Assembly: GCA_037382465.1 (NCBI GenBank)
Contig: JARRPX010000058.1
Span: 1 to 38,443, forward strand
DNA: 38,443 bases
Direction of reading: 5' to 3'
Source: Anaerolineales bacterium
GTDB taxonomy: Bacteria; Chloroflexota; Anaerolineae; Anaerolineales; E44-bin32
Shown here piece by piece: positions 1-38,443 of the stretch (positions are counted from its first letter, which is position 1; each line of letters begins with the position of its first letter). A program made the translations under genes and the position numbers. The notes under the pieces were generated by a model. The model saw only the letters and a program-made list of their open reading frames with translations. It searched no databases and was not told the DNA's origin.

Positions 1-38
1 GATGCTGGCGAAACGTAAAATTTGTCAGGAGGTTCTCC

Positions 39-242
39 ATGACACATGCATTTTGTCCGGAATGTGATGCGAAGATCACAGTAGGACGAGACCCCAGTGA
101 AGGACAGCAGGTTAGTTGTCCACAGTGTGGGGCGTATTTGATGGTCGTAGGCGTTTCACCGTTAGAACTGGATTGGGCTTTCGATGACGAAGAGCTCGAA
201 TACGACGATGATTACGACTACGAAAGAGAGGATGATTATTAA
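39..242 (+). CDS. LysW-like small zinc-ribbon protein with acidic tail
   Basis: This 67-residue protein has two CPxC pairs (CPEC near residue 6 and CPQC near residue 27). With the spacing and the following hydrophobic strand they match the zinc-binding N-terminal part of LysW, the amino-group carrier protein of lysine and arginine biosynthesis. The start is supported by AGGAGG seven bases upstream. True LysW proteins end in a conserved EDWGE, whose last Glu carries the substrate. Here the C-terminus is instead a long run of Asp, Glu and Tyr with no such ending. It may therefore be a LysW-related zinc protein that is not a carrier. No LysX, LysZ or LysY partner is visible. A strong terminator follows, so this is the last gene of its transcript. 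Confidence 0.7.
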   Translation: MTHAFCPECDAKITVGRDPSEGQQVSCPQCGAYLMVVGVSPLELDWAFDDEELEYDDDYDYEREDDY

Positions 243-297
243 ATCCAAATCGGTAGAAAAATAACGAGTTGGAATTTCAAGACAATTTAACATATCG

Positions 298-329
298 GGG
301 CGCAGAAGTTCCTGCGCCCTAGTTTTTTT
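298..329 (+). terminator. Rho-independent terminator after the LysW-like gene
   Basis: An 8-bp perfect GC-rich stem (298-305 with 312-319) has a 6-base loop and is followed by seven T residues at 323-329. The T-run lies on the right for plus-strand transcription only, so it ends the LysW-like gene and does not serve the serine hydrolase gene arriving from the other side. Confidence 0.9.
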
Positions 330-371
330 AACCAGATTAAGCCGGGATGAGTTGGTGGGTTTTTCTGACAC

Positions 372-1841
372 TCACTCGACGGGGGGATTGAAATAATTGT
401 ACACGGCGCGGGAGATGTCGGCGAACATCTTCGACGTCGGGTCCCAAAACATCTCCTGTTCTTGGAACAAGAACAGTGAAAACACGTAATCGCCACCCGG
501 TGTGTAGACGATGCCGGCGTCTCCGATCATGTCGAAAGGCGAACTTGGCCAGCCATGCTTATGTGCCACCCGAGTGCCGTCCGGTACACCCGCTTCGATC
601 AAACTCCCGATCTTGTTCTGAGCAAGCAGGTCGATCATATGGCTGCATTCCTGCGGTGTGACACGATCGGGGTAAACGGCGAGCAGTGCACCGCCGCCGT
701 TCTCACAATGGTATATGTCCATCAACAGCATCCCAATATCAGACGGGGTGGTTTGCGTGTACTTATCCGGCCGGGTGTTGATGTCCGTTCGTTGGTTGGC
801 GGGCGTGTTATAGGTACGCAGGAGCGGCGCGCCAAGATAATAGAACCCGCCCGAAAAGGTGTTATTCAAACCCAACGATTGAAGGATGTCCGTGACCGCA
901 AGCGGTCCAAGATCGCCGCCAATTTGTTCCATCAACCAGTCTGAAGATTCGTTGCCCGAACGCGTGATCATGTCAAACATATGATCGTCCGCTTCTTCGC
1001 CGAAGGGTTCGTCGAACTCTATGAAGTATGCCGTCATGATGCCAATCTTGATGGTCGAGGCTGCGCCAAAGGAAACATCGGGTTCCGCAGGGATGTCTTC
1101 ACCATTCAGGTACACGATGTGCAGCTCTTCACCCGACCGCAAATTCACCAGGAACAAATCTGTGAGGCCAGGAAAACCCGCGCCGTCCACGATCTGTTTG
1201 ATTAAAATCTCGAGCGTGCCTAATGTCGGCCTCGGGGGTACGTCTTCCAGAACTGGCAGGTTAACGACCCGAGAATGGGGCAGCATCAAGATGTCCCCGA
1301 TCAACCGTTGTGCCCGGTCGATATCGAGAACACGACCCGGTCTTCCGGGATTGAAATTGGGCGTTCCCGGAATGGGCTCGGCAAGATACGGAGGCTCGTC
1401 GTACCGGGCGGCAATATCCGCCAGGACCAATTCGAGCTGCGAAACGGAATACTCGGCACGCAAGGGTATCGCCGCTTCTTCCCCCGGACGATTCCACAGA
1501 AAGTCCATGAAGCCGGACCAGAAATCGTCGCCGGTACGCATCGACTCGGCTGCCGCCAGCATGACTTCGGTATCCAGGCGGAAACCAACGCTCGCTGGCG
1601 ACATGAGGATGATCTGATCGTCGTAGTGCAGTTCGACGGGTGAGCTGTAGGTCTGCAGGATATGTTCGACTGCTTCAGTTTGGGACAGTCCACCGACGGG
1701 AACACCGCCGACGGTCAGTCCTTCCGGAAGACGTGCCCGCTGCCGGCTGAATGCGATCAGCTCGAAGAAGAAAAAGACAACCGCCGCCAATAACAAACCA
1801 ATCGATATCCAGCGTAGATAATCGGGACCGCCTCGTCGCAT
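372..1841 (-). CDS. Membrane-anchored serine hydrolase, class A beta-lactamase fold
   Basis: The protein has about 490 residues. An N-terminal membrane segment (about residues 12-30) is followed by a region resembling the putative peptidoglycan-binding domain seen in VanW/YoaR-type proteins (about 35-200), then a class A beta-lactamase/PBP-like domain. Visible active-site motifs are STIK near residue 263 (the SxxK pair), SGN near residue 295 (equivalent to SDN) and HKHG near residue 428 in the place of KTG. It probably acts outside the membrane on cell-wall peptides or beta-lactams; which one cannot be told from sequence. The ATG at 1841 is preferred because GGAGG lies four bases upstream. 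The ATG at 1844 almost touches that site and is the alternative. Confidence 0.8.
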   Translation of the reverse strand: MRRGGPDYLRWISIGLLLAAVVFFFFELIAFSRQRARLPEGLTVGGVPVGGLSQTEAVEHILQTYSSPVELHYDDQIILMSPASVGFRLDTEVMLAAAESMRTGDDFWSGFMDFLWNRPGEEAAIPLRAEYSVSQLELVLADIAARYDEPPYLAEPIPGTPNFNPGRPGRVLDIDRAQRLIGDILMLPHSRVVNLPVLEDVPPRPTLGTLEILIKQIVDGAGFPGLTDLFLVNLRSGEELHIVYLNGEDIPAEPDVSFGAASTIKIGIMTAYFIEFDEPFGEEADDHMFDMITRSGNESSDWLMEQIGGDLGPLAVTDILQSLGLNNTFSGGFYYLGAPLLRTYNTPANQRTDINTRPDKYTQTTPSDIGMLLMDIYHCENGGGALLAVYPDRVTPQECSHMIDLLAQNKIGSLIEAGVPDGTRVAHKHGWPSSPFDMIGDAGIVYTPGGDYVFSLFLFQEQEMFWDPTSKMFADISRAVYNYFNPPVE

Positions 1842-1859
1842 CATTCCTCCAAAAACGAG

Positions 1860-1865
1860 AGTATA
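1860..1865 (-). promoter_or_regulatory. Extended -10 element for the serine hydrolase gene
   Basis: Read on the minus strand this is TATACT preceded by TGA, an extended -10 arrangement. No good -35 is visible at 17 bp. It would give a leader of about ten bases that still contains the GGAGGA ribosome site. Confidence 0.45.
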
Positions 1866-1960
1866 TCACACCCGATAAGAGCTGCTTTTGAGTCACGCCG
1901 CATGATTGCAGATGTCAGAAATCGCATCCGGAATGGCAGTTCGAGTGAGATCTTCAGGCT

Positions 1961-2623
1961 TTAGACGACCCAGCCGCGCAGCAGCAAAGGCAGCAGGTTT
2001 GCGAAGGCATGCGCTCCCCAGGGCGCCCAGATCGATCGGAAACGAGCGTAAAGCCAACCGGACAGGATCCCAAACGCAAAGATGCTGACGATGTCCAGCC
2101 AACCCTGGCTCCAATGTCCTGGATGAAAACTGAAGAGCAGCGCCTGCGTCACGATTCCCGGCCAACGACCGAATTTCGCCAGCAGCGAGCCGCCGATATA
2201 ACCACGGAAAAAGGTTTCTTCCAGAAATGGAATCCAGAATACCAATCCGAACAACAGCGTGCCGTTCCATCCGATCTGAGTCCAATCGTTCTCGATCCAG
2301 GCGTTGAACGCGAGGCTCAACCCGCGCCACACGGCGCCGGCCAGCATGCCCCAGCCCAACATCGCCAGCGCACGTTTGCGCCTGTAGCCATAGACGATTG
2401 GAGTCCTCCGAAAGAGCAGCAGCGTGAGCCAAGGGAGGACGGCGATGACCCAGACCCACGAACGAAGATATGGAGCGAAGCGGTCTGTACCCGAAATCGT
2501 TACGAAGTCGACGACGAGGATGAAGAACACTCCCGGAACGACGGCAGCCACGGGCAGCGATGGCAATCCGTTATCATCCACCGCCGAATCTCCCGGCGCC
2601 CGGCTAGAAACAAGCCCGTTCAA
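1961..2623 (-). CDS. CPBP family intramembrane metalloprotease
   Basis: This is a 220-residue membrane protein with several hydrophobic segments and the hallmarks of the CPBP (CAAX-processing/bacteriocin-protection, Abi) family: EETFFRG near residue 134, a His in the HPGHW segment near residue 169, and HAFANLLP near the C-terminus. In this family these residues form the intramembrane active site. The substrate is unknown. The start is a TTG that overlaps nothing but lies two bases after the valS stop, with GGAAGA upstream inside the end of valS. It is therefore probably co-transcribed with and translationally linked to valS. No better start exists before the first membrane segment. Confidence 0.8.
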   Translation of the reverse strand: MNGLVSSRAPGDSAVDDNGLPSLPVAAVVPGVFFILVVDFVTISGTDRFAPYLRSWVWVIAVLPWLTLLLFRRTPIVYGYRRKRALAMLGWGMLAGAVWRGLSLAFNAWIENDWTQIGWNGTLLFGLVFWIPFLEETFFRGYIGGSLLAKFGRWPGIVTQALLFSFHPGHWSQGWLDIVSIFAFGILSGWLYARFRSIWAPWGAHAFANLLPLLLRGWVV

Positions 2624-2625
2624 AT

Positions 2626-3450
2626 CTACATTTCTTCCAAACGTTCCATCTGCGTCTTGATCTTCTCGGCAGCCTGTTGGAACTCGACCAGCCTGTCTCT
2701 TTCTTTTTGAACGACGTCTCCGGGCGCACGTTCGGAGAACGGGCCGGCCAATAATTTCTCGAGACGTTCGATCTGGGAGTCGACCTCCGCGTATTCCTCG
2801 GTCAGACGCTCGCGCTCCGTTTCCACGTCGATGGCGTCTTCCAGCCTGAGATGCACTTCGACCGGACCGATCACCAGCGGAATCGCATCTGCCGGAGGTG
2901 ACGGTAAAACTTCGTGGACCTCCATCCGCCCAGGTTCGATGCCCGCCAGAGAAGCGACCGAATCCCGCTGTTCCTCCAGCATGCCCGCCATCGATCCGGC
3001 GTTGAACGTGGCTGCGATTTTCGTCTCGGGGGATATCCCCTGATCCGAACGGACGTTACGGATGGCACGCACGACGTCCATCAACAGATCGAAGCGGTCC
3101 ATCGTGTCCTTTTCCGCCTCCGAAATGGGATTCCGATGCGGCCATTGCGCCACGATGAGCGCACCTTCCCACGCCGAAAGAAAACCAAACCCACCGCCGT
3201 GTTCGAGGCAAGCTGCTTTCAGTTTTCCCCAGAGTTCTTCCGTCACGTACGGCGTAAAGGGGTGCAGCAGTCTCAGACAGGCATCCAGCACCTCGACCAG
3301 GACTCTGGCGGTGTGCCAGGCACGCGCGCCGCCCTGCCTCGCCTGCAGCTTCGCGATTTCGATGTACCAATCGGCAAATTCACGCCAGAAGAATTCGTAA
3401 ATCTGCCGTCCGGCTTCGCCGTATTGATAGGACGCAAAAAGCCTGTCCAC
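2626..3450 (-). CDS. valS: Valine--tRNA ligase, C-terminal part (out of frame with the N-terminal part)
   Basis: This frame encodes the anticodon-binding domain (YGEAGRQIYEFFWREF and DWYIEIAKLQ), the linker and the C-terminal coiled-coil tRNA-binding arm (about the last 70 residues, rich in Glu, Arg and Leu heptads). All of these are typical of ValS. It lies in a different frame from the upstream catalytic part, and the two overlap by 71 bases. The apparent GTG start at 3450 is probably not a true start: the codons just before it (LGRDVDRLF) still look like ValS, so the natural product is most likely one continuous protein broken here by an indel. See the N-terminal entry and the finding on this break. 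Confidence 0.8.
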   Translation of the reverse strand: MDRLFASYQYGEAGRQIYEFFWREFADWYIEIAKLQARQGGARAWHTARVLVEVLDACLRLLHPFTPYVTEELWGKLKAACLEHGGGFGFLSAWEGALIVAQWPHRNPISEAEKDTMDRFDLLMDVVRAIRNVRSDQGISPETKIAATFNAGSMAGMLEEQRDSVASLAGIEPGRMEVHEVLPSPPADAIPLVIGPVEVHLRLEDAIDVETERERLTEEYAEVDSQIERLEKLLAGPFSERAPGDVVQKERDRLVEFQQAAEKIKTQMERLEEM

Positions 3451-5251
3451 GTCCCTCCCGAGTGTCTCCGGTTTTCGACAACGTCATGATCACGAAACGG
3501 CCCGCGTTCCAGATTTTATTGGCGAAATTCCGGTTGGCCTCCACGCGTTGGAGACTGAGATTCATGTCGTTGCCGGGAGTCGAACCGGTGAGCATGGTGT
3601 ATCGGAGCGCATCGGTGCCGAATTCGTCCATGACCTCCAGAGGATCGATCACGTTTCCCAACGTTTTACTCATTTTCCGACCTTGCCCGTCGCGGACCAG
3701 GCCGTGCAGGTATACGGTTTCAAAGGGCGCGACGCCCGTGAACTCCAGACCCATCATGATCATCCGCGCCACCCAAAAGAAGAGGATGTCGTATCCCGTT
3801 TCCATCATCGTCGTCGGATAGAAGTAGCGGTAATCTTCGGTTTCTTCCGGCCATCCCAGCGTCGAGAAAGGCCACAAGCCTGAGGAAAACCATGTATCGA
3901 GTACATCGGGATCCTGCTCGATGTCCTTCGAATTACAGTGAGCGCATCGATCGGGATCGTCGCGTGCGACGGTTATTTCGCCGCATTCATTACAGTGCCA
4001 GGCCGGGATACGATGTCCCCACCACAACTGCCGGGAGATGCACCAATCACGGATGTTTTCCAACCAGTTGAAATACACTTTCGTGAAGCGCTCGGGCACG
4101 ATTTTCACCTCGCCCCGGCGTACGACTTCGAGCCCCTTTTCGGCCAGCGGCTTCATGCTCACGAACCACTGCGTGGAAACCATTGGCTCGACGATTTCCC
4201 CGCCCCGCTGCGAGCGGGGAACCTGCATTAAATACGGTTCCGTTTTGATCGTAAGCCCGGCCGCTTCCATGTCGGCCCACAATTTCTCGCGGCACTCGAA
4301 TCGGTCCATGCCTTGATAGGGACCGGCGTTTTCGTTCATCGTGGCATCCGGATTGAGTACGTTGATCACGTCCAGATTGTGGCGTTTGCCGATCTCGTAG
4401 TCGTTCGGATCGTGTCCCGGCGTGATCTTCAGCGCGCCGGTCCCGAATTCGATGTCCACGTAGCTGTCTTCGATCACCGGGATGAGACGGTTCAGCATCG
4501 GCACCACGCATTTCTTCCCCAGCAGATGCTTGTAGCGCGCATCTCCGGGATGCACGGCGACGGCCGTATCACCCAGAATCGTTTCCGGGCGCGTCGTCGC
4601 CACGGGGATGAAATCCTGCGAATCGGCGATGGGGTATTTGAAGTAATACAGCGTGCCCTGCTCCTCGGAATACTCCACCTCGAGATCGCTGACAGCGGTC
4701 TGCAGGCCTGGCGACCAGTTGATCAAGTAGGTCCCTCTGTAGATCAACCCCTTCTCGTAGAGACGCACGAAAGCTTCGCGCACCGCCTTCGACAAGCCGT
4801 TGTCCAACGTGAACCGCTCCCGGTCCCAATCACAGGAAGCGCCCAGGCGCCGCAGTTGCTGCGTGATGATACCTCCGTATTCCTTCTTCCATTCCCAGGC
4901 GCGTTTAACGAAGGCCTCCCGGCCGATCTCTTTACGGCTCGTGCCTTCTTTCCTGAGCATGCGCTCGACTTGAAGTTGAGTGGCGATGCCTGCGTGATCC
5001 GAACCCGGAACCCACAGCGTCGGTACACCCGTCATACGGCTGTGGCGAATCATCAGATCCTCCATGGTTACAAACATGGCGTGTCCCAGGTGCAGTTCGC
5101 CGGTGACGTTCGGAGGTGGAATGGAAATCACGAAAGGTTTCCGGTCCGGGTCGATGTGCGGTTTAAAAAAGCCGTTCGTCTCCCACCACGAATAGAGGCG
5201 TTCCTCCACTTCGTTGAAATCATAGGTTTTTGGAAGATCTTCGATTGTCAT
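3380..5251 (-). CDS. valS: Valine--tRNA ligase, N-terminal catalytic part
   Basis: This class Ia aminoacyl-tRNA synthetase charges tRNA-Val. The HIGH-type signature (PPPNVTGELHLGHAM) lies about 40 residues from the start. The editing domain follows (VATTRPETILGDTAVAVHP), then a zinc-type CNEC/CAHC pair and KMSKTLGN. The start at 5251 has AGGAGG nine bases upstream and begins MTIEDLPKTYDF; upstream in-frame codons belong to the T-box leader and are not coding. ValS identity is clear up to FANKIWNAGRFVIM. The remaining residues to the stop at 3380 are unlike ValS because the frame is lost near 3460. About 30 residues expected here, including the usual ADRW-type segment, are missing. Expression is under T-box control. 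Confidence 0.9.
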   Translation of the reverse strand: MTIEDLPKTYDFNEVEERLYSWWETNGFFKPHIDPDRKPFVISIPPPNVTGELHLGHAMFVTMEDLMIRHSRMTGVPTLWVPGSDHAGIATQLQVERMLRKEGTSRKEIGREAFVKRAWEWKKEYGGIITQQLRRLGASCDWDRERFTLDNGLSKAVREAFVRLYEKGLIYRGTYLINWSPGLQTAVSDLEVEYSEEQGTLYYFKYPIADSQDFIPVATTRPETILGDTAVAVHPGDARYKHLLGKKCVVPMLNRLIPVIEDSYVDIEFGTGALKITPGHDPNDYEIGKRHNLDVINVLNPDATMNENAGPYQGMDRFECREKLWADMEAAGLTIKTEPYLMQVPRSQRGGEIVEPMVSTQWFVSMKPLAEKGLEVVRRGEVKIVPERFTKVYFNWLENIRDWCISRQLWWGHRIPAWHCNECGEITVARDDPDRCAHCNSKDIEQDPDVLDTWFSSGLWPFSTLGWPEETEDYRYFYPTTMMETGYDILFFWVARMIMMGLEFTGVAPFETVYLHGLVRDGQGRKMSKTLGNVIDPLEVMDEFGTDALRYTMLTGSTPGNDMNLSLQRVEANRNFANKIWNAGRFVIMTLSKTGDTREGRGQAFCVLSIRRSRTADLRILLA

Positions 5252-5348
5252 TTGCCTGATTCCTCCTGCTACACACCGTTCAACTTGCCCGACGGAAGAT
5301 TTCTCGATCGACGCTGGTTTCCATGGATAGGTCCGTCGGCAGCGAATC

Positions 5349-5379
5349 AAAAAGCCCCTCGTCCTCGAGGACGAAGGAC
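5349..5379 (-). terminator. T-box terminator hairpin of the valS leader
   Basis: On the minus strand an 11-bp stem (5379-5369 with 5364-5354, including G-U pairs) closed by a UCGA loop is followed by five U residues (5353-5349). The 5' half can instead pair with GCGAGG just upstream of the T-box motif to form the antiterminator. Confidence 0.85.
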
Positions 5380-5630
5380 TTGACCTCCGCGGTACCACCT
5401 CGCTTCACCGGGCCAATTCGCCTGGCGCTCTCACTCCTCGACCAACATCGGGGATCCGCTGTAACGGGCTTACCCGCGCCGTTCTACTCACCTCTCAACG
5501 AGGTCTTCTTCGGCGTTCATCCCGGGCGACGTTCAACAGCTGCTGCCGTGGGGGCTTTCAGCCTGCGGCCGCTCCTTCTCTACCAGCGCCTGGCAGTTTA
5601 CTCCTCCCGGTGTTCGTGTATGAATTTGTG
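5349..5630 (-). ncRNA. T-box riboswitch, valine specific
   Basis: The minus-strand leader of valS carries the conserved T-box sequence AGGTGGTACCGCG at 5400-5388, just before the terminator/antiterminator pair. Stem I starts near 5605 with a lower stem CCGGG/CCCGG, then an internal loop with AGUA on the 5' side and GAACGUCGC on the 3' side. The triplet GUC at 5530-5528 fits the specifier position and encodes valine, in agreement with the downstream gene. Uncharged tRNA-Val is expected to stabilise the antiterminator and switch valS on. The family assignment is strong; the specifier triplet is read by hand folding. Confidence 0.9.
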
Positions 5631-5636
5631 GGCAAC

Positions 5637-5642
5637 ATTATA
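5637..5642 (-). promoter_or_regulatory. Extended -10 promoter for the T-box/valS transcript
   Basis: On the minus strand this is TATAAT preceded by TGC, a perfect -10 with TGN extension. No convincing -35 is present at 17 bp. Transcription would begin near 5630, just ahead of stem I. The bases from here to 5716 hold nothing else that I can recognise. Confidence 0.65.
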
Positions 5643-5716
5643 GCATAGAAACCACGGCAGCATGGAACTGAAGAACCGATCGAGCCGGATCGTGTGAACC
5701 CGTTACATGAGGCACG

Positions 5717-8700
5717 TCATCTGAAATTGATCGTGGTTCTCTTTCCGTCACCGGCATTGCGGAATTTCAGCGGCACTCTGATCGTGAATGTACTCCCCTG
5801 TCCGAGTCTGCTCTCGACCTGAATCCTTCCGTTGTGTTGTTCAACGATCGATTTTACGATCGCCAGGCCCAGCCCCAACCCCTGCTCGTGGAACGCATCC
5901 GTAGCGCTGGTGCGGAAGAACTTCTCGAACAAGCGTGCCTGGTCTGCCGGCGCAATGCCAACTCCTGTGTCCGCCACGGCGATGATTTGATCTTCCTCGC
6001 TTTGTTCCGCTCGCACCACGACGCTTCCGTTCGCGGGCGTATACTTCAGCGCGTTGTCCACCAGATTCGATACCGCCTGGCGCAGCAGTCCGGGATCGGC
6101 GTCGACAGGCTGCATTCCGTCTGCCAATTCAACGTCGATGGCGATGCGTTTACTCACCGCCTGAGGACGGTAAGCATCGACCACATCCTTGATCAGCGCC
6201 TCGATGCGGATGCTCGATACGTTCAAACCCATGCCGGCCTCGATCCGGCCCAGATCGAGCAAGTTATCGACCAACTTACTCATGTGGTCGATACTCGTAA
6301 GGATCTTCTGTAAAAACTCATCCTGCTGTTCGTTTACGTCTCCGACCATGCTCAGCATGGTTGCATATCCGCGCATCAGCGTGAGCGGTGCACGCAGGTC
6401 CTGGCTGACCGTGGAAACGAACTCCGATTTCAGCGCGTCGAGCTTCTTGTAATGAGATACGTCCCATAAAACACAGATTCTTCCCGCAGGAACGCCATCC
6501 TCGGACCGAATATCCGTTATGGAAGCGAACATGATGCGCCCGGAATCCATTTCGATTTCCGCCGCATGTTCCGTTACACCACCGTCCAGCAGAAGCGTAC
6601 GCAGATCCGGGTTCCGGACGACTTCCGTCACGGGTTTCCCGAGACTTTCCCGTTCACCGGCGCCGAACAAACTTGCGGCTGCAGGATTGAGAAGAGAAAC
6701 CCGGCCCACGGAATCGACCATCATCACCGCCGCCGGCGTACCCTCCAGAACGGTAACGAGACGCATGCGCTCGTGCTCCGCACGTTGATACAAACGGACT
6801 TTGGTTATCGCTACGGCCAGTTGGTCGGAAAGGATGGATAGCAAATTGAGGGCATCCGGACTCATCACGTAGGGCGACCGATGGCCAAGCCAGAGAACGC
6901 CGACGAACTCATCTTCGTGTCTCATCGGCATGGCAGCCAGTGTTTCGATCGGTGCGTTCAAATCCGTGAGATCGAGGACCGCACCGGCGCGCGTAGGATT
7001 CTCCAGCACGAAACGTCCTCGGTGACTGGAAAGCGCCAGGACCTGCGGGTCCAATGCCGCCCAGTTGCCCGGATCGTCGCCCGCGGAGAAACCCAAAAGC
7101 CGGGGATCATCTTGTGCAGCTGCCAGCGCAATACGAACGTGATCGGCAGCGGCAATCTGCCGGATACCGTCCAGAATCGGATGCAGCATCTCTGTCAGGT
7201 CGAAGCTGGTGGAAAGCCGTTGACTGACGTCGAGCAGCAGCCCCATCTCATCCAGCCTGGCTTTCAGGCTGCGGCGCATCATCTCGAACGAGGAAGCGAA
7301 GCGGCCAATCTCGTCCTCGCCGTTTGCCGGCACAGGCTGATCGAGATTTCCGCGCGCGATCGACTGGGCCACCTGTGCCATCTTCCGCAAGGGATGCATC
7401 AAACGATGACTGATGAGGAAAACTGCGCAGAGGAGCACGACGCCCACCACGACCAGCCAGAGTCCGAGACGCAGGGAGATTTGGAGCGCCTGACGATGGA
7501 CCTCGCGCAGCGGAACGATGACGACGACGTGCCAGGAGTACTCTTCGATCGCCTCGTCGTAGACCAATTGTCGCGTGCCGTCTTGGGTATACTCGATGTT
7601 TACTGTGCCGCTCGTTTCAGGGTGAAGATTGAACTGGCGGTTTACCGGGCCGTTTTCGGGGCGAATCAAGACATCGCCCTGCTCGTCGGTGACGAATGCC
7701 GATCCGTACGAAAACTGGTCGAAACTCTGTACCAATGGCGTCAAGATGAGGTTGGATTCCAGGGAGGACCAGCCAACCACGACGCCGACCGCCTGGTCAT
7801 TTTCATCGGGGAGGATCGGCGTGATGAAAGCCATGCGGGCGCCTGCGCCCACAGCAGAACCAAACTCGATCGTTTCGGACGGTATGCCCCGCAACGCCGC
7901 ATTCAGGTTGGCCTGAAAGCCCTGGGAATACCCAGGCAGCTCCGTGGCTTCAGGATATGCGACTTCCAGACCGTGTTCACGGTCGTACACTTCCAGACTC
8001 TCGAAAAAGGTGTACGCGCGAAGAAGCTGATCCAACGGTTCTTCCGTCCAAGAACCGGAACCGAAACGGACGCCAAGATCTTCCGCCAACTGGCGGCTGT
8101 ATTCTCTGCCGGTGTGGACGAAAAAGGGGATGATGCCGCTGGCCTGGTTGGCGGTCTGCTGCATGTGCTCGGTGAGCATGGCACGCGCAGATTGTTCAGC
8201 CGAGACCCAATCTCCCATCAATATCACGCTGCTGGCGATAAAGCCGGAAAAAAGGAGAACTGCGCTCAAACGCACGGCCAACGATTGACCAAATCCCCGC
8301 GTGATACCTCGTCTCGGTTCGTACCAGATATTCACTGCCTGGCGTTTTATCAGTTCACAAAATGCGCCGCCGATCGTCACTTCGATGATCGCGGCCAATG
8401 CCGTCAGGCCGAGCAGCGAAAGAGTGATGTCTATCCTGCGGTACAGGTCACCTTGTGATGTGGTGAAGATGCCGATGCCTCGAAGGAGAGCATAAACTAC
8501 ACCGCTGGCCAGACCGCTGATGAACGGACTGCGAAACAATCGCCCCTGTAATCCGCCATCATCCCGCCGCATCAACCAGGCGGCAATTCCTGCCTGCAAG
8601 CCCATAAAAATGGGGGTGAGTACGCTGTACGTTTCGAAACCGCCGCGCGCCACCCCGGCGACGACACCGACGATGATCGCATCACGGATTCCCAATACTC

Positions 8701-9028
8701 CCCCGGCGAACAACCAGGGGATGGCGCCGAATATTGCCACGAAGGGTCCGCGCAGTTCTTGCGGAACGAAGGCCAGCGTTTCCGTTCCTGGTACGTGAAA
8801 ATGCAGCAAGAACGTGAGGCTCAGGATGGGGGCGACGACGAGTAAAAATGGAAGACGTGCCCAGAATCGTTCCTTAATTTTCTTCGATGTTGCCGGGACG
8901 TGCGACGGAGAGCGTATGTAGAATACGATCAACAATGCCAGCGCGGTTCCCCCGGCCAGATAACCGAGCAATGATGAGGGAAAGTTGAATTTCAAACTCT
9001 GGTCAAAACCCCACCAATCAACGGACAT
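5717..9028 (-). CDS. Large membrane sensor histidine kinase, phospho-acceptor His replaced by Gln
   Basis: This protein of about 1,103 residues has, in order: a multi-spanning N-terminal region reminiscent of LytS 5TM sensors (about 1-265), a membrane segment, an extracytoplasmic Cache-like sensor (about 285-520), a second membrane segment, HAMP (about 543-595), GAF (about 600-745), PAS (about 750-860), HisKA (about 865-930) and HATPase_c (about 975-1085). The ATPase boxes are intact (NLVDNALKYTP, DTGVGI, GLGLGL). The HisKA H-box reads STVSQDLRAPL, with Gln at residue 876 where the phosphorylated His should be (codon at 6401-6403). The ATG at 9028 is chosen because GAGG lies just upstream and the promoter is directly ahead. 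ATGs at 9061 and 9088 overlap that promoter. Confidence 0.9.
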   Translation of the reverse strand: MSVDWWGFDQSLKFNFPSSLLGYLAGGTALALLIVFYIRSPSHVPATSKKIKERFWARLPFLLVVAPILSLTFLLHFHVPGTETLAFVPQELRGPFVAIFGAIPWLFAGGVLGIRDAIIVGVVAGVARGGFETYSVLTPIFMGLQAGIAAWLMRRDDGGLQGRLFRSPFISGLASGVVYALLRGIGIFTTSQGDLYRRIDITLSLLGLTALAAIIEVTIGGAFCELIKRQAVNIWYEPRRGITRGFGQSLAVRLSAVLLFSGFIASSVILMGDWVSAEQSARAMLTEHMQQTANQASGIIPFFVHTGREYSRQLAEDLGVRFGSGSWTEEPLDQLLRAYTFFESLEVYDREHGLEVAYPEATELPGYSQGFQANLNAALRGIPSETIEFGSAVGAGARMAFITPILPDENDQAVGVVVGWSSLESNLILTPLVQSFDQFSYGSAFVTDEQGDVLIRPENGPVNRQFNLHPETSGTVNIEYTQDGTRQLVYDEAIEEYSWHVVVIVPLREVHRQALQISLRLGLWLVVVGVVLLCAVFLISHRLMHPLRKMAQVAQSIARGNLDQPVPANGEDEIGRFASSFEMMRRSLKARLDEMGLLLDVSQRLSTSFDLTEMLHPILDGIRQIAAADHVRIALAAAQDDPRLLGFSAGDDPGNWAALDPQVLALSSHRGRFVLENPTRAGAVLDLTDLNAPIETLAAMPMRHEDEFVGVLWLGHRSPYVMSPDALNLLSILSDQLAVAITKVRLYQRAEHERMRLVTVLEGTPAAVMMVDSVGRVSLLNPAAASLFGAGERESLGKPVTEVVRNPDLRTLLLDGGVTEHAAEIEMDSGRIMFASITDIRSEDGVPAGRICVLWDVSHYKKLDALKSEFVSTVSQDLRAPLTLMRGYATMLSMVGDVNEQQDEFLQKILTSIDHMSKLVDNLLDLGRIEAGMGLNVSSIRIEALIKDVVDAYRPQAVSKRIAIDVELADGMQPVDADPGLLRQAVSNLVDNALKYTPANGSVVVRAEQSEEDQIIAVADTGVGIAPADQARLFEKFFRTSATDAFHEQGLGLGLAIVKSIVEQHNGRIQVESRLGQGSTFTIRVPLKFRNAGDGKRTTINFR

Positions 9029-9059
9029 CTGCGCCTCGGAGGAAATAAAGACTTCGAGC

Positions 9060-9088
9060 ATTATAGCATCCTGGATTCGCGATTCCAA
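9060..9088 (-). promoter_or_regulatory. Promoter of the large sensor kinase gene
   Basis: Read on the minus strand: TTGGAA (9088-9083), 17 bases, TATAAT (9065-9060), with TGC just before the -10. Transcription would start near 9053, which rules out starts at 9088 and 9061 and supports the ATG at 9028. It is back to back with the promoter at 9109. Confidence 0.8.
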
Positions 9089-9108
9089 ACGAAGACCCAG
9101 TCCACTTC

Positions 9109-9137
9109 TTGCCCCTCGTATCGCTTTATGCTAGACT
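9109..9137 (+). promoter_or_regulatory. Promoter of the receiver-ATPase/sirtuin/kinase operon
   Basis: TTGCCC (9109-9114), 17 bases, TAGACT (9132-9137). Transcription would begin near 9144 and give a leader of about 33 bases. It diverges from the sensor kinase promoter, with about 20 bases between the two -35 elements. Confidence 0.7.
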
Positions 9138-9176
9138 GCCATCAACCGGGGAATCATCCCAAATGGAGCGCCCGGA

Positions 9177-10154
9177 ATGGCAGAAAAGATACTCATCATC
9201 GATGATGACGTCGATACCCTGAAACTCGTGGGCTTGATGCTCGAACGCCATGGGTATGAGATCGTTGTTGCGAGCAATGGAGCCCTGGGTATCGAACGGG
9301 CCAAAGAAGATACTCCACAGCTCATCCTGCTCGACATCATGATGCCGGACATGGATGGGTATGAAGTCACACGCCGACTGCGAGCCGATCCCGCACTGGC
9401 ACACATCCCGATCATCATGTTCACTGCAAAAACCATGGTCGACGATAAAGTCGCCGGTTTCGAGGCGGGCGTTGACGATTACTTGACTAAACCGACTCAC
9501 CCGGCCGAACTGACGGCGCACATCAAGGCCGTTCTCGGGCGAGCGACTCAAACCCAGATCGCCAAGCCCGAGAGGGCCAGAACCATCGCCTTTTTGGGCG
9601 CACGCGGCGGCATCGGGACGTCAACGCTCACTTTGAACGCCAGCATCGCACTGCAGCAAGAAGGCGATGATGTGATTTTTGCAGAACTCAATCCCGGTCA
9701 CGGAACGGTGGCTCTCGTGGAAGCGGTCGTCACCAATCTGGCGTCAATGTGCACCACCGTCGTGCTTGACCTCGGCTGCTCGATGCGCCCGTACGTCAAA
9801 CCGATATTGAAAATGTGCGATTGCCTGATCCTCGTGGTAGAACCGATTTTCCCGTCCAACATACTCGGAAGATCGCTGCTTCAGGAACTTTCCAGCGACG
9901 GGATCCAGCGCGATAAGATTTATCTCGCCCTGATCAACCGGGTTCGTTCTAGCATGCAGATACCATGGCGCCAGGTTGAGACCGAGATCGGTCTCGAGTT
10001 GGCCGGAATCGTTTCCCCCGCGCCGGATTTAGCCTATCAGGCTTCCAGCGGCTCGACGCCCCTGTTGCTCGCCCACCCGGATAGTCTCGTTTCAGATCAA
10101 ATACGCAAGCTGTCGAAGTTTCTTACCCAGCGCCTCGAACGTGTCGTGAGTTGA
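9177..10154 (+). CDS. Response regulator receiver fused to CpaE/TadZ-like ATPase
   Basis: Residues 1-120 form a complete receiver domain: acidic pocket IDDDVD, phospho-acceptor Asp53 in LLDIMMPDMDG, the conserved Thr in MFTAKT, and Lys in LTKP. Residues from about 135 form a ParA/MinD-superfamily domain of the CpaE/TadZ type, which in other bacteria helps position Tad pilus machinery at the pole. The nucleotide loop reads GARGGIGTSTL, so both Lys residues of a deviant Walker A are absent, as in many CpaE relatives. The domain is short. The segment between LNPGHGTVAL and VTNLASMCTTVVLDLG lacks roughly 60-70 residues that relatives carry. No Tad pilus genes are in the window. Its stop overlaps the start of the sirtuin gene. 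Confidence 0.85.
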   Translation: MAEKILIIDDDVDTLKLVGLMLERHGYEIVVASNGALGIERAKEDTPQLILLDIMMPDMDGYEVTRRLRADPALAHIPIIMFTAKTMVDDKVAGFEAGVDDYLTKPTHPAELTAHIKAVLGRATQTQIAKPERARTIAFLGARGGIGTSTLTLNASIALQQEGDDVIFAELNPGHGTVALVEAVVTNLASMCTTVVLDLGCSMRPYVKPILKMCDCLILVVEPIFPSNILGRSLLQELSSDGIQRDKIYLALINRVRSSMQIPWRQVETEIGLELAGIVSPAPDLAYQASSGSTPLLLAHPDSLVSDQIRKLSKFLTQRLERVVS

Positions 10155-10942
10155 GCCGCGTCGTGAAGCTTGATGATCCCGAGAGTCTCCTCCAAAGGGC
10201 GATTTCGCTTCTTAAAAACTCAAAACATACCGTTGCGCTTACCGGAGCAGGGATATCGACGCCCTCGGGGATTCCGGATTTCCGTTCCGCCCATTCCGGT
10301 TTGTGGAAACGCTACGATCCGATGGAAGTGGCTTCGCTGATGGTCTTTCGACACTCTCCCCAAAAATTTTACGAATGGATCCATCCTCTGGCCCAACAAA
10401 TCCGGGACGCCACGCCCAATCCTGCGCACGTTGCCCTGGCGCGTCTCGAGAGAGCCGGCTATCTGGACGGCATCATCACACAGAACATCGACGCACTTCA
10501 TCATCGAGCAGGATCACGAGTCGTCCTCGAACTTCACGGGCATCTCCGTCAAGCGATGTGTGTTTCCTGCTACGAAGTCTACGATACAGATGGCATCATG
10601 GAAGACTTCATTCGAAGCGGAGAGGTCCCGCGCTGCGTAAAATGCGGCGGCGTCCTGAAGCCCAACGCCGTCCTGCTCGGAGAACAGCTGCCCTACGAGG
10701 TTGTCCGATCCGCAGAAAAACTCCTGGCGAACTGTGAATTGATGATCATCGCCGGCTCGTCGCTCCAGGTTGTCCCCGCGGCCACATTACCGATACCGGC
10801 GCTAAATGCCGGGGCGAAACTGATCATCGTCAACCATACGCCTACTTACCTCGACGAGCGTGCGGACGTCGTCATTCACGGCGATGTGGAGACCGTTCTA
10901 CCTTATCTTGCAGATGGAGTACTGGGTAAAGATCATGAGTAA
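10151..10942 (+). CDS. cobB: Sir2-family NAD-dependent protein deacylase
   Basis: This is a 263-residue sirtuin. Visible motifs are GAGIST (NAD site), GIPDFRS, TQNIDALH, the catalytic His in LELHGH, a zinc site from CVSC and CVKC, and GSSLQVVPA. It removes acyl groups from protein lysines using NAD. The chosen TTG start overlaps the preceding stop (TTGA), which gives translational coupling; a GTG at 10163 is a possible alternative. Placement between a response regulator and a histidine kinase in one coupled operon is unusual and suggests a link between lysine acylation and this signalling pair. That link is inference. The symbol is given for the family only. Confidence 0.9.
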   Translation: MSRVVKLDDPESLLQRAISLLKNSKHTVALTGAGISTPSGIPDFRSAHSGLWKRYDPMEVASLMVFRHSPQKFYEWIHPLAQQIRDATPNPAHVALARLERAGYLDGIITQNIDALHHRAGSRVVLELHGHLRQAMCVSCYEVYDTDGIMEDFIRSGEVPRCVKCGGVLKPNAVLLGEQLPYEVVRSAEKLLANCELMIIAGSSLQVVPAATLPIPALNAGAKLIIVNHTPTYLDERADVVIHGDVETVLPYLADGVLGKDHE

Positions 10943-12152
10943 ATCACGTTCAGCAAAAGACGAATCGGCAATTCGCAACTATCCACGGTTGCTGAAACGC
11001 TATGCGCGTCTTTTAGACGTCAGTTCGGAGCTGGTTTCCACGCTCGAGCAAGGCACGCTGCTGCAGCATATTGCCGAAGTTGCCCGTGAGTTGACGACCA
11101 GCGAGGCTTCTTCGATCTTGTTGTACGATCCGCAGACCAATCATCTGTACTTCGAAGCGGCGACGGGGCCTTTGAAAGAGGGTTTCATCCGCTCTGCCGT
11201 GCCGACGGACACCAGCATCGCTGGTTGGATTTTTTCAAATCGCGAACCTTTGCTCGTCGAGGATACGAAGACCGATTCGCGCTTCTTCGCCGACATTGAT
11301 TTACAAACCAACTTCCTTACCCGCTCCATCCTCGGCGTTCCATTGCAGACCAAGGACAAAACCATCGGGGTAATCGAGGTTCTCAACAAAACCCAGGGAA
11401 CCTTCGTCGAAGACGACCAGCTGATCCTGCGTTCGCTGGCCGCCCAGGCGGCGATTGCCATCGAGAACACGCGTTTGTTCCAACAAAGCGACCTGATCGC
11501 CGAGATGGTTCACGAGCTGCGTACACCGCTCGCCTCGCTCCTGGCGGCCGCCCATCTCCTCCAGCGGCCGGATCTTCCCGCCGAGCAAAACACGAAGCTC
11601 AGCCAGACCATATTCTGCGAAGTACAGCGCCTGAACGACATGACGACGGATTTCCTGGAACTGGCGCGCCTGGAATCCGGTCGAGCGAAATTCGAACGGG
11701 AACCGGTCCATCTCGAAGGTTTGATCGTGGAATGTCTGGAAATCGTTCGTCCCCAGGCGGACGAACGAAAAATCGCGTTGAAAACCGATTTCGACCGCAG
11801 CCTCACTCCGGTACAAGGTGACCGCAATCGATTAAAACAATTGGTACTGAATCTGCTCACCAACGCAATCAAGTACAACGACCCGGGTGGCAGCGTGATG
11901 GTATCCCTGCAGCGTGAAAACGGATCGCTCGTATTTTCTGTGGAAGACACCGGCTGCGGCATCCCGAAAGAAAGTTTGCCGCATATTTTCGAACGTTTCT
12001 ATCGTGTACCGGATCAAGAAAAGGACGTCAAAGGTACGGGATTGGGCCTGGTGATTGCCAAACGCATCGCCCGCAACCATCATGGAGATATCGAAGTCGA
12101 AAGCGAAATGGGGGAAGGAAGCACCTTCAGACTTAGACTGCCGATTCCCTAA
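10935..12152 (+). CDS. Soluble GAF-domain sensor histidine kinase
   Basis: This 405-residue protein has no membrane segment. A GAF domain (about residues 30-185) is followed by HisKA with an intact H-box (VHELRTPL, His193) and a HATPase_c domain with NLLTNAIKYN, DTGCGI and GTGLGL. The start ATG lies inside the end of the sirtuin gene, an 8-base overlap (ATGAGTAA), so translation is coupled. The natural partner is the receiver protein two genes upstream. It may also supply the His that the neighbouring large sensor kinase lacks, but this is only a suggestion from position. Confidence 0.9.
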   Translation: MSKSRSAKDESAIRNYPRLLKRYARLLDVSSELVSTLEQGTLLQHIAEVARELTTSEASSILLYDPQTNHLYFEAATGPLKEGFIRSAVPTDTSIAGWIFSNREPLLVEDTKTDSRFFADIDLQTNFLTRSILGVPLQTKDKTIGVIEVLNKTQGTFVEDDQLILRSLAAQAAIAIENTRLFQQSDLIAEMVHELRTPLASLLAAAHLLQRPDLPAEQNTKLSQTIFCEVQRLNDMTTDFLELARLESGRAKFEREPVHLEGLIVECLEIVRPQADERKIALKTDFDRSLTPVQGDRNRLKQLVLNLLTNAIKYNDPGGSVMVSLQRENGSLVFSVEDTGCGIPKESLPHIFERFYRVPDQEKDVKGTGLGLVIAKRIARNHHGDIEVESEMGEGSTFRLRLPIP

Positions 12153-12183
12153 AACTCGAATGGTAACGCTTACGTTTTTATGA

Positions 12184-13890
12184 TCAACCTCTGCGGCCGA
12201 ACTGGCGCTCGAGTGCGTCGACGGAAAGATGGATCATCGTCGGACGGCCATGTGGACAAGTTCGTGGCGCAGTACAACTTTCTAGATCGCGGAGCAGTTT
12301 CTGCTGCTCTTCCATGGAGAGCACCTGGCCCGCTTTGATCGCTGCGCGCTTGCAGGCTCGCGCGGCCAACCTCGCCTCCGTTTCCTTCGCCAGGGGGGTT
12401 TCATCTTCTTCAAAATCTTCCACGACGGATCGAATGATCCGTTCGGGATCGGCACGAACGAACATCGCAGGAATGGCTCTCAGCCTGTACGTCCGCTGCC
12501 GCAGCACTTCGGATTGATTTTCGAGGAGATCGCTTTGCTCGATGCTGAGGGTCACCACCAGCGGTTCAAGCAGAGTTTGCACCTCGACCTGATTCTCTTC
12601 GTACGCCCGCATCAACGCTTCGAACAACACGCGTTCGTGTGCCGCGTGCTGATCGACCAGATAAAGCCCATCCGGGCCTTCAGCGACGAGATACGTGGCG
12701 CCGATCTGGCCTACGGCTCGCAGCAGCGGTAAATTGCCCACTGGCAGGGCGGATTGAAGCCGGATTCCGCCGCCCACATCCTGCGCGTCCACCAACTGCT
12801 GTGTAAGCTGCCAATCGCTCTGGACCTCCGAATCTGATTCCAGCCAGGAGCCGGACACCGAAGCTCCCAATCCGAGCGCAGGAGACGGCGCTTGACCCAA
12901 TAAAGTCGATCGGACGACTCGCTGGACCACCGAGAAAACGACATCCTGCTCCCGAAAACGCACCTCCGCTTTGGCGGGGTGTACGTTCACGTCGACCATA
13001 TCGGGTGGAAGATCCAGGAACAGAACCGCCATTGGATATCGCCCGACCATGAGCAGCGCATGGTAGGCCTGAACCACAGCGGCAGAGAGACTGGCATCCT
13101 GCACCCAACGCCCGTTTACGAAAAACGTCAATTCCCTTCGATTGCCGCGATGGATCGACGGCGGACTTATGAAGCCCCGGATTTGGAACGGCGTCCGGCT
13201 GTTTTCCGGAATGGCGATCAATTCTCTTGCCTTCTCCACGTCGTAGATCGCCGCCAATATTTCTCTGCGATCTCCCTTTCCGGAGCTCAGGAATGTTTCC
13301 CGCCCCTCCTGCGTGAGTTTAAAACGCACCTCGGGGTAGGCCAGTGCATAGCGTGTCACCAGGGCGGAAATCCGCCTGCGTTCCGTATTTTCGGATTTGA
13401 GGAACTTCCTGCGAGCGGGAACGTTGAAGAATAGATCGCGGACTCGCAGAGTCGTGCCTCGGGGTGCACCCACAGACTGCACCTCTCCCGCCTGGCCGCC
13501 ATCCACGATCAACCGGCTTCCCGCTGCCTCCCCGGCCGTTTTCGTCACCATTTCGAGCCGCGAGACCGCACCGATGGATGATAATGCTTCACCCCGGAAG
13601 CCGAGGCTTTGAATTGCAAATAGATCTTCAGCCGTGCGCAGCTTCGATGTTGCGAAGCGGGCAACCGCCAGTGGTACTTCCGAGCGAGGTATGCCAACGC
13701 CGTCGTCGGAGACCTCGATCAGGCCGCTTCCGCCGCGCTCCACCTTGATCTCGATCGAACTTGCAGAGGCATCGAGCGAATTTTCTACCAACTCCTTGAC
13801 GACCGAAACCGGCCGTTCGACCACTTCGCCGGCGGCAATGGCGGAGGCGACATCTTCGGGTAAAATCTCGATAGGCATTGAAGTCTTCAT
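12184..13890 (-). CDS. mutL: DNA mismatch repair protein MutL (endonuclease type)
   Basis: The 568-residue protein has the GHKL ATPase motifs of MutL (ELVENSLDA, DDGVGI, FRGEALSSI) and a C-terminal domain carrying the metal-dependent endonuclease motif DQHA-x2-E-x4-E near residue 410, plus ACKRAAIKAG and CPHGRPT. It should nick the new strand during mismatch repair with MutS, as in bacteria lacking MutH. The start at 13890 lacks a ribosome site. A -10 element lies 12 bases ahead, so the mRNA may be leaderless. The ATG four codons in (13878) is an alternative. The gene ends convergently with the GAF kinase, 31 bases apart. Confidence 0.95.
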   Translation of the reverse strand: MKTSMPIEILPEDVASAIAAGEVVERPVSVVKELVENSLDASASSIEIKVERGGSGLIEVSDDGVGIPRSEVPLAVARFATSKLRTAEDLFAIQSLGFRGEALSSIGAVSRLEMVTKTAGEAAGSRLIVDGGQAGEVQSVGAPRGTTLRVRDLFFNVPARRKFLKSENTERRRISALVTRYALAYPEVRFKLTQEGRETFLSSGKGDRREILAAIYDVEKARELIAIPENSRTPFQIRGFISPPSIHRGNRRELTFFVNGRWVQDASLSAAVVQAYHALLMVGRYPMAVLFLDLPPDMVDVNVHPAKAEVRFREQDVVFSVVQRVVRSTLLGQAPSPALGLGASVSGSWLESDSEVQSDWQLTQQLVDAQDVGGGIRLQSALPVGNLPLLRAVGQIGATYLVAEGPDGLYLVDQHAAHERVLFEALMRAYEENQVEVQTLLEPLVVTLSIEQSDLLENQSEVLRQRTYRLRAIPAMFVRADPERIIRSVVEDFEEDETPLAKETEARLAARACKRAAIKAGQVLSMEEQQKLLRDLESCTAPRTCPHGRPTMIHLSVDALERQFGRRG

Positions 13891-13901
13891 CGTGGAAGTA
13901 G

Positions 13902-13930
13902 ATTATAACCTCGAGGATGTATGTTGACAC
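13902..13930 (-). promoter_or_regulatory. mutL promoter, overlapping the divergent HAD promoter
   Basis: On the minus strand: GTGTCA (13930-13925), 17 bases, TATAAT (13907-13902). Start of transcription is expected near 13895, about five bases before the mutL ATG. Its -35 uses the same base pairs as the -35 of the plus-strand promoter. Confidence 0.65.
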
Positions 13931-13952
13931 CCTGCATCACAACTCCTATACT
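13924..13952 (+). promoter_or_regulatory. Promoter of the HAD/CoA-transferase operon
   Basis: A consensus TTGACA (13924-13929), exactly 17 bases, TATACT (13947-13952). This is the best sigma-70-type promoter in the window. It gives a leader of about 160 bases before the HAD gene. Confidence 0.85.
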
Positions 13953-13957
13953 GCCGC

Positions 13958-14117
13958 GGGTGGTCCAACGCAGTCGTTCTCGCGGAGCCGCATCGATGCG
14001 ACGAACGGTCCATGCCGATAGACCGCCATATCGCCTCGAACGATGCGCCGGACGATACGAACGACCTTCCTGGAATGGGATGGGTTATCTTTGAGAAGAC
14101 GAGAAGGATATCTCTGA
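13958..14117 (+). other. Structured leader of the HAD operon, function unknown
   Basis: This 160-base untranslated leader contains a hairpin (13975-13983 with 13998-14007, one bulged base) whose loop region overlaps a perfect 12-base palindrome, CGCATCGATGCG (13989-14000). I recognise no riboswitch family and no open frame with a ribosome site in it. Confidence 0.4.
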
Positions 14118-14789
14118 ATGGCCACAATCCGTACAATTTTCTTTGATCTGGACGACACGCTCTACCCGAACACCAACGGATTATGGGAAGCCATCGGAAA
14201 GCGGATCAACGCTTTTATGGTCAACCGCTTGGACCTGCCCGAGCAGCGTGTCTCCACGATTCGGGATGAGTATCTGCGTTCCTTCGGTACGACGCTGAAC
14301 GGGTTGATTGCCAATCACCAGGTCGATCCACAGGAATATCTGGCCTACGTTCATGACGTTCCGCTTGAAAATTACCTGCGGCCGGATCCGGATCTACAGC
14401 AAATGCTAGCCCGGATGCCGCAGCGAAAGATCATCTTCACCAATTCCGACACGGGACACGCCAGGCGCGTGCTCGCCATTCTGGGCGTCGAGGCGTACAT
14501 CGATCGTATCCTCGACATCGTCGCGCTCGACTTCATCAACAAACCAAAGCCACGAGCGTATACACGCGCACTGGAAATTACAAACTCCGGAAATGCGGAG
14601 AACTGTCTCTTCCTCGACGATCGGGTCGAAAATCTGCTACCCGCAGCCGAAATTGGCATGAAGACGGCTCTCGTTGGAGATAAATCCAAACCCGATGGTG
14701 TGGATTATCACGTAAAGAGCATCACGGACCTTTTGTCCACGATACCCGAGTTAACAAAGTCAAACGACGATGAAAGAAGGAAATCCTGA
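14118..14789 (+). CDS. HAD-superfamily hydrolase, pyrimidine 5'-nucleotidase type
   Basis: The 223-residue protein starts with the HAD motif I in the form FFDLDDTLYPNTNGLW, typical of the Sdt1/pyrimidine 5'-nucleotidase subfamily. Motif II is ITNSD-like (IIFTNSD), followed by a Lys in NKPKP and motif IV in FLDDRVENLL. It should dephosphorylate small phosphorylated metabolites, probably pyrimidine nucleotides. GAAGGA sits about nine bases before the ATG. The stop overlaps the start of the following small gene by one base. Confidence 0.85.
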   Translation: MATIRTIFFDLDDTLYPNTNGLWEAIGKRINAFMVNRLDLPEQRVSTIRDEYLRSFGTTLNGLIANHQVDPQEYLAYVHDVPLENYLRPDPDLQQMLARMPQRKIIFTNSDTGHARRVLAILGVEAYIDRILDIVALDFINKPKPRAYTRALEITNSGNAENCLFLDDRVENLLPAAEIGMKTALVGDKSKPDGVDYHVKSITDLLSTIPELTKSNDDERRKS

Positions 14790-15016
14790 TGGAAGACGGG
14801 TTCGGGATTGTATGCGGGGCGATCGTTCTGGTCTTGCTCTTCAACCTCGGAATTTTGGTTTCCATACTGCGCCGCGGTGGCAAGATCTTCGATAATCCCT
14901 TCAAGGGTTACCGACCACCCTGGGATCTTGAGCAGGAAACAGCCGAGGAACTCCGAAAATCACTTCTCGAACTGGACCGCCTTCCCGACAAGGAAACGAC
15001 TTCTCCCGATGGCTAA
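14789..15016 (+). CDS. Small single-pass membrane protein, unknown function
   Basis: The 75-residue protein has one N-terminal hydrophobic segment (about residues 7-27, GIVCGAIVLVLLFNLGILVS) followed by a polar tail with FKGYRPPWD and an acidic helix. I do not recognise the family. It overlaps the HAD gene by one base (TGATG) and the CoA-transferase gene by eight bases, with AAGGAAA ahead of the start. It is therefore a genuine, coupled member of the operon and not a chance frame. Confidence 0.7.
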   Translation: MEDGFGIVCGAIVLVLLFNLGILVSILRRGGKIFDNPFKGYRPPWDLEQETAEELRKSLLELDRLPDKETTSPDG

Positions 15017-15827
15017 TAAACTCCAAAAGCTGTCCGACGCGGTGAATCTCATACCGGAAAGCGGGTGTACGATCGCTTTCGGAGGCATGACGCTATACCG
15101 CCGGCCGATAACCTTCGCTCTCGCTTTATTGGCCCGATATCAACGCGAGCAGCTCCCCAAGGCATTGACACTGCTCTGCTTCACGGCGGGCATAGAAAGC
15201 GATCTACTCGTTGGCGCCGGTATGGTTTCGAAGGTTCGCTCGTGTTATTTCGGATTGGAATCATTCGGCCTCGCGCCGAATTTCACCTCGGCGGCCGGCA
15301 GCGGCGACATCGAGGTTATCGAGGAGACCGAGGCCAGTCTGGCTAATGGGATTCGCGCCGCCATGGCCGGAGTCGGTTTTCTGCCTTCCACGGCGTGGCA
15401 GGGCACGGATTTACCACAACTCCGTCCGGACGTCAAAGAAATCGTCGATCCGTACTCCGGCGAAAAGTTGACCGCCTTCCCTGCGATCCACTGCGACGTC
15501 GCCGTGATCCATGCCCTCAAAGCCGATCCGGATGGAAATGCCAGCATCGGCGGGAACAAAGGCATCGACGAGGAACTGGCGCTGCTTGCAGACACCGTGA
15601 TCGTCACGGCCGAGAAGATCTCGCCCAAGCTCGACAAGGCGGAGATACTCGGTCCGCTTATCGATACAGTCGTGGAGCTTCCGAACGGCGCCTGGCCCAG
15701 TTCCTGCCATCCACTTTACCCGCTCGACGGGCTTGCGATTCTTGAATACACGGAAAAAGCGGGAGGCGAGGAATACGACGATCTCATCACGTCCTGGCTG
15801 CAGAAATGCGGTTTGGATAATTCGTGA
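15009..15827 (+). CDS. CoA-transferase family I, alpha subunit (GctA-like)
   Basis: The 273-residue protein resembles the alpha subunit of glutaconate/3-oxoacid CoA-transferases, with the N-terminal glycine loop (TIAFGGM) and later segments CDVAVIHALKADPDGN and GGNKGIDEELALLAD. In two-subunit enzymes the catalytic Glu sits in the beta subunit. No beta-subunit gene follows here; the next gene is a protease in its own unit. It must pair with a subunit encoded elsewhere or serve another role. The ATG at 15009 overlaps the preceding gene by eight bases (ATGGCTAA). Confidence 0.8.
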   Translation: MANKLQKLSDAVNLIPESGCTIAFGGMTLYRRPITFALALLARYQREQLPKALTLLCFTAGIESDLLVGAGMVSKVRSCYFGLESFGLAPNFTSAAGSGDIEVIEETEASLANGIRAAMAGVGFLPSTAWQGTDLPQLRPDVKEIVDPYSGEKLTAFPAIHCDVAVIHALKADPDGNASIGGNKGIDEELALLADTVIVTAEKISPKLDKAEILGPLIDTVVELPNGAWPSSCHPLYPLDGLAILEYTEKAGGEEYDDLITSWLQKCGLDNS

Positions 15828-15942
15828 CTTCGCTCGGCATTTGTCGGAACAGAAAAGGTCGGCACACAAAGCATCATCAGCCCGATAAAGCATCGATCCT
15901 GGTGAAAATCAAGCACGCCTCTTCCCGAATTCACAATATTCT

Positions 15943-15948
15943 TATACT
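15943..15948 (+). promoter_or_regulatory. Possible -10 element for the S41 protease gene
   Basis: TATACT lies about 53 bases before the start codon in an AT-rich stretch of the 173-base gap between the CoA-transferase and protease genes. The -35 is poor. Just before the start, CCTGC and GCAGG can pair and partly cover the AGGAGG ribosome site. Confidence 0.4.
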
Positions 15949-16000
15949 AACGTGTTATGGTTAAGCGTACCTGCGCAAGTTCTGCAGGAGGAGTGAAAAT

Positions 16001-17215
16001 ATGTCACCGAAAGTAAAAATGTTCTTGCTGGGCGCGTTCGTCAGCGCGATATTGTCCGCGGCGCTGTTCGCGGTCGGACTGGCGATGGGCATCAGCCTCC
16101 ACACGGAGGAAACGCCGTCGACGTCCTATTGCCAGGACATTTCGTCCGATGAGATGCAAACCTTGTTCGCGCCGTTTTGGCAGGCCTGGGACATCCTGCA
16201 CAACTACTACGTCGAACAACCGCTGGACGATACGACGCTCATGCAGGGTTCGATCAGAGGACTGGTCGATTCGTTGGGCGACCCTCACTCATCGTACATG
16301 GATCCAAGCGAGTTCGAACAGGCCAGCGCCACCCTGGAAGGTTATGAAGGCATCGGCGCCTGGGTCGATACGGACACGGAATACCTGACCATCCTCTCGC
16401 CCATTCCCGGATCGCCGGCCGAAGAAGCTGGATTGCAGCCCGGCGACGAGGTCATCGCCATCGACGGCGAAGACATGACGGGCATCGATGGCAACCTGGT
16501 TATCCAGCGCATCCTGGGACCTGCAGGTACGACGGTTCATCTTTCGATCTATCGTCAAGGTGAAACGGACCTGCTCGAATTCGACATCGAGCGCGCCCAC
16601 ATCGTTATCCCGACCGTTGAGGGAGAAAAACTCGATGATGGAATTGTATACATCCAGCTCTTTTCGTTTGCCGAGACGACTTCCGACGACCTGCGTACCA
16701 TGTTGTCCGACCTCGTCGACGATGAAACGACAGGACTGATTCTGGATCTGCGGAGCAATGCCGGAGGCTACTTGTTCAGCGCAATCGACGTAGCTTCGGA
16801 ATTCATCGACGACGGCGTGATCGTCACCGAGCGTTTCGGCGACGGCAGCGAAGAAGTCCATCGCGCCAACGGCGGTGGTCTGGCCACCGACGTTCCGCTG
16901 GTCGTGCTGGTCAACGCAGGCACGGCTTCTGCTTCCGAAATCGTCGCCGGAGCCATCCAGGATTACGACCGCGGTCTTCTCGTGGGCGAAACCACGTTCG
17001 GCAAAGGATCGGTGCAGCAGTGGATCGCACTTTCAACCGACCAGGGCGCCGTTCGGGTGACCGTCGCAAAATGGTATACGCCGAACGATCGCTTGATCCA
17101 CGGACAGGGCCTCACGCCGGACATCGAGGTCACGATGACCGTCGAGAACTGGGAAGCCGGCAACGATCTGCAGCTCGACGCCGCGATCGAACTCCTGCTT
17201 ACAAATAATCAATGA
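16001..17215 (+). CDS. S41 family carboxy-terminal processing protease (CtpA-like)
   Basis: The 404-residue protein has an N-terminal signal or anchor segment (about residues 5-30), an N-terminal helical region, a PDZ domain (about 110-190, with GSPAEEAGLQPGDEV), and the S41 catalytic core. The catalytic Ser310 lies in GTASASEI and the Lys335 in FGKGSVQ, 25 residues apart as in Prc. It should act outside the membrane, trimming or degrading proteins from their C-termini. AGGAGG lies eight bases before the ATG. It is followed by a hairpin and then a metallopeptidase gene, so both proteases probably share a transcript. Confidence 0.95.
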   Translation: MSPKVKMFLLGAFVSAILSAALFAVGLAMGISLHTEETPSTSYCQDISSDEMQTLFAPFWQAWDILHNYYVEQPLDDTTLMQGSIRGLVDSLGDPHSSYMDPSEFEQASATLEGYEGIGAWVDTDTEYLTILSPIPGSPAEEAGLQPGDEVIAIDGEDMTGIDGNLVIQRILGPAGTTVHLSIYRQGETDLLEFDIERAHIVIPTVEGEKLDDGIVYIQLFSFAETTSDDLRTMLSDLVDDETTGLILDLRSNAGGYLFSAIDVASEFIDDGVIVTERFGDGSEEVHRANGGGLATDVPLVVLVNAGTASASEIVAGAIQDYDRGLLVGETTFGKGSVQQWIALSTDQGAVRVTVAKWYTPNDRLIHGQGLTPDIEVTMTVENWEAGNDLQLDAAIELLLTNNQ

Positions 17216-17216
17216 A

Positions 17217-17236
17217 CTCTCGGGGCTTCCCGAGAG
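17217..17236 (+). other. Perfect hairpin between the two protease genes
   Basis: An 8-bp perfect stem, CTCTCGGG with CCCGAGAG, is closed by GCTT. It has no T-run, so it is not a normal terminator. It sits directly ahead of the next ribosome site (GAAGGAG) and may protect the upstream message from 3' decay or tune translation of the downstream gene. Confidence 0.6.
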
Positions 17237-17250
17237 AAGGAGAAAGTAAG

Positions 17251-17958
17251 ATGTTTTTCTTGAATTCCACGTATTTCTTGTACATGATCCCCGCGTTCAT
17301 ACTCGTGATGCTGGCACAATACTGGGTCAATTCGACCTATCGCAAGTGGAGTCAGGTACGCAATCTCAATCAGATGACCGGCGCGGAAGCCGCGAAAAGG
17401 TTGCTGAGCTACGGAAACCTGAACAACGTCAGTCTGGAGGGCACGCCCAATCAACTCGGCGATCATTACGACCCTCGTTCCCAGACGCTCAAACTCTCGC
17501 CGGGCGTCGCCCAGGGTCAATCCGTCGCCGCCCTGGCCATCGCCGCCCACGAAATCGGGCATGCGCTCCAGGATCGACAAGGGTATCTGCCGCTTCGATT
17601 CCGCGCTGCGCTCGTTCCGGCCGTGAACATCGGTTCACGTTTGGGTTTGATTTTAATCATCGTAGGCCTGCTCATCCGAGGCGTTTTCGGCACACAGATG
17701 GCCTGGCTTGGCGTTGGAGCGTTTGCCCTGGGTGCCGTTTTCTCCCTCGCCACGCTCCCCGTCGAGCTTAACGCTTCCTCCAGGGCGCGAGTATTGCTCT
17801 CCAACAGCGGACTGATCCGCTCGGAGGAAGAGAAACGCGGCGTCGATGCCATGTTGAATGCAGCGGCCTTCACCTACGTTGCCGCCCTGGCTGCCGCTAT
17901 ATTACAGCTGCTCTACTGGATAAGTCTCGTCAGTGGAGGCAGTAGACGCCGGCGCTGA
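17251..17958 (+). CDS. Zinc metallopeptidase, YugP family membrane protein
   Basis: The 235-residue protein has an N-terminal membrane segment, the zinc-binding motif HEIGH in AAHEIGHALQDRQGY, and two more membrane segments toward the C-terminus, as in the YugP-type neutral zinc metallopeptidases. The substrate is unknown. The ATG at 17251 is preceded by GAAGGAG at good spacing. An in-frame ATG at 17212 lies inside the hairpin region and would add a polar stretch that does not fit the family. Confidence 0.85.
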   Translation: MFFLNSTYFLYMIPAFILVMLAQYWVNSTYRKWSQVRNLNQMTGAEAAKRLLSYGNLNNVSLEGTPNQLGDHYDPRSQTLKLSPGVAQGQSVAALAIAAHEIGHALQDRQGYLPLRFRAALVPAVNIGSRLGLILIIVGLLIRGVFGTQMAWLGVGAFALGAVFSLATLPVELNASSRARVLLSNSGLIRSEEEKRGVDAMLNAAAFTYVAALAAAILQLLYWISLVSGGSRRRR

Positions 17959-17993
17959 CTGGTCGGTGCGTCGAAAATGCACAAGGGGTCGTT

Positions 17994-18022
17994 TTGACTC
18001 GCCTCTGACCAAGTGCTAGAAT
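17994..18022 (+). promoter_or_regulatory. Promoter of the NIL/mgtE transcript
   Basis: TTGACT (17994-17999), 17 bases, TAGAAT (18017-18022). Transcription would start near 18029. A small TGGCC/GGCCA inverted repeat follows in the leader. Confidence 0.8.
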
Positions 18023-18085
18023 CAGTTGCCTGATGGCCTTCTTCTGGCCAATGCAAGGCTTGACAAGTCACGGAAGGAGGCAACC

Positions 18086-18310
18086 ATGGGTATTCGTATT
18101 CTTCGCCTGGTTTACCCGCCGGCTTTAATCAGCAAACCAATACTCTACCAACTTATCAAACGCTTCCAAGTCGAAGTAAACATACGTGAAGCTCATATCA
18201 CGCTCGAGGAAGGTTGGCTCGAAGTGGAATTGAATGGGGAGACGAAAGAATTGAACCGTGCGGTTCGATTCCTGGAAGAAAAAGGCATCGAAGTCATCCA
18301 TCAGGATTGA
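18086..18310 (+). CDS. Stand-alone NIL-domain protein
   Basis: The 74-residue protein resembles the NIL domain (ferredoxin-like fold) found at the C-terminus of MetN-type methionine ABC ATPases and in some ferredoxins. Here the domain stands alone, with RLVYPPALISKPILYQL at the start and a terminal LEEKGIEVI strand. AAGGAGG lies six bases before the ATG. It is the first gene after a strong promoter and lies nine bases before mgtE, which suggests a small ligand-sensing or regulatory partner. That role is inference. Confidence 0.75.
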   Translation: MGIRILRLVYPPALISKPILYQLIKRFQVEVNIREAHITLEEGWLEVELNGETKELNRAVRFLEEKGIEVIHQD

Positions 18311-18319
18311 GGCAGTACC

Positions 18320-19672
18320 ATGGAACAATCACAGATCGATCTCACCATCGAACAAATCCGGAACGCACTTGAATCGGGCGATGTTCTTGAGGCCATCGCC
18401 GCACTCATCCGCTTGCATCCCGCAGATCGTGCTGAGGCTTTTTCCGATCTAAAGGACGTCGAACAAGCCTCGATTCTACCGGGTTTGGACGTCCCGACGA
18501 CCGCCGACCTGCTCGAGGAGCTTGAAGACCCGGAGGCTGCCGACGTCGCCGAGGGACTCTCGCGTGAACGCCTGGCAGACGTACTCGATCAGATGGAGCC
18601 GGACGAAGCTGCGGACGTTTTGGGCGACATTTCGCCGGAACTCGCCAAAGACATGCTTACCAAAATGGAAGACGCAGAGGAGGTTCTTCCGTTACTCGGA
18701 CACGCAGACGAGACAGCCGGCGGTTTGATGACCACGTCATTTATCGCTCTGCAGCCGAACACCACTGCGAGTGAAGCGATTGAATATCTTCGCGGAATCG
18801 GTCCGGACGAAGAGACGCCGTATTATTTGAACGTCGTAGATCGCCAGGGACGACTGGTGGGGATGGTTGGTCTGCGCGAATTGGTGATCGCCGATCCAAA
18901 CACCCGCATCGAAAAAATCATGAAACGCGACGTCATCCACGTGACCACCGATACCGATCAGGAAGACGCAGCCCGATTGATGGTCCGCTATGATTTGGCC
19001 GCACTGCCCGTCGTTACCGATAAGGGCATCCTCGTCGGCGTGATCACCTACGACGATTTGATGGACGTACTCGAGGCCGAAGCGACGGAGGACATCTACC
19101 GCCTGGCGAACGTGTCGGATCCCGAGTTATCAGTCGAGAGTCCGATTCGCTTGAACGTCAGACGCAGGCTGCCGTGGCTTCTGGTGAGTGCCGCGACGGC
19201 GTTTTTCGCTTCGTGGGTCATCTCGCGCTTCGAGTCGACCATCGCGCAGGTCGCCCTGCTTGCCGTATTCCAGTCCATCGTCAGCGGATTGGGCGGCAAT
19301 TCTGCTACCCAAAGCCTGGCGATCATGGTGCGCGCCATCGCACTGGGTGAAATTCAACTGCGCGACTCCTGGCGCATGGTCTTCAAGGAAGTCGTTACTG
19401 GGATCTTGCAGGGAACGGCCATTGGCATCATCGCTGGATTCGGAGTTTATTTCTGGAAAGGCAATCCAACGCTGGGCTTCATTCTCGGCCTGGCTCTGCT
19501 CGGTAACTTGCTCGTCGCGGGTCTCGTCGGCACGACGATTCCGTTGATATTAAAATCTTTGAATATGGACCCGGCGCTTGCTTCTCCCGTGCTGGTGACG
19601 ACGGTCACCGACAGTGCCGGCTTCGCCCTTTTTTTGGGTTTGGCGACGTACTTTTTACCGTACCTGAAATGA
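18320..19672 (+). CDS. mgtE: Magnesium transporter MgtE
   Basis: The 450-residue protein shows the complete MgtE layout: an N-terminal superhelical domain rich in repeats such as EADVAEGLS and DEAADVLGD (about 1-130), two CBS domains (about 135-255) and five membrane helices (about 285-450) with the conserved GGNSATQS and the TTVTDSAGF segment. MgtE is a Mg2+ channel gated by Mg2+ binding at the cytosolic domains. The length is normal. It is probably co-transcribed with the NIL-domain gene and followed closely by the deacetylase gene. Confidence 0.95.
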   Translation: MEQSQIDLTIEQIRNALESGDVLEAIAALIRLHPADRAEAFSDLKDVEQASILPGLDVPTTADLLEELEDPEAADVAEGLSRERLADVLDQMEPDEAADVLGDISPELAKDMLTKMEDAEEVLPLLGHADETAGGLMTTSFIALQPNTTASEAIEYLRGIGPDEETPYYLNVVDRQGRLVGMVGLRELVIADPNTRIEKIMKRDVIHVTTDTDQEDAARLMVRYDLAALPVVTDKGILVGVITYDDLMDVLEAEATEDIYRLANVSDPELSVESPIRLNVRRRLPWLLVSAATAFFASWVISRFESTIAQVALLAVFQSIVSGLGGNSATQSLAIMVRAIALGEIQLRDSWRMVFKEVVTGILQGTAIGIIAGFGVYFWKGNPTLGFILGLALLGNLLVAGLVGTTIPLILKSLNMDPALASPVLVTTVTDSAGFALFLGLATYFLPYLK

Positions 19673-19682
19673 CGGATACCAG

Positions 19683-20519
19683 ATGGCAAAGCAGCTGATC
19701 GTCAACGCCGACGATTACGGCCGGACGGAGGGCGTCTCGCGCGGAATCCGCCGGGCGCACTTGGAAGGGATCGTCTCCACGACGACGGTGATGATGAACC
19801 TGCCGGGCGCAGCGGAAGCCGTACGCCTCGCCAAGGAAGAAAGCCCGCAGCTCGGACTGGGCGTCCATCTGAATGTCACCTACGGCGAACCCCTGTCCCC
19901 AAAAGTGAAACGATCGTCGATGACAGATTCCTTGGGAAGGCTGCCGCCGAAGGAATTTTTCTTTCAACATCCTGGCCGAATCGTACCCGACAACGTGAAG
20001 AGAGAGTGGCGGACGCAGATCGAAACCTTCCTGGCATGCGGCGCCGTTCTGGATCACATCGATTCCCACCATCACGTCGCTCTGGCGTCCGGGCAACTTT
20101 GGGGACTTTACCTCGAGTGCGCCGGTGAATACGGCTGTGGTGTACGCCTGCCCAACGCCGTCGACGTTCCGGATGACGAACTACGTGATGCCCTGCCCCA
20201 ACGATGTATCGACTTCGCGCGCCGTGAGGCGTTGCGCTCACTGGACGATGCCGACATTCACCATCCAGATCACTTCTTCGCTTCCTTTTTCGCCGCCGGC
20301 GTGAGTCTGGAGCACTTCATCCGCATCTTGCGTTCACTTCCGGACGGCGTGAACGAGTTGATGTGCCATCCCGGTTTCGTGGACTCAGAATTACGCGCTA
20401 CCAGTGGCTATGCGAAACCCCGGGAACGGGAATTTCAAATTCTGACCGATCCCGCCGTTCGCCAGGCGATCCAGGAAAACAGGATCACGCTGTCGTCATT
20501 TCGGCGAGCGCGCGCATGA
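19683..20519 (+). CDS. ChbG/YdjC (HpnK-like) carbohydrate deacetylase family protein
   Basis: The 278-residue protein has the family motifs NADDYG near the start, LGVHLN, and DHIDSHHH near residue 122. In this family, which includes ChbG and hopanoid-associated HpnK, they form a metal-binding deacetylase site. It probably removes an acetyl group from an amino sugar or glycolipid. The specific substrate is not readable; HpnK-like use would need hopanoid genes, and none are here. The end overlaps the methyltransferase start (ATGA). Confidence 0.85.
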   Translation: MAKQLIVNADDYGRTEGVSRGIRRAHLEGIVSTTTVMMNLPGAAEAVRLAKEESPQLGLGVHLNVTYGEPLSPKVKRSSMTDSLGRLPPKEFFFQHPGRIVPDNVKREWRTQIETFLACGAVLDHIDSHHHVALASGQLWGLYLECAGEYGCGVRLPNAVDVPDDELRDALPQRCIDFARREALRSLDDADIHHPDHFFASFFAAGVSLEHFIRILRSLPDGVNELMCHPGFVDSELRATSGYAKPREREFQILTDPAVRQAIQENRITLSSFRRARA

Positions 20520-21163
20520 ACCCGAAACCGTGGCTCGTACACCTGCTGCGATTTTTCTTCAAACACCTGTACACGACCTTCGCCTGGGCATACGACTTCG
20601 TCGCCTGGGCCACATCCATGGGCCAATGGCGCACGTGGCAATCGGCGGCCCTCCACGAAGACCTGCAAGACCCAATCCTCGAACTGGGCGCAGGTCCGGG
20701 ACATCTGCTGCTCGATCTGCTGCGCAAAGGACACAGCGCCGTTGCGCTCGATGCTTCGAGGCAAATGACACGCCTCGCCGCTGATCGACTGCGCAGGAAA
20801 GGTTTCCATGCCTCGCTCCTGCGTGCCAAGGCGCAAAACATCCCGCTGCCGGCAAACACCTTCGCCGAAGTCATCTCCACCTTCCCCAGCGAATACATCT
20901 TCGATCGACACACGCTGGAGGAGATCTGGCGGGTATTACGTCCTGGTGGGGAATTGATCGTCGTCGGAGTCGCACACATTACCGGTCGAGGTGTTCACGA
21001 TCGTCTGGCTTCCTGGCTGTACCGCTTCACCGGCCAAGCCGGTGACCCCGGCGATCGCTGGATGCAGCCGCTCGAAGAGATGGGGTTCAAGCCCAGGCTC
21101 GAACGCGTACGACAACCGCGCGCGATCGTGCTTCGTTTCAGAGCCAGAAAGCCGGTATCATGA
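20516..21163 (+). CDS. Class I SAM-dependent methyltransferase
   Basis: The 216-residue protein has the SAM-binding motif I LELGAGPGHLLLDL near residue 58, an acidic ALDAS motif II, and the post-motif EEIWRVLRPGGELIV typical of UbiE/Methyltransf_11 enzymes. An N-terminal aromatic, partly hydrophobic stretch suggests membrane association. The substrate is unknown, perhaps the lipid or sugar handled by the preceding deacetylase. The ATG at 20516 overlaps that gene's stop. Confidence 0.85.
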   Translation: MNPKPWLVHLLRFFFKHLYTTFAWAYDFVAWATSMGQWRTWQSAALHEDLQDPILELGAGPGHLLLDLLRKGHSAVALDASRQMTRLAADRLRRKGFHASLLRAKAQNIPLPANTFAEVISTFPSEYIFDRHTLEEIWRVLRPGGELIVVGVAHITGRGVHDRLASWLYRFTGQAGDPGDRWMQPLEEMGFKPRLERVRQPRAIVLRFRARKPVS

Positions 21164-21195
21164 AACTACGGTTTTCGATCCCGACCTGGGGTCGT

Positions 21196-21201
21196 TATAA
21201 T
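21196..21201 (+). promoter_or_regulatory. -10 element for the trmI gene
   Basis: A perfect TATAAT with only a weak -35 17-18 bases upstream. It would start transcription right at the 5' arm of the hairpin described next. Confidence 0.5.
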
Positions 21202-21205
21202 GGAA

Positions 21206-21248
21206 GCAGGGTCTCCGATATACAACACGCCTTGCGGCACGACCCTGC
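21206..21248 (+). other. 5'-end hairpin in the trmI leader
   Basis: GCAGGGTC (21206-21213) pairs perfectly with GACCCTGC (21241-21248), with a 27-base loop. It would form the very 5' end of the message, about 65 bases before the TTG start. There is no T-run. It may stabilise the mRNA or hold a regulatory site. Confidence 0.5.
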
Positions 21249-21314
21249 GCAGGACCGGCAAATCACCAACATCGAGCGGTGCACATCGCATCGAGTGAAT
21301 CCATGGAGTAAATC

Positions 21315-22094
21315 TTGCGACGAGTAAACGAAAACGACCTGGCCATGATCGTTTCGAGCGATCACAAGTATCTCTTCATTCGCATGGAAAAGGGAAAGGA
21401 ACTCCAGACCCATCGAGGCATCTTGAAGCACGATGACATCATCGGTATACCCTGGGGTTCTGAAATTCGCAGTCATCTCGATATGCGTTTTTATGTGCTC
21501 GAGCCGACACTGCGAGATTTACTGCTGCACATCAAACGCAAATCCCAGATCATCTATCCCAAGGACATCGGATATATCCTGCTTCGTTTATCCATCGCAC
21601 CCGGAAAGACGGTCGTCGAAGCAGGGACGGGCTCCGGCTCGCTGACGCTGGCGCTCGCCTGGTCTGTGGGACCCGAGGGCAGAGTGATTTCGTACGACCG
21701 TCGAGCCGACATGCAGAATCTCGCCCGAAAAAACCTCGAACGCGTCGGTCTGGAAGATCGCGTCGATTTGAAACGAAAAGACATCGAGGAAGGGTTTGAA
21801 GAATCCGGCGTCGAAGCGCTCTTCCTCGATCTTCCAGCGCCAGAGCAGTACCTGGGGCAAGCGCGTACAGCTCTGGTGGACGGAGGCATGCTTGGAATCA
21901 TCGTTCCGACAACGAACCAGGTAATCGACATACTGCACGGCATCTCGATACACGCGTTCGAACTCATCGATGTGTGCGAGATCGCTTTACGCTTTTACAA
22001 GCCCGTACCCGAGCGTCTTCGTCCTGTGGATCGCATGGTTGCACACACTGGCTATCTCATATTCGCCAGAGCGGTCATCCCTTTCGAGGGGTAG
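21315..22094 (+). CDS. trmI: tRNA (adenine58-N1)-methyltransferase TrmI
   Basis: The 259-residue protein has the TrmI/Trm61 signatures: an N-terminal beta domain ending IIYPKDIGYIL, the SAM motif VVEAGTGSGSLT, and LFLDLPAPEQYL. It methylates A58 in the T-loop of tRNAs as a homotetramer. The start is TTG at 21315, with GGAG seven bases upstream; no ATG or GTG fits the family N-terminus better. It appears to be a single-gene transcript. Confidence 0.93.
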   Translation: MRRVNENDLAMIVSSDHKYLFIRMEKGKELQTHRGILKHDDIIGIPWGSEIRSHLDMRFYVLEPTLRDLLLHIKRKSQIIYPKDIGYILLRLSIAPGKTVVEAGTGSGSLTLALAWSVGPEGRVISYDRRADMQNLARKNLERVGLEDRVDLKRKDIEEGFEESGVEALFLDLPAPEQYLGQARTALVDGGMLGIIVPTTNQVIDILHGISIHAFELIDVCEIALRFYKPVPERLRPVDRMVAHTGYLIFARAVIPFEG

Positions 22095-22117
22095 ACTTCC
22101 GATTAACTTGCACGTTT

Positions 22118-22146
22118 TTTACAAAACGGAAACACTATCTTAAAAT
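22118..22146 (+). promoter_or_regulatory. Promoter of the TPR/zinc-ribbon and Nudix genes
   Basis: TTTACA (22118-22123), 17 bases, TAAAAT (22141-22146). It lies in an AT-rich gap after trmI, about 45 bases before the coding start. Confidence 0.75.
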
Positions 22147-22191
22147 AACGCAGGCACGATTAATGGCAACAAAACGTGTTGGAGGATGAAA

Positions 22192-22770
22192 ATGTCTCGC
22201 TTCCGTCGACCGATGATGCCGCCCTTTCGTGGATTTCCGCCTCGCCCTCGCCGCCCGCTTCGACAGCGAGCCGCGAGAATCGCCATGGACAGACTGCGGA
22301 CGGCACACTCGCTCCTCGAACAGGGAAAACCCCAGGAGGCCGCAGCGATTTTTGCCGAAATTGCAGACGCCGCTGCCAATCGAGGCATCCCTCGAGCAGC
22401 CGCAATAAACCTTCAGGCTGGTCGCGCCTATATTGCCGCGAACGACGTGGAAACCGGATTGGAACGGATCCGTCATGGCCTGGAGATGATGGCTTCAACG
22501 GGCCAGGTCGCGCGGCTGCCCTACATCGGCCGTAGGGTACTCGCCGAACTTCGAGAGCGTGGATTGGTCGAGGAGGCGCAGGCGATCGAGGCTGAAATTC
22601 AATCCCTGCTTTCCAAACATGATCTATCACTGGCGAAGGACATCGATACCACCGATGAGGGAAGACTTCCGGTAAAATGCCCGTACTGCGGTGGAAACGT
22701 TCAACCCAACGAAGTGGAGTGGCTGCGCCACCAGGCCGTTTGTGACTACTGCGGAAGCCGTTTAACCTAA
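22192..22770 (+). CDS. TPR-like helical protein with C-terminal zinc ribbon, unknown function
   Basis: The 192-residue protein begins with a Pro/Arg-rich segment (about 1-30). Helical repeats of TPR type follow (RTAHSLLEQGKPQEAAAIFA and similar), with a zinc ribbon at the C-terminus (CPYCGG and CDYCGS, about residues 164-190). I do not recognise a named family. The ATG at 22192 is preferred because GGAGG is six bases upstream; an ATG at 22186 touches that site. The basic N-terminus plus ribbon suggests nucleic-acid or ribosome contact, which is inference. Confidence 0.75.
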   Translation: MSRFRRPMMPPFRGFPPRPRRPLRQRAARIAMDRLRTAHSLLEQGKPQEAAAIFAEIADAAANRGIPRAAAINLQAGRAYIAANDVETGLERIRHGLEMMASTGQVARLPYIGRRVLAELRERGLVEEAQAIEAEIQSLLSKHDLSLAKDIDTTDEGRLPVKCPYCGGNVQPNEVEWLRHQAVCDYCGSRLT

Positions 22771-22793
22771 GATCTACAATAGATAGGGGATTC

Positions 22794-23372
22794 ATGGGAG
22801 ACCTGCGCGCGCATCTTCGAAAACGTCTCATCAAACGACAACCGAGGATTAACCCCGAGTGGAACGCAAGACCTGCCGCCGTTTTAATGCCGCTGTATCA
22901 AGAGCAGGACAGCTGGCATCTGCTCTTCACGCGCCGAACGGAGTTCGTCGAATCTCATCGCGGACAGGTATCCTTTCCCGGGGGTGTGATTGACGCCGAA
23001 GACGAAAATGCCACACAGGCCGCGCTGCGCGAGATACAGGAAGAGGTCGGAATTCGAGCGGAAGACATCGATGTTCTCGGCATGCTCGATCCGCTGCTGA
23101 CGACAACGCAGTACGTCATCACGCCCATCGTAGGAACCTTTCCCTGGCCGTACGATCTTCACCTCAATCGCACCGAGGTTGCGAGTGTCTTCGGCGTTTC
23201 ACTCGAATGGCTGGCCGATAGAAGTAACCTGGAAATCCGCCAGCGCGATTACCCCATCTCCGGCGGCAGCATCCCGGTATATTACTTTAAACCATACCAG
23301 GGTGAGATCATTTGGGGAGCGACGGCACTGCTTACGATCAATCTACTCCGCCTTGTAGAAGACCTGGAATGA
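22794..23372 (+). CDS. Nudix hydrolase, CoA pyrophosphatase type
   Basis: The 192-residue protein shows the UPF0035/CoA-diphosphatase signature ahead of and in the Nudix box: LLFTRRTEFVESHRGQVSFPGG followed by an REIQEEVGI helix. Such enzymes cleave coenzyme A or its derivatives to phosphopantetheine and 3',5'-ADP. AGGGGA lies before the ATG. It follows the TPR/zinc-ribbon gene by 23 bases and is probably on the same transcript. Confidence 0.88.
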   Translation: MGDLRAHLRKRLIKRQPRINPEWNARPAAVLMPLYQEQDSWHLLFTRRTEFVESHRGQVSFPGGVIDAEDENATQAALREIQEEVGIRAEDIDVLGMLDPLLTTTQYVITPIVGTFPWPYDLHLNRTEVASVFGVSLEWLADRSNLEIRQRDYPISGGSIPVYYFKPYQGEIIWGATALLTINLLRLVEDLE

Positions 23373-23375
23373 CAA

Positions 23376-23406
23376 ACGCGGAGTGGTGTGCTCATCCGCT
23401 CCGCGT
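23376..23406. terminator. Hairpin between convergent Nudix and rplY genes
   Basis: An 11-bp GC-rich stem (23376-23386 with 23396-23406, one T-G pair) with a 9-base loop sits between two convergent genes. No U-run follows on either side, so it is at best a weak or factor-aided two-way terminator. Confidence 0.45.
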
Positions 23407-23436
23407 GAAGATCGTCGGATCTGTCGGATACTGCAA

Positions 23437-24102
23437 TTAATCTTCGCCCTCTTCGAACGCCTCTTCTTCCTCCCGTTTTCCACGTTCGACGAGCTCCGGC
23501 TCTATTTCGACCTCGACAAGTTCTTCCTCTTCTTCCTCGATCTCTTCCTCTTCCTGGTAAACAATGCTGGCGAGAACTTCATCCTCACTCGCAAGCACGT
23601 CGATACCTTCACCAATTTCGAGATCGGCGACGGTGATCACGTCGTCCATGTTCACCAACGAGGAAATGTCCACTTCGAATCGGTCGGGCAGATTCCCGGG
23701 CAGCGCTTCGACTTCGATCTCGCTCAGACCACTTACGAGAAGTCCCCCAAGTTCCTTGACCGCTGGTGATTCGCCGATCAATTCGACAGGGACTTCGGTC
23801 CGAATTGCCACGTCCATCGAAACCTTGAGGAAATCGATGTGCAGGATGTCACCGCGAATATAATCGCGCTGAACTTCTCGTAGAAGCACTTGATGCGCCG
23901 TATTCCCGACCTTCAGCGATATCAAGGTTGAAGCGCCAACGTGCGCAAGCGTCATGGCCGTTTCATGCTGGTCGAGTTCGAGGGGCATGGATTCTATTCC
24001 CGTCCCGTACATCACTGCCGGCAGAATTCCCGACCTGCGAAGCGCCTTGACTTGCCTGCCGGTTACCGTCCTCTTCTTTGCATGTAATATTACTTCACTC
24101 AC
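23437..24102 (-). CDS. rplY: 50S ribosomal protein L25 / CTC family
   Basis: The 221-residue protein is of the long L25/CTC type: an N-terminal 5S-rRNA-binding beta-barrel (VILHAKKRTVTGRQVKALRR, GILPAVMYG), the TL5-type C-terminal domain, and a very acidic Glu-rich tail of about 40 residues. It binds 5S rRNA in the large subunit. The start is GTG at 24102 with GGAGG seven bases upstream. The acidic tail is common in long L25 proteins. Confidence 0.95.
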   Translation of the reverse strand: MSEVILHAKKRTVTGRQVKALRRSGILPAVMYGTGIESMPLELDQHETAMTLAHVGASTLISLKVGNTAHQVLLREVQRDYIRGDILHIDFLKVSMDVAIRTEVPVELIGESPAVKELGGLLVSGLSEIEVEALPGNLPDRFEVDISSLVNMDDVITVADLEIGEGIDVLASEDEVLASIVYQEEEEIEEEEEELVEVEIEPELVERGKREEEEAFEEGED

Positions 24103-24185
24103 TTTTGATCCTCCGGAGCGCCTCTCACCCCGAATGGGTTACCCTCGCTCCATGCTATCGTTGTTTGTTCGTATCCAACGTTCTA

Positions 24186-24671
24186 TCAACGGCGACGGGT
24201 GAACATTCTCCCGATGAGCAGCATCAATCCGATCGTGATGCCGGAGACTATGCCGGCCAGTAACGCACCCTGCGTATCCAGCATCGTCTCTACCGTGCCG
24301 TTGACTTCCTGGGCCAGAAGGATGATCGCGGAGCTGTTTTCCGCATCGACGCTTCTGCCTATCGTGGCGCCCACCTGGGTATTGTAGAGCTTGACGTCCT
24401 CACCCACGGCAATGCCGATCCCGCCGTCGGTAGCAGAAACGAGATTCCCTCGCACCGTCCCGGCTGCGACATGATCGAGGGTGACCTGCTCCCCCTCGAC
24501 TTGAAAAACGCCTCCCTGACGGAGTTCGACGTCGGAGGCCGTGATCTGGTTGGCTCCACCTTGCGTTACGCTCACCACCTCGGCCTCGAGCTTCTCGATC
24601 GTACCGCCCTTTAAATCGATCGCATCGACTTGCATCTCTTCTTGTTCGGCCATTTCCTTCTCTTTTCCCAT
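24186..24671 (-). CDS. Repetitive beta-solenoid-like protein with C-terminal membrane anchor
   Basis: The 161-residue protein has a Glu/Met-rich start without a signal peptide. About 100 residues of short repeats follow with alternating small and hydrophobic positions (VSVTQGGANQITASDVEL, then FQVEGEQVTL, GTVRGNLVSA, GIAVGEDVKL). The end is a hydrophobic segment (GALLAGIVSGITIGLMLLIG) followed by RMFTRRR. The pattern suggests a small right-handed beta-solenoid tethered to the membrane by its tail, facing the cytoplasm. I do not recognise the family. GAGGAG lies just before the ATG, and a good promoter and a leader hairpin precede it. Confidence 0.7.
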   Translation of the reverse strand: MGKEKEMAEQEEMQVDAIDLKGGTIEKLEAEVVSVTQGGANQITASDVELRQGGVFQVEGEQVTLDHVAAGTVRGNLVSATDGGIGIAVGEDVKLYNTQVGATIGRSVDAENSSAIILLAQEVNGTVETMLDTQGALLAGIVSGITIGLMLLIGRMFTRRR

Positions 24672-24694
24672 ACGCTCCTCACGTGCAGAGGAAA

Positions 24695-24724
24695 GGGGTG
24701 CCCCGACAAATCGGTCGGCACCCC
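24695..24724 (-). other. Leader hairpin or operator of the repetitive-protein gene
   Basis: GGGGTGCC (24695-24702) and GGCACCCC (24717-24724) are perfect 8-base inverted arms. On the minus strand the structure falls 10-40 bases after the expected transcription start and ends about 24 bases before the start codon. It could be an RNA hairpin or a protein-binding palindrome. Confidence 0.55.
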
Positions 24725-24740
24725 GATTTACGCGCTTCGA

Positions 24741-24769
24741 ATTCTACCGATTGTTGTCTTCGGCGTCAA
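24741..24769 (-). promoter_or_regulatory. Promoter of the repetitive membrane-anchored protein gene
   Basis: On the minus strand: TTGACG (24769-24764), 17 bases, TAGAAT (24746-24741). Close to consensus. Confidence 0.8.
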
Positions 24770-24826
24770 CCATTTCATAAAAGTCAGCCTGATCAAGCCA
24801 GATGATCGCCTCCCATCGCTGCCGCG

Positions 24827-24855
24827 TTGACCGAAATCGTCCGGCGTGTTAAACT
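24827..24855 (+). promoter_or_regulatory. Promoter of the Ig-like protein/pth/mfd operon
   Basis: TTGACC (24827-24832), 17 bases, TAAACT (24850-24855). Transcription would begin near 24862, about 31 bases before the first start codon. It diverges from the promoter at 24741-24769. Confidence 0.75.
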
Positions 24856-24892
24856 CACCAATTGTCGATTCGCAGGTTTTTTTCGGGTAAAG

Positions 24893-25579
24893 ATGATGAA
24901 AGTTCTCGTGCGTTTGATATTTTCGATATTCGTGTTGTTCTCCTCGACCGCGGGAACGGCACCTAAACAAGCTCCGGGCTTTGCGGATATCACGCGCCCG
25001 GAGGACGGTGAGGTCCTTCAAGGTGTAGTCACGATCGAAGGTTCTGCAGCACATCCGGCATTTGTGGCCTACGAACTATCTTTCGCCTACGAACCCAACC
25101 CCACCGATACGTGGTTCCCGATCGTGGACGATTTCCAAACTCCGATCACCGACGGCAGACTGGGCCTCTGGGATACCACGGGCATCACGGACGGTGATTA
25201 TCAACTGCGTCTCTTCGTAATCTTGGAAAATGACAGCCGCCTCGAAGCCTACGCACGAAATTTACACGTCCGCAACACGACGCCCATCGAAACGCAGCCC
25301 GCATTCGAGGTGCGGACGACTTCCACACCGACTGCACTCGCCGCGACGGAAACGCCCTCTCCGACGGTCGTTCCGGTCATCGTATCCCGGCACAGCGGTA
25401 CACAAAAAGTCCTGCAGTCATTGAAGATCGGCGGTTACATCGGCGGCGCGTCTCTGCTGCTTTTCGCTGCATACACATCGCTACGCAGAATCACCCGTTC
25501 TCGGCGTTTTTCACCACGCTCTCGCAGGTCGAAGGAGGTAACGAAGTCCAAGTCATCGAACGAGGGAAGGCACGAATGA
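24893..25579 (+). CDS. Exported Ig-like domain protein with C-terminal membrane anchor
   Basis: The 228-residue protein has a signal peptide (MKVLVRLIFSIFVLFSS then TAGTA). One Ig/FN3-like beta-sandwich follows (about residues 30-150, ITRPEDGEVLQGVVTIEGSA to DGDYQLRLFVI), then a Thr/Pro/Ala-rich linker (about 155-180), a membrane segment (about 190-207) and a basic cytoplasmic tail. Function is unknown; it looks like a surface-exposed anchored module. ATGs at 24893 and 24896 are both possible. A longer reading from 24827 is rejected because that TTG is the promoter -35. It overlaps pth by four bases. Confidence 0.8.
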   Translation: MMKVLVRLIFSIFVLFSSTAGTAPKQAPGFADITRPEDGEVLQGVVTIEGSAAHPAFVAYELSFAYEPNPTDTWFPIVDDFQTPITDGRLGLWDTTGITDGDYQLRLFVILENDSRLEAYARNLHVRNTTPIETQPAFEVRTTSTPTALAATETPSPTVVPVIVSRHSGTQKVLQSLKIGGYIGGASLLLFAAYTSLRRITRSRRFSPRSRRSKEVTKSKSSNEGRHE

Positions 25580-26157
25580 CGGAATTATCGACGCCTTTCC
25601 TGATCGTCGGACTGGGAAATCCAGGGAAAGAATATACTCGAAACCGGCACAACGTCGGTTTCATGCTGCTCGACAGGCTTGGCGATGACCTGCAGGTCAC
25701 GTTTTCCCGGCGGAAATCCAATGCGGCCTTCGCAGAATGTCTTCTCGATGGGAAGAAGGTTTATCTCGCAAAACCACAGACCTTTATGAACGATTCCGGC
25801 CGCAGCGTCGAGGGGCTGGTGCGCTATTTCCACATCCCGGAATCCCAACTGCTCGTTGTTTACGACGAGTTGGACCTGCCGACGGGCAATATCCGCATTC
25901 GACCTGCCGGCGGCTCCGGCGGGCATCGAGGCGTGCGTTCGATCATCCACGAACTTGGAACCCAAGAATTTCCCCGCATGCGGATCGGTATCGGCCGCCC
26001 ACCGGGTAAAATGGATCCTGCGGACTATGTGCTGCAAGATTTCAGTGCTGACGAATCGATCGAGCTTCCACTTGTCTTGAAACGGGCTGCGGAGTGCGTT
26101 CGGATTTTCGTTCAAGAAGGCATTCAAGCCGCGATGAACGCCGGTAATGCAATTTAA
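25576..26157 (+). CDS. pth: Peptidyl-tRNA hydrolase
   Basis: The 193-residue protein has all Pth signatures: GLGNPGKEYTRNRHNVGF with the catalytic His in RHN, KPQTFMNDSG, and YDELDLPTGNIRIRPAGGSG followed by GHRG. It releases tRNA from peptidyl-tRNA that has dropped off ribosomes. The ATG overlaps the preceding stop (ATGA). mfd follows after six bases; a pth-mfd order is common in bacteria. Confidence 0.96.
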   Translation: MTELSTPFLIVGLGNPGKEYTRNRHNVGFMLLDRLGDDLQVTFSRRKSNAAFAECLLDGKKVYLAKPQTFMNDSGRSVEGLVRYFHIPESQLLVVYDELDLPTGNIRIRPAGGSGGHRGVRSIIHELGTQEFPRMRIGIGRPPGKMDPADYVLQDFSADESIELPLVLKRAAECVRIFVQEGIQAAMNAGNAI

Positions 26158-26163
26158 ATCGCC

Positions 26164-29100
26164 ATGAATCTAACGGGGCTTTTGAAACGAATACGTACCC
26201 TTCCTGGGTATCAAGCTCTCTCTCAAAAGATGCTCGCAGACGAGCCGATTTATGGATCGCTGCAAGTTCCACGCGCCGCACGCGCTGCATTGATCGCCTC
26301 GCTGGCAGATAATTTGAAACGGACCTTCGTCGTTCTCGTTGCACGCGCGGACCGGATGCTTACGTTATCCGAGGAGATCGCCGCCTGGTGCCCCAATCTC
26401 ACCGTCCTGACTTTCCCCGACCCGAACCCCGTGTTTTATGAACCCAGCCCATGGTCCGATCGAACCATCCGCCGCCGCTTGACGGTCCTCTCTGCCTTGA
26501 CGGAGGAGCTTCAGGCTGACGATCAACGGGATTCATCCGATAAGCCCCTGGTCGTGCTATCCACCGCCCGGGCTGCAATGACGAGAACGCTGTCACCACA
26601 GTGTTTTACGGAACACTCGAGAAGGATCGGAGTCGACGACAGCGTAGATCTCGATCTGACGACGAGATATTTGTTGGACATTGGCTACACGCATGAGAGT
26701 CTGGTCACACAGCCGGGTCAATTCAGCCGCCGGGGCGGCATCGTCGACCTCTGGCCGCCCGCACAAGCGCTTCCTGCCCGCATCGAATTCTTTGGCAACC
26801 GGATCGAATCCATCCGTATGTTCAATCCATCCTCCCAACGCTCGGTTGCCGTCGTACCCCAGGTCCGTATTACGCCGGCGAGAGAGGGCTTGCCGCTTGC
26901 CTATCACTCCGCCTGGGACGATTTAATCCACACGGCAACGCCGGTCGAAGATCCCGACAAGCACAGGTGGCTCGAGTATTTCCTGCCCCGTATGAACCCG
27001 TCGCCGACGGGTCTACTGGATTATGTCCCTGATAGAGCCGTGGTCTTCAATTTCGATCGCACGGCATTCGATGACGCCGTCACTGAACTCGAAGAACAAG
27101 CACTCAGTCTGCGGCAGGATCAAATCGGTGAAGGTCTCCTGGAAGACGATACACCCCTGCCCTATCTCACCCTCGACGAACTGGGTGAGAAATTGGACGA
27201 ATTGGGGGCAGTCAATCTCGGCCAGATCGCCGCAGAGCGAAATACGGAAATCGACCTCGGCGATGCATTCACAGCGGAGCGGCGCTTCGGCGGGCAATTA
27301 AAACCCTTGATGGACTACTTCGCCGGGATCGTTCTCCGTCATGAGTATGGTGTGACGATCAGCCGTCAGGCGCCGCGCCTGGCAGAAATGTGGTCGCAAG
27401 ATCACGTCCCCGAACCGGTGATCGATGGACTCGTGGCGGAGTTGGCGCCCGGCAAGATTCATTTCATCCACGGCGCACTGTCTGAAGGTTGGATTCTAAA
27501 GACGGCGGATAAAGCGCCGCTCCACCTGCTCAGCGATGCGGAAATTTTCGGTTGGGCAAAACCGAAACCACGCGTGCGTCCGAAGCGAGTCGCCAAGGCG
27601 CCGGAAAATGCCTACGCGGATCTGCAGCCCGGTGATTGGGTCGTTCACATCGATTTTGGTATCGGACGCTTCGGCGGCCTCGTCGATCGCACGTTGGACG
27701 GAATTCAACGCGAGTTCATCCTGATCGAATACGACGGCGGCGATCAATTGTACGTTCCCATCCATCAAGCCGACCGCATCTCGCGCTACATTTCCGCCGA
27801 CGGATCGCCGCCGACACCCACGCGCCTGGGAAATCAATCCTGGGAACAGGCGAAGAGCAAGGTCAAGGCTGCCGTCGAGGAAATAGCACGCGACTTGCTG
27901 CAGCTCTACGCCAAGCGCCACACAATCGAAGGACACGCCTTCTCTGCGGACACACCCTGGCAGCAGGAACTCGAAGCGTCATTCCCCTACATCGAAACGG
28001 AAGATCAGAAGCGGGCACTCCAGGCCGTGAAGCAGGACATGGAGTCGAACAGGCCGATGGATCGCTTGATATGCGGCGATGTGGGTTACGGGAAAACGGA
28101 AGTCGCATTGCGAGCGGCATTTAAAGCCGTCACGGACGGAAAACAAGTCGCCATGCTCGTCCCGACAACGGTGCTCGCCCAACAGCACTACAACACCTTC
28201 CGCAGAAGATTATCCGCGTTTCCCGTCGAAGTCGAAATGCTTTCCCGCTTCCGCTCCCGGCAGGAAGCGGCCGAGATCATCGAACGGCTGCGTTCGGGTA
28301 AAATCGACATCATCATCGGAACCCACCGGCTGCTTCAACGGGACGTCGAGTTCCACGATCTCGGCCTGTTGATCATCGACGAAGAACAACGCTTTGGCGT
28401 CACCCACAAAGAACATCTCAAATTAATGCGAACCGAAGTTGACACGTTGACGATGACCGCCACCCCCATCCCGCGGACACTCTACCTCGCCATCACCGGG
28501 GCACGGGATATATCCACCATCGACACGCCGCCGGAAGAACGCCTTCCGGTGATCACCCACGTCGGTCCCTACGAGCCTCGCTTGGTCCGGCAAGCGATCT
28601 TGCGCGAAATCGACCGAGGCGGGCAAGTTTATTTCGTGCACAACCGTGTGCAAACCATCAACACCGTTCACAGACGCCTGCAGGAACTCGTTCCGGAAGC
28701 GACGATCACCGTCGCGCACGGACGTATGCCCGAAGCTCAGCTTGCTTCAGTGATGGACGAGTTCGCCAGCGGCGACATCGATGTTCTCCTGAGCACTTCG
28801 ATCATCGAATCCGGTCTCGATATTCCCAACGCAAACACCCTGATTATCGACCGCTCGGAGTGGTTCGGGCTGGCTCAGTTGTATCAAATCCGGGGGCGCG
28901 TCGGGCGCGGTGCATCCCAGGGCTATGCTTATTTCTTCCGCCACCCGCGCCAGCGCACGACCGAAGAAGCGAGTCAGCGACTGGACACGATTGCCGATTA
29001 TTCGGATCTGGGTGCGGGGTATTCGATCGCCATGCGGGATCTCGAAATCCGCGGCGCAGGCGACATCCTGGGCACTCGGCAGCACGGGCACATCTCCAGC

Positions 29101-29649
29101 GTAGGATTCCATCTATACACGCGTTTGCTCTCCAATGCGGTCCGGCGCCTGAAAGCCGAATACGAGTTGGATGACAAACAACGCCTACAAGTCCCTCTTG
29201 CGACTGAAATCCTACCGGTTTTCATCGATCTGCCTTTGCCCACGGCGATACCCACGGACTACATCGATGATCGCGATCTGCGCCTGCGCCTTTATCGAAG
29301 AATGGCGGATGTACGCACGCTGGAAAGCATCGAATCTCTCGCCGCGGAGCTGCAGGATCGCTTTGGCCCGCCGCCGGTCGAGGTCGAAAACTTGCTCTAT
29401 CAACTGCGCCTTCGCAGTCTGGCTATGCGTGCAGGCGTCGAAAGCATCTCGGTTCAAAATGGGCAAATCCTGCTGCAAATGCCCCCATCCGAAGAGCCGC
29501 GTATGTTGCCCTTCTCAGCAGACGATCTGCGCCAGAGCAAACGTGGGATATGGCTGTCGCGCGGGGATGATTCGCATTGGATGACCCGGCTCGAAGAAGT
29601 CCTTCGGGCTCTACAGACAGAAACGAACGAGGAATCTCTCCCCCAATGA
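26164..29649 (+). CDS. mfd: Transcription-repair coupling factor Mfd
   Basis: The 1,161-residue protein is a full-length Mfd: an N-terminal UvrB-like region (about 1-350), an RNA-polymerase-interacting domain near residue 489 ([17 protein letters not shown]), and a superfamily 2 helicase core with Walker [10 protein letters not shown] near residue 637, DEEQ near 739, TATPIPRTL and RGRVGRG near 910, followed by the TRCF C-terminal domain. It removes stalled RNA polymerase from DNA lesions and recruits UvrA. The ATG lies six bases after the pth stop and has no good ribosome site, so coupling to pth is likely. Confidence 0.97.
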
Positions 29650-29770
29650 CGCACGCTGCAAATTTGAAGAAAAATGGATCAGTCCTGCGCTTCGATGAAG
29701 GCAGCCGGAGAATTCAAGCGGTGTGCGGAGTCTATAGCCAGACGGGACAGCAGAGATATTCTCGGAGCGT

Positions 29771-30673
29771 TCAAATTTCGCCGCGGTATTGAACCAGTAA
29801 CGTCAAGTACGGCTGCGAATCGATGTACTCGAAACCCAAGACCCAGGTACGCCAATCGAACTCGCTGCCGCCCTCGGGTACCGGCCGGTATACGGAGTAG
29901 AAATTGATGTTGACATACTCATCCGGCCAGATGATATCCCGCGTGGTGTCCCCGACACGCAGTTTATTACAACCGATTTCCGGCGAACGGGCAAACACGT
30001 CTTCCAACTGTGGCGCGATAATGTCTTGAAACGAGCCCTGGATCGGAAATTCACTTCCACCTTGAACGCCCCAATCGATTTCGGTGAGATCTTGATAGAT
30101 GTTCGACAATGAATTCTGAGGGACGACGATCTCCGGATTCCACCAGTTATGCCGCAGGATCAAACCCCGGGTCGGGTTGCTGATCTCGGCGAATTTCTGT
30201 CCACTTTTCTCCTGCACGGCCTGGCCGACAAGGTCTATAGCTTGCAGCACGCGCGTGTCATTGCAGAATCCCGTTGAGGAAACGTCTTCCGTTAGAAACC
30301 AGGAATTAACCCACCCCGTCCCACTCGATGGGAGCCTGATTTCCACCCATACCGAACTCCCCAGTCCCGTACTCGCCCCGGTCAATTCCAATCTGCGTTG
30401 ATCGTAGACAAGCTCCCCCACGGCTGCCCCGGATAATCCGGCCGGATTGCGAGCGACCAGAGGTTCGTCTGCATTCACCCAGGCGACGGCGTACAGACCG
30501 GTTTGGGGAGCAGGCGAGGGGTTTTCCGTCGCTTCAATCGTTATTCTAGGGGTGATCGAAGCGACTTCGGTCTCTATGCGATCCAGCGGCACAGACGAGC
30601 GCGTACACGATGCACACACAAGCGTATAGACTGCGATGAAGACGAGCACACGTTGGATAGAAAATGAACGCAT
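29771..30673 (-). CDS. Probable lipoprotein with SH3-like domain
   Basis: The protein of about 300 residues has a hydrophobic signal segment ([15 protein letters not shown]) that ends in a Cys fitting a lipoprotein site. A Thr/Pro-rich linker follows, then a domain resembling bacterial SH3 repeats ([18 protein letters not shown] to [11 protein letters not shown], about 60-130), and an unassigned C-terminal domain of about 160 residues containing two Cys. Function is unknown; SH3-type domains often bind cell-wall material. It follows lon by 57 bases and may share its transcript. The ATG at 30673 is chosen; a GTG lies directly before it. No strong ribosome site is visible. Confidence 0.7.
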
Positions 30674-30729
30674 CACGAGGTAATTAACCTGCCTGTTCCC
30701 CGGCGGGATTATCCACGAAAATCCCTCTC

Positions 30730-33228
30730 TCAGTGGCCCGCCGGAGTGCTCGAACGATGGTCTTGTACGATTTTGCCCCTTCGAGCGCCACTGCGCTTTC
30801 GTACACTCTCCAGTGGCTGGAGCGCGAGTGCGAAGACATCATCCATATTGTCTACGAAACGAATGTCCAATGCGGAACGGACGCTGCGGGGGATTTCGAT
30901 CAAATCCTTCTCGTTTTTCGCCGGAATGATCACCATCTTCAACTTGAGCCGATACGCAGCCAGCATCTTTTCTCGAACGCCGCCGATCGGGAGTACCCGT
31001 CCACGCAACGTGATCTCGCCACTCATGCCGACATCGTGCCGAACCGGACGTCCCGTCAACGCCGAAGCTACGGCCGTCGCCATGGTGATCCCAGCGCTCG
31101 GTCCGTCTTTGGGAATAGCTCCTTCGGGAACATGAATGTGGATGTCCTTCTTCTCGAAATCATCCGTGGATATCCCCAACATCTCAGCCCGGCTCTTGAT
31201 GAACGAAAATGCAGCCTGGGCAGATTCCTGCATGATCTCCCCGATGTGGCCGGTAATCTGCAGATTTCCCTTGCCTTCGTACAGCAGGGCTTCGATCGTC
31301 AGGCTATCGCCTCCGTTTTCGGTCCATGCCAACCCCGTTGCCGCACCGATCTGATCTTCCCGGTCCGCTTCGTGCGGCGTGATCTGAGGAGGCCCCAACA
31401 AACGAGTTGCCGTGGACTTGGTGATTCGTTTCGGGATTTTCTTCCCTTCGACTTTTTGTCTGGCGATCTTCCTGCATATTTTTCCGATCTCCCGCTCCAG
31501 GTTGCGAACCCCTGCCTCCCACGTGTATTCGCGGATGATCGTCCGTACCGTATCGTCCAGGAATCGTATTCCTTCGTTAACCAAACCCGTTTGTTCCAGC
31601 TTTCGCACCACGAGAAACTTACGTGCAATGATCACCTTCTCCTCTTCGATGTACCCCGGGAATTCAATCACTTCCAATCGATCGAGCAGCGCCGGGGGGA
31701 TCGGCTCGACGGTGTTCGCGGTGGTGATGAAAAGCACATTTGCGAGATTGTAGGGAATTTCAAGATAGTTATCGGAGAAGGCGTGATTCTGTTCAGGGTC
31801 CAGGACCTCGAGCAGCGCCGCAGCCGGGTCGCCGCGAAAATCCTGCCCCAGCTTATCGATTTCATCGAGCATGAAAACCGGATTGACTTTCGCCGCCTTG
31901 CGCATGGTTTGCAGGATTCTTCCGGGAAGGGCGCCGATATACGTCCTGCGGTGACCGCGAATTTCAGCCTCGTCCCGAATCCCACCGAGGGAAATACGGA
32001 TGAAGTTGCGGTCCAGTGCCGTGGCGATCGATCGGCCCAACGATGTCTTGCCGGTCCCGGGTGGTCCGACGAAACATAGAATAGGCTGACGGTGTTTGGG
32101 AGGCACGAGGCTTTTGACTGCGATGTATTCCAGAATCCGTTCTTTCGCTTTCTCCAATCCATAATGTTGGCTGTCCAATACTTCCGCCACGTGCTGGATA
32201 TCCAGGTTATCCGTTGTCGATTCAGTCCAGGGCAAGGACATCAACCAGTCGATGTACGTCCGCAGAATAGACACTTCGGGTGACATCGGCGGCATTTGAC
32301 TCAGGCGTTGAATCTCCCGCAGACATGTCTTTTCGACCTCCTCCGGCAGCGTCAAATGCTGCAGGCGCTTGCGTATGTCCGCAATTTCCTGAGCCCAAAT
32401 ATCGCCCTCCCCCAATTCCGTCTGGATGGCCTTCATCTGCTCGCGCAAATAATTTTCCCGTTGGGAACGATCCATTTCGTTCTGCACGCGGGAATATATC
32501 TGGTCCTCCAATTCCAGGACTTCCAATTCCCGGCCGAGCATCACGCTGGTACGCTGCAACCTTTCCATGGGATCGAAGGTTTCCAGGATATCCTGGCGTT
32601 CTGCGACGTCGAGTTTCAAAGACGAGATCACCATGTCCGCCAACCAGCCTGGATCCTCGATATTGACGGCGTAGACGAAGGTCTCTTCCGGAAGTGCGGT
32701 GTTCAGCTGCACGCATTTTTCGAACAGCGTAAGAACCGCGCGCATGAGTGCGACGACTTCCTTCGTACGTTCGCTCGACTCATAGATCGGACGTGCACGC
32801 ACCTTGATGTACGGGTCTTCCTGAATACATTCGACGATTTCGACACGACGCCGGCCCTGGGTGAGGATGGAACTCGTGCCGTCCGGCAAATGCATCAGCT
32901 TCCCAACCGCGACCTCGACGCCAACGGCGTACAAATCATCGTAGCCGGGCTCTTCGATCTCCGCATCGAGCTGCGTCACGGCGATCATCGTCTCGTTGGT
33001 ACGGGAGACCTCCTCGATCGCCAACAACGTTTGATCCTGGCTGACGAACAGCGGCGTGATCATGTTGGGAAACAATACGATATCGCGCAGCGGCAAGACG
33101 AAGCATTCAATGAGCCCATCATCATTCTGAGTGGCTTCTTGAATATCGTAAAGCGCATCCGCACGACGTCCTATCGCGCTGCTCCACTCACCTGGAAGGT
33201 GAGGCCACTCCAGTGCTCGAATCGCCAT
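30730..33228 (-). CDS. lon: ATP-dependent protease Lon
   Basis: The 832-residue protein is a complete LonA: an N-terminal substrate-binding domain ([11 protein letters not shown] near residue 45), the AAA+ module with Walker [10 protein letters not shown] near residue 388 and MLDEIDKLG, and a C-terminal protease domain with the catalytic dyad Ser711 (PKDGPSAGI) and Lys754 (GGVREKML), 43 residues apart as in E. coli Lon. It degrades misfolded and regulatory proteins. The ATG overlaps the folC stop by one base (TAATG), with GAGGG upstream, so lon is translated together with folC. About 40 residues precede the usual Lon start. Confidence 0.97.
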
Positions 33229-34625
33229 TACGCACCCTCTTCTACGTCTTCAGATTTTTCTTGCTCCATTGCTTCAACCGCTGCGATTGCCTCGCCGACG
33301 ACGAACAGGCTGCCCGTAGCCAATATCACGTCTTCGCTTCCCGCATCCTTCATGGCACGTGCAAGCGCGTCGGCAACGGGCACGATGATGTCCACGCTGA
33401 CGCCGGAAGCATGGGCCAGATCCGCGAGATCCTCCGGGTCCGCCGCGCGCGGGTGAACGGCCTGGGTCACGATCAGCCGCCACACCCGCGGAAGCAGTTC
33501 GGTAAACATCCCGCTGATGTCCTTGTCGGCCGAAGCGCCAAACACCAGGATCACGCGTTGACCCGGGAAATAATCATCCAGTGCGATACGAAGCTTCAAA
33601 GCCGAATCGCGGTTGTGCGCTGAATCCACGATTACCAACGGGGAACGCGTAACAATCTCCAGTCTTCCCCGCCAGCGGACCGACGCGAATCCTTCGTGAA
33701 TCGCCGCTTCAGGGATTTTCAAACCGCGATCTCGCATACACTGCAGCGCGGCATACGCCACGGCGGCGTTGACCACCTGATGATGCCCGAGGAGAGGAAT
33801 GAAGAAACGCGGCGGAAGCCATTCCTCGATCCCGGCCGATTCTACGTACGTGTCCATCAAAGGCTGTTCCTGCGCAGACCACACGGAAAAATACTGGCCT
33901 TCGAGCGAATGTCTGCCGGGTGAGAAGAGCCAATCTCGACCGACTTTCACCAGCGGCGCCGAGAGTTCTTCGGCCACGGCTTCCACTACAACCTTGGCCT
34001 CGAACATCTGCGGCGCAAGAACGATGGGTACCCCCGCCTTGATGATTCCCGCTTTCTCACGAGCGATATCGGAAAGGCTGTTGCCCAGCAGATGCATGTG
34101 ATCGTAGGATAGAGACGTAATGACCGCCACCATCGGATGGATCACATTGGTAGCGTCCAAACGCCCGCCCAACCCCACCTCGATCACGGCACATTCGACA
34201 TTATGTTTTTGGAAATGTAAAAAACCAAGCGCCGTAATGATTTCATAGGCGGTCAAACCGCTGATCCGTGCGACGTGAGGTCTGATTTCATCGACGAGGT
34301 CCGCAACTTCCGTTTCCGAAATCTCGATCCCGTCGACGCAGATGCGTTCGGTAAAGCGCTGCAGGTGCGGAGAAGTATACAAACCCGTCCGATAGCCGGC
34401 GGCTTGTGTCACCGAAGCGATCAGCGCCGCGGTCGAACCTTTGCCTTTCGTTCCTGCGATGTGAATCGTGGGATACGTATCTTGTGGATTGCCGAGGGCG
34501 TCAAGCAGAGTTCGGACGCGCGACAGATCGAAGACTTCCGCAGCGTAGCGATAGCTCCGTTCGACGCTGTAATCGATGTGGCTGTAGATAAAATCTAATG
34601 CTTCTTGATAGCGTTGTTTTTCCAT
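33228..34625 (-). CDS. folC: Folylpolyglutamate/dihydrofolate synthase
   Basis: The 465-residue protein is of the Mur-ligase superfamily, with the P-loop [11 protein letters not shown] near residue 57, the folate-type signature GRLDATNV (about residue 155), and the C-terminal domain segment VIVDSAHN. It adds glutamates to folates and, in many bacteria, also joins pteroate to glutamate. The ATG at 34625 has no ribosome site and lies only a few bases after the expected transcription start, so the message may be leaderless. lon follows with a one-base overlap. Confidence 0.95.
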
Positions 34626-34634
34626 GGAAGACAG

Positions 34635-34663
34635 ATTTTATCTTTCACTGCAGAAAGACACAA
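34635..34663 (-). promoter_or_regulatory. Promoter of the folC-lon operon
   Basis: On the minus strand: TTGTGT (34663-34658), 17 bases, TAAAAT (34640-34635). The start of transcription is expected near 34628, about three bases before the folC ATG. Confidence 0.65.
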
Positions 34664-34676
34664 GTTCGGTTAATTC

Positions 34677-34705
34677 TTGCAATCGGCCCGTTTTCGCGCT
34701 AAGAT
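34677..34705 (+). promoter_or_regulatory. Promoter of the PhnD-PhnC-PhnE type transporter operon
   Basis: TTGCAA (34677-34682), 17 bases, TAAGAT (34700-34705). It is divergent from the folC promoter, with 13 bases between the two -35 elements. I see no clear Pho-box repeats. Confidence 0.75.
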
Positions 34706-34820
34706 GAAAGGGGTTCACCAAGTTCATACAGGTGGAGGTGAGAACAGACAAAACCTTATCACCAACACCCCTATTTTTTCCAATTGGTAACTCGAATATC
34801 TTCTAGTTATCGGCGCGCTT

Positions 34821-35654
34821 ATGATCGGCGCTTGCTCCAAGAAAGCCGAACTAGGAACAGAGGAGAATCCGCTCGTGTGGGTTTTCGTACCCTCTGGAGA
34901 GGTCGAGACAGTGACCGCCGGTGGCGAGGCAATGGCCAACTTGATTTTTCAGGAGACCGGCCTGGTCGTGGATGTCCTGGTCGCCACGGAGAACACCGGC
35001 GCGATCGAGGCGATGTGCAGCGATCCACCGAAAGCTCAAATTGGTTCTCTGAACACATTCTCCTACATCCGCGCAGCTGATCAGGGATGTGCAGAGGCGG
35101 CACTCGTCGCCGTTCGCTATGGCAGCCCGACCTACAACGGCCAGATTTTCGTCCGGACCGACAGCGGAATCAACGACATCTCGCAGCTCGATGGCGCCAC
35201 ATTCTGCCGTGCAGATGCGTTGAGCACCAGCAGCTGGATCATCCCCAGCATCGAGCTCAAGGCCGCCGGCGTGGAGGTGGTACCCAAGGACGCCGGTTCA
35301 CACGACGGCGCTGTAGCCGGCGTGTATGATGGTGATTGTGTGGCCGGTGCTTCCTATGTCGATGCGCGCACGACGATCGAAGAAGAACATCCCGACGTAA
35401 TGGATGTTGTTAAGGTCATATTCCAGACCACCGATATTCCCAACGACGGTGTACAATTCGTCCCGAGTTTGGATGATGCTATCAAGACACAACTCGTCAA
35501 TGCATTGCTGGCAATCGCCCAGACGGATGAAGGCAAGACGGCATTGGATGAGGCGTACTCCTGGGGTGGTCTAGAAGCACACGACGATACCTTCTATGAT
35601 CCATTCAGGCAATTACTCGACGCAGCCGGCGTTTCAGCCACTGACCTTGAGTAG
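34821..35654 (+). CDS. phnD: PhnD-type phosphonate/phosphite ABC transporter binding protein, damaged 5' end
   Basis: The periplasmic-binding-protein part (about 270 residues) is intact and PhnD-like: VWVFVPSGEVETV, an AQIGSLNTFSYI ligand-loop region, GQIFVRTDSGINDISQLDG, SWIIPSIELKAAGV and DGDCVAGASY. The start given is the first possible ATG and falls inside the signal peptide. The frame upstream reads LEYLLVIGALMIGAC, a good lipoprotein signal core, but TAA lies at 34788-34790 and no start codon follows it. A strong GGAGG at 34734-34738 marks where translation should begin. The product is expected to be a lipoprotein that captures phosphonate, phosphite or a related anion. As read, its 5' end is broken. 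Confidence 0.8.
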   Translation: MIGACSKKAELGTEENPLVWVFVPSGEVETVTAGGEAMANLIFQETGLVVDVLVATENTGAIEAMCSDPPKAQIGSLNTFSYIRAADQGCAEAALVAVRYGSPTYNGQIFVRTDSGINDISQLDGATFCRADALSTSSWIIPSIELKAAGVEVVPKDAGSHDGAVAGVYDGDCVAGASYVDARTTIEEEHPDVMDVVKVIFQTTDIPNDGVQFVPSLDDAIKTQLVNALLAIAQTDEGKTALDEAYSWGGLEAHDDTFYDPFRQLLDAAGVSATDLE

Positions 35655-35698
35655 AACACCATTGACCTGGAGTAATTTCCAGTCGTGAGTTTGTGAAA

Positions 35699-35732
35699 GC
35701 AAGGGGGGACAAGTCATCTTGTCCCCCCTTGC
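35699..35732 (+). other. 15-bp perfect hairpin between phnD and phnC
   Basis: A perfect 15-bp stem (35699-35713 with 35718-35732) holds six G-C pairs in a row and is closed by TCAT. No T-run follows, and the phnC ribosome site AGGAG begins seven bases later. It most likely protects the binding-protein message and lowers read-through, giving more PhnD than PhnC or PhnE, as is common for such hairpins. Confidence 0.8.
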
Positions 35733-35749
35733 GTTATCAGGAGATATTA

Positions 35750-36550
35750 ATGCTAGAAGTACGCAATCTCACCAAAATCTACAATGATGGAACCATTGCG
35801 CTTCACAATGTTAATTTCTCGGTCGACGACGGGGAATTCCTGATCGTCATCGGTTTGAGCGGCTCGGGCAAATCCACGTTGCTGCGCTGCATCAATCGGC
35901 TGATCGACCCCACAGAAGGGGAGATCGTCTGGGATGGCATTGACCTGACCAAGTTGAAAGGGACGGAGTTGCGCAATATCCGCAGGAAGATCGGCATGGT
36001 CTTCCAGCACTTCAACCTGGTGAAGCGATCCTCCGTACTGACCAACGTCCTCACCGGCCGCCTCGGATACACCTCAACATGGCGCAGTGTTTTTGGCCAA
36101 TTCTCACATGAAGACCGGGAACGTGCGTTGGGTGCACTCGAACGATTGGGAATCCTGGACCAAGCCCATAAACGAGCGGACGAGTTGAGCGGTGGACAGC
36201 AGCAGCGTGTGGGTGTGGCTCGAGCGTTGATGCAGGAACCACGCATGATCCTCGCAGATGAACCCGTCGCCAGCCTCGACCCCGTCCTCGCCCATTCTCT
36301 GTTGAACAGACTCGAGTGGCTAAACCAGGAGGAGAAGATTACCATCATCTGCAGCCTGCACTACCTGGACCTGGTCCAACGCTATGCCACACGTGTAATC
36401 GGGCTCATGGACGGTGAGGTCGTGTATCAAGGGTCTCGCGAAGATATCCGTGCCATGACGGATCGAGAATTTAAAAACATCTACGGTGAAGAAGCGGAAC
36501 GTGTCGGCGGCATCCAAGGTGAAATTGGTACGAACGGGGGTGCGAAATGA
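35750..36550 (+). CDS. phnC: PhnC-type phosphonate ABC transporter ATPase
   Basis: The 266-residue protein has Walker A GLSGSGKST near residue 39, the Q-loop VFQHFNLV, the signature LSGGQQQRVGVARAL, Walker B MILADEPVASLDP and the H-loop CSLHYLDL. The sequence around the Q-loop and the VLTGRLG segment place it with PhnC-type ATPases. The ATG at 35750 has AGGAG seven bases upstream. Its end overlaps phnE by four bases (ATGA). Confidence 0.92.
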   Translation: MLEVRNLTKIYNDGTIALHNVNFSVDDGEFLIVIGLSGSGKSTLLRCINRLIDPTEGEIVWDGIDLTKLKGTELRNIRRKIGMVFQHFNLVKRSSVLTNVLTGRLGYTSTWRSVFGQFSHEDRERALGALERLGILDQAHKRADELSGGQQQRVGVARALMQEPRMILADEPVASLDPVLAHSLLNRLEWLNQEEKITIICSLHYLDLVQRYATRVIGLMDGEVVYQGSREDIRAMTDREFKNIYGEEAERVGGIQGEIGTNGGAK

Positions 36551-38061
36551 CGAAGGTCCAAAATACGAAGGCAGAACAAAAACCCAGCCTCGTTCACCCC
36601 GTCATCGCCTCGCTGGTGTCCATCGTTGTGCCGGGTTTCGGACACGTTTTGGCGCGCGCCTGGCAGCGTGGGATCTTGATCATCGCAAGCTTCTTCACGA
36701 TACTTGGCTTAACGGTGTGGCGAATTAATGAAGATGTCATCAATATCGGACAGAAGGTAAGCAAGCTCGATGATATCGTCAGTAAAATCTTGAGATTGCA
36801 GCCCATCCTTCTCGTCACTTGTATCGTTGTTTTCATTCTTTATCTACTCATTATCTTCGACGCCTATCAGGTGGCCGCGAGAAAAACCAGGGGCGCCGTA
36901 CGGGTATTTTTCGTGCTTCTGGTTTCATTCTTCCTGCTCGGATGGCAAATTGGAAAGATCGACCTGCCGCTTTTCGCACGCGAACTCGGTAAGTCCAAGT
37001 ACCGCATAACGCAGATCTTCTGGCCGTGGGAAGAAGCAGTCACGAGAGCCGAAAGCGAAGTAACCGCCTCTCAGGACATCCAGATCCCCTGCACCGATAA
37101 CCCTCCCTCGCCGAATCCAGTAACGGACGAACCCTGGATTCGCTCCGAACCGACCTGCGGAAACCTCAGCCAACAAGACGGGGCTCCGGGTACGACTTTG
37201 TCGATCGAAGTGGGGAACTTCTCGCCGAACACAGAGACGGAAATACTCTGGTCGGATCCACTCTCCAACGAGTTCCGTGCGCGCCGGGAAGGAGAGTATC
37301 TGGTCTTAACCACAGACGATCAAGGTGGGCTCCAATTCGACATCGTCATCCCCTATCGCTTGGTTCCCTCGAGCGCAGAGGGAGCGCAAATATGGAAGAT
37401 CAAAGCCAGGCAGATGTCCGCTACCGGGGAAATCGGACCATCGGAAATTCTGCTGTTGGCAATGTCAAAGATGATCGAGACGATATTCCTGGGTATGATG
37501 GCGACATTTTTCGGCATCATTTTCGCCCTGCCGGTCAGTTTCTTCGCCGCGAAAAACTTGATGTCCGGATCGTGGATAACGCTTCTGATCTATTACATCG
37601 TCCGCACCATACTTAACATCGTTCGTTCCGTAGAGCCTCTGATCTGGGCCGTGATCGCGGTCGCAATCGTAGGTCTGGGGCCTTTCGCGGGCATCATCTC
37701 ACTCACGCTACACAGCGTCGCTGCGCTGGGCAAGCTGTATTCCGAAGCGATCGAATCGATCGATCACGGCCCGATCGAAGCGGTTCATGCCACCGGCGCC
37801 AACTGGATGCAAACCGTGATCTATGCCGTCGTTCCGCAAATCGTCCCGCCATTCGTCTCGTTCACGATCTACCGCTGGGACATCAACGTGCGTATGTCCA
37901 CCATCATCGGACTCGTCGGCGGCGGCGGTATCGGCTACCTGCTCATCCAGTGGATCCGCCTACTCGACTTCAAGGCAGCTGGCATCGCCGTTTGGTTCAT
38001 CATCCTCACCGTTGCCACATTGGACAATGTCAGTGCGGAGATCAGGCAGCGTTTCGTCTAG
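36547..38061 (+). CDS. phnE: PhnE-type permease with large N-terminal and extracytoplasmic additions
   Basis: The protein has 504 residues, while usual PhnE proteins have about 260-280. The C-terminal part (from about residue 305) is a normal permease with the EAA loop EAIESIDHGPIEAVHATGANW and the final helices GLVGGGGIGYLLIQ. Ahead of it are a hydrophobic hairpin resembling TM2/DUF5683-type modules (PGFGHVLARAWQRGILII), two more membrane segments (about 80-105 and 118-137), and an extracytoplasmic region of about 150 residues with four Cys in its first part and a beta-rich second part. It forms the membrane channel with PhnC and PhnD. The role of the added part is unknown. Confidence 0.88.
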   Translation: MTKVQNTKAEQKPSLVHPVIASLVSIVVPGFGHVLARAWQRGILIIASFFTILGLTVWRINEDVINIGQKVSKLDDIVSKILRLQPILLVTCIVVFILYLLIIFDAYQVAARKTRGAVRVFFVLLVSFFLLGWQIGKIDLPLFARELGKSKYRITQIFWPWEEAVTRAESEVTASQDIQIPCTDNPPSPNPVTDEPWIRSEPTCGNLSQQDGAPGTTLSIEVGNFSPNTETEILWSDPLSNEFRARREGEYLVLTTDDQGGLQFDIVIPYRLVPSSAEGAQIWKIKARQMSATGEIGPSEILLLAMSKMIETIFLGMMATFFGIIFALPVSFFAAKNLMSGSWITLLIYYIVRTILNIVRSVEPLIWAVIAVAIVGLGPFAGIISLTLHSVAALGKLYSEAIESIDHGPIEAVHATGANWMQTVIYAVVPQIVPPFVSFTIYRWDINVRMSTIIGLVGGGGIGYLLIQWIRLLDFKAAGIAVWFIILTVATLDNVSAEIRQRFV

Positions 38062-38112
38062 GTAATGCCATTCGTTCCGAAAAGCCTCGAGAATGCGAAG
38101 CGGTACAGAAAA

Positions 38113-38121
38113 TGATATAAT
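38113..38121 (+). promoter_or_regulatory. Extended -10 promoter of the HNH endonuclease gene
   Basis: TGATATAAT is a perfect -10 with TGN extension. The -35 is weak. Transcription would start near 38128. Confidence 0.6.
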
Positions 38122-38145
38122 CCGCCATTATTCGAGGCGAAGTGA

Positions 38146-38443
38146 ATGAACGAACCAGTGCTTCTGCTCAACGCGAACTACGCACCGTTGAACGTGTGCA
38201 CTACACGCAGAGCCCTTGGATTGCTCATGGCAGGAAAAGCGGAGATGCTGTTGAACGGCCGCGGTTTCATCCAAACCGTGCGGGTGAAAATTCCTCGCCC
38301 CTCGGTGATCCGCCTGGATTACATGGTGAAACGGCCTCGTCCACGTGTACGCCTGACGAAACGTGAAGTCTTCCGGCGTGATGATTATCGATGCCAATAT
38401 TGCGGCATGCGCTCCCACCGTCTGACTTTGGATCACGTCGTTC
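38146..38443 (+). CDS. HNH endonuclease, 5' part (cut by window end)
   Basis: Ninety-nine codons are visible. The protein begins MNEPVLLLNANYAPLNVC, then a basic region (RRALGLLMAGKAEMLL), then a zinc pair CQYC and the start of the HNH core, LTLDHVV. This layout matches the small stand-alone HNH endonucleases common in many bacterial chromosomes, whose cellular role is not settled. GAGG lies about eight bases before the ATG. The rest of the gene, including the second Cys pair and the final His, is outside the window. Confidence 0.88.
   Translation, partial: MNEPVLLLNANYAPLNVCTTRRALGLLMAGKAEMLLNGRGFIQTVRVKIPRPSVIRLDYMVKRPRPRVRLTKREVFRRDDYRCQYCGMRSHRLTLDHVV

Follow-up and report, generated by a model that had tools for sequence, protein, structure and literature searches.

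DivL of Caulobacter has the HisKA-HATPase fold and PAS domains, with Tyr550 at the site of the phosphorylated His; it binds a response regulator, has no autokinase activity, and binds ATP poorly (PMC4211667). RocA of group A Streptococcus, a membrane sensor-kinase homologue, regulates the true kinase CovS and has no need of its own His; it retains this dispensable residue (His246) and lacks several residues of the ATP-binding CA domain (PMC7028121). The ChrS pseudokinase, a laboratory-evolved, kinase-dead sensor with a frameshift in its CA domain and its His preserved, signals through a partner kinase (PMC9491836). Such pseudo-histidine kinases are infrequent, as 722 of 76,471 HisKA domains (0.9%) have no phosphorylatable His (PMC12632262). 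Among solved structures, the closest cores to the protein discussed here are those of HK853 of Thermotoga maritima (PDB 2c2a, 3dge; E about 1e-37), in which His260 of the H-box is the phosphorylated residue (PMC5727384).

The window, the whole 38,443-nucleotide stretch of an Anaerolineales contig that was analysed (JARRPX010000058.1), encodes a large membrane sensor kinase that is probably another pseudo-histidine kinase. With DivL it shares the fold, the PAS domain and a non-His residue at the His site. It differs in having Gln rather than Tyr, conserved ATPase boxes, and a membrane-bound Cache sensor half, whereas DivL is an alphaproteobacterial protein with a role in the cell cycle. It was rejected as a DivL orthologue in view of the Gln, the Cache-HAMP-GAF-PAS architecture, and the presence of its own orthologues throughout its order. 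In contrast to RocA and ChrS, it has lost the His and kept an intact CA domain.

The ORF is 1123 amino acids long as annotated, beginning with TTG at 9088; an ATG at 9028 (Met21) is the likelier start, because orthologues align from about residue 17–20. Its HisKA (PF00512) and HATPase_c (PF02518) matches are both essentially full-length and score 65.7 and 106.1 bits against cut-offs of 26.9 and 26.4. No NCBIfam equivalog scored above its cut-off against this protein or the soluble kinase encoded nearby. The coordinates of the domains and of the neighboring genes are given in Table 1.

Table 1. Features of the sensor-kinase locus, in window coordinates
Feature	Position	Strand	Basis or remark
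Membrane sensor (pseudo-)histidine kinase: N-terminal hydrophobic region, dCache, HAMP, GAF, PAS, HisKA, HATPase_c	5717..9088	-	
HATPase_c (CA), residues 998-1108	5765..6097	-	Pfam E 1.7e-30; N, G1, F, G2, G3 boxes intact
HisKA (DHp), residues 887-952	6233..6430	-	Pfam E 4e-18
CAG codon, Gln896, at site of phosphorylated His	6401..6403	-	Translation and HK853 alignment
PAS, residues 777-830	6599..6760	-	Pfam
GAF, residues 630-761	6806..7201	-	Pfam
HAMP, residues 558-609	7262..7417	-	Pfam
dCache-like extracytoplasmic sensor, residues 306-523	7520..8173	-	42 bits, slightly below curated cut-off of 45
REC domain fused to CpaE/ParA-like ATPase region (REC-CpaE), divergent from sensor kinase	9177..10154	+	
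Sir2-family protein, divergent cluster	10151..10942	+	
Soluble GAF-HisKA-HATPase kinase	10935..12152	+	His193 (codon 11511-11513), HELRT box; ORF opens at 10860
mutL, end of conserved cluster	12184..13890	-	

The H-box of the large kinase reads SEFVSTVSQDLRAPLTLMRGY. The minus-strand codon 6403-6401 is CAG in the assembly consensus, and when the protein was compared with solved structures by phmmer the resulting Gln896 paired with the His of the H-box ISHELRTPLT in HK853. The two proteins have the same DHp-CA architecture, and Gln and Ala in the window kinase stand where HK853 has His260 and Thr264 (PMC5727384). By this alignment and the Pfam match, the Gln896 H-box is a true HisKA site and no chance match to a motif, as the original prediction had it in proposing that Gln replaces the phosphorylated His. 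The protein thus lacks the phosphorylatable His of a HisKA sensor histidine kinase and, on the consensus sequence and pending confirmation from reads, is a HisKA-type kinase without a phosphorylation site.

The Gln896 domain is the sole His-less one among about 47 HisKA domains in the genome; the other 46 family matches, read residue by residue, all carry His. When the H-box was searched for at the DNA level in 201 genomes of the order (pattern VS?[DE]LRxPLT), it occurred with a His codon in 176 and with a Gln codon in the window kinase only. The one match in the order with a first codon base other than C (G058, L331) was discarded, its ORF not being a kinase. A comparable search across the class (396 genomes), again with Gln in the pattern, matched the window and one spurious, non-kinase ORF (G277, L123), which was likewise rejected. 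None of about 67 other HisKA domains lacked His in the genomes for which a kinase census was made. A scan of genome contigs with the single protein returned distant kinases only, including DivL-like Tyr kinases of Bosea, and the orthologue was absent from the matches.

The orthologue itself occurs almost throughout the order, with a match at E < 1e-88 in 156 of 201 genomes, and is vertically inherited, since the gene tree tracks taxonomic families. About 153 distinct orthologues, one per species, were read; approximately 144 have the His and nine do not. The His is absent on five branches. Besides the window Gln, these are a Lys in G009 (L054), from the same family as the window kinase; an Asn in G034 (L264, f9); a Gln in G538 (L253, f8); and an Asn in genus g257 (f15), present in all five species compared (L221, L228, L229, L231, L254), which form one clade. 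Both a FastTree tree of 155 rows and an IQ-TREE mixture-model tree of 56 rows require five changes away from His, and the losses on the five branches are by this reconstruction independent events. G034 and G538 lie on long branches in the gene tree; they were accepted as orthologues because the gene order agrees. The G034 locus has the divergent REC-CpaE and mutL, and that of G538 has the order cmk-kinase-rpoC-gyrA, which is seen in further families too (gene names from ORF reading). About 6% of species are therefore affected in a single vertically inherited gene (five lineages, ~153 orthologues), compared with 0.9% of HisKA domains generally (PMC12632262). Five events in 155 rows exceed that published frequency with p about 0.016, a post hoc value for rows that are not independent. 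In another genus of family f15, g27 (L098, L233, L257), the His is present and the acidic residue next to it is itself a His (SHHLKNPL in L098); this long-branch variant may be a step toward loss of the phosphoacceptor.

The nearest relatives of the window kinase all carry His, the closest genus compared being a sister genus, and Gln is common to no near relative compared; as a clade trait it was rejected. The original prediction had treated a lone change amid His-bearing homologues as evidence against it, and for the Gln this is what was found within the data compared. The same comparison disclosed independent loss of the His in four other lineages of the orthologue, including the entire Asn genus.

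With Gln896 known from a single metagenome-type assembly, the quality of the consensus has to be considered. The genome's only copy of valS (2626-5398, minus strand) has a ~60-nt out-of-frame deletion relative to relatives, with its junction at about 3425-3450. Because cells cannot do without ValS, this deletion probably reflects a fault in the assembly. REC-CpaE lacks, in frame at residue 180, 57 amino acids that are present in 19 of 19 relatives, and mutL lacks 10 amino acids at residue 464 that relatives carry. These deletions suggest either consensus faults or an unusual strain. The remaining H-box residues are identical to those of the sister genus, and so perfect a flank implies that the change to Gln either arose recently or reflects an error in the consensus. 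A single C-to-G or T-to-G difference would be enough to turn CAC or CAT into CAG, in which case a consensus error or a mixture of strains would conceal an ordinary histidine kinase. The sensor-kinase ORF itself, however, has none of the gaps found in its neighbors, and faults of the deletion type do not predict substitutions. A random substitution in exactly this codon is, moreover, very improbable in comparison with a real loss, which has occurred in ~3% of orthologue lineages. Error at this base is consequently unlikely, while still deserving some weight.

Apart from the His, the catalytic core is intact in sequence. All 16 near-invariant HATPase positions are unchanged, with the N, G1, F and G2 boxes in order, and so are the 19 conserved HisKA positions besides the His, which bears out the original description of the rest of HisKA and the ATPase boxes as intact. 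Unique changes in the window kinase and the sister genus number 4.8 and 2.4 in HisKA and 12.9 and 9.7 in HATPase, so the core is not accelerated; nor is the GAF-PAS region. A core that is neither accelerated nor violated means that the loss is young, or that the core has been kept, or that the base is wrong. The sensor half (residues 1–610) has accumulated changes at roughly double the rate of its counterpart in the sister genus (121 vs. 61.5 unique changes, p 1.5e-5). Along with the absence of Gln from the near relatives compared, this rate is what a kinase that was inactivated lately and is now decaying, with no role as a pseudokinase, could be expected to show. Such decay is nonetheless a rather unlikely account of the gene, given that the ORF is full-length with no frameshift, that GAF, PAS and CA are as constrained as in the sisters, and that in the Asn genus strong constraint continued after the His was lost.

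In the Asn genus that constraint was measured as dN/dS. Its five genomes contain 3–5 HisKA proteins each, and in all five no HisKA protein other than the orthologue is His-less. Pairwise dN/dS within g257 is 0.013–0.027 for HisKA and 0.07–0.10 for HATPase, matching the range of His-bearing control pairs (0.017–0.045 and 0.037–0.16). As judged by these ratios, an Asn version unable to phosphorylate His is kept under strong purifying selection, and hence non-phosphorylatable versions of the sensor are kept functional. The core of the Lys-bearing G009 protein is accelerated, with 15.8 vs. 4.2 unique changes in HisKA and p about 0.001 for the core. The earlier proposal that selection retains nucleotide binding without the His thus holds for genus g257 by dN/dS, and for the window kinase it is an inference from an intact ORF and an unaccelerated core, purifying selection having been measured in g257 only. 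With this basis the window protein is presumably functional and still able to bind ATP.

In the family of the window, the loci read have the kinase divergent from REC-CpaE, which is followed by the Sir2 gene (absent in some), the soluble kinase and mutL. The divergent arrangement is found, complete or in part, in families f2, f4 and f9, and in G034 (f9) the Asn kinase still lies opposite REC-CpaE. Elsewhere in the order, many families have the kinase away from REC-CpaE, for example near cmk and rpoC, which limits any assignment of partners to the window's family at best. Pfam matches the REC domain over its full length. As originally described, the soluble kinase has a normal His193 (numbered from the ATG at 10935), and all 20 of the aligned family rows retain it. 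The pathway can therefore be phosphorylated without the large sensor, which by its gene position is placed to modulate it. The Sir2-family gene sits between the response regulator and the soluble kinase in most family loci, and REC-CpaE has a Walker-A-like motif, GARGGIGTST, without the usual lysines.

Our preferred reading, to which we assign a probability of roughly 0.5, is that the gene encodes a natural pseudo-histidine kinase that signals by contact with a partner, probably the REC-CpaE/Sir2/soluble-kinase module. By the established chemistry of HisKA, replacement of the His by Gln896 would prevent autophosphorylation on His and the donation of phosphate to a response regulator. The signal would be passed instead through a conformation of the DHp-CA core, dependent on nucleotide and on the sensed signal, that binds the partner. 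Gene order points to the divergent REC-CpaE protein as the likeliest partner and, through it, to the soluble kinase with its normal His. Signaling by contact would be analogous to that of DivL (PMC4211667) and RocA (PMC7028121). The conserved CA domain, unlike those of DivL and RocA, leaves room for gating by nucleotide or for phosphorylation of a partner in trans.

Phosphorylation in trans would make the protein one half of a heterodimer, whose intact ATPase acts on the His of another kinase. The CA domain is intact in both the window kinase and the Asn genus, and ChrS forms heterodimers with HrrS in vivo (PMC9491836). A paralogue with a normal His is encoded elsewhere in the genome (C13:68414-69883; 37% identity over residues 609–1104 and 49% in the core). 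The neighboring soluble kinase (L019) has a core identity of only about 32%, which is low for heterodimerization, and we regard the arrangement as improbable with either partner. The original prediction also allowed for a phosphatase, which here would act on REC-CpaE, the divergent neighbor. The His is dispensable for HisKA phosphatase activity (PMC12632262), but the Thr or Asn that bifunctional enzymes have four residues beyond it is replaced by Ala900, at a site where most of the orthologue family has Ser or Ala and few members have Thr or Asn. Phosphatase activity is lost in HK853 T264A and in EnvZ T247A (PMC5727384), and with Ala in this position a role purely as a phosphatase is very hard to credit.

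Contact signaling might also extend beyond the lineages that have lost the His. It is conceivable, if doubtful, that the main task of this sensor throughout the order is free of His phosphorylation even in species that have the His, the DHp-CA core being a nucleotide-gated contact module that can lose its His repeatedly while the gene persists, and that several lineages, g257 among them, now use wholly without phosphate.

Pseudo-histidine kinases are known mainly from single cases such as DivL and RocA. What is added here to the initial observation of one Gln is the recurrent loss of the His in one orthologue, together with a genus in which the Asn form is constrained. The five branches all have close relatives that bear the His, and they offer a natural series on how a kinase functions without phosphorylating and on the reason for retaining ATP binding. 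The Asn genus of family f15, whose genomes encode few kinases and whose His-less core is strongly constrained, is a cleaner object for this question than the window kinase itself.
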